Below are positions 1 through 64,000 of a stretch of 64,000 nt of DNA, piece by piece. Each line of letters opens with the position of its first letter. Position 1 is the first letter of the stretch. The position numbers and the translations under genes were made by a program. The notes below the pieces were generated by a model. It was not told the origin of the DNA and ran no database searches. It was given only the letters and a program-made list of their open reading frames with translations. This DNA comes from Sphingomonas sp. (GTDB taxonomy: Bacteria; Pseudomonadota; Alphaproteobacteria; Sphingomonadales; Sphingomonadaceae): positions 40,569 to 104,568 of the forward strand of contig JANXUU010000140.1 of the NCBI GenBank assembly GCA_025356055.1, written 5' to 3'.

Positions 1-1614
1 TGGGAATATCATTCGCGGTTCTGGGGCCTGTCGAACTCGGTTGCGAATGCGCGGCGCGACGCGGTCGTGCTCGGGATCCTGATCGGCGCGGTCATGTTGC
101 TCATATGGAACGGCAGCCTGTTTTTCCACGAACTGAGCTTTGCCGGCGTTTACGGGGACGGGGTCAAGATTATGACCACCGCGTTGACGCTCAACGTCGC
201 GCTGATCCTGTTCGGCTGGCGCCGCTATGCCGATGTCCAGCACGAGAGCGAGCGTCGAGCCGAGAGTGACGCGCGCGCCGCTGTGATGGCTACGACCGAC
301 GCGATGACGGGGCTGCTAAACCGCAAGGGCTTCGCTGATGAAAGCGCGCGCATCGCCAAAAGCGCCGTCTCGTCGGGTGAAAGTTTAACCATGCTCTCGG
401 TGCGGCTCGACCGTTTCAAGTCGGTCAACGATCGTCACGGCCATGACGTTGGCGACGAACTGTTGCGCCGTCTGGCCTCGGAGATCCTCCGACTGGTAAA
501 TCGCGAAACGGCCGTTGCGCGGCTCTCGGGCGATGAGTTTGCGTTGGCATTGGTCCTCCCGCTGAGCGATGCCCCTGCGATCGACACGCTTGCCGAACTG
601 CTGCTGCGGACCATCACTCAGCCCTTCGAACTCGAGGGCAGATATATTCAGCTGGGCGCCTATGTAGGCATCGCACGCTCCGATGGACGGCCGACGGGGG
701 TCGCCAACTTGCTGCGCCGCGCCGACATCGCCCTCGATCAAGCGCGCAGTAGCCGAAGCGCGCGCCCGCTGTGGTTCGATGCCGGGATGGAGAGCGCGCT
801 CATTGCCCAAAGCGAGATCGAGCAGGGCATTCGCTTCGCACTTGAGCATGAACAGTTCGAGCCCTATTTCGAGCCGCAAATCGACCTCGCCAGCGGCCGG
901 CTAATCGGGTTCGAGGCGCTTGCCCGCTGGAATCACTGCCTGTCAGGGCTCATCATGCCTGACCAGTTCATTCCGGTCGCCGAGGAAATTGGCCTCATCG
1001 GCCGCCTGTCCGAACAGGTTATGCGCGCCGCCTTTCGCGCCGCGGTCGGCTGGCATTCGTCGATCAATCTCTCGGTTAACGTCTCGCCCAAAATGCTCAG
1101 TGACGCGTGGCTTGCACAAAAGATTGTCCGCTTGCTGAGCGAGACCGGGCTTCCCGCCAACCGGCTGGTGGTCGAGATAACCGAAAGCTCGCTCTTCGCG
1201 GATATCGACCAGGCGCGGACGATCGTCGATAGCCTCAAGAATCAAGGAATCCGTATCGCACTCGATGATTTCGGCACCGGTTTTTCGTCGCTGTCCTATT
1301 TGCGCTCGCTGCCGTTCGACGTCATCAAGATCGACCGCAGCTTCATCGCCACGCTTCGGCGCGACCGCCAGAGCGCCGCGATCGTCCGCGCCGTGACAAC
1401 TCTTGCCACCGCGCTTGACGTGCCAGTCACGGTCGAGGGGATCGAGGATGCCGATACACTGGAAGCGGTTGTGGCGATGGGCTGTGCGGTCGGCCAGGGC
1501 TGGTATTTCGGCAAGCCGATGACCGCCGACCAGGCCGGCGCAATGGTTCGCGCCAGCGTTGCAGGTGACGTCGTTCTGGCTGCGGCGCCGACCCCGATCG
1601 CGCGCGCGGTCTAG
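1..1614 (+). CDS. GGDEF/EAL c-di-GMP signalling protein, 5' truncated by window edge
   Basis: The reading frame is open from base 1, so the true start lies upstream and at least 537 residues are present. Two hydrophobic segments lie near the visible N-terminus (about bases 67-115 and 175-225), suggesting membrane anchoring. A GGDEF domain follows, with the signature degenerated to SGDEF (about base 526). Then comes a full EAL domain with EALARW, NVSPKML, ITESS, LDDFGTG, IKIDRSF and VEGIE, i.e. the residues that bind metal and c-di-GMP in active phosphodiesterases. I infer that phosphodiesterase activity is likelier than diguanylate cyclase activity. No sensory domain is visible in the part shown. 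Confidence 0.93.
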   Translation, partial: WEYHSRFWGLSNSVANARRDAVVLGILIGAVMLLIWNGSLFFHELSFAGVYGDGVKIMTTALTLNVALILFGWRRYADVQHESERRAESDARAAVMATTDAMTGLLNRKGFADESARIAKSAVSSGESLTMLSVRLDRFKSVNDRHGHDVGDELLRRLASEILRLVNRETAVARLSGDEFALALVLPLSDAPAIDTLAELLLRTITQPFELEGRYIQLGAYVGIARSDGRPTGVANLLRRADIALDQARSSRSARPLWFDAGMESALIAQSEIEQGIRFALEHEQFEPYFEPQIDLASGRLIGFEALARWNHCLSGLIMPDQFIPVAEEIGLIGRLSEQVMRAAFRAAVGWHSSINLSVNVSPKMLSDAWLAQKIVRLLSETGLPANRLVVEITESSLFADIDQARTIVDSLKNQGIRIALDDFGTGFSSLSYLRSLPFDVIKIDRSFIATLRRDRQSAAIVRAVTTLATALDVPVTVEGIEDADTLEAVVAMGCAVGQGWYFGKPMTADQAGAMVRASVAGDVVLAAAPTPIARAV

Positions 1615-1867
1615 GGCGCCAGCGGGGCGGGACCAAGTTCGAAAGGTTGCGCAAAGTTTACGTTTGATCGATTCAATCGGCGTTCCCACTTCCCCGGCTG
1701 ATCTGGGGCGTTATAGTTCCTCGAGAAAACTGTAGCAAAGCAAGATTGCAGCGGCCGCGACGAGCACCCCCGGAGGCCGTTTTTCGGCGCCCCGCGTCCC
1801 CTATCGGGACGGCGAGAGCGATCAGGCGCGCCCCGGGATTGATGACGTGGTAAAAGCATCGTTAGGT

Positions 1868-2050
1868 ATGCGGATGAATCCGATTCGAGCCGTCATTGCC
1901 TTCGATCCGCGCCAATTCGGGCGGGGCCGACCCTTCCTGCCGGCGCTTGCCGAGCGCGGTAGGCAATCGAGCGCGATTCTCGATGACTTGAAGCTATTCG
2001 CGTCCACATTCTGTGGTGGCTTTCTGTTCGTCGCGCTCTACTTCGCGTGA
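1868..2050 (+). CDS. small hypothetical protein with C-terminal hydrophobic tail
   Basis: A 60-residue frame begins MRMNPIRAV. It has a basic, Arg/Gly/Pro-rich middle (FDPRQFGRGRPFLP) and ends in a hydrophobic stretch after DDLKLF (FCGGFLFVALYFA), consistent with a tail-anchored small membrane protein. It resembles short conserved proteins I recall from sphingomonads, but I cannot confirm homology. A GTG seven codons upstream is an alternative start. The ribosome-binding site is weak. If this is not a gene, the stretch 1615-2067 is an unexplained 450-base gap. Confidence 0.45.
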   Translation: MRMNPIRAVIAFDPRQFGRGRPFLPALAERGRQSSAILDDLKLFASTFCGGFLFVALYFA

Positions 2051-2067
2051 GCAGGGCAGGGCGAGGT

Positions 2068-3369
2068 TTAGTCGCACGCCTTGTGCAACAGCCAGCCGAG
2101 CCAAGCTGCGATAATGCTGGCGACGGCGACGATCAGCAAAGTGTCCGCGACCGTTACGCCCAGTTGCACCGCCGCGGTCAAAACCAGCGTTGCCAGCACC
2201 ATTAGACCTGAATTTACGATGTTGTTCGCCGCGACCGTGCGCGCTGTCTCCGACTTGGCGACAGTGGTCGTCAGGAAAGCGTAGAGCGGAACCACGAACA
2301 TGCCCCCGGCGATTGCGACCCCGAGCAGGTCGAGCACTACCGCCCAACTGTTTGGCATCGCGAGGAACCCATGGAACCCGCGCAACGGTTCGCCCGCGGG
2401 AAGCGGCGGCCAGAACTTCACCCGGCGATAAAGATCTAGCACGAACAGCCCCATTCCAAGCGCCGACGCCGGTGAGTAGCGTGCGGATACACGCCCGCAC
2501 AGCAGCCGGTTGACCGCGACCGACCCCAGCGCCACGCCGATCGAGAAAACCGCCAGGAACAGCGTCGCGACATGCTGATCCGACCCCAGTCCGTTTTTGA
2601 CCAGCGGCGGGAATTGCGCGGCGAGCACCGCCCCCATCGCCCAGAAAAAGCTGATCGCCAGGATCGCGATGAACAGCCGGCGGATATGGAGCGTTGCACT
2701 GACCAGCGCGATCGAGGCGCGAACGATATGCCAGTCCATCGTAAAACTTGGAGCGTGCGGGTCAGGCGGGGCAGGAGGCACCATCCCCCCGACCCAGCGC
2801 CCGACCACCGCGACCATTACCACGGCCACCGCGGCGCGCACTGCGTGAAAGCCGTCGGCGGTCTGATATACCAGCACCCCACCAAGCAATGTCCCGCCAA
2901 GGATTGCGACATATGTCCCGGCCTCGACCAGCCCGGTCCCACCGAGCACTTCGCTGTCTTCGAGATGCTGCGGCAGCACGGCATATTTAATCGGCCCGAA
3001 GAAAGTCGAGTGAACCCCCATCGCGGTCAGCGCGATCAGCAGCAGAACGATATTCTGGAGAAGCAATCCCGCCGCTCCCAACAGCATGATGACGATTTCG
3101 GCCGACTTGACGATGCGGATGATGCGCGCCTTGTCGTTTGAATCCGCGAGCTGCCCGGCGAGCGCGGAGAGCAGGAAGAAGGGCAGGATGAACAGCCCAC
3201 CGGCAATCGCGCTGAACGTCGCTTCCTGCCGCGCATCGCCATAGATACCGTAGATGACAAGCAGGACCATCGATGTGCGGAACAGATTGTCGTTAAACGC
3301 ACCGAGGAACTGAGTCGCGAACAGCGGCAGGAATCTGCGTGACCGGAGCAGGTGGAGACTGTCCTGCAT
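2068..3369 (-). CDS. MFS transporter, LplT-like (lysophospholipid transporter family)
   Basis: This is a polytopic membrane protein of about 433 residues. The N-terminus (LRSRRFLPLFATQFLGAFNDN) and the STFFGPIKYAVLPQHL segment are typical of the LplT family, which flips lysophospholipids or accompanies 2-acyl-GPE acyltransferases. Hydrophobic helices run through the whole length. I chose the start at 3369 (MQDSLHLL) because it directly precedes the conserved region. Longer starts at 3429 or 3516 add low-complexity sequence, and the longest would overlap pgsA. It is divergent from pgsA, so a phospholipid role is plausible, but the substrate is inferred from family only. Confidence 0.8.
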   Translation of the reverse strand: MQDSLHLLRSRRFLPLFATQFLGAFNDNLFRTSMVLLVIYGIYGDARQEATFSAIAGGLFILPFFLLSALAGQLADSNDKARIIRIVKSAEIVIMLLGAAGLLLQNIVLLLIALTAMGVHSTFFGPIKYAVLPQHLEDSEVLGGTGLVEAGTYVAILGGTLLGGVLVYQTADGFHAVRAAVAVVMVAVVGRWVGGMVPPAPPDPHAPSFTMDWHIVRASIALVSATLHIRRLFIAILAISFFWAMGAVLAAQFPPLVKNGLGSDQHVATLFLAVFSIGVALGSVAVNRLLCGRVSARYSPASALGMGLFVLDLYRRVKFWPPLPAGEPLRGFHGFLAMPNSWAVVLDLLGVAIAGGMFVVPLYAFLTTTVAKSETARTVAANNIVNSGLMVLATLVLTAAVQLGVTVADTLLIVAVASIIAAWLGWLLHKACD

Positions 3370-3499
3370 TTGGCGACCGTGGGAAACCCTCTCATGCAGC
3401 CCATAAAATCCGGGCCACGCCAGCGACATAGCGGCTTGCGCCAGCACCGCAACATCGCGGATTTGAACGCCGCGCCCGCCGCGCCTATCAGCACCGGGC

Positions 3500-4066
3500 A
3501 TGTTCACCCTCCCCAACCTCCTGACCTTGTCGCGGATCTTCGCGGTGCCGATCCTGGTGTTCCTTTTGTGGCGTCCCCTGCCGATCGACTATGCGATTAC
3601 CTTCGCGCTCTACTGCATTGTCGGCCTGACCGATTATTTCGATGGTTACGTTGCGCGCGCGAAGGGGCAGATAAGTCGACTAGGCCAATTTCTCGACCCG
3701 ATCGCCGACAAGATCATGATTGCGGCGGTGCTGATGATGCTGATCTCAAGCCGCAAGGCCAACCCCGATCCAGAGATTTATGGCCTTCACATTATCGCCG
3801 CCCTGATCATCCTGTTGCGCGAGATTATCGTTTCGGGCCTTCGCGAATATCTTGCCACGCTGCAGGTCTCGATGCCCGTCAGCCAACTCGCCAAGTGGAA
3901 AACCACTTTCCAGATCATCGCGTTGGGCGCGCTGATCCTGGGTGGCGCAGTGCCAAGGATGCCATGGGTTCACATTGTCGGCCTCGTCAGCCTTTGGGTT
4001 GCCGCAACGCTGACACTAATCACGGGCTGGGATTATTTGCGGACCGGGATGAAACATTTCGATTGA
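3500..4066 (+). CDS. pgsA: CDP-diacylglycerol--glycerol-3-phosphate 3-phosphatidyltransferase
   Basis: PgsA makes phosphatidylglycerol phosphate from CDP-diacylglycerol and glycerol-3-phosphate in the inner membrane. The 188-residue protein starts MFTLPNLLTLSR and has the complete CDP-alcohol phosphatidyltransferase motif DGxxARx8Gx3Dx3D around residues 50-72 (DGYVAR ... GQFLDPIAD). Several hydrophobic helices are present, and the length is normal for the family. It is transcribed divergently from the LplT-like transporter, with about 130 bases between starts. Confidence 0.95.
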   Translation: MFTLPNLLTLSRIFAVPILVFLLWRPLPIDYAITFALYCIVGLTDYFDGYVARAKGQISRLGQFLDPIADKIMIAAVLMMLISSRKANPDPEIYGLHIIAALIILLREIIVSGLREYLATLQVSMPVSQLAKWKTTFQIIALGALILGGAVPRMPWVHIVGLVSLWVAATLTLITGWDYLRTGMKHFD

Positions 4067-4133
4067 TCGATTTTTACATTCGCGCTGACCAAGTTTAATC
4101 GCTTCCCTCGATACCTGGCCGCGTCTAGTTTAA

Positions 4134-6374
<2,241 letters not shown>

Positions 6375-6381
6375 AACTGGC

Positions 6382-6419
6382 GACCGCGGCGAGCTCGTCT
6401 TATCGAGCGCGCCGCGGTC
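6382..6419. terminator. bidirectional hairpin between katG and oxyR
   Basis: Left arm GACCGCGGCG (6382-6391) pairs with CGCCGCGGTC (6410-6419). The helix continues with GCTCG/CGAGC (6393-6397 with 6404-6408) around a six-base loop. One A/G mismatch interrupts 15 base pairs. No long T-run follows on either strand, so terminator function is inferred from its position between two convergent stop codons. Confidence 0.7.
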
Positions 6420-6425
6420 ACTTGA

Positions 6426-7328
6426 TCAGGCGATATCTTGCGCCTCGATCAGCGCGTCTCCGAGCAAGCGGAACTCCGCCGCGCGCGGACTACCTTTGCG
6501 CCATGCCAGCGCGATTCGCCGCGACGACCGGTCGGCATCCAGCCGCCGCGTGACGATTCCGGTGCCATCGAGGATCCCCGCAGACACTGCCATTTGCGGC
6601 ACGAGCGTCAGCCCCAGCCCATTGTCAACCATCTGCACGAGCGTATGGAGCGAGGTGCCGAGCATCCGCGCCTCGGCGCGCAGCTGAGGCCGGTTGCACG
6701 CCGCCAGCGCATGGTCTTTGAGGCAATGTCCGTCCTCGAGTAGCAACAGCCGATGCTCGTCGATCGCGTGCGCCGCAATCGTCGCGGGCGGGTCCTCGCC
6801 AGGCGGAAAAGCGATCAGCAGCTCGTCCTCGAAAAGGTCCATCATCTCGACCTCGCCGCAGGCGTAGGGCGCGGCGAGGAGCACGCAATCAAGCAGCCCG
6901 CGATGAAGCGCATCGCACGCCGCCTGACTCGCCTCCTCGCGCAGGAACAGCTTCAGTTCGGGCCAGCGCGCTCGCAAACGAGGCAAGATCGCGGGCAGCA
7001 GGAACGGAGCGATTGTCGGGATCACGCCCATGCGCAACTCGCCGGTGAGCGGCAGCCCCTCGGCGCGCGCCATGTCGGCGAGTTCCTCGGCCTCGCGCAG
7101 CACGCGCCGCGCCTTCTCGGCAATGCGCTGGCCCAGCGGCGTGAAGCGGACCACCCGCCGCGTTCGCTCGACCAGCGTTACCCCGACCAGCGTCTCCAGT
7201 TCGCGCAAGCTCGCGGACAAGGTCGACTGAGTGATGAAGCAGCTTTCGGCCGCCTTGCCGAAATGGCCATAGTCGCGCAGCGCGACGAGATATTGAAGCT
7301 GCTTGATGGTGGGAAGGTAGACGGTCAT
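6426..7328 (-). CDS. oxyR: hydrogen-peroxide-responsive LysR-type regulator OxyR
   Basis: A 300-residue LysR-type activator with an N-terminal winged helix (HFGKAAESCFITQSTLSASL) and a substrate-binding-like domain. The OxyR signature LLLEDGHCLKDHAL is present. Cys202 and Cys211 are nine residues apart, exactly as Cys199 and Cys208 of E. coli OxyR, the pair that forms the peroxide-sensing disulfide. Adjacency to katG supports the assignment. The start MTVYLPTIKQLQYLVAL fits the family length. Confidence 0.93.
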   Translation of the reverse strand: MTVYLPTIKQLQYLVALRDYGHFGKAAESCFITQSTLSASLRELETLVGVTLVERTRRVVRFTPLGQRIAEKARRVLREAEELADMARAEGLPLTGELRMGVIPTIAPFLLPAILPRLRARWPELKLFLREEASQAACDALHRGLLDCVLLAAPYACGEVEMMDLFEDELLIAFPPGEDPPATIAAHAIDEHRLLLLEDGHCLKDHALAACNRPQLRAEARMLGTSLHTLVQMVDNGLGLTLVPQMAVSAGILDGTGIVTRRLDADRSSRRIALAWRKGSPRAAEFRLLGDALIEAQDIA

Positions 7329-7464
7329 GGAGGTTTCCGATCAATTTAGCCACTTTAAGCGTCGCAAGCGATAAAAACCAGCGCTTGAAGCCGGCCCGCG
7401 CTCTGACTTTGCATTGGGCGAGGCGCGTCCTACATTGTCTATTCCACTCGAAAGGGACCTAACC

Positions 7465-8160
7465 TTGGCCTCGCCGTTGATCGACTATCTGGATTCGGTA
7501 AAGGCGCGCGATCCCGCCGCGCGTTCGCGGTGGGAAGTCATGCTCTATCCCGGCGTGTGGGCACTCGCGTTTCACCGCGTCGCCCACTGGCTTTATGGCG
7601 GCAAGCTGTTTTTCCTCGCGCGTCTCGTCAATCACATCGGCCGGGGGCTGACCGCGATCGACATTCACCCCGGCGCGACGATCGGGAAGAATTTCTTCAT
7701 CGACCATGGGTTCACCGTGATCGGCGAGACCGCGACGATTGGCGACAATGTCACCATTTACCAGAACGTCACATTGGGCGGCACCAACCCGTCGAACGGC
7801 GTCAACGGCAAGCGCCACCCGACCTTGCATGACGGAGTCGTGATCGGTTCGGGCGCGCAGGTGCTCGGGCCGATTGAGGTCGGCGCGGGCGCGCGCGTCG
7901 GCGCCAATGCTGTCGTCACCAGGGACGTCGCGCCCCAGACGACCGTCGTCGGCATCCCCGCGCGCCCGGTCGATGCCGACCTGATCCACTACAGCCCGGG
8001 ATTCATCGCCTACGGGACCCCGTGCGGCGAGGATTGCGATCCCCAGCCAGCGTGCTTCGCCGCGTTAGAGCAGGAAGTCTCGGCGATGCGGAAGGAGTTG
8101 GCGGCTCTCCGCGCCGAGATGGCTGCGCCGCTCCCCATCCCCAAGGTGAAAAGCGCTTGA
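7465..8160 (+). CDS. cysE: serine O-acetyltransferase (EpsC/CysE type)
   Basis: Catalyses serine plus acetyl-CoA to O-acetylserine, the first step of cysteine synthesis. The start is a TTG at 7465, chosen because AAGGGA lies 8 bases upstream; 231 residues. The left-handed parallel beta-helix of hexapeptide repeats is visible (DIHPGATIGKNFFIDHG, VIGSGAQVLGPIEVGAGARVGANAVV), with the catalytic His in the DIHPGA and DHG motifs. A C-terminal extension (CGEDCDPQPACFAALEQEV) carries several cysteines and a short coiled coil, common in short alphaproteobacterial forms. The stop overlaps the TTG start of the next gene by four bases. Confidence 0.93.
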   Translation: MASPLIDYLDSVKARDPAARSRWEVMLYPGVWALAFHRVAHWLYGGKLFFLARLVNHIGRGLTAIDIHPGATIGKNFFIDHGFTVIGETATIGDNVTIYQNVTLGGTNPSNGVNGKRHPTLHDGVVIGSGAQVLGPIEVGAGARVGANAVVTRDVAPQTTVVGIPARPVDADLIHYSPGFIAYGTPCGEDCDPQPACFAALEQEVSAMRKELAALRAEMAAPLPIPKVKSA

Positions 8161-8501
8161 GCGTCATCGCGGCGTTCCCCAGTCCACGCGACCGGCAGGC
8201 GGTTACCGCCTTCGACAGGCTAGAACTCCAGCGGATTCTCGACCTCTACGGACGGATGGTCGCCGCTGGGCACTGGCGTGATTATGCAATGTCGTTCGGT
8301 CGCGATGTCGCCAGTTTTGCTGCTTTCCGCAGAGCCGCCGAGCGCCCCGAGATACGCATCGAAAAACGCCCCCAACTGCGCGTGAAACAAGGTGCCTTCG
8401 CCCTTGTCAGCGAACATGGCGCAGTGCTGAAACGCGGTCATGAACTCGCGAGCGTGTTGGCCCCGCTCGAGCGCCGGCTTATGCGGCTGGTTGAAGACTG
8501 A
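8157..8501 (+). CDS. DUF2794 domain protein
   Basis: A 114-residue basic protein starting at a TTG that overlaps the cysE stop (TTGA), implying translational coupling. The core FDRLELQRILDLYGRMVAAG ... ALVSEHGAVLKRGHEL matches DUF2794, a small alphaproteobacterial family of unknown function. No membrane segment or signal is visible. The coupling to cysE suggests a shared expression need, not a known role. Confidence 0.85.
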   Translation: MSVIAAFPSPRDRQAVTAFDRLELQRILDLYGRMVAAGHWRDYAMSFGRDVASFAAFRRAAERPEIRIEKRPQLRVKQGAFALVSEHGAVLKRGHELASVLAPLERRLMRLVED

Positions 8502-8678
8502 CGCGATCCTTCGTCGCGGAAAGATAGCAGGGTCGAAGGCAATGCCATCCGCCATGCGATGAATAATTTCCCTTGGCTACGGCAGCGTATTGGTACGTCA
8601 GTACAGCGCCCTTCCAGCATGAAAACGGCCGACGCAAGCTTTTGCTGCGCCGGCCCTTATCAGGGAGATATCTCTCGA

Positions 8679-8975
8679 TTAGCGATAGTATCGGTGGCAC
8701 CTCGGGCCCAGATTATTCTTCTCGATCGCGCGGCCACCGAGCGCGCCGGCGCCAGCACCGATCAGCGTGCCCGCGGTTCCGCCGACGAGCGCGTGGCCAA
8801 GCAGCCCACCACCAACGGCTCCGACGATCGTGCCGGTGGTGCCACTACGACGGTGGCAATATTGATTGCTGTAGGCATAGCCGCGATAGCGATGACGAGC
8901 ATCAGCGGCGGTCGGCGCAACGAGTGCTGGAAGCGCGACGGCTGCAGCTGCGAGCGCTAGAATGGTCTTGCGCAT
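8679..8975 (-). CDS. glycine-zipper 2TM-domain envelope protein
   Basis: A 98-residue protein with a clear Sec signal peptide (MRKTILALAAAAVALPALVAPTAADA). A short basic, aromatic segment follows, then a glycine-zipper hairpin (GTIVGAVGGGLLGHALVGG and GTLIGAGAGALGGRAIEKN). Such proteins sit in the outer envelope; some relatives (SlyB/Rick_17kDa-like) are lipoproteins, but no lipobox is seen here. AGAGGA lies just upstream of the ATG. The 178 bases between this stop and the DUF2794 stop contain nothing recognisable. Confidence 0.85.
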   Translation of the reverse strand: MRKTILALAAAAVALPALVAPTAADARHRYRGYAYSNQYCHRRSGTTGTIVGAVGGGLLGHALVGGTAGTLIGAGAGALGGRAIEKNNLGPRCHRYYR

Positions 8976-9120
8976 GTTAAAATTCCTCTTTCGATAATGT
9001 TATGTACCCAACGCAACAGCCTTGCCATGGGTTGCGTGAACCTGAAACAACAAGCTGTTCAGCTTGACGCGGTCGGCACGGCTTTAAAGAACTAATCGGT
9101 AACGGGGACGTTCCGCCGGT

Positions 9121-9750
9121 ATGTGCAATCTCTATACGATGACCGCCACGGTTGACGAGCTTCGACGACTGTTCGGTGGCTTCGAAGGCGACACCGTCAA
9201 TCTTTCGCCTTTCGACGAAATTTACCCTGGCAGGACGGCGCCGATGCTTCGACGCGACCAAGGCGGGGCGCTGCGGCTTGACATGATGACCTGGGGCTTC
9301 CCAGGTCCCGTCGCCGCGAAAGGGCGACCGGTCACCAACGTCCGCAATCTCGACAGTCCATTCTGGCGCTCGGCGCTGGGCAATGTCGATCGGGGCTGCA
9401 TCGTACCCGTCACGCGCTTTTGCGAGTGGAGCGCCAAGGCCGACCCGGCGACGAAGCGCAAGGTCAAGCACTGGTTCGGGATGCACGAGGCGCACGACCC
9501 GTTGTTCGCCTTCGCCGGGCTGTGGCGGCCGGGCGCGAAGGACGGCAGCGACGAGGATGGAAGCAATGGCCCGTTCATGGCCTTCCTGACGTGCGACGCC
9601 AACGCCACCGTTGGCGCGATCCACCCCAAGGCGATGCCCGTCATGCTGCGCCCTGCCGATGCGCTCGGCTGGCTGACCCACGACCGCGACTCGGCTTGCG
9701 CTCTTGCCATTCCTTTTGCCGACGCCGACATGGTTCGCTTGGAACTATGA
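9121..9750 (+). CDS. SRAP (YedK/HMCES-family) abasic-site DNA-protein crosslinking protein
   Basis: SRAP proteins covalently trap abasic sites in single-stranded DNA. The 209-residue protein begins MCNLYTMTA, so Cys2 becomes the crosslinking N-terminal residue after Met removal. The other conserved active-site features are present: Asn in TNVRNL, Glu in FCEW and His in IHPKAMPVML. An ATGA overlap reaches towards the next gene. Confidence 0.92.
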   Translation: MCNLYTMTATVDELRRLFGGFEGDTVNLSPFDEIYPGRTAPMLRRDQGGALRLDMMTWGFPGPVAAKGRPVTNVRNLDSPFWRSALGNVDRGCIVPVTRFCEWSAKADPATKRKVKHWFGMHEAHDPLFAFAGLWRPGAKDGSDEDGSNGPFMAFLTCDANATVGAIHPKAMPVMLRPADALGWLTHDRDSACALAIPFADADMVRLEL

Positions 9751-9761
9751 CAGGAGACGGC

Positions 9762-10091
9762 ATGGCAAAGGCGGATGGCAAGAAGGCCAAGAAGGCGAAA
9801 GGCCCAGACACCAAGCCAAAGGGCGAGAAAAAGGCACGCAAGCCCGGCAGTCGGAGCGGAATGGACGCGCTGGCGAAGCTTGCCGATCACCCGCTGGTGA
9901 CCGACCTCTTGGCAATTGGCGCGATGGCCGCCGTCGCCGCGATCGCCGAACATGGCGTCGCAAAGAAGAACGGGAGCAGCTCCGATGGTTCGCGCAAGGC
10001 GGTCAAGGCTGCCGGGAAAGCAGCGGCGGCGGCGATTGGCCAGCGGTTGATGAAGGAAGTCGGCGGATTTGGTGCAGCGGCGAAGAAATAG
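9762..10091 (+). CDS. Lys/Ala-rich hypothetical protein downstream of SRAP
   Basis: A 109-residue protein. AGGAGA six bases before the ATG at 9762 supports this start over an ATG at 9747 that overlaps the SRAP stop. The first 34 residues are extremely lysine-rich (KKAKKAKGP, KKARKPGSR). A hydrophobic helix follows (HPLVTDLLAIGAMAAVAAIAE), then an Ala/Lys-rich amphipathic tail. The basic ends could bind DNA or RNA, histone-H1-like, but no family is recognised. Placement right after a DNA-repair gene is the only functional hint. Confidence 0.7.
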   Translation: MAKADGKKAKKAKGPDTKPKGEKKARKPGSRSGMDALAKLADHPLVTDLLAIGAMAAVAAIAEHGVAKKNGSSSDGSRKAVKAAGKAAAAAIGQRLMKEVGGFGAAAKK

Positions 10092-10097
10092 CCGACG

Positions 10098-10637
10098 CTA
10101 TTTGCGAAGTAACGTGATTCTGGCCGGGCCGGTATCGCGTTCGACGTCGATTGCCAGATCCTCTGGCGCGACTACGACCTGCTTGCGCTGAGTCTCGATT
10201 GCCAGCCACCCGCCCTCGCCGAGCCACCCCGCGCGACCGACCGAGGCGATCACCGCGACGGAGGCCTTCGGCGAATAAGGCGGGTCCGCAAACACTAGGT
10301 CGAACGCGGGCAGGGGCGGAAGTTTCAGAGCCGACGCCAGCCGCACATCGGCGCGCGCTCCTGCGCCAAGCCTGGCAACATTTGCCTGGATCGTTTTGAC
10401 CGCCGCATTGTCATTTTCGATGAAGGTCACATGCGCTGCGCCCCGTGAAAGCGCCTCGAGTCCGAGTGCCCCGCTCCCAGCGAACAGGTCGGCCACGCGC
10501 AGACCTTCGAGTGATCCCAGCCTGCTCACCAGCATCGAGAATAATGTCTCGCGCGTGCGGTCGGCGGTTGGCCGGGTTGCCTCTCCCGGCGGCGCAATGA
10601 TTGTCCGCCCGCGCCAATCGCCGGCGATGATCCTCAC
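10098..10637 (-). CDS. rsmD: 16S rRNA (guanine(966)-N2)-methyltransferase RsmD
   Basis: Methylates G966 of 16S rRNA during 30S assembly. The 179-residue protein starts at a GTG (VRIIAGDWRGR) that overlaps the end of rluB by a few bases. It has the SAM-binding motif VADLFAGSGALGLEALSRG and the N2-guanine catalytic motif DPPY (FADPPYSPKA). TRPTADRTRETLFSML is the typical RsmD N-terminal signature. It lies in an operon with rluB, a common ribosome-maturation pairing. Confidence 0.93.
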   Translation of the reverse strand: MRIIAGDWRGRTIIAPPGEATRPTADRTRETLFSMLVSRLGSLEGLRVADLFAGSGALGLEALSRGAAHVTFIENDNAAVKTIQANVARLGAGARADVRLASALKLPPLPAFDLVFADPPYSPKASVAVIASVGRAGWLGEGGWLAIETQRKQVVVAPEDLAIDVERDTGPARITLLRK

Positions 10638-10647
10638 GAAAGGGTTT

Positions 10648-11565
10648 TCATGCCGGCTTGCGCCCGCCACGAAGGCTCTTGCGGAAAATGAACAATTCCT
10701 CGCGCTGCACCTCGGAAACCCCGCCGGCCTCGAGCCCGTCAAGATCGAGCGGGCCGTAGCTTGTCCGGATCAGCCGGCTGACTTGCAAGCCCAAGTGCGC
10801 CAGAACGTTGCGCACTTCGCGGTTCTTGCCCTCGGTCAGGCTCATCTCGATCCAGCAGTTGCGCCCGGTGCGCCGCTCGAGATTGGCATCGATCGAGCCA
10901 TAGCGGATGCCTTCGATTTCGATCCCGTCGGCCAGGTCCTCGAGTTGCTCCTGGGTCACATCGCCGAATGCCCGCGCCCGGTAACTCCGCACGACCCCAG
11001 TCGACGGAAGCTCGAGCTGCCGCTTCAATTCGCCGTCGTTGGTCAGCAGCAATAGCCCCTCAGTCATGAAGTCCAGTCGCCCGACCGGGATCAGGCGCGG
11101 CAGGCCGTCGGGCAATTTGTCATAGATTGTCGGCCGACCTTTGGGGTCGAACTCGGCGGTCAGGCACGACGGGGGTTTGTAGAAGCGGAACAGCCGCGCC
11201 GCCTCGGGCTTGGCGACGGGTTTGCCGTCAACCGTCACTCCAGCGAGATTCTCGATCACCGTCGCGGGGGTCGTCAGGACGTCGCCGTTGATTGCGATGC
11301 GCCCGTCCGCGATCATCCGCTCAATCTCGCGCCGCGACGCGATTCCGGCGCGCGCCAAAAGCTTGGCAATGCGTTGCGGTCCGTCGTCACGTGCTGCGCC
11401 CGGCTTTGGCCCGCGCGGCCCCTGTGGACCGCGCGGCTTTTGCGGCCCCGTTCCGCGCGGCTTTTGCGGCCCCCGCGGCGTTTCGGCTCCGCGCGGCTGG
11501 CCTTTTGCCGAAGTTCGCGGACCGCGTGGCACCGGAGGGCGCGTCGTTCGTTGCGGGCCTGTCAT
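10648..11565 (-). CDS. rluB: 23S rRNA pseudouridine synthase, RluB-type
   Basis: A 305-residue RsuA/RluB-family pseudouridine synthase. The N-terminus has a low-complexity linker of repeated PRGPQKPRG-like units. An S4 RNA-binding domain follows (RIAKLLARAGIASRREIERMI), then the catalytic core with GRLDFMTEGLLLLTNDGEL, whose Asp is the nucleophile. AGGAGAG precedes the ATG at 11565. The frame stays open upstream, but without similarity. The basic Pro/Gly/Arg arm probably helps RNA binding. Confidence 0.9.
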   Translation of the reverse strand: MTGPQRTTRPPVPRGPRTSAKGQPRGAETPRGPQKPRGTGPQKPRGPQGPRGPKPGAARDDGPQRIAKLLARAGIASRREIERMIADGRIAINGDVLTTPATVIENLAGVTVDGKPVAKPEAARLFRFYKPPSCLTAEFDPKGRPTIYDKLPDGLPRLIPVGRLDFMTEGLLLLTNDGELKRQLELPSTGVVRSYRARAFGDVTQEQLEDLADGIEIEGIRYGSIDANLERRTGRNCWIEMSLTEGKNREVRNVLAHLGLQVSRLIRTSYGPLDLDGLEAGGVSEVQREELFIFRKSLRGGRKPA

Positions 11566-11592
11566 CTTCTCTCCTGGGCGGGAAACTCGTGG

Positions 11593-12033
11593 ATGCTGTT
11601 CGGCAAGCGCAAACAGATCGTCAAGCGGATCCTCATTGTCGAGGACGAGCCGCTGGCCGCCTTCGACAATGAGACGATGATCGAAAGCGCGGGCTATGAA
11701 GTGGTCGCGACCCACGACAATGTTACCGACGCACTGGCCACGCTCGACACCGCTGCCAGCGGAGGCTCCGTCGACCTCATCATTGCCGACGTCAAGCTTA
11801 GCGGCAAGCGATCGGGCTTCGAACTGGCGCGCGAAGCCACCCCGCGCGGCATCCCCGTCCTTTTCGCCACCGGCAAATGCCCGCCCGAGGCTGCGGCCGT
11901 GTCGATCGGCTGCTTGATGAAGCCATACAGTTCCGGCATTCTCAGAGACGCTATCCGCGCGGTCGAGCAACACCTTCAAGGCAAAACCCCGAAGTTGCCG
12001 AAGGGGCTGGAGTTGTTCCCGATCAAGGGATGA
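11593..12033 (+). CDS. single-domain response-regulator receiver protein
   Basis: 146 residues holding only a receiver domain: the acidic pair in ILIVEDEPLA, phospho-acceptor Asp in LIIADVKLSG, the Thr switch in LFATGKCP and the conserved Lys in CLMKPY. No output domain is present, so it probably works by protein-protein contact or as a phosphate sink, like other stand-alone CheY-like proteins. It is divergent from rluB with 27 bases between starts. The partner kinase is not in the immediate neighbourhood. Confidence 0.88.
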   Translation: MLFGKRKQIVKRILIVEDEPLAAFDNETMIESAGYEVVATHDNVTDALATLDTAASGGSVDLIIADVKLSGKRSGFELAREATPRGIPVLFATGKCPPEAAAVSIGCLMKPYSSGILRDAIRAVEQHLQGKTPKLPKGLELFPIKG

Positions 12034-12036
12034 CGC

Positions 12037-13176
12037 TTAAAGCGCCGCTTCGATCCTGGCGTGAAACCCCGCCACTCCATCCTCGAGCGTCCCCAGCAAT
12101 ATTTCGTCGATCAGCCCCGACTCTAGCCCGCTCTGCCCCAGCGCCGCGGCGCCGAAATCTTCCGTCCCGAACGTCCCTTCGTCGAGCAGATCCCAGCTGC
12201 GCCGCCAGTGCGCCTCGGCGTCATTCGTCTGGGGCGCCTCGGAGATCAGCATCAAGTCCTCCACCAGGGTCGTGCCCACCGCTTGCGGCATCGCGATCAG
12301 CAGGTTGATGTAATCGGGGCTGACGATAACCACCGAGTTGGGGAACAGCTGATAGGTGTAGGTCACCGCACGGCGAAGCGCGGGCCAATCGTCGCGATCG
12401 ATCTCGCTCAGATAATCCGCCCGCCCGACTGCTGCGCGCTGGTGGCGGCCGATCTGGTCGGCGACGGTAATTCCGTCGGCGAAGAACGGCGCGATCGTCG
12501 CGGCGTGGAGCCGCTGGACATGATAGTTTTCCAGGAAGGCGTCGATGACGAGCTTCCAGTTGGCCGCAACGGCGTGCGTCTTGCGCTTGTAGAGGTGGAG
12601 CGCCGCTAGGCCGAATGCATCGAGATCGGGGGCAAGTGCAGCCTCGTTGGCGAAATCCGCCCCAGGGTCGCGCGCGAACCAGATCAGTCCACCCGACTCG
12701 ATCGACGGAAAATGCGTCAATCCGTGCGCCGCCTTGTCCAGCCCCGGGAAACATTCTGCGCGGGGAAGCGACGCAAGCGCCCCGTCGGCACGATAGGCCC
12801 AGGCGTGATACGGACACACGATCCGCGTTGCCGGAACCGGTCCAGCCACGTCGAGCAGCCGCGTGCCGCGATGCCGGCACACGTTGGCCATGACATGAAC
12901 TTGTCCGTCGCCGTCGCGGCTGATGATCAGCGGAACGCCGTAATCGTCGTGGGTCACCGCCAGGTTGGGGCTGGGGAGCAGCGCCGAAGGACCCAGCAAC
13001 AGCGGTAAGCGGTCGAACAAAGACCCCTGTTCGCGCGCAAAGCGGTGAGAATCAGTGTAGTTTCGGGCAGGCAAGCGGGTGATGGCCGTGCCCATGGCCG
13101 CGTCGCCCCGGGCCAGCGCGTCGGCCAGCGCGCGCTGTCCTGGACTGGGCTTTGACGATCGGGGCATCATGTCCAT
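12037..13176 (-). CDS. Rieske-type aromatic-ring-hydroxylating oxygenase alpha subunit
   Basis: A 379-residue oxygenase. The Rieske [2Fe-2S] motif is CRHRGT ... CPYHAW (CxH, then CxxH). The mononuclear iron site is indicated by ENYHVQRLH plus a downstream acidic residue. No beta subunit, ferredoxin or reductase gene adjoins it, so the substrate cannot be inferred; solitary relatives act on choline-like compounds, steroids or aromatics. CAGGA precedes the start. Its stop lies three bases from the receiver gene's stop. Confidence 0.87.
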   Translation of the reverse strand: MDMMPRSSKPSPGQRALADALARGDAAMGTAITRLPARNYTDSHRFAREQGSLFDRLPLLLGPSALLPSPNLAVTHDDYGVPLIISRDGDGQVHVMANVCRHRGTRLLDVAGPVPATRIVCPYHAWAYRADGALASLPRAECFPGLDKAAHGLTHFPSIESGGLIWFARDPGADFANEAALAPDLDAFGLAALHLYKRKTHAVAANWKLVIDAFLENYHVQRLHAATIAPFFADGITVADQIGRHQRAAVGRADYLSEIDRDDWPALRRAVTYTYQLFPNSVVIVSPDYINLLIAMPQAVGTTLVEDLMLISEAPQTNDAEAHWRRSWDLLDEGTFGTEDFGAAALGQSGLESGLIDEILLGTLEDGVAGFHARIEAAL

Positions 13177-13290
13177 CGGTCGGTCCTGCTCTTCCCCGAG
13201 TGCTGATGCAAGTTAAGTTCTCCGAACTGGACTAGTCAGCACCCCCTCATCTGCGCAATGTCGGTGAAGACAATCGAAAGCGGAGAGCAA

Positions 13291-15009
13291 ATGGCGTCCC
13301 AACCCCGGCCCAAGGGCCTCAAATTGCTCCGCGTCGCGCTCGGCAACCGCAAGTCGGGAAGCATGCTCGGCTTCGGTTTTTCCTCGGGCCTGCCGTTCGC
13401 GCTTCTGATCGGCACGCTGAACGCCTGGCTCGGAGAGGCCAAGATCAACTTGGCGACAATTGGTGTGCTGTCGTGGATCGGGCTTACCTATTCGTTCAAA
13501 TTCCTGTGGTCGCCGTTGGTCGACCGGCTCGAGATTCCGCTCCTCAACCGCTTCGGCCGCCGCAAGAGCTGGATCATGCTGTGCCAGGCGGTGATGGTCG
13601 CCGCCTTTGTTGCACTCGCGCTGACCGACCCGGCGAAGAACATCGGCTGGTTTGCGATTTTTGCGGTTATTGCGAGCTTCGCGTCGGCGACGCAGGACGT
13701 CGCGGTCGATGCGTGGCGGATCGACGTCGCCGACGAGGATGCGCCGGTGGAATTGCTCTCGGCAATCTATCAGTTCGGCTATCGCACCGCCTCGATCGTG
13801 GGAGGTGCGTTCGCGCTGGTGCTTGCCGCGCGGATGAGCTGGAGCCTCGTCTATCTGCTGATGGCGGTGCTTATCGGCCTGATGATCGGAGTCGCGCTCG
13901 CCGCCCCCGACACCAGCCGCCCGCCCAAAGGCGCGATGAACGAAGCCCTGTCCCAAGCCGGCGAGATCGAGCCGCGCACGCGCCTGATCGCGCTCGCTAT
14001 CGTCACCACATGCTGGACGTGGGCGATCATCACCATCGCCCGCTTCATGAGCTCGATGCTGGTCCTTGCGCCCGGCACCAAGCCGCCATCTGTAGCCGAT
14101 TTCACCAAGCATGTCGGCCCATGGATCATCGTCGCTACCGTGTTCGTGCCGCTCGTCATCGCGGCGAGCGTGAACTGGCTGAAGGCCCACCACCGCAGTG
14201 TCCTGGCCCAGCCCGACACACACCCGGGATCCGGCCGCACTGCCGCCAATCACATGTACGGCGCGCTCGTCTCGCCGCTCGCCGAACTTTCGGAGAGGCT
14301 TGGCTGGGGGGTACTGATCGTGATCGGCTTCGTCCTGACCTACGCGCTATGCTATAATATCTGGTCGAGCTTCGCCTTCCCTTTCTACCTCGATTTCCTC
14401 CATTACTCGAAGGACGAAGTGGCGTTTGCGTCGAAGATATTCGGCATCTTCATGACGATGATCGGCATCAGCCTGGCGGGCTATTTGTTCACCCGCATTG
14501 GGCGGTTCCCGACGGTGCTGCTCGGCTCGATCCTGCCGCCGACGGGCAATCTGGTCTATGCCGACCTGGCAGAGGGCGGGCGGCATCTCGACATGGTCAG
14601 CCATGCATTGCACCTCAATGTGCTCGCGAGTTGGTTCGGGCAGGATGATCGGATGGTGCGCCTGCTGATGGCGATCAGTTACGAGAACATCTCGACTGGA
14701 ATCGCACTTACCGCGTTCGTCGCCTACCTTTCGTCGATCGTCTCGAAGAACTTTACCGCCGTGCAATATGCGCTGCTTTCCTCGCTCACCTTCCTTGTCG
14801 GATCGCTTGGCCGCGGAGTTGCAGGCGAGATGTTCGACACGCTCGGCTATGCGACGGTGTTCCGCTACACAGCAGCATTCGGGCTGTTGTCGGTATTGTT
14901 CGTGAGCCTCGAATGGATCCGGTCGAGCGCGATTGAGCGGCGCGTCAGTCGGGAAGCTCAAGATTTGCCGACAGCGCTTCCCCCGCAAGATACAGCGACC
15001 CCGCAATAA
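13291..15009 (+). CDS. AmpG-like MFS muropeptide permease
   Basis: A roughly 572-residue multi-pass transporter. The N-terminal MLGFGFSSGLPFALLIGTLNAWL and the TQDVAVDAWRID segment are AmpG hallmarks; AmpG imports anhydro-muropeptides for peptidoglycan recycling. I chose the ATG at 13291 because GGAGAG precedes it; an ATG at 13258 in the same frame lacks a ribosome-binding site. The 3' end overlaps the convergent folC gene by 65 bases, an unusually long overlap of two real genes. The protein is longer than E. coli AmpG because of an extended central loop and tail. Confidence 0.88.
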   Translation: MASQPRPKGLKLLRVALGNRKSGSMLGFGFSSGLPFALLIGTLNAWLGEAKINLATIGVLSWIGLTYSFKFLWSPLVDRLEIPLLNRFGRRKSWIMLCQAVMVAAFVALALTDPAKNIGWFAIFAVIASFASATQDVAVDAWRIDVADEDAPVELLSAIYQFGYRTASIVGGAFALVLAARMSWSLVYLLMAVLIGLMIGVALAAPDTSRPPKGAMNEALSQAGEIEPRTRLIALAIVTTCWTWAIITIARFMSSMLVLAPGTKPPSVADFTKHVGPWIIVATVFVPLVIAASVNWLKAHHRSVLAQPDTHPGSGRTAANHMYGALVSPLAELSERLGWGVLIVIGFVLTYALCYNIWSSFAFPFYLDFLHYSKDEVAFASKIFGIFMTMIGISLAGYLFTRIGRFPTVLLGSILPPTGNLVYADLAEGGRHLDMVSHALHLNVLASWFGQDDRMVRLLMAISYENISTGIALTAFVAYLSSIVSKNFTAVQYALLSSLTFLVGSLGRGVAGEMFDTLGYATVFRYTAAFGLLSVLFVSLEWIRSSAIERRVSREAQDLPTALPPQDTATPQ

Positions 15010-16159
15010 GGATCGGCGAAGATAGAAGGGCGAGGGCCTCGATCAACGTTGCTGCGGCCCGCCCGCTGAACTTCGCGGCGAGTGTGGCGGGATCGTGACT
15101 CGCGTGATCGAGCACGGGGACGAAGGTCAGGCTGAGCGCATAAGGGCGGAGCAGGGCAACAATCTCGTCGGCGTCCTTGTTCGCGAGCATCCCCAGCACG
15201 AGGTGGCGCGGATCGGTCGCAAGATGCGCCGCCAGCGCTCGCGCTGCATCGCCATTGTGCGCCCCGTCGACCATCACGTCGCGTCCGGCGGCGAGCGGGC
15301 CGGGGGCGAGCCGTTGCAGCCGTGCGGGCCACTTGGCGCCCGCAAGGCCATTTCGAAACTGGTCGAGGGTGACCGGCAGTCCTGCGGCCTTGAGCATCTG
15401 CCAAGCCAAGTTCGCATTGCGCCGCTGGTGCGCACCGGGGAGCGCCGGGCGGAGGCTCACATCAGGCTTCCAGTCGCGGCCTTCGAGGAGTAACGGCGTG
15501 CCGCGTCCGGCAGCCATCGTCTGGGTGGCGGCGAGTGCTTCGGGCGGCTGGGCGAGCGCGATCAGCGGGACGCCGGACTTGGCGATCCCGGCCTTCTCGC
15601 GCGCGATCTCGGCGAGCGTGTGGCCGAGATAATGCTGGTGATCGATCCCGATGCTGGCGATCCCGCATGCCGCCGGTCGCTCGACGACGTTGGTCGCGTC
15701 GAGCCGACCGCCGAGGCCGACCTCGAGGACGCAGACATCGGCGGGGATGCGCGCGTACACGAGCAGGGCAGCGGCGGTCGTGACCTCGAAGAAGCTTCCG
15801 CCAATGCCTTCGTTCACATCGAGCACTTCGGCGAGCAGTACCGCAAGCGCTTCGTCATCGATTAGCCGCCCCGCGATGCGGATCCGTTCATTGAAGCGCA
15901 CGAGGTGCGGGCTGGTGAAGACGTGTGCGCGGAGGCCCGCTGCCTCGATCCCGGCGCGCAAAAACGCGCAGGTCGAGCCCTTGCCGTTGGTGCCCGCGAC
16001 GTGGAGCACGGGTGGCAACCGGTCCTGCGGACGGTCAAGCCGATGGAGCAGTTCCAGCACGCGGTCGAGACCGAGGATATCGTCGGCGTAAATCGATGTC
16101 CCCAGCCGGTCGAGCTGGGCCTGCACTGCTGGCGAACCCGAACGGGCGAAATCAGCCAT
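14945..16159 (-). CDS. folC: bifunctional folylpolyglutamate synthase/dihydrofolate synthase
   Basis: Adds glutamate to dihydropteroate or folate (Mur-ligase-type ATP-dependent ligase). The 404-residue protein has the P-loop VAGTNGKGSTCAFL, the FTSPHLVRFNERI motif, VGLGGRLDATN and the ligase motif around IGIDHQHYLG. The start codon shares one base with the accD stop (TGATG), giving tight coupling. It is the last gene of lapA-pyrF-accD-folC. Confidence 0.95.
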   Translation of the reverse strand: MADFARSGSPAVQAQLDRLGTSIYADDILGLDRVLELLHRLDRPQDRLPPVLHVAGTNGKGSTCAFLRAGIEAAGLRAHVFTSPHLVRFNERIRIAGRLIDDEALAVLLAEVLDVNEGIGGSFFEVTTAAALLVYARIPADVCVLEVGLGGRLDATNVVERPAACGIASIGIDHQHYLGHTLAEIAREKAGIAKSGVPLIALAQPPEALAATQTMAAGRGTPLLLEGRDWKPDVSLRPALPGAHQRRNANLAWQMLKAAGLPVTLDQFRNGLAGAKWPARLQRLAPGPLAAGRDVMVDGAHNGDAARALAAHLATDPRHLVLGMLANKDADEIVALLRPYALSLTFVPVLDHASHDPATLAAKFSGRAAATLIEALALLSSPILIAGSLYLAGEALSANLELPD

Positions 16160-17013
16160 CAGGCGGCCGCCTTCTCCGGCGTGAGATAGGCGATCAGCGT
16201 GGCCAGCTTCGCCGTCAGCTCAGCCCGGTGGACGACCATGTCGATTATGCCATGCGCGAGCAGATATTCCGCGCGCTGAAAGCCCTCGGGCAATTTCTCG
16301 CGAATGGTCTGTTCGATCACCCGCTGTCCGGCAAACCCGATCAGCGCGCCCGGCTCGGCCAGCTGGATGTCGCCGAGCATCGCGTACGATGCAGTTACCC
16401 CGCCGGTCGTCGGGTCGGTCAGAACGACGATGTAGGGCAGCCCCGCTTCGCGCAATTCCGCCAGCGCGACGGTCGTTCGCGGCATCTGCATCAGCGAGAG
16501 AATCCCCTCTTGCATTCGCGCGCCCCCGGCTGCGGTAAACAGCACGTAGGGCAACTCTGCCTCGATCGCCGCCTTGATTCCGGCGAGGATCGCGGCACCA
16601 ACGGCGATGCCCATGGAACCGCCCATGAAGGCAAAATCCTGAACTCCGACGATCGCGCCGTGCCCGCCGATGGTGCCCTTGGCGGTCATCAGCGCATCGC
16701 GTTCACCAGTTGCGGTTCGCGCTGCTTTCAGCCGGTCGGGATAGCGCTTGGTATCCTTAAACTTGAGCGGGTCCTCACGGACTTCGGGGGTCGGGAGGAC
16801 GCGGTACTTCTCGCCGTCGAAGATCATGTCGAACCGCGCCTTGGGCCCGATGCGGTCATGGTGGTCGCAGCGCGGGCAGACGAAGAGGTTATCCTCCCAC
16901 TCCTTGGTAAAGACCATCGTCTGGCACTTGCCACAACGGTGCCACAGCGTGTCGCCGGTCTGGCGCTTTGGCAGGAAGGGGATGCCGTTTCGCACCCGGG
17001 TGAGCCAGCTCAT
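16159..17013 (-). CDS. accD: acetyl-CoA carboxylase carboxyltransferase subunit beta
   Basis: Beta subunit of the carboxyltransferase that makes malonyl-CoA for fatty acid synthesis. The 284-residue protein has an N-terminal four-cysteine zinc ribbon (CGKCQ ... CPRCDHHDR) and the crotonase-like core with [20 protein letters not shown] and [17 protein letters not shown]. Length is normal. In many alphaproteobacteria trpF-trpB-trpA directly precede accD; here only 57 bases separate it from pyrF (see findings). Confidence 0.97.
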
Positions 17014-17070
17014 GCGGTTCTCGTCTGTGTCATGGCTTGGCGACTATGCCGCCGGGCGAATTATGTCCAC

Positions 17071-17745
17071 TTACAGCGAGCCCTCTATCGCGCGCAGCGC
17101 TGCGACTGGGTCTTCAGCGCCGGTCACCGGGCGACCGATGACAAGGATTGAGGCGCCGGCGTCGAGCGCCGCGCGGGGGGTCATAACGCGCTTCTGGTCG
17201 GCGGTGGCGGTGTCTGCGGGGCGGATGCCGGGGACAACGAAAAAGCCCGTCGGCCATGCCTTGCGCACCGGGCCAACTTCCTGACCCGAGCAGACAATTC
17301 CGTCGAGGCCGGCCTCTCGCGCCAACGCGGCGAGGCGTTCGACCTGGGCTTGCGGCTGACCACCGACGCCGATCGAACGAAGGTCTTCGTCATCCAGGCT
17401 GGTCAGGACGGTCACCGCGACGACCTTCGTTCCCGCCGGCGCGGCGGCCTTGGCGTCTTCCATCATCGCGCGGCCCCCGGCCGCGTGGACGGTCAGGATC
17501 GCGGGTTCGAACGGACGCAGCGCCATGATCGCCTTGGCGACGGTGTTGGGGATGTCGTGGAGCTTGAGGTCGAGGAATATCGGAAGCCCGAGTTGGGCGA
17601 TGTCCATCACCCCGGCGCGGCCATTGCGGAGGAAGAATTCGAGCCCGAGCTTGATCCCCCCGACGTGTCGCTGGACCGTCTTCGCAAGCCGCTGCGCATC
17701 CTCAAGATCGGGGGTATCGATCGCGATGAATACCGGGCGGCTCAT
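17071..17745 (-). CDS. pyrF: orotidine-5'-phosphate decarboxylase
   Basis: Last step of UMP synthesis. The 224-residue TIM-barrel protein starts MSRPVFIAIDTPD and carries the catalytic DLKLHDIPNT motif (Lys and Asp tetrad) and the C-terminal phosphate-binding loop VIGRPVTGAEDP. The ATG overlaps the lapA stop as ATGA, so the two are translationally coupled. A longer in-frame extension upstream lies inside lapA and was rejected. Confidence 0.95.
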   Translation of the reverse strand: MSRPVFIAIDTPDLEDAQRLAKTVQRHVGGIKLGLEFFLRNGRAGVMDIAQLGLPIFLDLKLHDIPNTVAKAIMALRPFEPAILTVHAAGGRAMMEDAKAAAPAGTKVVAVTVLTSLDDEDLRSIGVGGQPQAQVERLAALAREAGLDGIVCSGQEVGPVRKAWPTGFFVVPGIRPADTATADQKRVMTPRAALDAGASILVIGRPVTGAEDPVAALRAIEGSL

Positions 17746-18017
17746 GGCTGCGTCTCGCCGGCGACCGGCGGAATAGGAGGCATCACTGGCGCCGCCGTCG
17801 TCCTGGCCGACTTGCGCAGCTGCCAGCAACGAAGCCGCCAGCGGATTGTCGTCGGCACATAACCAAACAGGAACGCGATCAGCACGAGCAGCGGAAGCTT
17901 GATATCGGCTTGGACATTGCCCCACAAATCGACCGTTACGTCGTTCCAGTTGCGCCCCATGAACAGCGCAGCCAGCAGCGCCAGGAAGAGCCAGAAGAGG
18001 AGGCGCAGGAACCGCAT
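17742..18017 (-). CDS. LapA-domain (DUF1049) inner-membrane protein
   Basis: A 91-residue membrane protein with two hydrophobic helices (LRLLFWLFLALLAALFM and LPLLVLIAFLFGYVPT) and a Pro-rich tail, typical of LapA/DUF1049 proteins. It heads the lapA-pyrF-accD-folC operon, a position it commonly holds ahead of pyrF/trpF in alphaproteobacteria. The start at MRFLRLL removes an unconserved upstream stretch. Confidence 0.87.
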   Translation of the reverse strand: MRFLRLLFWLFLALLAALFMGRNWNDVTVDLWGNVQADIKLPLLVLIAFLFGYVPTTIRWRLRCWQLRKSARTTAAPVMPPIPPVAGETQP

Positions 18018-18163
18018 TGAGCTCTCGCTTAAGCGAGCCGCGCGGCGAACGCCAGTTTTCGACTCCTGTCGTCGCTCAAGGTGCTCGCTTGACCGCAGGC
18101 AGCAAGGCGCGGCGTTGAGCATGAGCGGCCGCCGACGCAGAGGGGTGACACGGGGAGTAGGGT

Positions 18164-19456
18164 TTGGAACGACAGCATATCATCGGGCTTGGCGCCTTTG
18201 CCGTGCTCGCCGGCGCGATCGCATTGGCCGCGCCGCACGGAAGCCCGGAAAAGCGTGCGCAAAATGCCGTGGCCGCCGCGCATCTCAAGCTCGCCAGCCT
18301 GTCGATTTCGGCGCGGCACGATGTCGATTACGCCGTGCTCGACCAACGATTGAAGGCGATGGCGGCGCGGCCGTCGATGGTCGGGCTGGCCGTCGGGGTG
18401 ATCGAGAACGGCCGCATCACCTTCCTGTCGGGCTATGGCGAGACAGCGCACGGATCGGGCGAGGCCGTCACGCCAGAGACGGTCTTCCGCTGGGCGAGCT
18501 GCTCGAAGGGTGTCGCGTCGACGATGGTCGCCAAGCTCGCCGAGACCGGCCTGGTCGATCTTAACGCGCCGGTGGCGAACTATGTCCCGGCGCTCAAGCT
18601 GCCCAACGCCGGCGAGTATAAGGCGACGGTCACCGACCTGCTCAGCCACCGCCTCGGTCTTTATCGCAACGCCTATGACAACAAGTTGGAGGAAGGACAG
18701 AGCCCGTTCGTGCTGCGCTCTCAGCTCGGCCAGCTCAACGCAGTTTGCGCGCCGGGCACCTGCTGGGACTATCAGAACGTCGCTTACGATGCGTCGAGTG
18801 AGATCGTCGCAAGGTTGACTGGCGTGTCCTATCCGCAAGCGGTCCGGCAAACCCTGTTCGACCCGATCGGGATGCGATCGGCGAGCGTCACGCGCGCGGG
18901 TCTGGAGGGGTCGCCAAGCTGGGCGCGCCCGCACAGCGTCGGCCGCCGCGTGCTTCCGGGCAGCGATGCCTATTACAAGGTTCCCGCAGCGGGTGGGATC
19001 AACAGCAACATCAAGGATTTCGCGCTGTGGATGATCGCGCAGACGGGGGGTATGCCCGACGTGTTGTCGCCGAGGCTACTCGAAACGATCCACGCCCCAT
19101 TGGTCAAGACCCCGAGCGAAGTCGGCCGGATGCGCAAGTTCGCCGAGCGGGTTCATTCGCCCTATTACGGGCTCGGCTGGCGCAGCTATGATTATGCCGG
19201 GCACCGGGTGATCGGGCATCGCGGAGGGGTCAACGGCTATCGCTCGCTGATCCTGTTCGACCCGGCGCTCAAGAGCGGGGTGGTGGCGCTGTGGAACAGC
19301 AATACCAGCCAGCCGGGCGGACTCGAGTTTGAAGTAATGGACATGCTCTACCACCTGCCGTTCCGCGACTGGATGGAACTGAGCAAGTCAGGTGCGCCTA
19401 AACGCGCTGACGAGGGCGACGACCTTCCGGCCGCCGCCCAAGGATCCGCCAGCTAG
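18164..19456 (+). CDS. membrane-anchored class C beta-lactamase-like serine hydrolase
   Basis: A 430-residue protein starting at TTG, with GGAG six bases upstream. An N-terminal hydrophobic helix (IIGLGAFAVLAGAIALAA) directs it to the periplasm. The penicillin-recognising fold is marked by SxxK (Ser112-Cys-Ser-Lys115), YxN (Tyr203-Gln-Asn205) and an HRGG motif in place of KTG (GHRGGVNGYRS). It could be a DD-peptidase, esterase or beta-lactamase; the sequence alone does not decide. Its TAG stop shares the palindrome CTAG with the stop of the convergent hydrolase. Confidence 0.87.
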   Translation: MERQHIIGLGAFAVLAGAIALAAPHGSPEKRAQNAVAAAHLKLASLSISARHDVDYAVLDQRLKAMAARPSMVGLAVGVIENGRITFLSGYGETAHGSGEAVTPETVFRWASCSKGVASTMVAKLAETGLVDLNAPVANYVPALKLPNAGEYKATVTDLLSHRLGLYRNAYDNKLEEGQSPFVLRSQLGQLNAVCAPGTCWDYQNVAYDASSEIVARLTGVSYPQAVRQTLFDPIGMRSASVTRAGLEGSPSWARPHSVGRRVLPGSDAYYKVPAAGGINSNIKDFALWMIAQTGGMPDVLSPRLLETIHAPLVKTPSEVGRMRKFAERVHSPYYGLGWRSYDYAGHRVIGHRGGVNGYRSLILFDPALKSGVVALWNSNTSQPGGLEFEVMDMLYHLPFRDWMELSKSGAPKRADEGDDLPAAAQGSAS

Positions 19457-20331
19457 GCCTGAGTCATCGGGATTGCGCTTCGCTGGTCCGCGGCCTGCTC
19501 GGTCGTGTTCCCGGTCAAAAACGACACAAGGTCGCTGATCAGCCGTTCCTTCTCGATTGCGAACAGACCGTGTGCCGAGCCGTCATATTCGATCAGCTGC
19601 GCGCCGGGAACGTCGCGAGCGACTATACGACCAGTGGCATCGATCGGAACGGTCACGTCCGCCGTTCCGTGAATGACGAGGGTCGGCACGGTAAAGCTCT
19701 TGAGATCGGGGCGGAAGTCGGTTGTCCCGAATGACTTCGCCGCAGCGAGAGTCGGGCGCAGGCCAGCCATCAGTGCTTGCCGCTGAGCATCGTCGAGCAC
19801 TTCGTCGCTGACCGGTGAGCTCATCACGCCAACCCCGAAGAAATCCTTGAAGAAGCCCTTCATGAAGTGCGCGCGGTCTTTTTTCATTCCGGCCGTCATC
19901 TCGTCGAACGTCGCCTGGGGAACACCGTCTGGATTATCGTCGGTCTGAAGCATGTAGGGTACCACCGACGAGATCAGCACGGCCTTCGAGACGCGCTGGG
20001 CGCCTTGGCGCGAAAGAAAGCGCGCAACCTCGCCGCCGCCCATTGAGAATCCGACCAATGCAACCTGCTCGCTGATACCGGCATGGTTGAGGATCGCCGC
20101 GACATCGTCGCTCAATGTATCATAATCATAGCCGTCCCACGGCTGGTCCGAACGTCCGAACCCGCGGCGGTCAGGGATGATTGTGCGGCAACCGCTCTCG
20201 ACCAGCGCCAGCGCAGCATCGTCGAACGTGTCGCCTGTCAATGGCCAGCCGTGAAGCAGAACGACCGGAGCGCCCTTTCCCCAATCCTTGTAATAAAGAT
20301 GGGTATTATCGCGAGCTTTGGCAAAGGGCAT
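19453..20331 (-). CDS. alpha/beta hydrolase of the non-haem chloroperoxidase/arylesterase group
   Basis: A 292-residue alpha/beta hydrolase. The oxyanion loop LLHGWPLTG, the nucleophile elbow GFSMGGGE, the acid in HGTADVTVP and the His in GSAHGLF make a complete triad. The YYKDWGKG start and DRRGFGRSDQPW segment are typical of bacterial cofactor-free haloperoxidase/arylesterase proteins. AGGAGAG precedes the ATG. The natural substrate is unknown. No signal peptide is seen, so it is probably cytoplasmic. The 190 bases upstream hold nothing recognisable. Confidence 0.88.
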   Translation of the reverse strand: MPFAKARDNTHLYYKDWGKGAPVVLLHGWPLTGDTFDDAALALVESGCRTIIPDRRGFGRSDQPWDGYDYDTLSDDVAAILNHAGISEQVALVGFSMGGGEVARFLSRQGAQRVSKAVLISSVVPYMLQTDDNPDGVPQATFDEMTAGMKKDRAHFMKGFFKDFFGVGVMSSPVSDEVLDDAQRQALMAGLRPTLAAAKSFGTTDFRPDLKSFTVPTLVIHGTADVTVPIDATGRIVARDVPGAQLIEYDGSAHGLFAIEKERLISDLVSFLTGNTTEQAADQRSAIPMTQA

Positions 20332-20522
20332 CGAAACTCTCCTGATGGGCGCCTGGGGGGACGGGGCGTCTCAATAGGTTGAACTCGCGACAGCCTTAGG
20401 TGTTGCTCAGCTCGTCGTGCCGTTTGCGGAGGTTACCCCGACGAAATGGCGCGAGCGCATTCGATGCAAGGTAAGACCTTAGGCGACATCGGCCGCGGAA
20501 GCATTTTTAGATGGGAAATTCA

Positions 20523-21836
20523 CTAGCGCGAGGCAACTCGGTCGTCACTGGTATCGCGGTGATAAACGTCGTCGCTGAAGGCGATCTGGCCATTGTCGGC
20601 ACGGGCGGTAATGTAACTGATAAACACCGGCGTTCCCTGCGGTAGGCGGACATTAAGCTCGGGATCAGCGGCTGGCGCGATCATGTTGCCACCAAGCCAG
20701 CGACCAAGGCGCTTAGCGTCTTCGAGGCGGACACAGCCGTTCGACAGCGTGCGCTGGTTCTGGTCAAAAAGGGCGCGATTATTGGTGTCGTGGAGGTAAA
20801 TGCCCTGTGGGTTGTTGAAGTTGAATTTGACGACGCCCATTGAATTGGCGGCGCCGGGGAGCTCGCGCAGCTTGACTTCGGAAGTGCCGGCCATCACGCC
20901 TTTCCAATTGACTGAGGAAGCAGGCAGCACAGCGGGAGCTTCCCAGTCGGCGATGACCTCATAGCCATTCTTCTTGAGCCACGAGATCCCCGTCTTGACG
21001 ACGTGCGGCGCGATCAACTTGCGGCCCAAGTCGCTTGGAATGTTCCAATAGGGATTGAAGGTCGCGTACCAGATCGTGCTGGCGACCATCGGGGTCTGCG
21101 CGTCGGGGCGGCCGACGACAACCTTCATCGTGTCGACGACGCGGCCGTCCTGGACCATCGAAAGCCGCTGTGTTGCCGCGTTAACGAGGATGAAGCGGCC
21201 GGTCGCGGGAAGGGCACGGAGGCGGTCGAGGTTGGCAACTATCCGCGCGTCAGGATGTGCGTAGCCCGACAATTGCGCCTGTGCCCAGGCGACATCGCGC
21301 AGCTCGGCATACATCGGGCTGACCGCCGACACAGCGGCGAGGTGATCGGGTAGCGACGAGGCGCGTGCCGCCTGCTCGAGAACATAGCCTGGCGCGGGCG
21401 CGTGCGGGGAAAGACGCGGGTCATTGTAAGTCATGCCCCGGGCGGGTGCGTAAAGCGTGGCGACATAGCGAAGCCACGCGGCGGACATCAGCCGCTCAGC
21501 GCGCGCAGCCGAAGGGCGATCGTTGGTTAAGGCGAGCGCGGCCTGTATTTCGTCGGCAAGTTGAGGGCCGATGGAGAGCCCATCGTAAGGAGCACGGCGC
21601 AGCGTCCGCAACAGCGCGACCGCGACCGGGGAAGCGGGGCCGTTCTTCAGCCACAGCGGCGCATTGGCGTGCTGGGCATAAAAGCGTTCTACTGCTGCGT
21701 CGATCGCCGTATCGCCGGTGGTGGAGAGGGCGGACACGGGAATCGTTGCCATTTCCGTGTTTGACGCGGCCACTGCCGGCAGCGGAGCGAAGGCGATCGT
21801 CGCCGCGAGGAGGGTCTTGACCAGCGTCGGCTTCAC
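20523..21836 (-). CDS. L,D-transpeptidase (YcbB-like, YkuD domain)
   Basis: A 437-residue periplasmic enzyme that probably makes 3-3 peptidoglycan crosslinks or attaches proteins to murein. It starts at GTG with AGGAAG upstream. A signal peptide (LVKTLLAATIAFAPLPAVAA) is followed by a scaffold domain. The YkuD catalytic domain has YLHDTNNRALF and SNGCVRLED, giving the His and catalytic Cys of the HxxN...SxGCxR pattern. The domain order matches the YcbB/LdtD group, but the protein is shorter than E. coli YcbB. Confidence 0.92.
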   Translation of the reverse strand: MKPTLVKTLLAATIAFAPLPAVAASNTEMATIPVSALSTTGDTAIDAAVERFYAQHANAPLWLKNGPASPVAVALLRTLRRAPYDGLSIGPQLADEIQAALALTNDRPSAARAERLMSAAWLRYVATLYAPARGMTYNDPRLSPHAPAPGYVLEQAARASSLPDHLAAVSAVSPMYAELRDVAWAQAQLSGYAHPDARIVANLDRLRALPATGRFILVNAATQRLSMVQDGRVVDTMKVVVGRPDAQTPMVASTIWYATFNPYWNIPSDLGRKLIAPHVVKTGISWLKKNGYEVIADWEAPAVLPASSVNWKGVMAGTSEVKLRELPGAANSMGVVKFNFNNPQGIYLHDTNNRALFDQNQRTLSNGCVRLEDAKRLGRWLGGNMIAPAADPELNVRLPQGTPVFISYITARADNGQIAFSDDVYHRDTSDDRVASR

Positions 21837-22282
21837 AGCCGCTTCCTTTCAATTCGAATGACTTGAAGGACCAAACGACGCAACGGCTCGCTTTGTTGCG
21901 CGTTGTCGCTCGCAGGTTTCCACACCGCACGCGCAGATGATGCGCTTATATCACACCCATTCGTCGTGATTGAAGTAGAATGGCGAAAATGAGCCAAAAA
22001 AGCCTGAACGATTAAGCAAGGATAAGGCTTATTTCGCTTTTTGTGACGCGACAGGTTGGTTAAAGTCAGGCTAATCGATCGTTCGTGACACGATACCACA
22101 GGCGGTAGTCTTCTCGCTCGCTCGAGGAATCCGACGATCAAGTCATCCCATCCGTTAGCAGAAACAGGCCCAGAAAGTACGGCTACCCTGAGTCCCGGGG
22201 TGTTCGATCTGGCGGAACCGGACGATCAGTGGCGCTCATCAATCCCTTGGGGCATGAATTCTATCGGAGCCGCGTTCCGGTC
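21837..22282. other. intergenic region upstream of the L,D-transpeptidase
   Basis: About 446 bases lie between the transpeptidase start and the uvrD stop. It is AT-richer than the surroundings at 21950-22060, with an ATAAGGCTTAT palindrome and paired A/T runs (CAAAAAAGCC ... GCTTTTTG), as expected of a promoter region for the minus-strand transpeptidase. No protein-coding frame with credible composition and no tRNA-like fold was seen. Confidence 0.4.
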
Positions 22283-24648
22283 CTACCCCAAGCTCACAAA
22301 ACTATCGAGTACGCGCTTTCGCCCAGCGTGCTCGAAGTCGATTTCCAGCTTGTTGCCTTCGATCGCGGCGATCTGACCGTAGCCGAATTTGGCATGGAAG
22401 ACGCGTTGGTCGAGGGAGAGGTCAGTGCGGCCCTTGTTGCCGAGGGAGACGGCGGGGGAGCGGGATTCGGAAGGGGGGGGGCTTGCCTTCACCTTTTCGC
22501 TGCCACCGCGGCTTTTTCCATCATCAATTGAAGACCGCCCCCAGCGGTCTTCAGTTCGTCCGGGGGACGATCGACCTGATGATTCCCAAGCGGGGGATGG
22601 GTTCAGGGCGCGCATTACGCCAGGGCCTCGGCGTTCGACGCGGGAGACGTGGGCGAAGGGGTCGCTGTGCTCGCTCCACTGGGCGCGCCAGAGCGACTCG
22701 CCGCCGGTCATGGTGGTTTCTTGCTCGATATGGTCCTGCGGCAGTTCGGCGACAAAGCGGCTGGGGATCGAGCTGGTCCACTGGCCGTAGATGCGGCGGT
22801 TGGCGGCGTGGAGGATGGTGGCGCGGGTGCGGGCGCGGGTGAGCGCGACGTAGGCGAGGCGGCGTTCTTCCTCAAGGCTTGCCAGCCCGCCTTCGTCGAG
22901 CGCGCGTTGCGAGGGGAACACGCCTTCCTCCCAGCCAGCGAGGAACAGGATCGGGAATTCGAGGCCCTTGGCGGCGTGGATGGTCATGATCGTGACCTTG
23001 GGCTCGCCGCGTTTGGCGTCATTGTCCATGACGAGGGAGACGTGTTCGAGGAACGCGCCGAGGGTGTCATACTCCTCCATCGCGCGGGTGAGCTCGGTGA
23101 GATTCTCGAGGCGGCCGGAGGATTCGGCGGAGCGCTCAGCGGTCAGCGCGGCGGTGTAGCCGGATTCGTCGAGGATCAGACGGGCGAGCTCGGGATGGGG
23201 GACGTCCATCGAGCGCCATTTGCCGATGTCGCCGACAAAGCGGCCGAGGCTGCGGCAGGCCTGGGGAGTGAGTTCGTCGCTGTCGAGCATCTGCGCGGCG
23301 GCGAAGAGGAGAGGTTGGCTGGTAGCGCGGGCAAAGCTGTGGATCCGCTCGACCGCCTTGTCGCCGAGGCCGCGCTTGGGGACGTTGACGATGCGCTCGA
23401 AGGCAAGGTCGTCGGCGGGTTGAGCGACGAGGCGAAGGTAGGCCAATGCGTCGCGGATCTCGGCTCGCTCGTAGAAGCGAAAACCCCCCACGATCTGATA
23501 GGCGAGGCCGATGGCGATGAAGCGCTCCTCCAGCTCGCGCGTCTGGAATTGCGCGCGCACTAGGATGGCGGTGTCGTCAAGTGTCCCGCCGCCGCGCTGA
23601 TGGCTTTCGATCTCTTCGCCGATGCGGCGGGCTTCCTCGGGGCCGTCCCACACGCCGATGACGCGGACCTTGTCGCCGCCGTCCGCCGCAGTCCACAGCG
23701 TCTTGCCGAGGCGGCCCGAGTTGTGCGCGATGAGGCCGGTGGCGGCGGCGAGGATGTGCGGGGTCGAGCGGTAATTCTGCTCGAGCCGGATGACGGCGGC
23801 CCCGGGAAACTCCTGTTCAAAGCGCAGGATATTGGCAACCTCGGCCCCCCGCCACGAGTAGATCGACTGGTCATCGTCGCCGACGCAGCACAGGTTGCGG
23901 CGCGGCTCGGCGAGGAGTTTGAGCCAGTCGTACTGGGAAGCGTTGGTGTCCTGATATTCGTCGACGAGGATATATTTGAAGCGGTCGCGGTAGGTTTCGA
24001 GCACGTCGGGGTGCGCGCGGAAGATGGTCAGCATATGCAGCAGGAGGTCGCCGAAGTCGCACGCATTGAGGGTGCGCAGGCGAGCCTGGTAGGCGGCGTA
24101 AAGCTCTGCTCCCTTGCCGTTGGCGAAGGCTTCGGCTTCGGCGGCGTCGATGTGCGCGGGGGTCCAGCCGCGGTTCTTCCAGCGGTCGATCACCCCGGCG
24201 AGCTGGCGCGCGGGCCAGCGTTTTTCGTCGAGAGTGGCGGCGAGGATAAGCTGTTTTAGGAGGCGCAGCTGGTCGTCGGTGTCGAGGATGGTGAAGTTTG
24301 ACTGGAGGCCAACCAGTTCGGCATGAGCGCGGAGCATTAGCGCGGCGACCGAGTGGAAGGTGCCGAGCCACGGCATCCCCTCGATCGCGCCGCCCGAAAT
24401 GCGCGCAATGCGCTCCTTCATCTCGCGCGCGGCCTTGTTGGTGAAGGTGACCGCGAGGATCTCGGCCACGCGCGGCGCGAGGCGATGAGGTGGGCGAGGC
24501 GGGCGGTCAGCGCGCTGGTCTTGCCCGTGCCCGCCCCGGCGAGGACCAGGACGGGCCCTTCGGTAGTCAGCACGGCCTCACGCTGGGGAGCGTTGAGGCC
24601 GGTCAGATAGGCAGTTTCATCGTTGGTCAGGGAGGGGGACTCGGGCAC
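22283..24648 (-). pseudogene. uvrD: UvrD/PcrA-type DNA helicase interrupted by a frameshift
   Basis: ATP-dependent 3'-5' superfamily 1 helicase of nucleotide-excision and mismatch repair. The N-terminal piece (frame 1) holds [14 protein letters not shown] and the Walker A motif AGAGTGKT. The rest (728 codons, frame 2) holds [18 protein letters not shown], the DEYQDTN Walker B motif, QNYRST and the C-terminal TIHAAKGLEF helicase motif. They join at about 24461-24471, where [14 protein letters not shown] should run into EILAVTFTN but one base (modulo 3) is missing. Either the gene is broken or the assembly has an indel; everything else is intact. The start near 24648 is uncertain. Confidence 0.88.
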
Positions 24649-24686
24649 GTCCGGGAGGTAGGGGAGCGGGAACGAAACGGCAACCG

Positions 24687-24727
24687 TTAGCCACGCGAAG
24701 TTATCCGCGATATCCCCGTTATCCACA
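24687..24727 (+). repeat. cluster of DnaA-box-like nonamers
   Basis: One perfect DnaA box, TTATCCACA, lies at 24719-24727. It is directly preceded by two related nonamers in the same orientation with exact 9-base periodicity, ATATCCCCG (24710-24718) and TTATCCGCG (24701-24709). A further variant, TTAGCCACG, is at 24687-24695. The cluster is just upstream of the uvrD start in non-coding sequence. A DnaA-regulated promoter is the simplest reading. A replication origin is less likely because the flank is not AT-rich. Confidence 0.4.
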
Positions 24728-25166
24728 GGCATGGTGCGCAGGATTCCGCTTTGCGCGACTCGTGGCGAGGCCCATAAAAAGAAGGTGATCGGGGCAGTGG
24801 CCTTGGCCACTTCGGCAACGAAGCGACCAGGAACCAATGCACCGATCTCCGCCGGCAGGCGATGGTGATGCGAACGAAACGTTGAAATCCCTCGGGATGT
24901 AGGCAGATCGGAAGTTCACCGGACCGGTTGGCAAGAGGCGCCGGAAGAGTCGGTCTTTCTGTCGCAGCTACCCGAACTCGCAAGAGGGAAGGAAAGCGCG
25001 AAAAGAGGGTCGATCCAAGAAGGGCCGCGACAAGGACGCTGAATACGGTCTTCGGATCGGGATCATCATCCGGACGCGACGCCTGAGCTGGTTAGCTAGG
25101 ATCGAACGACAGGGGAGCGCAAGCCGACCAGGTCACGAACACCGGCAGATCCTTCGCTCGGCGCAG
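24728..25166 (+). other. non-coding stretch that may encode a plus-strand RNA
   Basis: About 440 bases between the DnaA-box-like cluster and a strong plus-strand terminator contain no convincing protein. The composition is mixed, with purine-rich runs around 24980-25020. I looked for the conserved cores of SRP RNA, RNase P RNA, 6S RNA and tmRNA and did not recognise any. A structured RNA ending at the terminator is possible but unproven. Confidence 0.25.
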
Positions 25167-25200
25167 TGGGGGCTGGCAGCAATGCCGGCCCCCATTTCTG
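25167..25200 (+). terminator. strong intrinsic-terminator-like hairpin
   Basis: TGGGGGCTGGC (25167-25177) pairs with GCCGGCCCCCA (25184-25194) over 11 base pairs with one T-G wobble and a six-base loop. TTTCTGT follows. A second, weaker hairpin at 25206-25230 repeats the first 15 bases (GGCTGGCAGCAATGC at 25171 and again at 25207, a 36-base period). No plus-strand gene lies upstream for more than 2.5 kb, so whatever is terminated here is unannotated. Confidence 0.55.
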
Positions 25201-25302
25201 TATGCGGGCTGGCAGCAATGCTGTCCTCCCATTTACCCTTCGCGAGTTGGGCCTTTTCGGGCTTGCCTTCCGCCCCTGCTCCATCCCGGCTAGGGCGCGG
25301 CG

Positions 25303-25647
25303 ATGGCCAAAGCCGATCGCCTTGAACGAATGGACATCCGCCGGGTCCAGCTCGAAGCTGACTATCGTGAGGCACTCCTCGCCGCGTTGCGCATCGCGGC
25401 AGAAGGGACATGGGGTCTGTTCGATCACAAGCCTGACCGCGCCGCGCGTGCCCGCACCGCCCCGGTCATTGCCGAACTCACCGGCCTCGCCGAAGAAACC
25501 GACGAGTTGCGCGCGACCCTTGAACTCGAACCCTTCGCTCTTCACCGCGACTTTATCGCCGCCCGCGGTCCGGTCTCGCCAAGCGAAGTCGGCGAGCGGA
25601 AACAGGCGCAGGCGTGGCTCGACCGACTGGACGTCAATCGACGATGA
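25303..25647 (+). CDS. hypothetical charged alpha-helical protein
   Basis: A 114-residue soluble protein, strongly charged and predicted helical (RLERMDIRRVQLEADYREALLAAL ...), with no membrane segment or known motif. Codon usage is normal for the window. It probably belongs to a small lineage-specific family; no function can be assigned. Its 3' end overlaps the convergent cupredoxin gene by 14 bases. Confidence 0.65.
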   Translation: MAKADRLERMDIRRVQLEADYREALLAALRIAAEGTWGLFDHKPDRAARARTAPVIAELTGLAEETDELRATLELEPFALHRDFIAARGPVSPSEVGERKQAQAWLDRLDVNRR

Positions 25648-26011
25648 TGGTCGCGCTCATGCCCATCATCTTGTGCCCGAAGTGGGTGCACTTCGCCTTG
25701 TAGGTTCCGCGCGCCGGGGTCAGCGTCACGCTTGCGCTGGTGTGACCGGCAAGCTCCACTTCGCCATGCTCTACCGGGCCGGTAACGACAGTGGCGTGAG
25801 CAAAGAATTCGGGCGCGGTGAAGTTGTGGCTCGAGCCCGAGGCGTTGGTGAAGACGAGCCGCACCGGTCGGCCGGCGGCGAGGCGGATCGTGGCGGGCGC
25901 GATGTGGAAATTCGACAGGGCGACGGTCACTGGTGCCGGCCCCTGCGCGGCGGTGGGCACCGCGAAGGCGATTGCGGGTGCCAGCATCATCGAGAGCAGG
26001 GAGCGTGTCAT
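25634..26011 (-). CDS. secreted cupredoxin-like copper protein
   Basis: A 125-residue protein with a signal peptide (LLSMMLAPAIAFAVPTAAQ) and a single cupredoxin domain. Type-1 copper ligands are visible: His in GSSHNFTAPEFF and Cys-His-Met in CTHFGHKMMG, where the ligand spacing resembles small plastocyanin/azurin-like proteins. AAGGAAG precedes the ATG. It may shuttle electrons or buffer copper in the periplasm. No copper-resistance genes adjoin it. Confidence 0.85.
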   Translation of the reverse strand: MTRSLLSMMLAPAIAFAVPTAAQGPAPVTVALSNFHIAPATIRLAAGRPVRLVFTNASGSSHNFTAPEFFAHATVVTGPVEHGEVELAGHTSASVTLTPARGTYKAKCTHFGHKMMGMSATIIVD

Positions 26012-26254
26012 GCCAGCTTCCTTCAGCCTTGGGTCCGGCAGGTTTATACCTGTTCGAACGGTATGGCGAGGTTCCTGGGGTTTTCTTTGCCAAAGACGCA
26101 CTGGCCGGATCGGACGGCCGCGCCAGGTTGGCTCGTGTCCCTTTGCCGACCCCGATTCCGCATCGCGGATGCGAAAGAGGCGGCGGGCCTGTTCGGTCCG
26201 CCGCCTCGATGGCCCGACCTGGGGAAGGTCGGGGCTGGTGCTCGCCGGGGAGTA

Positions 26255-26653
26255 TCAGGCGAGCATGTTCGCAGGAACGCGGCCGCCGTTGTCGGCCAAT
26301 TGCTGCATCGTCGCGCGGTGGAGCCACATGTTCATCTCGGTACTGCCGTCCTTTTCGCCGGTGTAACCAAGCTCAGTCGCCAGCGCTTCGCGGTTCGACA
26401 GGCTCGAATCGATCCCGAGCAATTTCATCAGGTCGACGATCGAGCTCTTCCAGTTGAGATCGGGATTGCCCTTGTCGCTCGAGATCTGGTTGAGCACGGC
26501 CTCGACATCGACCGGGGCCTGGGTTGCGACGGGGGCGGTGTCTACCGCCGCCGAGCCGACGGAGCCATCATTGGCCTGGCCCTGCGGGTCGGCGGATTGC
26601 GCCGCCGCAGGATGGCCGAAGATGGCGTTCTTGATCGCGCTGAAAATGCTCAT
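26255..26653 (-). CDS. DUF3597 domain protein
   Basis: A 132-residue protein. The N-terminus MSIFSAIKNAIFG, an Ala/Asp/Gln-rich spacer and the conserved C-terminal domain (DLNWKSSIVDLMKLLGIDSSLSNREALATELGYTG) match DUF3597, structurally LysM-like in appearance but of unknown function. It lies four bases after the PA2169-family gene, so the two form an operon. Such pairs are often stress-induced in sphingomonads; that is inference. Confidence 0.87.
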   Translation of the reverse strand: MSIFSAIKNAIFGHPAAAQSADPQGQANDGSVGSAAVDTAPVATQAPVDVEAVLNQISSDKGNPDLNWKSSIVDLMKLLGIDSSLSNREALATELGYTGEKDGSTEMNMWLHRATMQQLADNGGRVPANMLA

Positions 26654-26657
26654 GATG

Positions 26658-27110
26658 TTAAGCCTCCATGCTGTGCTTTAGGTTGCTCATCCGGTCGTGA
26701 CCCTGGCGGACCGAGGTAAACGCCTGTTCGACTGCGTTACGCGAAGATGCAGACAGGTTGACGTCCTTCAGGGCAGTTTCGAACTTCTCCTTCAGATAAT
26801 CCTCGCCACGCTCGACCTCGTTGATGATCGCCTTGTCGTCGCGTCCGGTGATCGCGGCCTTGAGGTCGAGGTAGCGTTGGTGAGTCTTGCCGAGGAAGCT
26901 GCCGTCACCCTCGGCCTCGCCGCCGAGCGCACTGACCTGCTGGCGGAGGGTGTTGACGCACTGGCTGCGGTCGTCGGCGAATTTGCCGAAGAGGTCCTTG
27001 AACTGCGACGACTCAACATGCTCGGCGGCGTCGCGGTAGCCGGTGACGCTGTCGATCAGCGTAGCGGTAAGCGTGTTGAGCGCGGTGATCTCGGTACTGG
27101 TTACGGCCAT
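26658..27110 (-). CDS. PA2169-family four-helix-bundle protein (DUF2383)
   Basis: A 150-residue ferritin-like four-helix-bundle protein. ALNTLTATLIDSVTGYRDAAEHV, FGKFADDRSQCVNTLRQQV and GRDDKAIINEVERGEDYLKEKF follow the PA2169/DUF2383 pattern. Family members are general-stress proteins of unknown chemistry. CAGGAG precedes the ATG at 27110; a longer upstream extension has no similarity. It is co-transcribed with the DUF3597 gene. Confidence 0.87.
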   Translation of the reverse strand: MAVTSTEITALNTLTATLIDSVTGYRDAAEHVESSQFKDLFGKFADDRSQCVNTLRQQVSALGGEAEGDGSFLGKTHQRYLDLKAAITGRDDKAIINEVERGEDYLKEKFETALKDVNLSASSRNAVEQAFTSVRQGHDRMSNLKHSMEA

Positions 27111-27291
27111 GACAAAACTCCTGTCGGTGGTGGGATATTGCCGGCTCAACGCATCAGGCGGCGGCTGGATGCCCACGAGGAAAGATTTTCGGACGCGAGT
27201 GGCGCACGGCTTGCCTCACCCGGTGCAACGGGCTGGCGCGGGTGGCGCGCGCTCGATAGTCTGGTAGCTCGACATCGACGGGAGAAGAAGC

Positions 27292-28068
27292 ATGCGGAAC
27301 AGGTGGATGATCGCGGTCGCCGGCGCGGTGGCGGTGGCGCTGGCGGGTAGCGGGGCCGAGGCGGGGTTCAGCGTCGCGCGCAACGGGGGGATCGAGGCGG
27401 CGGTCGCGGCGCCGGGCCGGAGCGCGGACAATGTGAAGCTCGACGCGTCGCGCAAGCCGGCGCAATTGCTGGGCTTCCTCGGGCTGAGGCCGGGGATGCG
27501 GGTCGCCGATATGTTCGGAGCCAATCATTATTGGGCCGAGATTTTCGCTACCGCAGTCGGTCCCAAGGGGCGGGTCGTGGTGTGGGAGCCGGCGCAATTC
27601 TATGGCGACAAGGCAAAGACTGACTTCACCTCGTTCGCGGCGAGCAGGCCCAACGTGACGCTGATCTCGAGCCCGTTCGCCGCGCCGAACCTGGCACCGC
27701 GCAGCTTCGACTTCATGCTGATCAACCTCGACTATCACGACGTCTATTGGGAGAGCGCGAAGTACAAGATCGGGCGAATGGAGCCCGATGCGTGGCTCAG
27801 GACGATGTTCGCGGCGATAAAGCCGGGCGGGATCGTCGGGGTAGTCGACCATGTCGGGCCGGCCGGCGACACGCGCGCGATCGTCGAGAAGGAACATCGC
27901 ATCGACCCGGCGGTGGTGAGGGCCGATTTCGAGCGTGCGGGCTTCGTGCTTGACGGTGAGAGCCAGCTGCTGCGCAACCCGGCTGATGACCACAGTCTGC
28001 TGGTGTTCGACCAGGCGATCCGCGGCAAGACAGACCGCTTCGTCTATCGCTTCAAGCGCCCACGTTGA
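27292..28068 (+). CDS. exported class I SAM-dependent methyltransferase-like protein
   Basis: A 258-residue protein with an N-terminal signal-like helix (MIAVAGAVAVALAGSGAEA) before a Rossmann methyltransferase-like domain. GLRPGMRVADMFGANHYWAE is the motif I region and IKPGGIVGVVDHVG is post-motif III. It resembles the COG4798 group of predicted methyltransferases that oddly carry export signals. A periplasmic location would deprive it of SAM, so catalytic activity is uncertain. GGGAGAAG lies before the ATG. Its stop overlaps the next start. Confidence 0.82.
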   Translation: MRNRWMIAVAGAVAVALAGSGAEAGFSVARNGGIEAAVAAPGRSADNVKLDASRKPAQLLGFLGLRPGMRVADMFGANHYWAEIFATAVGPKGRVVVWEPAQFYGDKAKTDFTSFAASRPNVTLISSPFAAPNLAPRSFDFMLINLDYHDVYWESAKYKIGRMEPDAWLRTMFAAIKPGGIVGVVDHVGPAGDTRAIVEKEHRIDPAVVRADFERAGFVLDGESQLLRNPADDHSLLVFDQAIRGKTDRFVYRFKRPR

Positions 28069-29318
28069 GGATCGGGCCGACCTGGCGGGTACTTGGCGCG
28101 CTGTTCATCGGGTTGCTGGTGGGCGCGATCGCTGCTGGGCAGGGCGACGGCTGGCGTGACCCGGCGGTGCAAGTGGCGGGAGCGATCGGTGGGCTGTGGC
28201 TCGATGCGCTCAAGATGACGGTCATCCCGCTGATCGTGGCGCTGCTGGTGACGGGAATCGTCGGCGGGGCCGAAGCGGCGCGGCAAGGCGGGGTCGCGGG
28301 ACGGTCGATGGCATGGTTCGCGGTGCTGCTGACCGCGTCGGCGATCTTTGGCGCGCTGGTGATGCCGGTGCTGATCGGACTGTTCCCGCTGCCGCAAGCG
28401 GCGGCGGTGGCGTTGCGTGCGGGACTTGCGGCGGTCGATCCGCAAGCGACCGCCGCGTCGGTGCCGGGGTTGGCCGACTTCGTCCGGTCGATTGTCCCGC
28501 CCAATGTGTTCAAGGCTGCGGCGGACGGGTCGATCCTCCAGATCGTGGTGTTCACCGCGCTGTTTGCCTTCGCGATCACGCGCCTGCCTGAGATCAAGCG
28601 GCGGCCGCTGGCGGCGTTCTTCGATGCGCTGGGCGAGGCGATGCTGGTGATCATCGGATGGATCTTGTGGCTTGCACCCGTCGGCGTGCTGGCGCTGGCG
28701 TTTGCGGTCGGGGCAGGGGCAGGCAGCACGGCGTTCGGGGCGGTGCTTCATTATGTGCTGCTGGTATCGAGCCTGGGGATCGCAGTCCTGCTCGCCGCCT
28801 ATGGCGTGGCAGCGGTGGCGGCGCGGTGGCCGATCGGGCGGTTCGCGCGGGCAATGATCGCCCCGCAGGCGGTGGCGATCTCGACCCAGTCGAGCCTGGC
28901 GTCGCTGCCCGCGATGCTGGGCGCGGCGCGCGAACTTGGCGTGCCGACGGCGAATGCCGACGTGACGCTGCCCCTTGCCGTGGCGCTGTTCCGCGCGACC
29001 GGGCCGGCGATGAACATGGGGGTCGCGATTTACGTCGCGCACTGGCTCGGGATATCGCTCAGCCCGCTGGCGCTGACGACGGGAGTCGCAGTGGCGGCGA
29101 TCACGACCTATTCGGCGGTGAGCCTGCCGGGGCAGCTGAGCTTTGTCAGCAACATCGCTCCGATCGCGCTGGCGATGGGGGTGCCGATCGAGCCGCTGGC
29201 GATCCTGATCGCGGTCGAGACGGTGCCCGATATCTTCCGCACGCTGGGCAATGTGACGATGGATGTGGCGGTGATGGGCGCGGTCGCGCGGCGACCGGGG
29301 ATTGCCGTCAGTCCTTGA
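28065..29318 (+). CDS. dicarboxylate/amino acid:cation symporter (DAACS family)
   Basis: A 417-residue polytopic transporter. The family signatures are present in degenerate form: the serine-rich re-entrant loop ISTQSSLASLPAML, the NMGVAIYVA helix (from the NMDG motif) and the LPGQLSFVSNIAPIALAMG loop. Family members take up glutamate, aspartate or C4-dicarboxylates with Na+ or H+. The start is a TTG overlapping the methyltransferase stop (TTGA), and no good ribosome-binding site is seen. The altered NMDGT motif suggests a different substrate preference. Confidence 0.85.
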   Translation: MRIGPTWRVLGALFIGLLVGAIAAGQGDGWRDPAVQVAGAIGGLWLDALKMTVIPLIVALLVTGIVGGAEAARQGGVAGRSMAWFAVLLTASAIFGALVMPVLIGLFPLPQAAAVALRAGLAAVDPQATAASVPGLADFVRSIVPPNVFKAAADGSILQIVVFTALFAFAITRLPEIKRRPLAAFFDALGEAMLVIIGWILWLAPVGVLALAFAVGAGAGSTAFGAVLHYVLLVSSLGIAVLLAAYGVAAVAARWPIGRFARAMIAPQAVAISTQSSLASLPAMLGAARELGVPTANADVTLPLAVALFRATGPAMNMGVAIYVAHWLGISLSPLALTTGVAVAAITTYSAVSLPGQLSFVSNIAPIALAMGVPIEPLAILIAVETVPDIFRTLGNVTMDVAVMGAVARRPGIAVSP

Positions 29319-29360
29319 GTATCGGCCGTTCGTCGGCTGCGGGCTCCGTTCGTCGAAGCT

Positions 29361-29390
29361 CTTAGTGTATTAGTCTATCAATACACCAAG
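29361..29390. promoter_or_regulatory. near-perfect palindrome, GntR-type operator candidate
   Basis: CTTAGTGTATT (29361-29371) and AATACACCAAG (29380-29390) are inverted repeats with a single mismatch around an eight-base spacer. The inner GTGTATT/AATACAC arms are perfect. The TGTATT-N-AATACA form resembles operators of GntR (YtrA-type) repressors. It lies 75 bases before the UrcA-family gene and after the symporter. No gntR gene is in the window. Confidence 0.5.
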
Positions 29391-29464
29391 ACGGCGTGTC
29401 GTTGGCGTAACGACTTGTCTGCGGCCCAGCGGCAATATCGTCGCGGCCCGCGGAAGAAGTCGAA

Positions 29465-29773
29465 ATGATGATGCTCATCGTCCTCGCCGCTGCGGCGGCC
29501 CAACCCTCGCTCCAGCCCGTGGATGCGCTGCGCACCAGCGTCACCGTGCGCTACGGCGACCTTGTTCTCGCAACCGCGGAGGGGCAGCGCGAGCTTGACC
29601 GCCGGATCGCCAGTGCGGCGTTGCGGATCTGCACGCCCGACGTGCCGACGATCGAGCAAGCCCTTTACGATATCGACGGTTGCGTGGCGAAGGTCGTTGC
29701 GGATTCCGCGCAAGACCGTCGGCGCGCGATCGCCGCGGCGGGGCGCGAGACTCGCACCGCCACGATCGGCTGA
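29465..29773 (+). CDS. UrcA-family periplasmic protein
   Basis: A 102-residue protein with a short signal-like N-terminus (MMMLIVLAAAAAQPS). The core SVTVRYGDLVLATAEGQRELDRRIASAALRIC and a second Cys near GCVAKVVAD match the UrcA family (VRYxDLDLxxxxGxxxLxRRIxxAA plus two cysteines), common and often multicopy in sphingomonads. Function is unknown. It is preceded by a palindromic operator candidate and convergent with the LytTR regulator (7 bases between stops). Confidence 0.82.
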   Translation: MMMLIVLAAAAAQPSLQPVDALRTSVTVRYGDLVLATAEGQRELDRRIASAALRICTPDVPTIEQALYDIDGCVAKVVADSAQDRRRAIAAAGRETRTATIG

Positions 29774-29780
29774 CCGTCGA

Positions 29781-30527
29781 TCATCGGCCGGCCATTTCGC
29801 GTACTGCGTCGGAATAGAGCCGGCCGACCGGCTGTTCGGAGGCGTCGGCGAGGCGTGCGATCCAGCGGCCTGAGGCGTTGCGCGCAAAGCCGGCGATGAT
29901 GTCGCGGCGAACGATCGCCGAGCGGTGGAGGCGGATGAAGCGGGCGGGATCGAGCCCGTCCTCCATTGCGTTCATCGAGTGGTGGATGAGCCAGCTGCGC
30001 GGGCCGACGTGAAGCCGCATGTAATCGCGCTCGGCCGAGACGCGGTCGATGTCGCGCGTGGCGATGCGGACCAGGCCCGACATGTCCGACGCCCAGAATT
30101 CCTCGAGATATCGCGACGTCGGCAGCGGCGGTGCGTCGGCGGTACGGGCGGCGAGATAGGTGCGGGCTCGAGCGAGCGCGCGTTCGAGGCGAGCGGGCTC
30201 GACCGGCTTCATGACATAATCGACCGCGGCGACTTCGAATGCGGCAACGGCGAACTGGTCGAAGGCGGTGACGAAGATGACTGCGGGCGAGGGGCGCCGG
30301 CTGGAAAGGGCGCGCGCGACCTCGATCCCGTCGAGCCCGGGCATGGCGATGTCGAGCAGGACCAGATCGGGGTCGAGCGCCTCGGCCATGCGCACCGCGC
30401 TTTCGCCGTCGCTGGCAGTGCCGACAAGATCGACCCCGTCACACCGCGCGAGGAGCAGCTGAAGGCGCTCGGTCGCGAGCGGTTCGTCGTCGGCGATGAG
30501 CAGGCGGAGAGGGGCGAGTTCGGTCAT
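29781..30527 (-). CDS. LytTR-type response regulator
   Basis: A 248-residue regulator. The receiver domain has DDEPLA, phospho-acceptor Asp in LVLLDIAMPG, Thr in FVTAFDQ and Lys in VMKPVEP. The C-terminal LytTR DNA-binding domain covers about residues 140-248 (RDIDRVSAERDYMRLHVG ... FIRLHRSAIVRRD). It is encoded with the upstream histidine kinase (ATGA overlap), making a LytS/LytR-like two-component system that usually controls a small set of nearby genes. The target is not evident. Confidence 0.9.
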   Translation of the reverse strand: MTELAPLRLLIADDEPLATERLQLLLARCDGVDLVGTASDGESAVRMAEALDPDLVLLDIAMPGLDGIEVARALSSRRPSPAVIFVTAFDQFAVAAFEVAAVDYVMKPVEPARLERALARARTYLAARTADAPPLPTSRYLEEFWASDMSGLVRIATRDIDRVSAERDYMRLHVGPRSWLIHHSMNAMEDGLDPARFIRLHRSAIVRRDIIAGFARNASGRWIARLADASEQPVGRLYSDAVREMAGR

Positions 30528-31789
30528 GCGTGGCCTTCGGCGGTTTCGAGCGGCATCGTCATGCGCACTTCGAACCCGCCGGTATCGAGCGCACCGAAGG
30601 TGCAACTCGCGGCGTCGCCAAAGCGGGCCTTGAGGCGGGCACAGACGTTGACCAGGCCGACGCCCGTGCCGTGCTCGGCGGGGGCGGGCCGGGCGAGCCG
30701 AACTGTACCCTCCCCGCGGTTGGTAACGACGATCGTCAGCGCCTTGCCGCCGGCGGGGCGCGCGGTGATCGTCAACACGACCTTTTCGCGAGTCGCCGAG
30801 ACGCCGTACTTGATCGCATTCTCGACGATCGGCTGGAGCAGCAGGGCAGGCAGCCGCGCCTGTTCAAGGCCAGGGGCGACGTCGATCTCGACTCGCAATC
30901 GTTTGGGGAAGCGGACGGTCTCGATGTCGAGATAATGTTGCTGAAGCGCGATTTCGTCGGCCAGCGTGACGTCGGCGGTCGGATCGATCGTCAGCGACGA
31001 GCGAAAGAAGGCCGAGAGCTTGAGGATCATCGCCTCGGCCTCGGCGTTGCGGCTGGCGAGAACCAGTGACGACAGGCTGTTGAGGGTGTTGAACAGGAAG
31101 TGCGGATTGACCTGATAGCGGAGCGCGCGGACTTGCGCGGTGCGCGCCGCGGTCTCGGCCTCGGCGACGCGCTCTCGGGCGCGTGAGGCTTCGCTCTGGG
31201 CCTGCGCGGCGAGGTAGAAGGCACTCCACGCGGCGAAAAAGAATAGCCACACGACGCTGGCGTCGGCGGCGACGCGAATGATTTCGCGGCGGGGAAGCTG
31301 CGCGATCTTGGGAAGGGTGAAGACAAGCGGTTCGGCGGCGTGTCGTTCGATGCGGACCTGCGAGCCCTTCGCGATGATGACCATGCCTTCGCGCGCCTGA
31401 ATGCGGACCTCGTCCTGCGGCTCGTGGAGGCGCGAGTCGGACAGCAACAGCACCGCCGCCTGGGCAAGCGCGGCGAGGACCGAGGCGCCGATGGCGATGG
31501 CGACCCGGCCGCGCAGGCTGGTGCGGCGGCCGACCAGCGCAATGGCGAAATAGATGGCAAAGGTCAGGACGACCCCGCTGAGGATGGTGACGGCGCGGTT
31601 CTGAATCACGCCGAGCGCATCGCCGCCGAGCAGCGCGCGGGCGACGACGGTCAAGCCGTAGACAAGCCAGAAGGCGAAGATCGACTTGGCGGCGAGTCCC
31701 CAGTCGGCGAGCGCGGATTTGCGTGGCGAGTTCCGCGCGGCGGTGGGCTCGGCGACATTGAGGGCGGTTTGGGAAGTGATCGCATCCAT
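30524..31789 (-). CDS. LytS/YehU-type sensor histidine kinase
   Basis: A 421-residue membrane kinase. Four hydrophobic helices are visible: two near the N-terminus (SIFAFWLVYGLTVVARALL, AVTILSGVVLTFAIYFAIAL), one following (VAIAIGASVLAALAQAAVLL) and one before a coiled coil (VVWLFFFAAWSAFYLAA). The His_kinase domain has NPHFLFNTLNSLSSLV with the phosphorylated His, and the ATPase has QPIVENAIKYGV and GTGVGLVNVCARL. The signal sensed is unknown; about 50 periplasmic residues may bind it. The start MDAITSQTALN was chosen because upstream frame sequence is low-complexity. Confidence 0.9.
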   Translation of the reverse strand: MDAITSQTALNVAEPTAARNSPRKSALADWGLAAKSIFAFWLVYGLTVVARALLGGDALGVIQNRAVTILSGVVLTFAIYFAIALVGRRTSLRGRVAIAIGASVLAALAQAAVLLLSDSRLHEPQDEVRIQAREGMVIIAKGSQVRIERHAAEPLVFTLPKIAQLPRREIIRVAADASVVWLFFFAAWSAFYLAAQAQSEASRARERVAEAETAARTAQVRALRYQVNPHFLFNTLNSLSSLVLASRNAEAEAMILKLSAFFRSSLTIDPTADVTLADEIALQQHYLDIETVRFPKRLRVEIDVAPGLEQARLPALLLQPIVENAIKYGVSATREKVVLTITARPAGGKALTIVVTNRGEGTVRLARPAPAEHGTGVGLVNVCARLKARFGDAASCTFGALDTGGFEVRMTMPLETAEGHA

Positions 31790-31940
31790 GGCGGCGCAAT
31801 CTGATCGCTTGACGACGGCGTGTCGAGCGGTCCCCCTGCACTTGGCCGAACGAGCGGGCGCGCCGGTCGAACAAACTTGGTCTGCGTGACGGAACGGCGG
31901 CGGGCAACGGCTCGTTTCGTTGGCAAAAGGAGATGGGCAG

Positions 31941-32171
31941 ATGACTGAAGACATCAAGCATGCGGACCAGGCCGGCCAAGCCGCGCCTCCCGCGCCGACC
32001 CTGTCCGGGGATCCCGAACGCGAGCTCGAATTGAAGCTCAAGAAGGATCCGGGAGACAAGCAGGCACAAGTTGACGTCGGATCGGACCAATCGATGGACG
32101 CCTCGGACCCGTCATCGGCGACCCAGCCGGGCGGCAATGAGCCGGTGCCGTCGTCCGGCTTCCCCGAGTAA
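31941..32171 (+). CDS. small acidic disordered hypothetical protein
   Basis: A 76-residue acidic protein rich in Asp, Pro, Ala and Gln, with LSGDPERELELKLKKDP and SMDASDPSSATQPGG segments. Short proteins with SMDASDPP-like cores are widespread in proteobacteria with no known function. GGAG lies eight bases before the ATG at 31941. It is divergent from the kinase gene. Confidence 0.6.
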   Translation: MTEDIKHADQAGQAAPPAPTLSGDPERELELKLKKDPGDKQAQVDVGSDQSMDASDPSSATQPGGNEPVPSSGFPE

Positions 32172-32360
32172 TCGATGCGTAATCCTGCTCTTTGCGGCGT
32201 GGCGCAAATACCACGCCGCGAAGCGAAGTCTCACGATCGAGAAATTCAAGTTGCGGCAAGTCCTCGCCTCTGATTCATTGTGAACGGGGGGTGGACCTGT
32301 GGTTAAGCAATTGGAAACTGTGCTGGCCGCATGCTTCACCGGTAGGCAAGGAGCCGGGTG

Positions 32361-32912
32361 ATGAGCACGAGGACCAGTCAGCCAAGCGGGGGCGTGTTGC
32401 TCCTTTCGGAGATGAAGGAGTTCGCCGGCTTTCCGAAGGCAACCCAGCGCTACATCCGCCGGTCGCTTGATGTCGCCTACGGCCGCTCGAACCCGATCGA
32501 GACGTGGTCGCGTGACGAGGGCGAGACCGCCTCGATCCGTGCCCAGGCGCGGTTTTACAAGCAGCTCGACCATCTGCGCCACAATGTTCCCGACGATAGC
32601 GGTCTCGACATGATCGAGCCGTTCCTCGGCTTGCTCGTTACGCTCGTCGCCTTCGACCTTGGCCAAGATCGACTCCCCAGCTTCGCCGCTTATCGCTTTC
32701 TCTACGAGCGGCTGCTTGGTGCGGGCGCACGACCGTGGTTGCCGGCCGCCTTCTGCGCAGCGTCGGCGCTGCCGCACCTGCATCCCGACCGCCGCCGCCT
32801 GTTGCTCCAGTCGATCAGCGAAAGCGCGGCGACCGCGCCGGGCTGGTCTAACCGCGAGCCGATATTCTGGCCCGAATGGGTCGAAAAGGTCGATCTCGCC
32901 GCCGCAGCCTGA
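32361..32912 (+). CDS. hypothetical protein, unrecognised
   Basis: A 183-residue soluble protein. AAGGAG seven bases before the ATG at 32361 supports the start. The sequence has aromatic-rich helical segments (ATQRYIRRSLDVAYGRSNPIETW, SFAAYRFLYERLLGAGARPW) and no signal or membrane helix. No family recognised. A long competing frame on the minus strand has unnatural composition and was rejected. It lies upstream of aroG with 90 bases between. Confidence 0.6.
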   Translation: MSTRTSQPSGGVLLLSEMKEFAGFPKATQRYIRRSLDVAYGRSNPIETWSRDEGETASIRAQARFYKQLDHLRHNVPDDSGLDMIEPFLGLLVTLVAFDLGQDRLPSFAAYRFLYERLLGAGARPWLPAAFCAASALPHLHPDRRRLLLQSISESAATAPGWSNREPIFWPEWVEKVDLAAAA

Positions 32913-33002
32913 GCTTCTTGCGCAGTAGGTAGCGACAAGCGCGCGTCGCACTGCTAGCGGATATGGGATCCCGTTTACGGGCGTTCCAATACCGAGAGTG
33001 AC

Positions 33003-34076
33003 ATGCCGCCGAAAATCGATGACGCCCGAATCGCGGGGATCAAGGAATTGTCTCCGCCGTCGCACTTGCTTCGCGAATGTGCGCTGAGCGGAGCGGCGAG
33101 CGACACTGTCGTTGCGGCACGGCGCGCGATCCACGAGATACTGACGGGGCGCGACGACCGGCTGCTGCTGGTGATCGGGCCGTGCTCGATCCACGATCCG
33201 GCGGCCGCGCGGGAGTATGCGACGCGGCTCGCCGCCGAGCGCAAGCGGCTGTCGGGCACGCTAGAGATCGTCATGCGGGTCTATTTCGAGAAGCCACGGA
33301 CGACGGTGGGGTGGAAGGGGCTGATCAACGACCCTGGGCTCGACGGGACATTCGACATCAACCGCGGTCTTCGTACCGCGCGCGAACTGCTGCTCGGCAT
33401 CAACGAGATGGGGCTTCCGGCGGGGACCGAGTATCTCGACATGATCACGCCGCAATATCTGGCGGACCTGGTGTCGTGGGGGGCGATCGGGGCGCGGACG
33501 ACCGAGTCGCAAGTGCACCGCGAGCTGGCCTCGGGACTGTCGTGCGCGGTCGGGTTCAAGAATGGCACCGACGGCAATTTGAAGATCGCACTGGACGCGG
33601 TCGCGGCGGCGTCGCAGCCGCACCACTTCCTGTCGGTGACCAAGGGCGGTCATTCGGCGATCGTGTCGACCACCGGCAACGAGGATTGCCACGTCATCCT
33701 GCGCGGCGGGAAGACGCCCAATTACAACGTCGACAGCATCGCAGCGGCAAGCGCCGAGGCCGACAAGGCGGGCGCCGCATGCCGGATCATGGTAGATGCG
33801 AGCCACGGCAACAGCAGCAAGGACCCGGCCAACCAGCGGCTGGTGATCGACGATGTCGCGGCGCAGATCGCGGGCGGCGAGCGACGAGTGTTCGGGCTGA
33901 TGATCGAAAGCAATCTGGTCGCGGGCAAGCAGGCGCTCGTCGCCGGGCAAGCGCTGACTTACGGGCAGAGCATTACCGACGGGTGCATCGGCTGGGATGA
34001 CAGTGTTGCGCTGATGAACCGCCTTGCCGCCGCAGTGGAGCAGCGCCGTGCCCTAAACGAAAGCGCCGCCGCTTAA
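33003..34076 (+). CDS. aroG: 3-deoxy-7-phosphoheptulonate synthase, E. coli AroFGH type
   Basis: First shikimate-pathway enzyme: PEP plus erythrose-4-phosphate to DAHP. The 357-residue protein is class I-alpha, like E. coli Aro[63 protein letters not shown] and the metal motif [11 protein letters not shown]. This class normally carries aromatic-amino-acid feedback inhibition. A second, unrelated-subclass DAHP synthase heads the trp operon at 52.8 kb. The TAA stop shares TTAA with the convergent ferredoxin stop. Confidence 0.95.
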
Positions 34077-34390
34077 TCTTCCGGCGCGATCGTTGCGCGC
34101 AGGCCGTCGAGACCGGGGCTGACCGAGATCTGGCACGACAGGCGGCTGTTGGGCTTGCGAGCGTCGCTGCTGTCGAGAAGGTCGTTCTCGTCCTCACTCA
34201 TCGGCAACAGCCGGTCGACGAAGGCGTCGTCGACAAATACGTGGCACGTCGCGCAGCTCATGCAGCCGCCGCACAGCGCGAGCAGTTCGTCGAAGCCCGC
34301 GTCGCGGATATTCTCCATCAGGCTGACGCCGTCCTTGGCCGAAATGCTGCGTTCGCCGCCCGAGCGGTCGATGATCGTGATACTGGTCAT
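34073..34390 (-). CDS. 2Fe-2S ferredoxin, adrenodoxin/putidaredoxin type
   Basis: A 105-residue soluble electron carrier. The cluster ligands Cys-x5-Cys-x2-Cys ([14 protein letters not shown]) and the distant fourth Cys in SRLSCQI fit vertebrate-type ferredoxins. [10 protein letters not shown] is the acidic partner-binding region. Such proteins serve P450s, Rieske oxygenases or Fe-S assembly. No partner adjoins it; the solitary Rieske oxygenase at 12.0 kb is a speculative candidate. The start [12 protein letters not shown] was chosen over upstream frame extension. Confidence 0.92.
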
Positions 34391-34451
34391 GGCCGCGCTC
34401 CTTGCCGGATCGGGCGCGAGGCTGCAATGCCCGCGTGAGGGTATCGCGGGG

Positions 34452-35624
34452 GTGAAATTTCGAGTGCGGATCGGGTTCCTGTTCAATCATGACCAGCTCC
34501 ACCAGGTCGCGCACAGCCTGCCGATTGCGCTCGCGCTGGCGAAAATGGGGACAGGGGCCGAGATCGTGCTGGCGACGACCAGCGCTCGGATCCGGGGCGA
34601 GGTCGAGCGGGTGGCGAGGGCCGCGGTCGGGGACGGGGTCGAACTGGTCCAGCTCGAACTTCGCGGGCGGGGGACGCGGTTGCTCGAGCGGTTTGCGGGG
34701 CGGTTGCTGCCGGTGCGCAAGCTGGGCGTGCTGGCCGATAATGTCGATTTCTTCCGCTCGCTCGACGTGCTGGTGGTGGCAGAAAAGACTTCGCTGGCGT
34801 TGAAGCGGCGTTTCGGGCTCGCCGGGCTGAAGATCGTCCACACGCGGCATGGCGCGGGCGATCGGGCGATCGGGTTCGACAAGGCGAGTGCGGGGTTCGA
34901 CGCGGTGCTGATTTCAGGCCCCAAGATCGGCGAACGGCTGGTGCGCGAGGCGGGGGTCGCGCCAGAAAAGCTTCACCAGGTCGGTTATCCCAAGTTCGAC
35001 CTCCATCGCGACACGCGCGTCGAGCTGCCGCTGGCAAGGGATGGACGGCCGGTGGTGGTCTACAACCCGCACCCGTCGCCACACTTGTCGTCATGGTACA
35101 AAATGGGTCCGGCGATCCTCGACTGGTTCGTGGCGCACCCGGACTATCAGCTGATCTTCGCGCCGCACGTCATGCTGTTCGAGCGGCCGGTAGCGATCTC
35201 GGTCGACAAGCTGCGCGTGGCCCTGCCGGGGCGGATCGAGGAACGCTGGCGGCAGGCGGATAATATCGCAATCGACACGGGCAGCCGGGCATCGACGACG
35301 ATGGCTTATACCAATGCCGCCGACATCTATCTCGGCGACGCGAGCAGCCAGGTTTACGAGTTTCTGCTGAGGCCGCGGCCGTGTGTGTTCGTCGACGCGC
35401 ATCATAGTGCGTGGCGCGGAAATCCCGATTTCGCGCATTGGCAGGCGGGGCCGGTGATCGACGACGTTGCCATGCTCGGCGAGGGACTGGCCGAGGCGCG
35501 GCGCGATTTCGAGACCCTCTATCGCCCGGTGCAGGAGCGATTGTTCGCGCATAGTTTCGACCTAACTGATGAGCCGTCGGCGGTGCGCGCCGCTCGCGCC
35601 ATTGCGCAGGTCGCGGGACTGTGA
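34452..35624 (+). CDS. CDP-glycerol glycerophosphotransferase-like GT-B protein
   Basis: About 390 residues starting at a GTG ([14 protein letters not shown]). The C-terminal half has [20 protein letters not shown]-like [34 protein letters not shown] and a terminal helix, similar to the CDP-glycerol:polyglycerophosphate glycerophosphotransferase fold and related GT-B enzymes. It opens a coupled run with the flippase and GT4 genes (GTGA overlaps), so it probably acts on an exported glycan or lipid-linked intermediate. The acceptor is unknown, and the exact start is uncertain because the ribosome-binding site is weak. Confidence 0.7.
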
Positions 35625-36940
35625 CGACCGTCCCACCCGCGGGGATCGTGCGGCGGATCTATGCCAACCTCGCGCGGCTGATCGGGGGCAAGGCGGGAGC
35701 GGGGGTGATCAGCCTTGGCTACATGATCATTGCGGCGCGTGAACTGGGGCCGACCGATTACGGCGTGTTGATGCTGGTTCATACGTTCGCGATGACCGTC
35801 GGCGGGATCGTCGAGTTTCCCGGCTGGCACGCGATCGTCCGTTATGGCGCGGAGGCGCTCGAGGCGGATGATCGCGGTCGCCTGGGACGGTTGCTTCGGT
35901 TCGCGGGGGCGGTCGAATTGACTGGCGGGGCGGCGGCGGTGGCGACGGCGGCGATGCTTGGGCCGCTATTTGGGGCTCGGCTAGGCTGGTCGCCGGTCGC
36001 GGTGGGGTTCGCGCTGCCTTACAGTTTCGCGGTGCTGGCTTCGATCCGGGCGACCCCGGCGGGGTATCTGCAATTGGCCGGACGGTTCGATCTGCTCGGG
36101 CTGCACACGCTCTTGGCACCGATGGTGCGGCTGGCGGGGGCGGGGATTGCGGCGGCGATTGGGGCGGGGCTGCACGGGTTCCTACTCGCGTGGCTGATCG
36201 CGGCATTGATCGAATGGGCGTCATTGTGGGTGATCGGGCTGTGGGTGGCGCGGCGCGAACTCGGGTCGGTGCCGATGGCGGGTTCGATGCGCGGGGTGAC
36301 GACCGAAAATGACGGCATCTGGCGGTTCATGATCGGGGCCAACGCTGACGTGACCTTCGGAGAGCTCGCCGGACGCATTCCGCCGCTGCTGATCGGGGCG
36401 ACGCTCGGATCGGTCGCGGTCGGACTTTATTCGCTGGCGCAGCGCGTGACGAGTGTGCTGGCGGTACCGGCGCAGGTGCTGGGGCAGGCGGCCTATGCCG
36501 AGTTTGCCCGCGTGGTTGCGGCGGGGGGGCATGGCGCGCCGCTTAGGGCCGCTCTCAATCAAAGTTTGCGGATCGCACTGATTGCGGCGACACCGGTGGT
36601 CGTTGTGCTGCTGTTGTTCGGGCGTCAGGTGGCGGTGCTGATCGGCGGACCGGCCTATGCCGGAGCGGCGGGATTGCTGGTGTGGCTCACGCTGGCCCGC
36701 GCGATCCTGCTGGCGGGACCGCCGACGAGCGCGGCGCTGGTCGCGCTGGGGCGGCCGTCGCTGTCGGTCACGGCCAATCTGGGAAGTGCGTTCGCGACGC
36801 TGCCCTTGCTGTTCGTTCTGCTGGAGGAAGCGGGGATCGAAGGGGCGGGGTGGCAGGCGGTGGTGCAGGCGGCGCTGGCGGTGGGGCTGCTGCTGTTTTT
36901 TGTGCGGCGCGAGAGCCAGCGACGCGAGGCGACTGCGTGA
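35621..36940 (+). CDS. polysaccharide flippase (Wzx/MOP superfamily)
   Basis: A 439-residue integral membrane protein with about 12-14 hydrophobic helices. The N-terminal NLARLIGGKAGAGVISLGYMIIAARELGPTDYGVL is typical of oligosaccharide flippases of the MOP/MATE superfamily. It presumably moves lipid-linked glycan across the inner membrane. The GTG start overlaps the previous stop by four bases, and its own stop overlaps the next GTG the same way. Confidence 0.87.
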   Translation: MTTVPPAGIVRRIYANLARLIGGKAGAGVISLGYMIIAARELGPTDYGVLMLVHTFAMTVGGIVEFPGWHAIVRYGAEALEADDRGRLGRLLRFAGAVELTGGAAAVATAAMLGPLFGARLGWSPVAVGFALPYSFAVLASIRATPAGYLQLAGRFDLLGLHTLLAPMVRLAGAGIAAAIGAGLHGFLLAWLIAALIEWASLWVIGLWVARRELGSVPMAGSMRGVTTENDGIWRFMIGANADVTFGELAGRIPPLLIGATLGSVAVGLYSLAQRVTSVLAVPAQVLGQAAYAEFARVVAAGGHGAPLRAALNQSLRIALIAATPVVVVLLLFGRQVAVLIGGPAYAGAAGLLVWLTLARAILLAGPPTSAALVALGRPSLSVTANLGSAFATLPLLFVLLEEAGIEGAGWQAVVQAALAVGLLLFFVRRESQRREATA

Positions 36941-37992
36941 CGCGGATCGCCTATGTCATCAATTCGGTCGAGGGCGGCGGGGCAGCGCTGCCAGCGCCGC
37001 GGGTGATTTCATTGTTGCAGCGCGAGCGGTTTGAAGTCGTAGTGCTGGCACTGACGCGACGTGACGGGCGCGCGTTGCCGGCCTTTGCCGAGGCTGGAAT
37101 CGAGGTACGCGTGCGTACCGGCGGTGAGCGCGATCATGTCGCGGCGCTGGGGTGGCTGCGCGGGCAATTGCGCGAGATTTCGCCTGATCTTGTATGGTCG
37201 TCGCTGTCGCGGGCAACTGTGCTGTGCCAGCTTGGCGCCGGGCGGGTGCCGCTGGTGAGCTGGCAGCACGCGGCCTTCCTTCGCCCGGCCAATCGCTGGC
37301 TGATGCGCGCGCTTCGGTGGCGGACAGCGATGTGGGTGGCAGACTCGGAGCAGGTTGCGGCGCTCACGGCGGCGCGATTGCGGGTGCCCCGCGATCGGGT
37401 GATGGTGTGGCCATTGTTCGCGGCCGATCTCGAGGCGAAGCAGGCGGCGCCATGGCAACCGGGAGAGGCCGTGCGGGTCGGGAGCTTGGGGCGGCTCCAT
37501 CCGGTCAAGGGCTATGACGTGCTGGTTGAGGCGCTGGCGAGGGTCGGCGGGCGGTATGAGGCGAGCATTGCTGGTGAGGGTTCAGAGCGGGATGCCTTAG
37601 CGGCGAAGGCTCGCGCGGCGGGGGTAACGCTTTCGCTCCCCGGGTTCGTCGGGCCTGCCGCCTATCTCGCCTCGCTGCATTTTTATGTGCAGCCGTCGCG
37701 CTCGGAGGGGCTGTGCGTCGCGGCGCATGAGGCGATGGCGGCGGGCCTGCCGGTGGTCGCATCGGCAGTGGGGGAGCTGCCAAGCAGCATTGTCGAGGGG
37801 ACGGGGCTGCTCGTGCCGCCGGGAGATGCGGCGGCGCTGGCCGAGGCGATCGGGCGGCTGGTTGCGGCGCCCGAGCACCTCGCGGCGATGGGTGCGGCGG
37901 CTCGATCGCGGGTAATCGAGCGGTTCGGGCCCGAGCGGTTCGAAGCGGCAGGGTTGGCGGTCGTGAAGCGCCTGCGCACGCTTATCGGGTGA
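36937..37992 (+). CDS. family 4 glycosyltransferase
   Basis: A 351-residue GT-B glycosyltransferase starting at a GTG inside the flippase stop (GTGA). The donor-binding half has SLGRLHPVKGYDVLVEAL, ASIAGEGSERDAL and the retaining-GT EX7E motif PSRSEGLCVAAHEAMAAGLPVVAS. The donor sugar is unknown. It ends 11 bases inside the convergent GINT-like gene. Confidence 0.9.
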   Translation: MTRIAYVINSVEGGGAALPAPRVISLLQRERFEVVVLALTRRDGRALPAFAEAGIEVRVRTGGERDHVAALGWLRGQLREISPDLVWSSLSRATVLCQLGAGRVPLVSWQHAAFLRPANRWLMRALRWRTAMWVADSEQVAALTAARLRVPRDRVMVWPLFAADLEAKQAAPWQPGEAVRVGSLGRLHPVKGYDVLVEALARVGGRYEASIAGEGSERDALAAKARAAGVTLSLPGFVGPAAYLASLHFYVQPSRSEGLCVAAHEAMAAGLPVVASAVGELPSSIVEGTGLLVPPGDAAALAEAIGRLVAAPEHLAAMGAAARSRVIERFGPERFEAAGLAVVKRLRTLIG

Positions 37993-38860
37993 GCCAGCGC
38001 TTCGCGTCGATCAGCCAGCCGCGACCGGTGCGGTCGATCCGCTTCACGTCGATGAGAGTCACCTGCCCGCAGGCGGTGAGGGTGTGGAGGCCTTCACGGT
38101 AGCGGCCCGCGCTCGGCGGGGGCCTGAGGCGAGCGATCTGTTCGCATTCGAAGCGCTTGCAAGTCAGCGTGTCGACCGCCAGAAGGAGGATCGCCGCGCC
38201 GTAGGTGCCAGTGCAATCCTGCACCGGCAAGACGAGGCGCCCATCGAGCAGAAACGGGGTGCCCCCGGGCCGAGCGCCGGCGCGGTCGAGGCGGACGGGG
38301 TTGCCGGGGTGAGGCGTCCACGGACCGGCGAGCTGGTCGGCGAAAGCGAGGTAGAGCGAGGCCTTGGCGTTCGCCGCCGAAGCATAGGCGAGCCACCAGT
38401 GGCCGTCATGGCGGAAAGGGGTCGCATCGATCGGGCGCGTGTCGAGGGTAATGTCGGCGATTCGCTCCCAGCGATCGGGGAATGCGGCGGCGCGGTAAAT
38501 CGTCAGCCGACCGCCTTTCGCGGCTTCGGGGAGCATGTAAGTCTCGCCGTCGTCCTCGACCAGCGCGGGGTAGGACAAGTGCCACGGCTCCTCGAGCACG
38601 ACGCGCGGCAGCAAGACTGCGCCGTCGCTGGCGATGGTTCGGTGGACGATACGACCGTGGCGTTCGCGATAGTCGAAGGCTTCGGTGAACAGGTGGATCG
38701 TGTCGCCGCGTCGAATGGCGAACGGGTCGGCTTCGAAGGCGAAGTAGGCGGGTTCGTCGAGCCAGTCGATTTTGAACGCGTCGAGCGAACCGGCACGCGC
38801 GATCTCGGCGATCGGCGCGGCGACGACGCCGATCCGCCACAGGTCGCAGCGGCGCGGCAT
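37982..38860 (-). CDS. glucosamine-inositolphosphorylceramide-transferase-family (GINT1-like) protein
   Basis: A 292-residue predicted five-bladed propeller. FEADPFAIRRGDTIHLF, EEPWHLSYPALVEDDGETYM, IDATPFRHDGHWWL, GPWTPHPGNPV and LVLPVQDCTGTYG match the family named after plant glucosamine inositolphosphorylceramide transferase, distantly related to GH43 propellers. In plants these enzymes glycosylate sphingolipids. A role in sphingolipid or surface-glycan decoration here is attractive for a sphingolipid-making bacterium but is inference. It is the only minus-strand gene in this part of the glycan cluster. Confidence 0.75.
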   Translation of the reverse strand: MPRRCDLWRIGVVAAPIAEIARAGSLDAFKIDWLDEPAYFAFEADPFAIRRGDTIHLFTEAFDYRERHGRIVHRTIASDGAVLLPRVVLEEPWHLSYPALVEDDGETYMLPEAAKGGRLTIYRAAAFPDRWERIADITLDTRPIDATPFRHDGHWWLAYASAANAKASLYLAFADQLAGPWTPHPGNPVRLDRAGARPGGTPFLLDGRLVLPVQDCTGTYGAAILLLAVDTLTCKRFECEQIARLRPPPSAGRYREGLHTLTACGQVTLIDVKRIDRTGRGWLIDAKRWLTR

Positions 38861-38975
38861 CAGCGCTGCGCTGCCACGGTGCCGGTTTTATCGTCCGATT
38901 TCATGTGCGCGCGATCCCGAGCCTCGACGCGCCTCTCTGGCCGACCTAGGGCGCGTCGCCAAGGGACGCGTGGGG

Positions 38976-40385
38976 ATGATGTCGGCTAATAAGTGGATAG
39001 ACTTGCCCGTCAGGTGGTCAATGATCGCCTTTGCGGTCATCGTCGCGCTGTCGGCGAGCCGGCTGTGGCTGCTGCCGATGCACTTCAGCCCCGACCCCAA
39101 CGAGGGATGGAACGCGTTTCAGGCGTTGCGCGCGACGGGCGCGGGGCTGCTTTATCCGCCTGCCGACGCGCTGACCGGGAATAATTATCCGCCGCTGTCG
39201 TTCCTCCTGATCGGGGCGATCGGACGGCTTATGGGTGACCAGATCATCGCCGGGCGACTGGTGGCGCTGGGCTCCGTGGTCGGGATCGCGGGGTTAATCG
39301 CAAGGGTCGTGCGGCGGTTCGGCGGCGGGCGGGGACAGGCGACGGGCGGGGCATTGTTGTTCCTGCTGCTTAACGCGACGCTGCTTCGCCAATATCTCGC
39401 GCTCGACGATCCGCAGTGGCTGGGGCAATTGCTGATGACGGCGGCGCTGCCGTTGCTGATCCCCGCGCGGGCGGGCGAGGCGCCGAGCGCGCGGCGGGTC
39501 GCGGGAGCGGCGCTGCTGATGATCGCGGGCGGGCTGGTCAAACAGAACCTCGTCGCGTGGCCGGTCGCGGTGACGCTGTGGCTGGCGCTTCATCATCGCC
39601 GCGCGCTGGGCGTATGGCTGGCGAGCGCGGCGGTTGCGGGGGGAGCGGCGCTCATCGCCTGCCGGATGGCTTACGGGCCGACGTTCGTCCTCGATACGCT
39701 CGGCATGGCGCGCGATTATTCGGTGGCGCGGATGGTGTGGCGGTCGGTTGGCGCGGTGGCGGTGATGGTGCCGCTGACCTGGTGGGCGTGGCCGCTCGCC
39801 AGACTGCGCAAGAACGACGAGCGGATCGACCTGATCCTGATCGCAGTCCTGGTCGCGGTGCCGCTCGGCATTGTCCAGCGGAGCGGGGCGGGGGTTGATA
39901 TCAATGCGCATTTCGAGGCGTTTATCGCGCTGTCGATCGCAGCGCCGCTAGTGGTTGTGCGACCACGGCGCGAGCGTAGGATCGGGGCCGTCTTTCTCGT
40001 CGCGCTGGCGATCGCGGGCGCGTTGCTCGAGGCGAAGGAGGTGAGCCAGTTGCCTGGCCGCCGAGCAGCGTGGGACGCAATGGGGCAGCGTATCGCCGCG
40101 ATCCCGGGGCCGGTGGCGTGCGAGGTGCAGGCGCTATGCTATTGGGCGGGCAAGGAGTTCGAACTCGATTTCTTCCTCTACAGCCAGCGGGCGCTGAAAG
40201 CGGGGCAGGCGCCGTTGCTCGACCGGGTGCTCGAAAAGCGGCGCTGGGCCGGGGTGATGATCGGCCCCGATAGCGCGCGCAACGCCGCCGAGCGGGGGCG
40301 TGACCCGGTGGTGTCTCGAGTGGCGCGCGCCATGCGGCCGATCTTCATTGACAGCGACGGCCGACGTCTCATGGTGCCGCGCTGA
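38976..40385 (+). CDS. multi-pass membrane glycosyltransferase-like protein (GT-C fold)
   Basis: About 469 residues with some ten hydrophobic helices. An acidic motif after the first helix (HFSPDPNEGWNAF) corresponds to the Asp/Glu-bearing loop of GT-C enzymes such as ArnT/PMT. Such enzymes use polyprenyl-phosphate sugars at the periplasmic face. The next gene encodes a DPM1-like synthase that would make such a donor, and the start of that gene shares a base with this stop. The start was chosen at MMSANKW; upstream frame is not protein-like. Confidence 0.75.
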   Translation: MMSANKWIDLPVRWSMIAFAVIVALSASRLWLLPMHFSPDPNEGWNAFQALRATGAGLLYPPADALTGNNYPPLSFLLIGAIGRLMGDQIIAGRLVALGSVVGIAGLIARVVRRFGGGRGQATGGALLFLLLNATLLRQYLALDDPQWLGQLLMTAALPLLIPARAGEAPSARRVAGAALLMIAGGLVKQNLVAWPVAVTLWLALHHRRALGVWLASAAVAGGAALIACRMAYGPTFVLDTLGMARDYSVARMVWRSVGAVAVMVPLTWWAWPLARLRKNDERIDLILIAVLVAVPLGIVQRSGAGVDINAHFEAFIALSIAAPLVVVRPRRERRIGAVFLVALAIAGALLEAKEVSQLPGRRAAWDAMGQRIAAIPGPVACEVQALCYWAGKEFELDFFLYSQRALKAGQAPLLDRVLEKRRWAGVMIGPDSARNAAERGRDPVVSRVARAMRPIFIDSDGRRLMVPR

Positions 40386-41497
40386 TGACCCGACTTATCC
40401 CCAGTCCGCAAAATCTGCTCGAACTCGCGGTGATCATTCCCGTGCTCAACGAGGCTGCAAACATCGCGCCGCTGCTGGCGAAACTGGAGGTCGCGCTCGC
40501 CGGGATAATGTGGGAAGCGCTGATCGTTGACGACAATTCGCCCGACGGCACCGCGGAGGTTACGCGCCGACTGGCGCGGGAGGACCCGCGGGTCCGGATC
40601 GTCCAACGGATCGGGCGGCGTGGGCTGTCGTCGGCGGTGATCGAGGGGATGCTGGCGAGCGCCGCGCCGGTGCTCGCGGTGATTGACGGCGACATGCAGC
40701 ATGACGAGGCCGCGCTTCCCAAAATGGTCAAGGCGATCGTCGAGGACGGCAATGATCTCGCGGTCGGCACGCGCTATATTGAGGGCGGGTCGACCGGCGA
40801 CTGGGACGCCTCCCGCGAGAAGATGAGCCGGTTCGCGACGGCGCTATCGCGGCGGCTGCTCAAATGCGAGATCAGCGACCCGATGAGCGGCTTCTTCGTC
40901 ATCCAGCGCGAGGCGATGGTCGCCGCTCTGCCGCATCTGTCGTCGATCGGATTCAAGATCCTGATGGACCTCATCGCCTCGTCGCCGCGACCGCTCAAGA
41001 TTGCGGAAGTGCCCTACACTTTCCGCAATCGGCTCCACGGCGAAAGCAAGTTCGACGCGCGGGTGGCGCAGGAGTTCGCAATCCTGTTGCTCGAGAAGGT
41101 GTTCGGCCGGTATCTGCCGGTGCGCTTCCTGATGTTCGCGATGGTCGGGTCATTGGGGCTGGTGGTGCATCTGGCCGTGCTGGGCGGCGGGATCGGCGCG
41201 GGGCTTGGCTTCCGCTTGGCGCAGACGCTCGCGGTGGTCATCGCGATGACCGGGAATTTCTTCCTCAACAATGTCCTGACCTTCCGCGACATGCGGTTGC
41301 GCGGGCCGAAATTGTGGCGCGGATTGCTGAGCTTCTACGCGGTCGGCGGCATCGGCGCGGTCGGCAATGTCGGGGTCGGCAATGTTGTCTATCGGATCGA
41401 GGGGGTGTGGTGGCTCGCGGGACTGGCCGGGGTCGCGGTCGGGGTGGTGTGGAATTACGCCGCCTCGTCGCTCGTCACCTGGCGCGTCAGGAAGTAG
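40385..41497 (+). CDS. polyprenol-phosphate sugar synthase (GT2) fused to GtrA membrane domain
   Basis: 370 residues. The N-terminal GT2 domain (about 1-235) resembles dolichol-phosphate mannose synthase: VIIPVLNEAANI, IVDDNSPDGTAE, VIDGDMQHDE, DPMSGFFVIQRE. The C-terminal GtrA domain (about 245-370) has four hydrophobic helices, with FFLNNVLTFRD. The fusion makes and holds polyprenyl-P-sugar at the membrane, a ready donor for the adjacent GT-C protein (TGATG one-base overlap). Confidence 0.9.
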   Translation: MTRLIPSPQNLLELAVIIPVLNEAANIAPLLAKLEVALAGIMWEALIVDDNSPDGTAEVTRRLAREDPRVRIVQRIGRRGLSSAVIEGMLASAAPVLAVIDGDMQHDEAALPKMVKAIVEDGNDLAVGTRYIEGGSTGDWDASREKMSRFATALSRRLLKCEISDPMSGFFVIQREAMVAALPHLSSIGFKILMDLIASSPRPLKIAEVPYTFRNRLHGESKFDARVAQEFAILLLEKVFGRYLPVRFLMFAMVGSLGLVVHLAVLGGGIGAGLGFRLAQTLAVVIAMTGNFFLNNVLTFRDMRLRGPKLWRGLLSFYAVGGIGAVGNVGVGNVVYRIEGVWWLAGLAGVAVGVVWNYAASSLVTWRVRK

Positions 41498-42272
41498 CCC
41501 AGGCGAGGACGAACGCGCCAGTGGAGCGAAGGACAGCCGGGTCGTCGATCAGGGCGCATTGACCGGTGTGGACATCGCCGACCGGCGCGTCGATCGGGAG
41601 CAACTGAATTTCGCGCGCATTGGCGGGAAGCTGGGGGGCTTGCCCGAAGCACCACGCCGCGCCGAACCAGGGGCCGTCGCACAGGAGACGCGACTGGTGC
41701 TGGTCGATGTCGTGGTCGGCGGAGTGGCGGTGCGGGACCGGGTCGACGACGTTGCGGCTTTCGGCAAGGTGGAGGTCGCGGTGGCGGCCATAGTCGAACA
41801 GGCGGTAGGTGACGTCGAACGGCTGCTGGACTTCGAGGATGGTGAGCCCCGCACCGAGCGCGTGGACGGTTCCGGCGGGATTGTAGAGGAACTGGCCGCG
41901 ACGCGCGGGCCGCCAGTCGATCAGCGCTTCGATCGAGCCGTCACGCGCGGCCTCGAGGAGGGTGTCGGGCGAGACCGGCTCGCGCGTGCCGATGCCGAGA
42001 ACCGCGCCGGGCTCGGCGTCGAGCACGATCCAGCATTCGTCCTTGCCGTGGGGCAGGCCGCGGGCGTTGGCGGTGGCCTCGTCGGGATGGACCTGGATCG
42101 ACAGCCGCTCGGTGGTAAAAAGATATTTGGCCAGGACGTCGAGCGGGGCGCCGGTGGGGCGTTCGAACCAGATCTCGCCGACCTGGCGCGCCGGGTCTGC
42201 GCCGAAGCGGGGGTTAAGGCCGCGCCGGCCCCACGGCTTGTCGAGCAAGCGCGGCTTCAGATGCTCGATCAC
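41487..42272 (-). CDS. manA: mannose-6-phosphate isomerase, class I
   Basis: Interconverts fructose-6-P and mannose-6-P. A 261-residue short class I enzyme with the zinc-site motif SIQVHPDEATA, KDECWIVLDAEPG and FLYNPAGTVHALGAG. It supplies mannose-6-P for the GDP-mannose made by the neighbouring manC; ATGA overlap with manC shows coupling. No phosphomannomutase is in the window. It ends 11 bases inside the convergent GT2-GtrA gene. Confidence 0.92.
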   Translation of the reverse strand: MIEHLKPRLLDKPWGRRGLNPRFGADPARQVGEIWFERPTGAPLDVLAKYLFTTERLSIQVHPDEATANARGLPHGKDECWIVLDAEPGAVLGIGTREPVSPDTLLEAARDGSIEALIDWRPARRGQFLYNPAGTVHALGAGLTILEVQQPFDVTYRLFDYGRHRDLHLAESRNVVDPVPHRHSADHDIDQHQSRLLCDGPWFGAAWCFGQAPQLPANAREIQLLPIDAPVGDVHTGQCALIDDPAVLRSTGAFVLAWATS

Positions 42273-43318
42273 TTGGGGGTGGTGAACCAGGCGTGGGCCT
42301 CGCGCACCCGCTGGGCATCGGCGAGCGGGGCAACGAGGATGACCTCGTCGGTGGCGAGCAGCATCAGGCCATTGACCCCCAGCGCGACGATCCGCGGGCC
42401 GGTCGAGCGAACGAGGTTGCCGTGGCCGTCGATGACGACCGATCCGGGATCGACTGCATTGTCAGCTTCGTCGCGCGGGGCGTGCTCAAAGGCGGCAAGC
42501 CAGCTGCCCACGTCGGACCAGCCAAAGTCGGACGGGATGACCCCGACGCGGTCGCTTTTCTCCATCACCGCATGGTCGAAGGCGAGCGCCGGGACGGTGG
42601 CGAAGGCTGCCGGGTCGGGGGTGTCGCTGGCCTTCAGCGAGGTGCGCACGGCGGCGATGACGGCGGGGGCGTGGGCTTCGAATGCGGCGATCAGCGTTGC
42701 CGCGCTGGCAAAGAAGATGCCGCCGTTCCACAAATAGTTGCCGCTTGCGGTCATTTCGGCTGCACGGGCTGCGTCGGGCTTTTCGACGAAGCGGATCGCG
42801 CGCCGGACGGCGCCGGTGAGCGGCTCGCCCGCCTCGATATAGCCGAAGCCTGTTTCGATCCGCGTCGGCTTCATTCCGAAGGTGACGATGAGGCCAGCTT
42901 CGGCGCCGGCCCGCGCGGCGTCGACCGTCGCGCGGAAGCGGTCGGGGGCGGCGATGTGATGGTCGCTCGGCAGGACGAGCAGGAGTTCGTCGGGTGCTTC
43001 GGCGGTAAGCGCGGCAAGTGCGATCGCGGCGGCGGTGTTGCGCGCGGCGGGCTCGACGATCAGGCGAGCAACGGTTCCGGCAGTCGCGGCGATTTCTTCG
43101 ACGGCCTCGACATGGCCCGGACCGCAGATCACGGTCGGGGCGGAGAAGAGCACGGGATCGGCCATCCGCTCGAAGGTCTGCCGAAGCAGCGAGCCGTCGC
43201 CGACGAGGTCGAGGAACTGCTTGGGCCGCGCTGCGGTCGACAATGGCCACAGCCGCGTCCCCGCGCCCCCCGACAGGATCACGGGGCGAATCTTGGCCGT
43301 CGGTTGGGCTTGGGTCAT
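42269..43318 (-). CDS. manC: mannose-1-phosphate guanylyltransferase
   Basis: Makes GDP-mannose from mannose-1-P and GTP. A 349-residue nucleotidyltransferase-only form with LSGGAGTRLWPLSTAARPKQF, LLVLPSDHHI, GFGYIEAGEP, RFVEKPD and WNGGIFF. The C-terminal isomerase domain found in long ManC/AlgA is absent and is instead encoded by the coupled manA gene. The pair feeds mannose into the glycan locus. Confidence 0.94.
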   Translation of the reverse strand: MTQAQPTAKIRPVILSGGAGTRLWPLSTAARPKQFLDLVGDGSLLRQTFERMADPVLFSAPTVICGPGHVEAVEEIAATAGTVARLIVEPAARNTAAAIALAALTAEAPDELLLVLPSDHHIAAPDRFRATVDAARAGAEAGLIVTFGMKPTRIETGFGYIEAGEPLTGAVRRAIRFVEKPDAARAAEMTASGNYLWNGGIFFASAATLIAAFEAHAPAVIAAVRTSLKASDTPDPAAFATVPALAFDHAVMEKSDRVGVIPSDFGWSDVGSWLAAFEHAPRDEADNAVDPGSVVIDGHGNLVRSTGPRIVALGVNGLMLLATDEVILVAPLADAQRVREAHAWFTTPK

Positions 43319-43562
43319 CGCTGCCCTCTTTAAGCGAAAGCGATGTCGGGGGAAGCAGTTAGCGAGATGTCGGTCGCAGCCCGGCGACCGCTTGGAACGT
43401 CGCGTGCCCCTTTCGACAGATGAAAAGAACCATTGCGATTGAGCGAGTTACCGGGAGTCAAAGGGACCGCGTCAACATTTCACCCGCCAAATCACGCCGA
43501 TCTTGTTGACGCGAACCCGCGCTGCCCGTCTGCTGCATTGCACAATTTTCCAGGGGGAATCG

Positions 43563-44996
43563 ATGACGCCCATTCGACAGACTGTCGTGAAATCGGGGCT
43601 TGCCGCCCTGCTGGCGGGGCTGGCGGCGCACCCGCTTTATGCGCAGGCGGCGATGGTCAAGGCGCCCGACGCGCTTCACCAGGCGGCGATGTCGAACAAG
43701 GGGGATACGGCCTGGATGCTCGTCTCGTCGGCACTGGTGCTGATGATGTCGGTGCCCGCGCTGGCGCTGTTCTATGGCGGGCTTGTGCGGACCAAAAACA
43801 TGCTCAGTGTGCTGATGCAAGTGTTCATGATCGTCAGCGTCGCGGCGCTGCTGTGGGTGTGCTGGGGCTACACGATGGCATTCACTTCGGCCGGCAGCGT
43901 TGCGCCGCTGTTCGTCGGCGGGTTCAGCAAGGCGATGCTGATAGGAGTGTCGGCCTCCACCTATGCCGCAACCTTCTCGAACAACGTCTACATCCCGGAA
44001 TATGCGTTCGTAATCTTCCAGATGACGTTCGCCTGCATCACCCCGGCGCTGATTGTCGGGGCGTTTGCCGAGCGCATGAAATTCTCGGCGATCATGGTGT
44101 TTGTGGTCGCGTGGAGCACGCTCGTCTATTACCCGATCGCGCACATGGTCTGGTACTGGGCAGGCCCGGACTTCCTACCCGACGCACCGACCGATTACGG
44201 CTATCTGTGGGGCAAGGGCGCGCTCGATTTCGCCGGCGGGACCGTGGTTCACATCAATGCCGGAATCGCGGGGCTGGTCGGCTGCATCATGGTCGGCAAG
44301 CGCGTCGGCTATGGCCGCGACGCCACCCCGCCGCACTCGCTGACCATGACCATGATCGGCGCGTCGCTGCTGTGGGTCGGCTGGTTCGGGTTCAACGCGG
44401 GGTCGAATCTCGAGGCCAACGGCGTGACCGCGGTCGCGTTCATCAACACCTTCGTCGCGACGGCGGCGGCGGCGGTCAGCTGGGCGCTGGTCGAGCGCTT
44501 CACCCATGGCAAGCCGTCGATGCTGGGTGCAGCCTCGGGCGCGGTCGCGGGGCTGGTCGCAATCACCCCGGCGAGCGGCTATGCCGCGCCGATGACCTCG
44601 ATCCTGCTCGGCTTCATTGTCTCGCCGATCTGCTGGTTCTTCGTCACGACGGTGAAGAACAGGTTCAAATATGACGACACGCTCGACGTGTTCGGGGTGC
44701 ACTGCGTCGGCGGGATCGTCGGCGCACTGGGCACCGCGATCGTCGCCGCCCCGGCGTTGGGCGGGCAGGGGGTCATTAATTATGCCGTGTTTCCGGCAGT
44801 GGCTGACACCTATGACATCGGTGCGCACCTCATTGTCCAGGCCGAAGCGGTGCTGCTCACACTCCTGTGGTCGGGCATCGGTTCGGCGCTGCTGTACTTC
44901 ATCATCGACAAGACCATCGGGCTTCGCTTGAGCGAGGATGAAGAGCGCGAGGGGTTGGACCTGTCCGATCACGGAGAACGCGCCTACAACTACTGA
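43563..44996 (+). CDS. amtB: ammonium transporter AmtB
   Basis: A 477-residue Amt/Rh/MEP channel with an N-terminal signal-like segment ending LYAQA. Eleven hydrophobic helices include ALALFYGGLVRTKNMLSV, DFAGGTVVHINAGIAGLVG (pore His) and FGVHCVGGIVGALGTAI (second pore His). AGGGGGAA precedes the ATG at 43563. It is usually encoded with the PII gene glnK; here glnK is missing and hisN follows three bases after the stop. The 245 bases upstream show no certain sigma-54 promoter. Confidence 0.95.
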   Translation: MTPIRQTVVKSGLAALLAGLAAHPLYAQAAMVKAPDALHQAAMSNKGDTAWMLVSSALVLMMSVPALALFYGGLVRTKNMLSVLMQVFMIVSVAALLWVCWGYTMAFTSAGSVAPLFVGGFSKAMLIGVSASTYAATFSNNVYIPEYAFVIFQMTFACITPALIVGAFAERMKFSAIMVFVVAWSTLVYYPIAHMVWYWAGPDFLPDAPTDYGYLWGKGALDFAGGTVVHINAGIAGLVGCIMVGKRVGYGRDATPPHSLTMTMIGASLLWVGWFGFNAGSNLEANGVTAVAFINTFVATAAAAVSWALVERFTHGKPSMLGAASGAVAGLVAITPASGYAAPMTSILLGFIVSPICWFFVTTVKNRFKYDDTLDVFGVHCVGGIVGALGTAIVAAPALGGQGVINYAVFPAVADTYDIGAHLIVQAEAVLLTLLWSGIGSALLYFIIDKTIGLRLSEDEEREGLDLSDHGERAYNY

Positions 44997-44998
44997 CC

Positions 44999-45784
44999 AT
45001 GACGACCCTGTTCGATTTCTTCGCCCGGCTTTCGGCCACCGCCAGATGCACCATCGACGAAGCGATCGGACAGGGACTCGATACTCAGAACAAAGGCGGT
45101 TTGGACGAAAAAGGGGGCTCGCTCTACGACCCGGTCACCGCGGTGGACCGGGGGGTGGAACGGGCCCTTCGCGCGATGATCGAGGCGGAGTTCCCTGCGG
45201 ACGGCATTATCGGCGAGGAATATGGCGCGGTCCGCGAAGGCGCGCGACGGATTTGGAGCCTCGATCCGATCGACGGCACGCGGCAATTGGTGTGCGGCTT
45301 GCCGACGTGGACGGTGCTGGTCGGGCTGGTGGAGGACGGGGTGCCGGTCGCGGGGATGATCGACACGCCACGGCTCGATGAACTGGTGATCGGGGATGCC
45401 AGCGGGACGGTGTTGCACGGGACTTCGCAACGGCTGCGAACGAGTGGCTGCACCGATCTCGCCGAGGCGCGATTGTCGACGACTGACCCATATCTGTTCC
45501 ACGCCGACGCCGCGCCGAGGTTCGAGCGACTGCGTCAGGGCGCCATGCTGACCCGCTTTGGGCTGGACGGTCACGCCTATGCGCGGATTGCCCACGGCAC
45601 GATCGATCTCGTTGCCGAAACCGGCCTCATGCCGCACGACTGGCAAGCGCTGGTCCCGGTGGTGCGCGGTGCGGGCGGGGTGATCGGCAACTGGCGCGGC
45701 GGCGAGGACATGAGCGGAGGCGATGTGCTGGCGGCGGCCACGCGCGAATTGTTCGACGAGGCGGTGAGGGTGCTCGCCGGCTAG
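44999..45784 (+). CDS. hisN: histidinol-phosphatase HisN (inositol monophosphatase family)
   Basis: Dephosphorylates histidinol phosphate, the penultimate part of histidine synthesis. The 261-residue protein has metal-binding motifs DPVTAVDRGVE, IGEEYG, WSLDPIDGTRQLVCGLPTW and GLMPHDWQALVPVVRGAGG. The RQLVCGLP variant of the IMPase motif is typical of HisN. It is the phosphatase missing from the fused hisCB in the facing operon. Its TAG stop overlaps the hisIE stop through the palindrome CTAG. Confidence 0.92.
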   Translation: MTTLFDFFARLSATARCTIDEAIGQGLDTQNKGGLDEKGGSLYDPVTAVDRGVERALRAMIEAEFPADGIIGEEYGAVREGARRIWSLDPIDGTRQLVCGLPTWTVLVGLVEDGVPVAGMIDTPRLDELVIGDASGTVLHGTSQRLRTSGCTDLAEARLSTTDPYLFHADAAPRFERLRQGAMLTRFGLDGHAYARIAHGTIDLVAETGLMPHDWQALVPVVRGAGGVIGNWRGGEDMSGGDVLAAATRELFDEAVRVLAG

Positions 45785-46386
45785 GAGTGGCGTTTCTTCA
45801 ATTCGGCAACAATGTCGGCCCAGACAAGGCCGCGGGCTTTCAGTAATACGGTGAGGTGATAAACCAGGTCGGCCGCTTCCGACGTCAGCTCCGCATCGTC
45901 CCCGCAGCGCCCGGCCAGCGCCGTTTCGACGCCTTCTTCGCCGACCTTTTGCGCGGCTCGTGCCGGCCCTTCGGCCAATAGTTTGGCGGTGTAGCTGGTG
46001 GCGGGGTCGGCGCTCGCTCGCGAGGCGATCACGCGTTCGAGCGTGCCGATGAACCCGACGCCCGGCGCGCCGTCGTCGCCGAAGCAGCTGTCGCTGCCGG
46101 TATGGCAGGTCGGGCCGCGCGGGGTCGCGAGGATCAGCAATGCGTCGCGGTCGCAGTCCTTGCGGATATCGACCACATCGAGCAGATTGCCCGAGGTTTC
46201 GCCCTTGCGCCACGGGCCGCCACGCGAGCGGCTGTGGAAGGTGACCAGCTTGTCCGCGATGGTGGCCTCAAGCGCGGCGCGATCCATATAGCCCAGCATT
46301 CGCACTTCGCCCGAGGCGGCATCCTGGACGATCGCGGGGATCAGCCCCTCCATCTTGTCCCAATCGAGCGTTCCGACGTCGATCAT
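45781..46386 (-). CDS. hisIE: bifunctional phosphoribosyl-AMP cyclohydrolase/phosphoribosyl-ATP pyrophosphatase
   Basis: Second and third steps of histidine synthesis in one 201-residue protein. The HisI half (about 1-110) has [26 protein letters not shown] and zinc ligands in CDRDAL ... [12 protein letters not shown]. The HisE half (about 115-201) has the MazG-like [12 protein letters not shown] and [13 protein letters not shown]. The fusion is usual in gammaproteobacteria; alphaproteobacteria mostly keep hisI and hisE apart. Last gene of the operon, ATGA overlap with hisF. Confidence 0.95.
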
Positions 46387-47147
46387 GGCCTGGTCTCCAC
46401 GCCGAGGGCGGCAAGGTCGCGCTTGAGGTCGGGGATAGCGATCCGGCGATCATGGAACACGCTCGCCGCTAGCGCGCCGCTCGCGCCGATGCCGAACGCG
46501 TCGGCGAAATGTTGGACCGATCCGGCGCCGCCCGAGGCGATGACGGGAACGCCCAGCGGGACGAGTGCGGCGGTCTGGACCAAGTCATAGCCGCGGCGCA
46601 CGCCGTCGCGGTCGATGCAGTTGAGCACGATTTCGCCCGCGCCCAGCGCCACCGCCTCGCGCGCCCACGCCACCGTGTCGCGGCCAGCGTCCCGAGTGGC
46701 TTCAACCTTGCCGGTATATTGCTTGACGATCCAGCGGCCGTCACCAGCGATCAGGCTGTCGATCCCGACGACGACGCACTGCCGCCCGAAGGCCTGCGCC
46801 AACTCGCCGATCAACTCGGGGCGTTCAAGCGCGGGGGAGTTGACCGAGATTTTATCCGCGCCTTGCTCGAGAACCCGCGCGGCTTCGTCACGGCTGCGAA
46901 TCCCGCCCGCAACGCAAAACGGAATGTCGATCACCGCGGCAATGCGGTGGACCCACGCGACGTCGACCCCGCGTCCTTCGGCGCTGGCGGTGATGTCGTA
47001 GAACACCAGCTCGTCGGCGCCCTCGTCGCGATAGCGCAGCGCGAGATCGACGATATCACCGACATCGCGGTGGTCGCGAAACTTGACGCCCTTGACGACG
47101 CGGCCATCGGCGACGTCGAGGCAGGGGATGATCCTAGCGACTGGCAT
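46383..47147 (-). CDS. hisF: imidazole glycerol phosphate synthase subunit HisF
   Basis: Cyclase subunit that uses ammonia from HisH to make IGP and AICAR. The 254-residue TIM barrel starts [23 protein letters not shown], with Asp of CLD and DRDG ([13 protein letters not shown]) as catalytic acids and phosphate loops ASGGAGS. It starts 14 bases inside the hisA end. Confidence 0.96.
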
Positions 47148-47892
47148 CGATCGCCCCTGCCGCCTGAAGCGCCTGTTCGACGGTGAAGCGGCCTTCCCAC
47201 AATGCCTTGCCGACGATCGCGCCCGACGCGCCCGATTGAGCGAGGATGGCAAGGTCGTCGAGCGTGGCGACTCCGCCCGAGGCCTGCAGCGCGACCGCGG
47301 GATACCAGTCGACGATCGCCTCGATCAGCGGCACATTGGGTCCGGTCAGCATGCCGTCGCGGCCGATGTCGGTGACGAGCAGATGGCGAACGGTCGGGAA
47401 CTGGTCGAGGACTTGATCGAGGCTTTGCCCCGACCCTTCGGCCCAGCCGTGCGTGGCGACCATCGCCGCGCCGCGTTCGATGATTTCGTGCTCGATACGA
47501 ACGTCGAGCGCAAGGGTCAGGCGCTCGGGGCCGAACTTGTCGAGCAGCGCCGCGAACGCGGGGGGGTTGTTGACGGCCAGGCTGCCGACGACGACGCGCG
47601 ACACGCCGGCGTCGAGGAGGGTCGCGACATGCTTGGGAGAGCGGACGCCGCCAGCGACCTGAAGCTTGAGGCGGGCTGAGTGGGCGAGGTTGGTGAGGAG
47701 CGCGTGCTGGCGCGGCTCCCTCGCTTTCGCGCCGTCGAGGTCGACGATGTGTGCCCATGTCGCCCCTTCGTCGGCGAACCGATCGAGCGCCGCGGCAGGT
47801 TCCTCGTCGTACTGCGTCTCGCGCGCGAAATCGCCTTGGGCGAGGCGCACGCAGCGACCGGCGATGAGGTCGATGGCGGGATAAAGGATCAT
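47134..47892 (-). CDS. hisA: ProFAR isomerase HisA
   Basis: Isomerises ProFAR to PRFAR. The 252-residue TIM barrel starts [22 protein letters not shown] with the first catalytic Asp. LQVAGGVRS and [14 protein letters not shown] (second catalytic Asp) follow, and [13 protein letters not shown] is the phosphate site. ATG overlaps the hisH stop as ATGA. Confidence 0.96.
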
Positions 47893-48482
47893 GCCGACAG
47901 GAAAGCCTTCAGGAAGCGCGCGCCGGGCTCGGCGGAGCGTTCGGGATGGAACTGCGCGCCCCACAGATGGCCGTGGCGCAGGGCGGCAGGGAGGGGCGTG
48001 CCATAGGTGACGCGCGCGGCGGTGGCGGGACCGTCGTCGCAGGCGAAGCTGTGCGCGAAATAGACATGGTCGCCGTTGACGAGGCCGATGTCTTTGTCGG
48101 ATTTTGGCGCGGCGTCCTCGATCGCGGTCCAGCCCATGTGCGGCACGGGGCGTCCGGGTACGGCGGTCATCTCGCGCACGCGGCCGGGGACGAGCGCGAG
48201 GCAAAGCGTGTCGGCTTCGTCCGAGCTTTCGAACATGAGCTGCATGCCAAGGCAGATGCCGAGCAGCGGCCTGGTGCGGGCCTTCAGCGCATCGATCAGC
48301 CCGAGCGACCGGAGCCGCTCCATCGCATAGCCTGCCGCGCCGACGCCGGGGAGGACAAGGCGCTCGACCTCGCCGACTGAGGCGGCGTCCTTCACGAGGC
48401 TGGGCTCCGCGCCAAGGCGGGCGAAGCCGAGGCGGATCGATTCAACGTTGCCGTAGCCGAGGTCGAGAATCGCGATGCTCAC
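47889..48482 (-). CDS. hisH: imidazole glycerol phosphate synthase glutaminase subunit HisH
   Basis: Class I glutamine amidotransferase that feeds ammonia to HisF. The 197-residue protein starts at a GTG within the hisCB stop (GTGA). [14 protein letters not shown], the nucleophile Cys in [13 protein letters not shown] and the His-Glu pair in GAQFHPERS are all present. Confidence 0.95.
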
Positions 48483-50128
48483 AGCACGCCCTTGGTGCTC
48501 GGGAGCGCGGTCGCGTTGCCGTCGATCGCGAGACTCATGCGGAGGGCTCGGCCGAACGCCTTGAAGCAGCCTTCGACCTTGTGGTGGTCGTTGTCGCCCT
48601 CGACCTTGACGTGGATCGCGCACGCCATCGAGTCGGCAAGACTGCGGAAGATGTGCGGGACCATTTGCGTCGGAAGGCCGCCGACCTCGGGGGTGTCGAA
48701 GTGGCCGTCGAACTTGCTGAAGGGCCGCCCGGACAGGTCGATGAGCACTTCGGCCCGAACCTCGTCCATCGGCAAGGCGAAGCCGAACCGACCAATGCCG
48801 CGCTTGTCGCCCAGGGCCTGGCGGAGCGCGGCGCCGAGGGCCAACGCGATGTCTTCGACGCTGTGGTGGGGGTCGATCTCGAGATCGCCCGAGCAAGCGA
48901 GGGTCAGGCTGAATCCGCCGTGCGCGGCGACCTGGTCGAGCATGTGGTCATAGAAGCCGATGCCGGTCGAGATGCAGCGCGGCTCGGGCCGGTCGAGGTC
49001 GATCGCGACAGCAATGCGGGTTTCCTTGGTATCGCGGACAAGCTCGGCTCGACGGCTGGCGCGAGCCGGTTCAAAGAGGCCGAAGACGGCGAGCATTGCC
49101 GCGTTTTCGGCTTCGGTGCCGACGGTGACGCGCACGCCTCCGGGTGCGGCGTTGGGGCGGAAGCGGAGACGGATTCCGGCGGCGGCGAGACGCTGGGCGA
49201 GCGCGGCGGGGTCATCGACTTCGAGAAACAGGAAGTTGCCGCCGGTGCGGATAGTGCGGATTTCCGTGACCGTGCGCAATCGCTCGGCCAGCAGATTGCG
49301 GTCGGCGAGCAGGCGGGCGATGCGCTGGTCGTGGATCGGCATTCGCTCGGCGGCGAGGGCATCCAGCGCCAAGGCGATCGACAGCGAGGGAAGCGGGTAG
49401 GGCGGTGAGACTCGTGAGACGAGCTCGATGATTTCAGGGTCGGCGATGAGGCAGCCGACGCGAGCACCCGCCAGGCCGTACGCCTTCGACAGGGTGCGCA
49501 GGACGAGCAGGTTGCCGCCGACCTGACCCGCGAAACTTGGGCTGTCCGAGAACTCGATATAGGCTTCGTCGGCCACGACCAGCGTGTCGGGCAAGGCGGC
49601 GGCTATGCGGCGCACATCGGCGGGGTCGACGGGGGTGCCGGTCGGGTTGTTGGGAGTGCAGAGGAACAGCAGTTTCGGCTTGGCGCCGAGGCAGGTCGCG
49701 ATGACGGCTTCGGCGTCGAATGTGAGGTCATCGGTCAGCCGCGCGGGGACGACCTTCGCGCCCTGAACTCGCGCAAACTGGGCGTAGGCGGAAAAGGTCG
49801 GCTCGACGATGACGATGCTGTCCTCGCCGGGGCGGCAGAAGGTGCGGATGAGCAGGTCGATCGCGTCGTCGCTGCCGCGCGTCGCCCATAGCTGGGCAGT
49901 GCTGCAGCCGTAGAGGTCGGCCAAGCGCTGGCGAAGCGCGGCGGGTTGCGGTTCGGGGTAGCGGTTGACCGACGCCGCGAGGCCGCCGCCGACAAGCGGG
50001 ACGAACGGATTCTCGTTGGCGTCGAGCTTGATCGAGCCGCCGATCGGCGCGCCGCCCGCTGCCGCAGCGGTGTCGGTCGGGGGGAGGGCGAGGATCTCCG
50101 GGCGGGCGAGGCGTTGGGCGAGCGTCAC
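48479..50128 (-). CDS. hisCB: HisC-HisB fusion: histidinol-phosphate aminotransferase plus imidazoleglycerol-phosphate dehydratase
   Basis: One 549-codon frame without internal stop. Residues 1-350 are a complete His[34 protein letters not shown] and the PLP lysine Lys215 in [11 protein letters not shown]. After a linker of about ten residues ([10 protein letters not shown]) the HisB dehydratase runs to 549: [64 protein letters not shown] and terminal LPSTKGVL. E. coli HisB carries a histidinol-phosphatase at this place instead; here HisC occupies it and the phosphatase is the separate HisN. The GTG start overlaps the hisD stop. Confidence 0.93.
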
Positions 50129-51375
50129 GCGCGCATCTCCGCTGCTCTGGCGTGGGCTTCCAGCCCTTCGAGGCGAGCGAGCGCGGCGGCCGGTCCGGCG
50201 ACGGCGCGCGAGGCGGCGGAAGTGGCGCGGAGCACGCTGACTTCCTTCATGAAGCTGAGCACGGTGACCCCGCCATAGGCGCGCGCGGCGCCGCCCGTGG
50301 GAAGGACGTGGCTCGACCCGGCAAGATAGTCGCCGAAGCTTTCCGCCACCCCGTGCCCGACGAAAATCGCGCCGGCGTTGCGGATGCGGGGGACCAAGGC
50401 GTCCGGATCGGCAACAGCGAGGCTGAGGTGCTCGGAGGCCCAGGCGTTAGCGAGCGCGACGGCCGCGTCGAGGGTCGCGACGACGGCTTTCGCGGCGGCC
50501 ATCGCGGGCACGGCGGCGGGGATATCCGCGAGTTGGCGGTCGACTTCGCGCAATACCGCCTCGGCGAGGGCAGCGTCGGTGGCGATCAATACGACTTCGG
50601 CATCGGGGTCATGTTCGGCCTGGCTGAGCAGGTCGGCGGCAACGGTCGCGGGGTCGGCGCTGGCGTCGGCGATGACGAGCAGTTCGCTTGGGCCGGCCGG
50701 AAGGTCGATCGCCGGGCCACCGGGGGTGGCGGCGACGAGGGCCTTTGCCGCAGCGACCCACTTGTTGCCGGGGCCGGCGATCTTGGCGACGGGTGCAATC
50801 TCGCCCGCGCCGAAGGCCAGCGCAGCGATCGCCTGCGCCCCGCCGACGGTCCAGATGGCGGGGATCCCGCACAGCTCGGCGGCAAGCGCGATGGCCGGGT
50901 CGAGCCCGCCGTCGGGGCGTGGCGGGGTGACGACGATGATCTCGCTTACGCCTGCCACAAGCGCCGGAATGGCGAGCATCAACAGGGTCGAGAACAGCGG
51001 GGCATTGCTGCCGGGAACGTACAGGCCGACCCGGTCGATCGCGCGCCATTCCTTCGCGACGGTCAGGCCGGGCATGGTTTCGACCGCGGCATCGCGCGGG
51101 CGGGTCCCAGTGTGGAAGCTGGTGACATTGCAGTGCGCCAGTTCGACGGCCGCGAGGGTTGCGGCGGGGTAGGAGGCGCGGGCTTGGGCGGCGAACGGGG
51201 CAACCTCGACAAGGCGTGGCGGCGCGTGGTCGATGCGTTCGGACTCGGCGACGAGCGCGCCCCAGCCGCCGGCCCGGACTCGCGCGACGATTGCGGCGAC
51301 GGCCTCGCGGAAAGCGGGGTCCTCCGCTCTCGTCCGTCGGTCGAGCGCTCCGGGGATGTTGTCGACGATTCGCAT
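50125..51375 (-). CDS. hisD: histidinol dehydrogenase
   Basis: Zinc enzyme that oxidises histidinol to histidine with two NAD. The 416-residue protein has [73 protein letters not shown] and SEHLSL. The PGS(N)APLFST form matches gammaproteobacterial and Bacteroidetes HisD rather than the PGGTAAYPSS form usual in alphaproteobacteria. ATG shares one base with the hisG stop (TGATG). Confidence 0.95.
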
Positions 51376-52259
51376 CAGAGCATCATCTTTTCGATTGGCA
51401 TGACGAGGATCGCCGATGCACCGGCGGCCTTCAGTTTCTCGAGCGTCTCCCAGAACACCGATTCCTGGCACACCGCTTGGACCGCATAATGGCCTGGGCG
51501 TCCGGCGAGCGGGATGACGGTCGGGGCCTCGGCGCCGGGCAAGATGCGGGCGATTTCGGCGAGCGATTCCTCGGTCGCGTTGAGCACGATATATTTGGAC
51601 TCCGCCGTCGCGATGACACCGTTGATGCGGGTCATGAGAGCGGTGGCGCGTTCCGCCAGCGCTGGGGCGACGGTCTTCAAGGTGCGCACCAGCACCGCCT
51701 CGCTGTCGAACACGGTTTCGACCGCCGCCAGCCCATTGGCCCCCAGCGTCGCGCCGGTCGAGACGAGGTCGCACACGAACCTGGCGATGCCGAGGCGCGG
51801 GGCGAGCTCGACTGCGCCTTTCATCGTGACGATCTCGGCCTCGACGCCGCGTTCCGCCAGAAAGCGTGCGGTCAGGCGCGGGTAGCTCGTGGCGATGCGT
51901 TGGCCCGCGAGCATGGATGTCTCGTAGACCATGCCCTCCGGCGCGGCGATCTTGAGGCTGCAGCGGCCAAAGCCGAGCGCGGCGACGGTCTCGAACCGGG
52001 GTGCGGCAAAGCCCAGCGCATATTCCTCGAGTACGTTCTGCCCGCAGATGCCGAGCTCGCACACCCCGTCGGCGACGAAGGTCGGGATGTCGTCGTCGCG
52101 GACGAACATCAGGTCGAGCGGGAAATTTTCGGCACGTGCGGTCAGCGCATTCTTGCCGCCCTGGATCTTGAGCCCGGCGCCCTTGAGCAAATCCTTGCTC
52201 TGATCGGACAGGCGGCCCGATTTCTGGATTGCGATGTGGAGGCGGCTGCGGTCGGTCAC
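51375..52259 (-). CDS. hisG: ATP phosphoribosyltransferase, long form
   Basis: Committed and feedback-regulated first step of histidine synthesis. The 294-residue protein is the long form: catalytic domains with IAIQKSGRLSD, VRDDDIP, GICGQNVLEE, ATSYPRLTARFL and DLVSTGATLGANGL, then the C-terminal ACT-like histidine-binding domain (ESKYIVLNATEESL ... FWETLEKLKAAGASAILVMPIEKM). It aligns well by eye with E. coli HisG. Most alphaproteobacteria use the short HisG with HisZ. GTG start overlaps the regulator stop as GTGA. Confidence 0.95.
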   Translation of the reverse strand: MTDRSRLHIAIQKSGRLSDQSKDLLKGAGLKIQGGKNALTARAENFPLDLMFVRDDDIPTFVADGVCELGICGQNVLEEYALGFAAPRFETVAALGFGRCSLKIAAPEGMVYETSMLAGQRIATSYPRLTARFLAERGVEAEIVTMKGAVELAPRLGIARFVCDLVSTGATLGANGLAAVETVFDSEAVLVRTLKTVAPALAERATALMTRINGVIATAESKYIVLNATEESLAEIARILPGAEAPTVIPLAGRPGHYAVQAVCQESVFWETLEKLKAAGASAILVMPIEKMML

Positions 52260-52555
52260 TTCGGTTCTTTCATGCGGTCGAGAAGGAGGCGATAACCGCC
52301 GTTCTGCTCCTCTTTCAGGAAGCGGGCGACGCGCACGATCGTGGTCGTGCTGACCCCGGTCGCGTCGTGGATCTCGCGGTAGGTCATGGCGCCGGCGTCG
52401 AGCAATTTGGCGACCTGCCACCGTTCGGCGAGCGTGCGCACTTCGGCGGGAGTGCACAAGTCGCGGAGCACGGCGCGCGCCTCCTCGTCCGAGCGGAGCG
52501 CGGCGAGCACGGCGGCAAGGTCCTCGGCGGGACGGGGGGAAGCGACTGCGGTCAT
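52256..52555 (-). CDS. TrpR-family repressor of the YerC/YecD (HisR) type
   Basis: A 99-residue all-helical protein. LCTPAEVRTLAERWQVAKLLDAGAMTYREIHDATGVSTTTIVRVARFL is the TrpR/YerC helix-turn-helix core. YerC-type relatives next to his genes are proposed histidine-operon repressors. It is the first gene of the his operon, coupled to hisG, and sits in front of the divergent trp operon, so it could regulate either or both. No operator could be identified with confidence; TGATA direct repeats at about 52570 and 52580 are weak candidates. Confidence 0.85.
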   Translation of the reverse strand: MTAVASPRPAEDLAAVLAALRSDEEARAVLRDLCTPAEVRTLAERWQVAKLLDAGAMTYREIHDATGVSTTTIVRVARFLKEEQNGGYRLLLDRMKEPK

Positions 52556-52651
52556 CGGCGTTACAGCGTGATAGAACAATGATACGAGGAGTGCAACAGT
52601 CAATGTTTCAGCAGACGGCCCGCCAGCCGCTCGACGAAGAAATTTCTTTGG

Positions 52652-52657
52652 TTGACA
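52652..52657 (+). promoter_or_regulatory. -35 element of the trp operon promoter
   Basis: A consensus TTGACA at 52652-52657. No good -10 hexamer follows at 16-18 bases (GGCATT or CATTGG are the candidates). That spacing would place the start of transcription at or just before the trpL ATG (52688), i.e. a leaderless leader peptide as is known for Sinorhizobium meliloti trpL. Confidence 0.5.
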
Positions 52658-52687
52658 AACAGGATCCTGGCCCGGCATTGGGGCGCC

Positions 52688-52756
52688 ATGTCGATCAACC
52701 TCTCCAGCACCGTTACCTGGTGGCGCCCCTCACCCCGATGGCGGTCGCGCGGTTGA
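52688..52756 (+). CDS. trpL: trp operon leader peptide TrpL
   Basis: A 22-codon frame (MSINLSSTVTWWRPSP then RWRSRG, stop at 52754-52756) with tandem Trp codons at 52718-52723 and a third at 52739-52741. That is three Trp in 22 residues, far above chance. It lies 26 bases upstream of an intrinsic terminator and 80 bases before aroF, the geometry of ribosome-mediated attenuation. GGGGCGCC before the ATG is not a typical ribosome-binding site. The 9-base segment 52680-52688 is perfectly complementary to 52721-52729 over the second Trp codon, which would matter only if the transcript starts upstream of the ATG. Confidence 0.85.
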   Translation: MSINLSSTVTWWRPSPRWRSRG

Positions 52757-52782
52757 TTCTCGTCTTTTGACGATGTCCCCGA

Positions 52783-52809
52783 GGTCCGCGTTTCGCGGGC
52801 CTTTTTTTT
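52783..52809 (+). terminator. trp attenuator terminator
   Basis: GGTCCGCG (52783-52790) pairs with CGCGGGCC (52794-52801) across a TTT loop, followed by eight T (52802-52809). The 5' arm can alternatively pair with sequence at the end of trpL: CGCGG (52748-52752) with CCGCG (52786-52790) and CTCG (52759-52762) with CGAG (52780-52783), an antiterminator. A ribosome stalled at the Trp codons leaves 52748-52762 free; one that reaches the stop codon covers it. The mechanism is inferred, the elements are directly visible. Confidence 0.85.
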
Positions 52810-52835
52810 CGCCTTTTGCTGCCAGGAATTTTCAA

Positions 52836-53849
52836 ATGATCATCGTGATGAAGCCCAATGTCCCCGACGACGCCGTGACCGAGCTGCTCGAGCGGATCGA
52901 GGCAAAAGGCCTCAAGCCGCTCCACATGCCGGGGAGCGAGCGGGTCGTGCTGGGCGCGCTCGGCGACGAACGGGTGCTTGCCGACCTCGGGCTCGAGCAT
53001 CATCCCTATGTCGAATCGGTCAAGCCGATCCTGGCACCCTACAAGCTGGTCAGTCGCGAGCTCCACCCGCATGACACGATCGTCAATATCGGCGGCGTGT
53101 CGCTCGGCGGTAGCCGGTTCGCGCTGATCGCCGGGCCGTGCGCGGTCGAGAATGAGACCCAGCTGCTCGCCTCGGCCAAGGCGGCCAAGGCGGGAGGTGC
53201 GCGGATCCTTCGCGGCGGGGCATTCAAGCCGCGCACCTCGCCCTACTCGTTTCAGGGGCATGGCGGCGATGGGCTGATGCTGCTCGCCGAGGTCGGGCGC
53301 GAGGTCGGCATGCCGGTGGTCACCGAGGTGGTCGAGAGCGCCGACGTCGAGCTGGTCGCGACGCACGCCGACGCGCTTCAGGTTGGCGCTCGCAACATGC
53401 AGAACTTTGCGTTGTTGAAGGCCGTCGGTCAGGTGAGGAAGCCGGTGATCCTCAAGCGCGGAATGGCGGCGAAGGTCGAGGATTTGCTGCTCGCGGCGGA
53501 GTATATCTTGGCCGAGGGCAACGATCAGGTAGTGCTGTGCGAGCGCGGGATTCGGACTTTCGAAACGGCGACGCGCAACACGCTCGATCTGGCGGCGGTG
53601 CCGTTGCTCAAGATGCTGAGCCATCTGCCCGTCGTTGTCGACCCAAGCCACGGGACGGGGGTGCGCAGCCTGGTCACCCCGATGGCGCTGGCAGGGGCGG
53701 CTGCCGGTGCCGACGGGCTGATGGTCGAGGTGCATTATGACCCCTCGGTCGCGCTGTCGGACGGGGCGCAGTCGCTCTATCCGGCGCAGTTCGAGGCGCT
53801 CGGCAAGCAGTTGGCGCAATTGCTGCCGGTGGTCGGGCGCAGTTTGTGA
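52836..53849 (+). CDS. aroF: 3-deoxy-7-phosphoheptulonate synthase, class I-beta
   Basis: Second DAHP synthase of the window, 337 residues. The N-terminal ferredoxin-like domain ([20 protein letters not shown] ...) is fused to the TIM barrel, as in Thermotoga-type enzymes: [60 protein letters not shown]. The N-terminal domain is the allosteric part in known relatives. As first structural gene after the attenuator, its supply of precursor follows tryptophan demand. AGGA lies nine bases before the ATG; stop overlaps trpE as GTGA. Confidence 0.95.
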
Positions 53850-55402
53850 GCTTGCGCGGCGGCGAAGCGGCGACGCTGGTTCGGCGGCTCGCCGGGCCGG
53901 TGGTCGCGCGCGACCTGCACGCCGCGCTGGTTGCTGACGCGAAGGGCGTGCCACCGCTGTTCATCCAGCGGACGGGCGGGCCCGCGCTGATCGTCGAGGC
54001 GGCGGCGGTGAAGGCGGTGTGCCGGGGGCAAGAAGTTATGCTGACCGCGCTGACCGAGGGTGGGCGCGTGGCGCTGGCCGGGTTGGCAGGGGTGCTGGGC
54101 GAACACGTCGTCGAGCGGTCGGAGGTGCGGCTGGTGGCGCGCTTCTCCCGCTGCAATGCGCCCGAGGAGTTTGACCGCGCGCATTCGAAAACCCCGTTCG
54201 ACGTGCTTCGCGCCCTGGCGTTCGGGCACGAGCCAACCGACCGTGACGAGCCGTTCGCGCTCGTCGCTGCGGGCGTGATCGGGTTTGATCATGTCGATCT
54301 GTTCGAGGAACTGCCGCCGGCGCCAAAGGGGGATTTTCCGGACTTCGTGTTCTGGCTTGCGGAGAGCCTGGTCGTAGTCGAAGCGACGGGGGCGGGGCGG
54401 CTGATCTGCACCGCCTTCGGTAGCGAGGACGAGAGTATCGCGCACCGCCAACGCAGCCTGGCGCAGGAGCGGCTGTCGCTGTTGTCGGCGCGGGTCGAGT
54501 TCGCGCGCGTGATGGGGGCGCCGCAAATGTCGTCCGGAGGGTCGGGGGAGGCGGCGGTGACGACCGATCTCGATGACTCGGAGTATGCGGCCGTCGTCGC
54601 GCGGCTGAAGGAGAATATCGCTGCGGGTGACGTGTTCCAAGTCGTGCCGAGTCGGGCGTTCCGCACGCCCTGCGCCGATCCGACGGCGGCGTTTTCCCGG
54701 CTGGGGGCAGCGGACCCGTCGCGCTATCTGTTCTACACGCACGGCGAGTTCGGCACGTTGTTCGGGGCGTCGCCCGAAACCGCGGTAGCGGTGCGGCGCG
54801 AGGGCGACGAGCGGATTGTCGTCGTCACCCCAATCGCCGGAACCCGGCCGCGCGGGGGCACGATTGACGAGGACGACCGGATGGAGGCGGACCTGCGGCT
54901 CGATGTGAAGGAGGTTGCCGAGCATATGATGCTGGTCGACCTGGCGCGGAACGATGTCGCGCGGGTGGCCGAGCCGGGGACGCGGCGAGTGGCGAGCCTG
55001 CTGTCGGTCGAGCGGTTTGCGCGCGTTATGCACCTCGTCTCGCGGGTCGAGGGGCGGCTCGAGGCCGACCGCGATGCGATCGATGCGCTGGTCGCGTGCG
55101 TGACATGCGGGACGCTTAGCGGGGCGCCGAAATTGCGCGCGCTTGAGCTGATCCGTGAAGCCGAGCGGAGCGCGAGGGGTCCGTATGGCGGGGCGGTCGG
55201 GTGGATCGCGAGCGATGGCTCGATGGACACGGCGATCGTCATCAGGTCGGCATTGGTGCGCGAAGGGGTGGCCGAGGTGCGCGCCGGGGCGGGGGTGGTG
55301 CATGACAGCGACCCGGCATCGGAAGCGGCGGAAACGCGGCAAAAGGCGAGCGCGGTCCTTGCGGCAATCCGGGGTTCGAGCGTGACAAGGGTTGCGATAT
55401 GA
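53846..55402 (+). CDS. trpE: anthranilate synthase component I
   Basis: Converts chorismate and ammonia to anthranilate with TrpG. 518 residues; the C-terminal chorismate-binding domain has DVFQVVPSRAF, LFGASPETAVAV, TPIAGTRPRG, LVDLARNDVARVAEPGTRRV, GTLSGAPKLRALELI and YGGAVGWI, closest by eye to the enterobacterial type. At the N-terminus, where E. coli TrpE has the LLESADID tryptophan-binding motif, this protein reads PLFIQRTGGPAL (residues 37-48), so the feedback Ser is not obvious. GTG start inside the aroF stop. Confidence 0.94.
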   Translation: MSLRGGEAATLVRRLAGPVVARDLHAALVADAKGVPPLFIQRTGGPALIVEAAAVKAVCRGQEVMLTALTEGGRVALAGLAGVLGEHVVERSEVRLVARFSRCNAPEEFDRAHSKTPFDVLRALAFGHEPTDRDEPFALVAAGVIGFDHVDLFEELPPAPKGDFPDFVFWLAESLVVVEATGAGRLICTAFGSEDESIAHRQRSLAQERLSLLSARVEFARVMGAPQMSSGGSGEAAVTTDLDDSEYAAVVARLKENIAAGDVFQVVPSRAFRTPCADPTAAFSRLGAADPSRYLFYTHGEFGTLFGASPETAVAVRREGDERIVVVTPIAGTRPRGGTIDEDDRMEADLRLDVKEVAEHMMLVDLARNDVARVAEPGTRRVASLLSVERFARVMHLVSRVEGRLEADRDAIDALVACVTCGTLSGAPKLRALELIREAERSARGPYGGAVGWIASDGSMDTAIVIRSALVREGVAEVRAGAGVVHDSDPASEAAETRQKASAVLAAIRGSSVTRVAI

Positions 55403-56004
55403 AAATCTTGCTGATCGACAATCGGGACAGTTTCACTTTCAACTTGGCCGACAGCTGCGCGCGGTTGGGGGCCTATGTGAAGGTCGTTCGCAACTCGATT
55501 TCCGCCGAGGCCGCGCTGGCGCGGGCGGAGCGCGAGGGGATGATGATCGTCCTTTCGCCCGGCCCCGGCCACCCGCGCGACGCGGGCTGCTGCATGGAAT
55601 TGATTGCCTTGGCGAAAGGCCGCATCCCCCTGATCGGGATCTGCCTCGGCCACCAGGCGATGGTGCTCGAGGCGGGGGGCGAGGTCGTGCGGGCGCCTGA
55701 GATCGTCCACGGCAAGACCAGCATGATGCGGCATGATTCGACCGGGCCTTTCGACGGACTGCCCAATCCGCTGGCAATCGGGCGCTATCATTCGCTGTGC
55801 ACGCCGACGCCGCCCGCAAATTTCACCGTTCATGGCGAGATCGGCGGGATGGCGATGGCGATCAGCGACGGCGGCACCAAGCAGGTCGGCTTGCAATTCC
55901 ACCCCGAGTCGATCCTGACCCCGATGGGCGATCGACTGCTCGCCAACATCCTTGCCTGGGCCGGTGAGCGCCGCGACGCGCCTGCGATGGAGGGAGCGAT
56001 ATGA
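55399..56004 (+). CDS. trpG: anthranilate synthase component II (glutamine amidotransferase)
   Basis: Supplies ammonia to TrpE. The 201-residue protein has LLIDNRDSFTFNLAD, LSPGPGHPRDAG, nucleophile Cys in IGICLGHQAM, and His-Glu in LQFHPESILTPMG. It is separate, not fused to trpD as in E. coli. ATGA overlaps join it to trpE and trpD. Confidence 0.95.
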   Translation: MKILLIDNRDSFTFNLADSCARLGAYVKVVRNSISAEAALARAEREGMMIVLSPGPGHPRDAGCCMELIALAKGRIPLIGICLGHQAMVLEAGGEVVRAPEIVHGKTSMMRHDSTGPFDGLPNPLAIGRYHSLCTPTPPANFTVHGEIGGMAMAISDGGTKQVGLQFHPESILTPMGDRLLANILAWAGERRDAPAMEGAI

Positions 56005-57032
56005 CCGTCGTCGACCTGGGGCCGGTGGCCAACCCGCTGCCCAAATTGCTGTCGGGCGAAGACCTCCCGATCGAGGATTCGCGGGACTTGTTCGAACGGC
56101 TGGTGCTCGGCAAGCTTGAGCCGGCGGAGATCGCCGCTACCCTCGTGGCGCTCAGGATGAAGGGCGAGACGGTGGAGGAGATGATCGGCGCGGCGCGCGC
56201 GCTGAGCGAGGCGGCGCTGCCGTTCGCGCGGCCCGATTATCTTTATGCCGACTGCTGTGGGACGGGCGGTGACGGGTCGGGGATCATCAACGTCTCGACT
56301 GCGGCCGGGTTCGTCGCTGCGGCGTGCGGGCTGCCGGTAGCGAAGCACGGCAATCGCTCGGTCAGTTCGAAGTGCGGCTCGGCCGACGTGCTCGAAGCGC
56401 TTGGCGCGACGATCGAGGTTTCGCCCGAACTTGCCCGCGCCAACCTCGACGAGACGGGCTTTTGCTTCCTCTACGCGCCGATGTATCATCCGGGAATGAA
56501 GCACGCTGCGCTCGTTCGCCGCCAGTTGCAGGTGCGCACGGTGATGAATCTGCTCGGGCCATGCGTGAACCCGGCGCGGCCGCCCGTCCAGCTGCTCGGG
56601 GTCGCCGATCCGCGACTGCTGCGGCGCATCGCGCAGACGCTCGATGCGATGGGAGTGCGCGAGGCGCTGGTGGTGCATGGCGCAGGGCTCGACGAGGTCG
56701 CGCTTCACGCCGAGACTCGCGCGATTCGTCTGTCGAAGGGTGAGCTGACCGAAATCGAAATTACGCCGGAACAGGCCGGGTTGACCCGCGCGCCGCTCAA
56801 CACGGTCACGGGCGGCGATGCGACGGTCAACGCGGCGCGCCTGCGCGTGCTTCTGGGCGGGCGGGGCGAGCGGGCTGAGACGGATATCGTTGCGCTCAAC
56901 GCCGGGGCGCTGCTGATGACTGCCGGCAAGGCGGGTGACGTGCGCGACGGGACGGGGCAGGCACTCGAGGCGCTGCGTTCGGGCGCGGCAGGCCGAGTGC
57001 TTGACGCTTATGTGGAGGCCAGCCGTGGTTGA
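56001..57032 (+). CDS. trpD: anthranilate phosphoribosyltransferase
   Basis: Transfers phosphoribose from PRPP to anthranilate. The 343-residue protein has the PRPP-binding CCGTGGDGSGIINVST, VAKHGNRSVSSKCGSADVLEALG, the RQLQVRTVMNLLGPCVNPARP loop and VVHGAGLDE. Length is normal for an unfused TrpD. The next gene starts inside its 3' end. Confidence 0.95.
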   Translation: MTVVDLGPVANPLPKLLSGEDLPIEDSRDLFERLVLGKLEPAEIAATLVALRMKGETVEEMIGAARALSEAALPFARPDYLYADCCGTGGDGSGIINVSTAAGFVAAACGLPVAKHGNRSVSSKCGSADVLEALGATIEVSPELARANLDETGFCFLYAPMYHPGMKHAALVRRQLQVRTVMNLLGPCVNPARPPVQLLGVADPRLLRRIAQTLDAMGVREALVVHGAGLDEVALHAETRAIRLSKGELTEIEITPEQAGLTRAPLNTVTGGDATVNAARLRVLLGGRGERAETDIVALNAGALLMTAGKAGDVRDGTGQALEALRSGAAGRVLDAYVEASRG

Positions 57033-58386
57033 TGTGTTGTCGCAAATTGTCGCCGCAAAGCGGATCGACGTTGCCGCGCGGTTCGGCGATGTGAGCGCAG
57101 AGGCGATGCGGGAAGGGGTCGCGCCGACGACGCTCAGCCTCAAGACAGCGCTGACCCAGCCCGACGCGCGGTTCGTCATGGAGGTCAAGCGCGCCTCGCC
57201 TTCGGGCCACCGCAGCACGGTCGAACCAGCCGACGCGGCGCGCGCCTATGCCGGGGTCGCCGACGCGATCAGCGTGCTGACCGACGGGCCTTATTTCCAT
57301 GGCTCGCTGGATGATTTGCGCACCGTGCGCGCACTTTTCGACGGGCCGATCCTGGCGAAGGATTTCGTGGTTGATCCGCGCCAGTTGATCGAGGCGCGCG
57401 AGGCAGGGGCCGATGCCGCACTGGCGATGCTGTCGGTGCTGACCGACCAGGAAGTCGCAGCGGTCTATGCCGAGGCGCGGCTGCTTGGGATGGACGTCAT
57501 CACCGAGGTGCATGACGAAGCCGAGATGGCGCGCGCGGTGGCGCTCGGGGCCGAGGTCATCGGCATCAACAATCGCGACTTGAAAAGCCTGACGACCGAT
57601 CTTGCCGTGACCGAGCGGCTTGCCCCGCTGGCACCGGCTGGAACGCTACTGATCTCCGAATCGGGGATCGCAACGCGCGCCGATGTCGAGCGGCTGGGCC
57701 TCCTTGTCGACGCTTTCCTCGTCGGCTCGTCGCTGATGGCCGCGCCCGATGTGCGCGAGGCGGCGCGTGCGCTGGTGTTTGGACGGGTCAAGATCTGCGG
57801 GCTGGCCCGGGATGAGGATGTGACGCTCGCCGCGCGTCTCGGCGCGACCCACGCGGGGTTCATTTTTGTGCCCGGCACCTCGCGCGCGGTGACCCCGGCC
57901 GATGCGCGCCCGCTGGTCGCCCAAGCAATCGCCGCCGGGCTGTTCCCGGTGGGGGTGTTCCGCAACGCCGATCCCGAGGACGTTGCCGAGATCGCCGCCT
58001 CGCTCGGGCTGGCGGCGGTGCAGCTTCATGGCAATGCCAATTATGCGACAATTGCAGCGGTCAGGCGCGGCTTCGACGGCGAGGTGTGGGCGGTCAGCCG
58101 CGATGGCGCCGAGCCAGTGTGCGATGCCGCCGACCGGACGGTGTTCGACAGTGGTGATGGCGGGACGGGCACGACGTTCGACTGGACCCTGCTCGACGGT
58201 CGCCGCGACCTCGCAACCGGATTCCTCGCCGGTGGAATCACGCCCGCCAATGCCGCCGCCGCCGCCCGGGTCGGCGCTTACGGCATCGACGTCTCCTCGG
58301 GCGTGGAAGCCCAGCCTCGTTACAAGGACGCAACCAAAATGAATGCCCTGTTCACCGCCCTCCGCCCCGCCAGCAGGAACCGATAA
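57025..58386 (+). CDS. trpCF: TrpC-TrpF fusion: indole-3-glycerol-phosphate synthase/phosphoribosylanthranilate isomerase
   Basis: 453 residues from a GTG at 57025 preceded by GGAGG. The TrpC half (about 1-250) has [49 protein letters not shown] and [12 protein letters not shown]. The TrpF half (about 253-453) has [51 protein letters not shown] and [16 protein letters not shown]. The fusion and many sequence blocks match enterobacterial TrpCF; alphaproteobacteria normally encode trpC and trpF separately at different loci. Confidence 0.95.
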
Positions 58387-58387
58387 G

Positions 58388-59551
58388 ATGCGCCAGTCGG
58401 GTCGTTTCGGTAAATTCGGCGGCGCCTTCGTGCCCGAGATATTGGTCCCCGCGCTCGAGCAGCTCGAGGCCGCGTTTCTCGATGCGCAGGGTGATGCCGG
58501 GTTCAATGCGGAGCTTCAAAACCTCCTCACCACCTATGCCGGGCGGCCGACGCCGCTGACCAAATGCCGCAACCTTGGGTCGCAACGCACGCGCATTTAC
58601 CTCAAGCGCGAGGATCTGCTCCACGGCGGGGCGCACAAGACCAACCAGGTGCTGGCGCAGGGACTGCTTGCGAAACGCATGGGCAAGACCCGGCTGATCG
58701 CCGAAACCGGGGCCGGGCAACACGGCGTCGCGACCGCGCTGGCGGGGGCGCTGTTCGGGATGGAGACCAAAATCTACATGGGCGCGCACGATGTCGCGCG
58801 GCAGTCGCTCAACGTGTTCCGGATGGAGCTGATGGGGGCCGAGGTGATCCCGGTGACGTCGGGCAGCCAGACATTGAAGGACGCGGTCAACGAGGCACTG
58901 CGCGATTGGACCGCTAGCTTTGCCGACACCCATTACATCCTCGGCACGGTAGCGGGGCCGCACCCCTTCCCGCTGATGGTGCGCGAGTTTCAGCGCGTCA
59001 TGGGCAAGGAAGCGCGCGAGCAGATCCTCGAGGTCGAGGGCCGACTGCCGGATGCGGTGATCGCCTGCGTCGGTGGCGGGTCGAACGCGATCGGCATCTT
59101 CACCGATTTCGTCGGCGACGAAGGGGTCGAGCTGATCGGGGTCGAACCCGCTGGCCGTGGGCTCGATGGCAGCGAGCATGGCGCGACGATTTTGCGCGGG
59201 TCGCCGGGGATTTTGCACGGCGCCTCGACGCTGCTGCTTCAGGATAGCGACGGGCAGGTGACCGAGAGCTGGTCGATTTCGGCGGGACTGGACTACCCGG
59301 GTGTCGGGCCCGAACATGCGCATCTGAAGGACATTGGCCGGGCGCGCTATGTCGGGTGCGAGGATCAGGATGCGCTCGACGCGTTCGTGCTGCTCGCGCG
59401 AAAGGAGGGGATCGTGTGTGCGTTCGAGAGTGCGCATGCGCTGAGCTACGCGCTGAAACTGGCTGAAGCGGATGAGGACAAGATCCTGCTGATCAACCTG
59501 TCGGGGCGGGGCGACAAGGACATGCTCCAGGCGCGGGAGTTGCTGAAGTGA
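58388..59551 (+). CDS. trpB: tryptophan synthase beta chain
   Basis: PLP enzyme joining indole and serine. The 387-residue protein has the PLP lysine in [69 protein letters not shown] and NLSGRGDKD. The [11 protein letters not shown] form is the enterobacterial version; alphaproteobacterial TrpB typically reads LNHTGAHKVNN. AGGA lies ten bases before the ATG. Confidence 0.96.
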
Positions 59552-60351
59552 GCCGCCCAATGACCCGCTACTCCGAAATGTTTCAGCGGCTGGCGCAGCG
59601 CAATGAGGCCGCGTTCGGGGCGTTCCTGATGCTCGGCGATCCCGACGCGCAAACGAGCGCCGATCACCTCGACGCCTGCGCGCGCGGCGGGGCGGACATG
59701 ATCGAGGTCGGCATCCCGTTCAGCGACCCGATTGCCGATGGGCCGGTGATCCAGGCGGCGTCGGTGCGAGCCTTGGCGAATGGCGCGAAGGTCAATGATG
59801 CGTTCGCTCGGATCGCCGAGTTGCGGGCGAAGCATCCGGCGATTCCGATCGGGATTCTGACCTATGCGAACTTGCTGATGGCGCGCGGCGAGGCCCGGTT
59901 CATGGCCGATGCGAAGGCGGCGGGGACGGACTCGATCCTCATCGCCGACGTGCCGAGCCTCGAGGCGGAGCCTTATGCCAAGTGGGCGAAAGAGGCCGGT
60001 CTCGACATCGTGATGATCGCCGCGACCAACACCGCGCCCGACAAGCTGGCGATGATCGCGCGGCTGTCGTCGGGCTACACCTACTGCGTCGCGCGCGCCG
60101 GGGTGACGGGGGTGCGGGACGCCCTCGAACTCGACCATGGCGCGTTGTTCGCCGGGCTGGCTGCGGCGGGTGCGCCGCCGCCAGTGCTCGGTTTCGGTAT
60201 CTCGACCCCCGATCATGTGCGGGCGGCGGTGGCGTCGGGGGCGGGCGGGGTGATCAGCGGCTCGGCGATCGTCAAGCTTGTGACCGAGGAGAACTCGACC
60301 GCGAAGATCGAGGCGTTCGTCCGCGAAATGAAGGCGGCCACGCCAAGGTAG
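59548..60351 (+). CDS. trpA: tryptophan synthase alpha chain
   Basis: Cleaves indole-3-glycerol phosphate and channels indole to TrpB. The 267-residue TIM barrel has catalytic Glu in [19 protein letters not shown], Asp in [25 protein letters not shown] and [11 protein letters not shown]. The GTG start overlaps the trpB stop; an ATG four codons later is an alternative. Last gene of the operon; an inverted repeat follows directly and may terminate it. Confidence 0.95.
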
Positions 60352-60458
60352 CGTCGTCCCGGCGCAGGCCGGGACCCCTGTCAGCATGGGAGTTAATTCG
60401 CCGCGTTGCGAACTGCGCTCTCTAATCGACCGGGATCCCGGAATGCGCCGGGACGACG
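60352..60458. repeat. REP-like inverted repeat pair after trpA
   Basis: A 27-base element beginning CGTCGTCCCGGCGCA at 60352-60378 is repeated inverted at 60432-60458 with three mismatches. Each copy itself contains a CCCGG...CCGGG hairpin. GTCGTCCCGGCGCAGGCCGG-type elements are frequent intergenic repeats in sphingomonads. The pair may act as a terminator of the trp operon; it may also mark an old rearrangement point. Confidence 0.7.
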
Positions 60459-60505
60459 ATCTTGTCGTTGCGCAACTGAACTCATGCCGTCCGCGTTGGC
60501 GCGGC

Positions 60506-61252
60506 GTGTATAGTGGAGACCTCTCGCGCGCTGATCGCACCGGTCCGATCATTGCGGTGGTCGCGGTGCATGCCGCGCTGTTGTTCATGCTGCTTGGCAT
60601 GGCGGGGCATCTGACCCCGGCGACGGTGCAAGAAACGCTTAAGCTGTTCGACGTGCGCGAGGTGCCGCCTCCGCCGGTGATCCCGCCGCCACCCCCGCCC
60701 AAGCCAAAGGAGCGCACCGCGCAATCCACCGCCAAGCCCAAGGCCGCGGCTCCCCCGGCGAAAAAGGCCGAAACGACGCCGATCGTGCTACCTAGGCCGA
60801 GGGTCGTGATCCCCGTCTCCGCAACAGTCGCGGTGGCCCCCAAGGCCGGGACGGGAACTGCTCCTTCGCAAGGGGCTTCGACCGCAGGGACCGGCTCCGG
60901 CGCGGGCGGGGTCGGTAACAGCACCGGTGGCGGGGGACACGGCAGCGGCAATGGCGGCAATGGCGACGACGGCAGCGGCACCCACCCCCGCCCGATGTTC
61001 CGCCCGCTTAATCCGAATGGTTTCCCGCGCGCGCTGACCGAGCCGCTCCCGCCCGGCGCGCGCGTACTGATCATCTTTACCGTCCGGGTCGACGGCAGCA
61101 TCTCCGACTGTTCGGTGCGTCAGCCGAGCGGCAACCCGGCGCTGGACGTCCTCGTCTGCCAGGTGGCGACTCAGCGCTTCCGCTACGACCCCGCGCGCCA
61201 CGCCGACGGCACGCCCTATGTCGCCAAGTCGGCCTATATGCAGGTATTCTAG
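60506..61252 (+). CDS. TonB-family energy transducer protein
   Basis: About 248 residues. One N-terminal membrane helix (PIIAVVAVHAALLFMLLGMAG) is followed by a Pro-rich spacer with VPPPPVIPPPPPPKPKERT and a Gly/Asn/Ser-rich linker. The TonB C-terminal domain covers roughly the last 80 residues (GARVLIIFTVRVDGSISDCSVRQPSGNPALD ... TQRFRYDPA). It would couple the proton gradient to outer-membrane receptors; no exbB/exbD or receptor adjoins it. The start is uncertain: GTG at 60506 is chosen because longer frames run through the inverted repeat. Confidence 0.83.
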   Translation: MYSGDLSRADRTGPIIAVVAVHAALLFMLLGMAGHLTPATVQETLKLFDVREVPPPPVIPPPPPPKPKERTAQSTAKPKAAAPPAKKAETTPIVLPRPRVVIPVSATVAVAPKAGTGTAPSQGASTAGTGSGAGGVGNSTGGGGHGSGNGGNGDDGSGTHPRPMFRPLNPNGFPRALTEPLPPGARVLIIFTVRVDGSISDCSVRQPSGNPALDVLVCQVATQRFRYDPARHADGTPYVAKSAYMQVF

Positions 61253-61308
61253 CGTCCCGTTAGAATTCGGTATATGTGAGTCGGCCATCCAACAGGGAGG
61301 ATGGACTC

Positions 61309-61836
61309 ATGTTCAAATTTATCTCGTTGACCGGCGTGGTGGCCTTGGGGCTCGCTGCCGGACCCATTACGGCTGCTCCCGCAACACCCGCGCTGATCGC
61401 CGATGCCCTTGGTGCCGCTCCGGCCGCAGTGGCGCGGGGCGCAACGGTCATGGCTGGGGACAAAGTGCTGCGCAAGGGCAGCAATGGCTGGACCTGCATG
61501 CCCGATAATCCGGCCACTCCCGGGCGCGACCCGATGTGCCTCGACAAGAACGGGCTGGGTTGGGCGATGGCGATGATGGGACACAAGACTCCGCCAGCGG
61601 GCGCGGTCGGCATGGCCTATATGCTCAAGGGCGGGAGCGACGCGAACAATGTCGATCCCTATGCCAAGCATGCCGCCGGCAAGCCATGGATCGTCACCGG
61701 TCCGCATGTCATGATCCTGAGCGGCGACATGGCGCGCAGTTCGGGCTATCCGGCCGGGACCAGCCCCGACACGTCGAAGCCCTATGTGATGTTCGCCGGC
61801 ACGCCCTACGAACATATCATGTTGCCGGTGCGGTAA
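61309..61836 (+). CDS. secreted hypothetical protein
   Basis: A 175-residue protein with a clear signal peptide (MFKFISLTGVVALGLAAGPITAAP). The mature part has GSNGWTCMPDNPATPGRDPMCLDKNGLGW (two cysteines, possibly a disulfide), MGHKTPPAGAVGMAYMLKGGSDAN and HVMILSGDM. It resembles uncharacterised exported proteins of proteobacteria; no enzyme motif is recognised. GGGAGGA precedes the ATG by nine bases. Confidence 0.8.
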   Translation: MFKFISLTGVVALGLAAGPITAAPATPALIADALGAAPAAVARGATVMAGDKVLRKGSNGWTCMPDNPATPGRDPMCLDKNGLGWAMAMMGHKTPPAGAVGMAYMLKGGSDANNVDPYAKHAAGKPWIVTGPHVMILSGDMARSSGYPAGTSPDTSKPYVMFAGTPYEHIMLPVR

Positions 61837-61876
61837 CGCCCGCGACCCTTCCCGCTCCGGCGGGAGGGGAAGGCCT

Positions 61877-62103
61877 TCATTTGACGTCGACGAACGGCAT
61901 CGGTCCCCCACCGGTGTAGGTCGGCAGGCGGCCGACCCACTTTTCGACGGCGCATCTTGACGATCTCGGGGTTGGTGCGGATCGCCTCGGCTTCGACCTG
62001 AAACAAATTCGGCGTCGCCCTTCGCCATGGCCATGCGTGCGTCGGCGTTGGCCTTTGCGGTGGCGACATTGGCCTGCGCCGCGAGCGTCCCGCTTTACAA
62101 AAA
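61877..62103 (-). pseudogene. decayed 3' fragment of an SPFH/prohibitin-family gene
   Basis: Three minus-strand pieces in different frames read, in order, as the C-terminus of a prohibitin-like protein: GTLAAQANVATAKANADARM, then LFQVEAEAIRTNPEIVKM, then CAVEKWVGRLPTYTGGG followed by PMPFVDVK and a stop. At least two frameshifts separate them, and all upstream SPFH sequence is gone where the terminator of the next gene begins. It is therefore a remnant rather than a functional gene. Confidence 0.8.
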
Positions 62104-62132
62104 AAGGGGCCAGAGCGCGTTGCTCCGGCCCC
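62099..62132 (-). terminator. intrinsic terminator of the DUF3761 gene
   Basis: On the minus strand GGGGCC (62132-62127) and GAGC (62125-62122) pair with GCTC (62116-62113) and GGCCCC (62111-62106), with one C/A mismatch and a five-base loop. Seven T follow (A-run 62105-62099 on the plus strand). It lies 15 bases after the stop codon of the triple-repeat protein. Confidence 0.85.
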
Positions 62133-62150
62133 CCTGTAGTCAAGACCGCG

Positions 62151-62735
62151 TCAGGCCCATTTGGCCACGCCGCCGTGGCGCGAGCAGGCGCCTTCGCGCT
62201 GCTTGGAGTGGCTGTAGAAACCGTCCTTGCAGCGGCCGATGGCGCCGGCCGGGTTCTTGTCGTCGGAAGACGCGGCAGGCTTCGGCGCGGGCTTGGCGAC
62301 CGGCTTGGCTACCGCGACGGTCTTGGCGACGGCAGCGGCCTTGCACACGGTCTTGTTGGAGTTGCCTGCCTTGGCGCAGTCATAGTTGCGCGTGGTGGTC
62401 GCGGTGGTGACCTGCTTGACGACCGGCTTGGCCGGGGTTGCCGCAGTGTGGCACGCGGTCTTGTTCTTGTTGCCGGCGAGGCGGCAGTCATAGTTGCGCT
62501 CGGTCTTGGTGACGGTCTTGGTCGCGACCTTGGCCGGAGCAGCGGGCTTGGCTGCGGCCTTGGCGGCCACCATCGGCTTGGCGGCGACCTTGGGTGCCGC
62601 TTTCGCAGCGGCCTTGCATTCGGTCTTGGTGGCATTGCCCGCCTTGGCGCAGTCATAGTTACGGGCGCTGGCCGGCGCCGCGGCGAGGCCGGCGGCGCCC
62701 AATGTCATCATGGCGACAAGAAACAAGCGGTTCAT
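62151..62735 (-). CDS. exported triple-repeat protein with C-terminal DUF3761
   Basis: A 194-residue exported protein (signal LFLVAMMTLGAAGLAAAPASA). Three units of the form RNYDCxxAGNxNKTxCxxA are spaced by Lys/Ala/Pro-rich linkers, each with two cysteines. The C-terminus GRCKDGFYSHSKQREGACSRHGGVAKW is a DUF3761 domain. The paired cysteines suggest small disulfide-closed modules on a basic flexible chain, perhaps binding murein or polyanions. AGGGAGAG precedes the ATG. Function is unknown. Confidence 0.82.
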   Translation of the reverse strand: MNRLFLVAMMTLGAAGLAAAPASARNYDCAKAGNATKTECKAAAKAAPKVAAKPMVAAKAAAKPAAPAKVATKTVTKTERNYDCRLAGNKNKTACHTAATPAKPVVKQVTTATTTRNYDCAKAGNSNKTVCKAAAVAKTVAVAKPVAKPAPKPAASSDDKNPAGAIGRCKDGFYSHSKQREGACSRHGGVAKWA

Positions 62736-62861
62736 TGACACTCTCCCTCGAACGCGAGGCGCAGTTGATTCGGCACAGCGCGTCATCCCCCCATCCAAAG
62801 CGACGGGTCAACCGACTATCTCGCGGATCGCGACCCGGAGCAATGGCGCTTTTGGGGAATG

Positions 62862-62894
62862 AAAAAGGGGCAGGAGAATTGCTTCCCCGGCCCC
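62862..62894 (-). terminator. intrinsic terminator of the rplK-rplA operon
   Basis: Minus-strand GGGGC-C-GGGGAA pairs with TTCTCC-T-GCCCC (plus coordinates 62867-62894) around a GCAA tetraloop, followed by five T (A-run 62862-62866). It lies about 30 bases after the rplA stop. Confidence 0.85.
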
Positions 62895-62924
62895 GATTTT
62901 TCCGTTCGCGTGAAGGTGGGCTAC

Positions 62925-63623
62925 TTACGCGCCCATCATCTCGGATACGTCGACCTTGACGCCCGGCCCCATGGTCGAGCTCAATGCGACCTTCTGAAGG
63001 TACTTGCCCTTGGCACCGGTCGGCTTGGCCTTGACGATCGCATCGACGAAGGCGTCGAAGTTCGCCTTGAGATCGGCCGCCGGGAAGCTCGCCTTGCCGA
63101 TGCCGGCGTGGATGATCCCGGCCTTTTCGACGCGGAATTCAACCTGGCCCGACTTGGCGTCGGTGACCGCCTTCTTGACGTCCATCGTGACCGTGCCGAG
63201 CTTGGGGTTCGGCATCAGCCCCTTGGGGCCGAGAACCTTGCCGAGACGCCCGACGACACCCATCATGTCGGGGGTCGCGATAACGCGGTCGAAATCGATC
63301 TTGCCGCCCTGGATTGCTTCCATCAGATCTTCGGCGCCGACCACTTCGGCGCCCGCGGCGGTGGCTTCGTCGGCCTTGGCGCCGCGCGCGAACACCGCGA
63401 CGCGAACGTCCTTGCCGGTGCCCTTGGGCAGGTTGACGACGCCGCGCACCATCTGGTCGGCGTGGCGCGGGTCGACGCCCAGGTTGATCGCGACTTCGAG
63501 CGTCTCGTCGAACTTGGTCGAGGCCATGCTCTTGAGCAGGCCGATGGCTTCATCGACCTGATAGAGCTTCATCGGCTCGACCTTGCCCGACTGGGCCTTC
63601 TGCTTCTTGCTGATCCTGGTCAT
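62925..63623 (-). CDS. rplA: 50S ribosomal protein L1
   Basis: Protein of the L1 stalk of the large subunit and, in many bacteria, translational autoregulator of the L11-L1 operon. The 232-residue protein has [39 protein letters not shown] and the signature [13 protein letters not shown]-type segment [20 protein letters not shown]. It starts four bases after the rplK stop. Confidence 0.97.
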
Positions 63624-63627
63624 GCGC

Positions 63628-64000
63628 TTAACCCTCCACGACCTGGAGGCCCATCGCGCGAGCGGAGCCTTCGATGATCTTCGTTGCGGCCTCGATGTCG
63701 TTGGCGTTGAGGTCCTTCATTTTCTGTTCGGCGATTTCGGCGCACTGGCTGCGCTTGATCGAGCCGGCCGAAATCTTGCCCGGCTCCTTCGAGCCCGACT
63801 TGAGCTTGGCCGCCTTCTTGAGAAGATAGCTGGCCGGCGGGGTCTTGGTCGCGAACGAAAAGCTGCGATCGGCGAACACGGTGATGACCGTGGGGATCGG
63901 CATGCCCTTTTCCATTTCCTGCGTGGCGGCGTTGAACGCCTTGCAGAATTCCATGATGTTGACGCCGCGCTGGCCAAGCGCCGGGCCGATCGGCGGCGAC
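63628..64000 (-). CDS. rplK: 50S ribosomal protein L11, 5' end beyond the window
   Basis: The C-terminal 123 or so codons of L11 are present; the frame is open to base 64000, where it reads [36 protein letters not shown], the 23S-binding helix region [16 protein letters not shown] and the end [12 protein letters not shown] are typical. The N-terminal residues lie outside the window. Operon with rplA. Confidence 0.96.

Follow-up and report, generated by a model that had tools for sequence, protein, structure and literature searches.

Xie and colleagues reportedly described, in 2003, the transfer of a whole-pathway trp operon into Corynebacterium/Actinomyces and into Helicobacter. The operons of these organisms, of the fused-TrpCF or an allied type, fall within the same clade of our concatenated trp tree as the operon analyzed here, and in each case a complete pathway operon of this kind lies in an unrelated lineage. 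In contrast to the Corynebacterium and Helicobacter transfers, the recipient here is alphaproteobacterial, with its native split-operon site readable as a scar, and the operon carries a leader attenuator and a DAHP synthase and appears to have been split and eroded later within one genus. The evolution of the trp genes at large is a mix of vertical descent and lateral transfer (PMC2395257). The Pelagibacter system (PMC2395257) agrees in its flanking genes and their order with the site considered below, which however has no trpF, trpB or trpA. On the side of regulation, the closest described systems are the E. coli trp attenuator (Rfam RF00513), in which a Trp-rich leader peptide and then a terminator likewise precede the first gene, and trpL of Sinorhizobium meliloti, an attenuator that governs only trpE(G) (PMC7298713).

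We shall call the whole 64,000-nucleotide stretch of DNA that was analyzed the window, its genus g1, the sister genus g45, its family f1, and the other families of the order f2-f8. On the minus strand of the window there is an intact run of a lapA-like gene (an open reading frame at about 17742..18017 beside pyrF, its name taken from the first reading), pyrF (17071..17745, over the NCBIfam cut-offs of PRK00230 and TIGR01740), accD (16159..17013, over that of TIGR00515) and folC (14945..16159, an open reading frame with syntenic homologues in relatives), just as the preliminary description had it. The stop codon of pyrF is separated from the start of accD by 57 non-coding bp (17014..17070, minus strand), exactly the count given there, and this junction occupies the position where relatives have trpF-trpB-trpA. 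The split arrangement, with trpF-trpB-trpA directly 5' of accD and folC, is thus not what the window holds. No remnant of trpF or trpA had been recognized in the gap. A tblastn search agrees, since at this junction and at those of the relatives it finds no recognizable piece of trpF, trpB or trpA, the best matches having E values of 0.026 or worse, which is chance level.

That trpFBA usually sits between pyrF and accD in sphingomonads had been stated beforehand, and comparison of the site across the Sphingomonadales supports this. TrpA and AccD were searched in one set of 61 genomes. In all 32 other genera of f1, each represented by one genome, trpA lies directly 5' of accD with folC next, and in 31 of these trpF and trpB are also found within the stretch read. 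In families f3-f8 trpA immediately precedes accD in all the genomes in which both genes were placed. This adjacency occurs in none of the 33 relatives from g1 in which both genes were located. The distance from pyrF to accD is 2636-3348 bp in those native genomes where pyrF is also in view, and -4 to 68 bp in the 28 genomes of g1 that were measured. In g45 accD has neither pyrF nor trpA nearby. Because trpF-trpB-trpA 5' of accD is otherwise near-universal across the order, the gap in the window is not a matter of chance. At the native site of one genome (G041:C1:463373-466047) trpF, trpB and trpA each match in two pieces, either from possible decay or from sequencing error, and in another (L179, G178) a partial second trpA with 78 positions matched adjoins the native trpA.

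A complete trp operon had been noted some 36 kb away, and it does lie on this contig, on the plus strand, spanning 52688-60351 including its leader, in the order DAHPS-trpE-G-D-(CF)-B-A. It begins with a DAHP synthase of the aroF type (52836..53849, over the cut-offs of TIGR01361 and PRK08673), followed by trpE, encoding anthranilate synthase I with its PIAGT motif (53846..55402, PRK13564), trpG (55399..56004, TIGR00566), trpD (56001..57032, TIGR01245), a trpCF fusion (57010..58386), trpB (58343..59551, TIGR00263) and trpA (59548..60351, TIGR00262), all of them also over cut-off. The fusion exceeds the cut-off of the bifunctional TrpC/TrpF family PRK09427 and gives single full-length matches, its best PDB match being the two-domain 1pii. 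With the order trpE-G-D-CF-B-A, this is an operon of the fused-trpCF whole-pathway type. The open reading frame of the DAHP synthase is listed from a TTG at 52767 and then spans the attenuator terminator, yet the profile begins at residue 24 of this longer frame, and the true start is likely the ATG at 52836. Automatic annotation from the upstream TTG (52767-52835) could hide the leader region.

The genome (97.4% complete, in 157 contigs) contains a single TrpA, a single TrpB and a single TrpF, all within the operon. A second native set, for which the rest of the genome was searched as had been suggested, is therefore absent from the assembly. Both GC and GC3 of the operon are host-like, so composition gives no separate support for a foreign origin, and any acquisition would on this composition be old or ameliorated.

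Within the order, the full-length TrpCF fusion is confined to g1 and g45 together with two f2 genera (g2 and g18), and a sample of 385 genomes from across the class contains no further match at E <= 1e-60. In the sample of the phylum it is present in 54 other genomes. The carriers among the matches listed are of the gammaproteobacterial type, with Ferrimonas, Vibrio, Enterobacter, Pseudoalteromonas and others, and also include Corynebacterium, Actinomyces and Helicobacter. The identical order DAHPS-E-G-D-CF-B-A occurs in some genomes of gamma type (L215, L231, L260, L284 and L302), and among the matches listed the DAHPS-first order is common to Ferrimonas, Salinivibrio, Thalassotalea and two more genomes.

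In the tree of TrpB, g1 and g45 form one group (support 99) that joins the gammaproteobacterial sequences and the acquired ones of f2 (100), with the native sequences standing apart (100). In the trees of TrpA, TrpF, TrpC, TrpD, TrpE and TrpG, g1 again falls outside the native genes of the order. When the trp genes are concatenated, g1 and g45 group with the gammaproteobacterial fused-trpCF operons. Forcing them together with the native genes of the family is rejected (AU p 5.5e-50), as is forcing them together with all the native genes of the order (p 0.0002). A tree of the resident genes accD, folC and pyrF places g1 and g45 within the family, as sister to 27 native genera (support 100), while another five native genera branch outside them. 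It is this conflict, with the trp trees placing g1 and g45 outside the native genes and the neighboring genes keeping them inside the family, that forms the core of the argument for replacement.

These observations lead us to propose a xenologous replacement, in which an ancestor of g1 and g45 gained a complete gamma-type operon with fused trpCF and the native trpFBA was deleted. We put the probability of this reading at roughly 0.93. The event would date to the common ancestor of g1 and g45, and would thus be older than the genome of the window. That ancestor would have acquired the leader attenuator, the DAHP synthase and trpE-G-D-(CF)-B-A, and clean deletion of trpF-trpB-trpA would have brought pyrF to within some tens of bases of accD-folC. 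The functions of trpE, G, D and C in the window genome would also be supplied by the new operon. At the level of sequence we see the scar, the synteny of relatives, the single copies of trpF, trpB and trpA, the tree conflict, the leader peptide and the terminator directly. What we infer is that the operon came from a gammaproteobacterium or from something closely related to that lineage, and that takeover preceded loss. The donor lineage is only approximate, because in the concatenated tree the operon of g1 branches beside the sampled gammaproteobacteria and not inside them; it groups with their clade without nesting in any named donor group. Its sister there is the contig L280 (support 93). 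This 12.7-kb contig, from the metagenome-assembled genome DBS2-1.bin69, holds a full DAHPS-E-G-D-CF-B-A operon with a WW leader. In several relatives tRNA-Gly genes are found close to the acquired operon, by trpA in L196, L201, L203 and L209 and upstream of trpD in L204 and L213, and might mark integration spots.

The operon of the window is preceded by a short reading frame for a Trp leader peptide, MSINLSSTVTWWRPSPRWRSRG (52688..52756, plus strand), that has a Trp-Trp pair and a third Trp codon. Between this and the DAHP synthase lies a terminator hairpin of 10 pairs, GGTCCGCG-TTT-CGCGGGCC, followed by T8 (from 52781 or 52783 to 52809, plus strand). Consecutive Trp codons in a leader and then an intrinsic terminator are the hallmarks in sequence of a Trp attenuator. 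The Rfam family Trp_leader (RF00513) matches over its full length at 52712..52808 on the plus strand, at 25.3 bits (E 0.0049) and so below the gathering score of 41; two relatives also match over the full length at 36.0 and 29.9 bits, again below that score, and five native loci give no match.

In g1 and its close relatives both leader and terminator are present in 27 of 30 modules, 10 of the 11 with DAHPS and 17 of the 19 trpD modules that stand separately. Upstream of native genes the combination was found before none of 15 trpE and none of 19 trpG, and in the unsplit operons it occurs upstream of trpD in none of six. It is present in both acquired blocks of f2 and in many gammaproteobacterial operons. 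Occurring with the acquired and gammaproteobacterial operons and at no native trpE or trpG, the switch appears to have traveled with the operon, and in relatives in which the operon is split each of the two parts has one. We predict that the operon of the window is under ribosome-mediated attenuation. At low Trp the ribosome would stall at the Trp codons of the leader and the operon would be read; with ample Trp the terminator 5' of the first gene would form. In contrast to the E. coli attenuator, the leader in g1 precedes not trpE but the DAHP synthase, or trpD in relatives where the operon is split. With trpL-trpE(G) of Sinorhizobium meliloti it has in common a Trp leader peptide attenuation, here predicted, in an alphaproteobacterium, but in g1 the leader heads the whole acquired operon.

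The operon has not been kept whole throughout the genus. Of 21 operon-bearing genomes of g1 examined, 10 have trpE, six within the operon and four in a separate DAHPS-trpE-trpG module. The other 11 give either no TrpE match or a match that covers half the length at about 33-39% identity, and those of the partial matches that were read in the coding frame are PabB-PabC fusions, with a PMKGT motif and a lyase domain. The genomes that have no detectable TrpE and keep an attenuated trpD-CF-B-A are G206, G140, G150, G179, G018, G212, G231, G024, G023, G029 and G022 (among L195-L214), several of them single contigs. In one (L202, G018) a terminator of the DAHPS type and a Trp-rich reading frame lie directly 5' of trpD, resembling what an in-place deletion of DAHPS-E-G from an unsplit operon would leave. 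A tentative account, to which we give slightly less than even odds, is that the operon behaves as a detachable cassette: it would have been split into two attenuated modules, and about half of the genus would have lost DAHPS-trpE-G and kept trpD-CF-B-A, which would need external anthranilate.

Comparable arrangements are found in f2. Two of its genomes, G055 and G037, have gaps between pyrF and accD of 54 and 88 bp, no trpFBA before accD, and a fused-trpCF block with a Trp leader elsewhere (L190/L191 and L192/L193, respectively). Three others (G050, G060 and G069) retain the native trpFBA. A further genome, G044, also has the scar, of 107 bp, but no trp gene could be convincingly identified in it, and therefore a scar alone does not prove takeover. 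Holding the acquired operons of g1 and f2 together in the concatenated tree is not rejected (p 0.55), and one shared acquisition or several may lie behind them.

The most serious alternative is a variant of replacement that differs only in the order of events, in which the ancestor first lost the pathway, lived as a Trp auxotroph and regained it later through the operon. Genomes lacking the pathway do occur, and just in the lineages concerned: G013 and G202 belong to g1, G209 to g45 and G044 to f2. All four are near-complete and have no trpC or trpF and no convincing trpA, and the three that were measured (G013, G202 and G044) show the scar between pyrF and accD as well. However, in the tree of accD, folC and pyrF the Trp-less genomes of g1 nest among operon-bearing ones (L033 and L362 beside L363 and L360), and so seem to have lost the acquired operon later and not to be survivors of an auxotrophic ancestor. 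These later losses weakly favor takeover before loss for the original event as well, and we consider the reverse order less likely. None of the genomes examined combined the native trpFBA with the new operon, so that takeover before loss was not observed directly. Of the earlier proposal that the junction is a scar from loss of trpFBA after an operon took over, the replacement is borne out by synteny and trees, and the sequence of takeover and then loss is plausible.

Much less probable is a relocation, in which the native trpFBA moved beside trpEGDC and became fused, nothing being of foreign origin. The gathering of seven trp functions in one operon with host-like GC3 would suit this, but every trp gene shows the tree conflict, vertical descent being rejected as above at p 5.5e-50, and TrpB of the window is on average 57% identical to the native TrpB of the family and 65% to that of gammaproteobacteria. 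Short of serious error in the trees, relocation is thereby refuted. A site in this lineage that never held trpFBA is just as improbable. Every member of the genus is indeed without trpFBA there, but the genes are present in other families and in genera on both sides of g1 and g45 in the resident-gene tree, and the synteny together with this tree leads us to reject it. Mapping the presence of trpFBA against that of the trpCF operon, as had been proposed, gives the same answer: g1 has the fused operon instead, with trp genes that by the trees are not sphingomonad-derived. The case against a scar had been framed as close relatives that lack trpFBA and carry an alpha-type TrpB elsewhere; of this the first half applies, since members of the genus are without trpFBA, but the TrpB that they carry belongs with the gammaproteobacterial and not the alpha type. 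Least credible of all is an artefact of assembly or binning, for although the draft genome is in 157 contigs, a single contig holds both scar and operon, and relatives assembled in 1-3 contigs are alike.

In a literature search with most subscription papers outside its scope, no account of trp operon replacement in sphingomonads turned up. The replacement proposed here would extend a known kind of event to a new bacterial group, a genus of sphingomonads. It would be a case of a core biosynthetic pathway swapped for a foreign operon that is well sampled, with the old site still legible and many recipient genomes, and the genera g2 and g18 of f2 provide parallels in the same order. What is new is the attenuator on the acquired operon, absent before the native sphingomonad trpE and trpG; this switch, the split into two modules and the loss of anthranilate synthase are the most interesting aspects. 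The case allows tests of whether regulation travels with genes, of whether loss comes before or after acquisition, and of whether a pathway held in a single operon is more easily lost afterwards. If the account of a detachable cassette is true, species keeping only trpD-CF-B-A would make tryptophan solely from outside anthranilate, and for the many members of the genus in which anthranilate synthase is missing, a testable dependence on cross-feeding is predicted.
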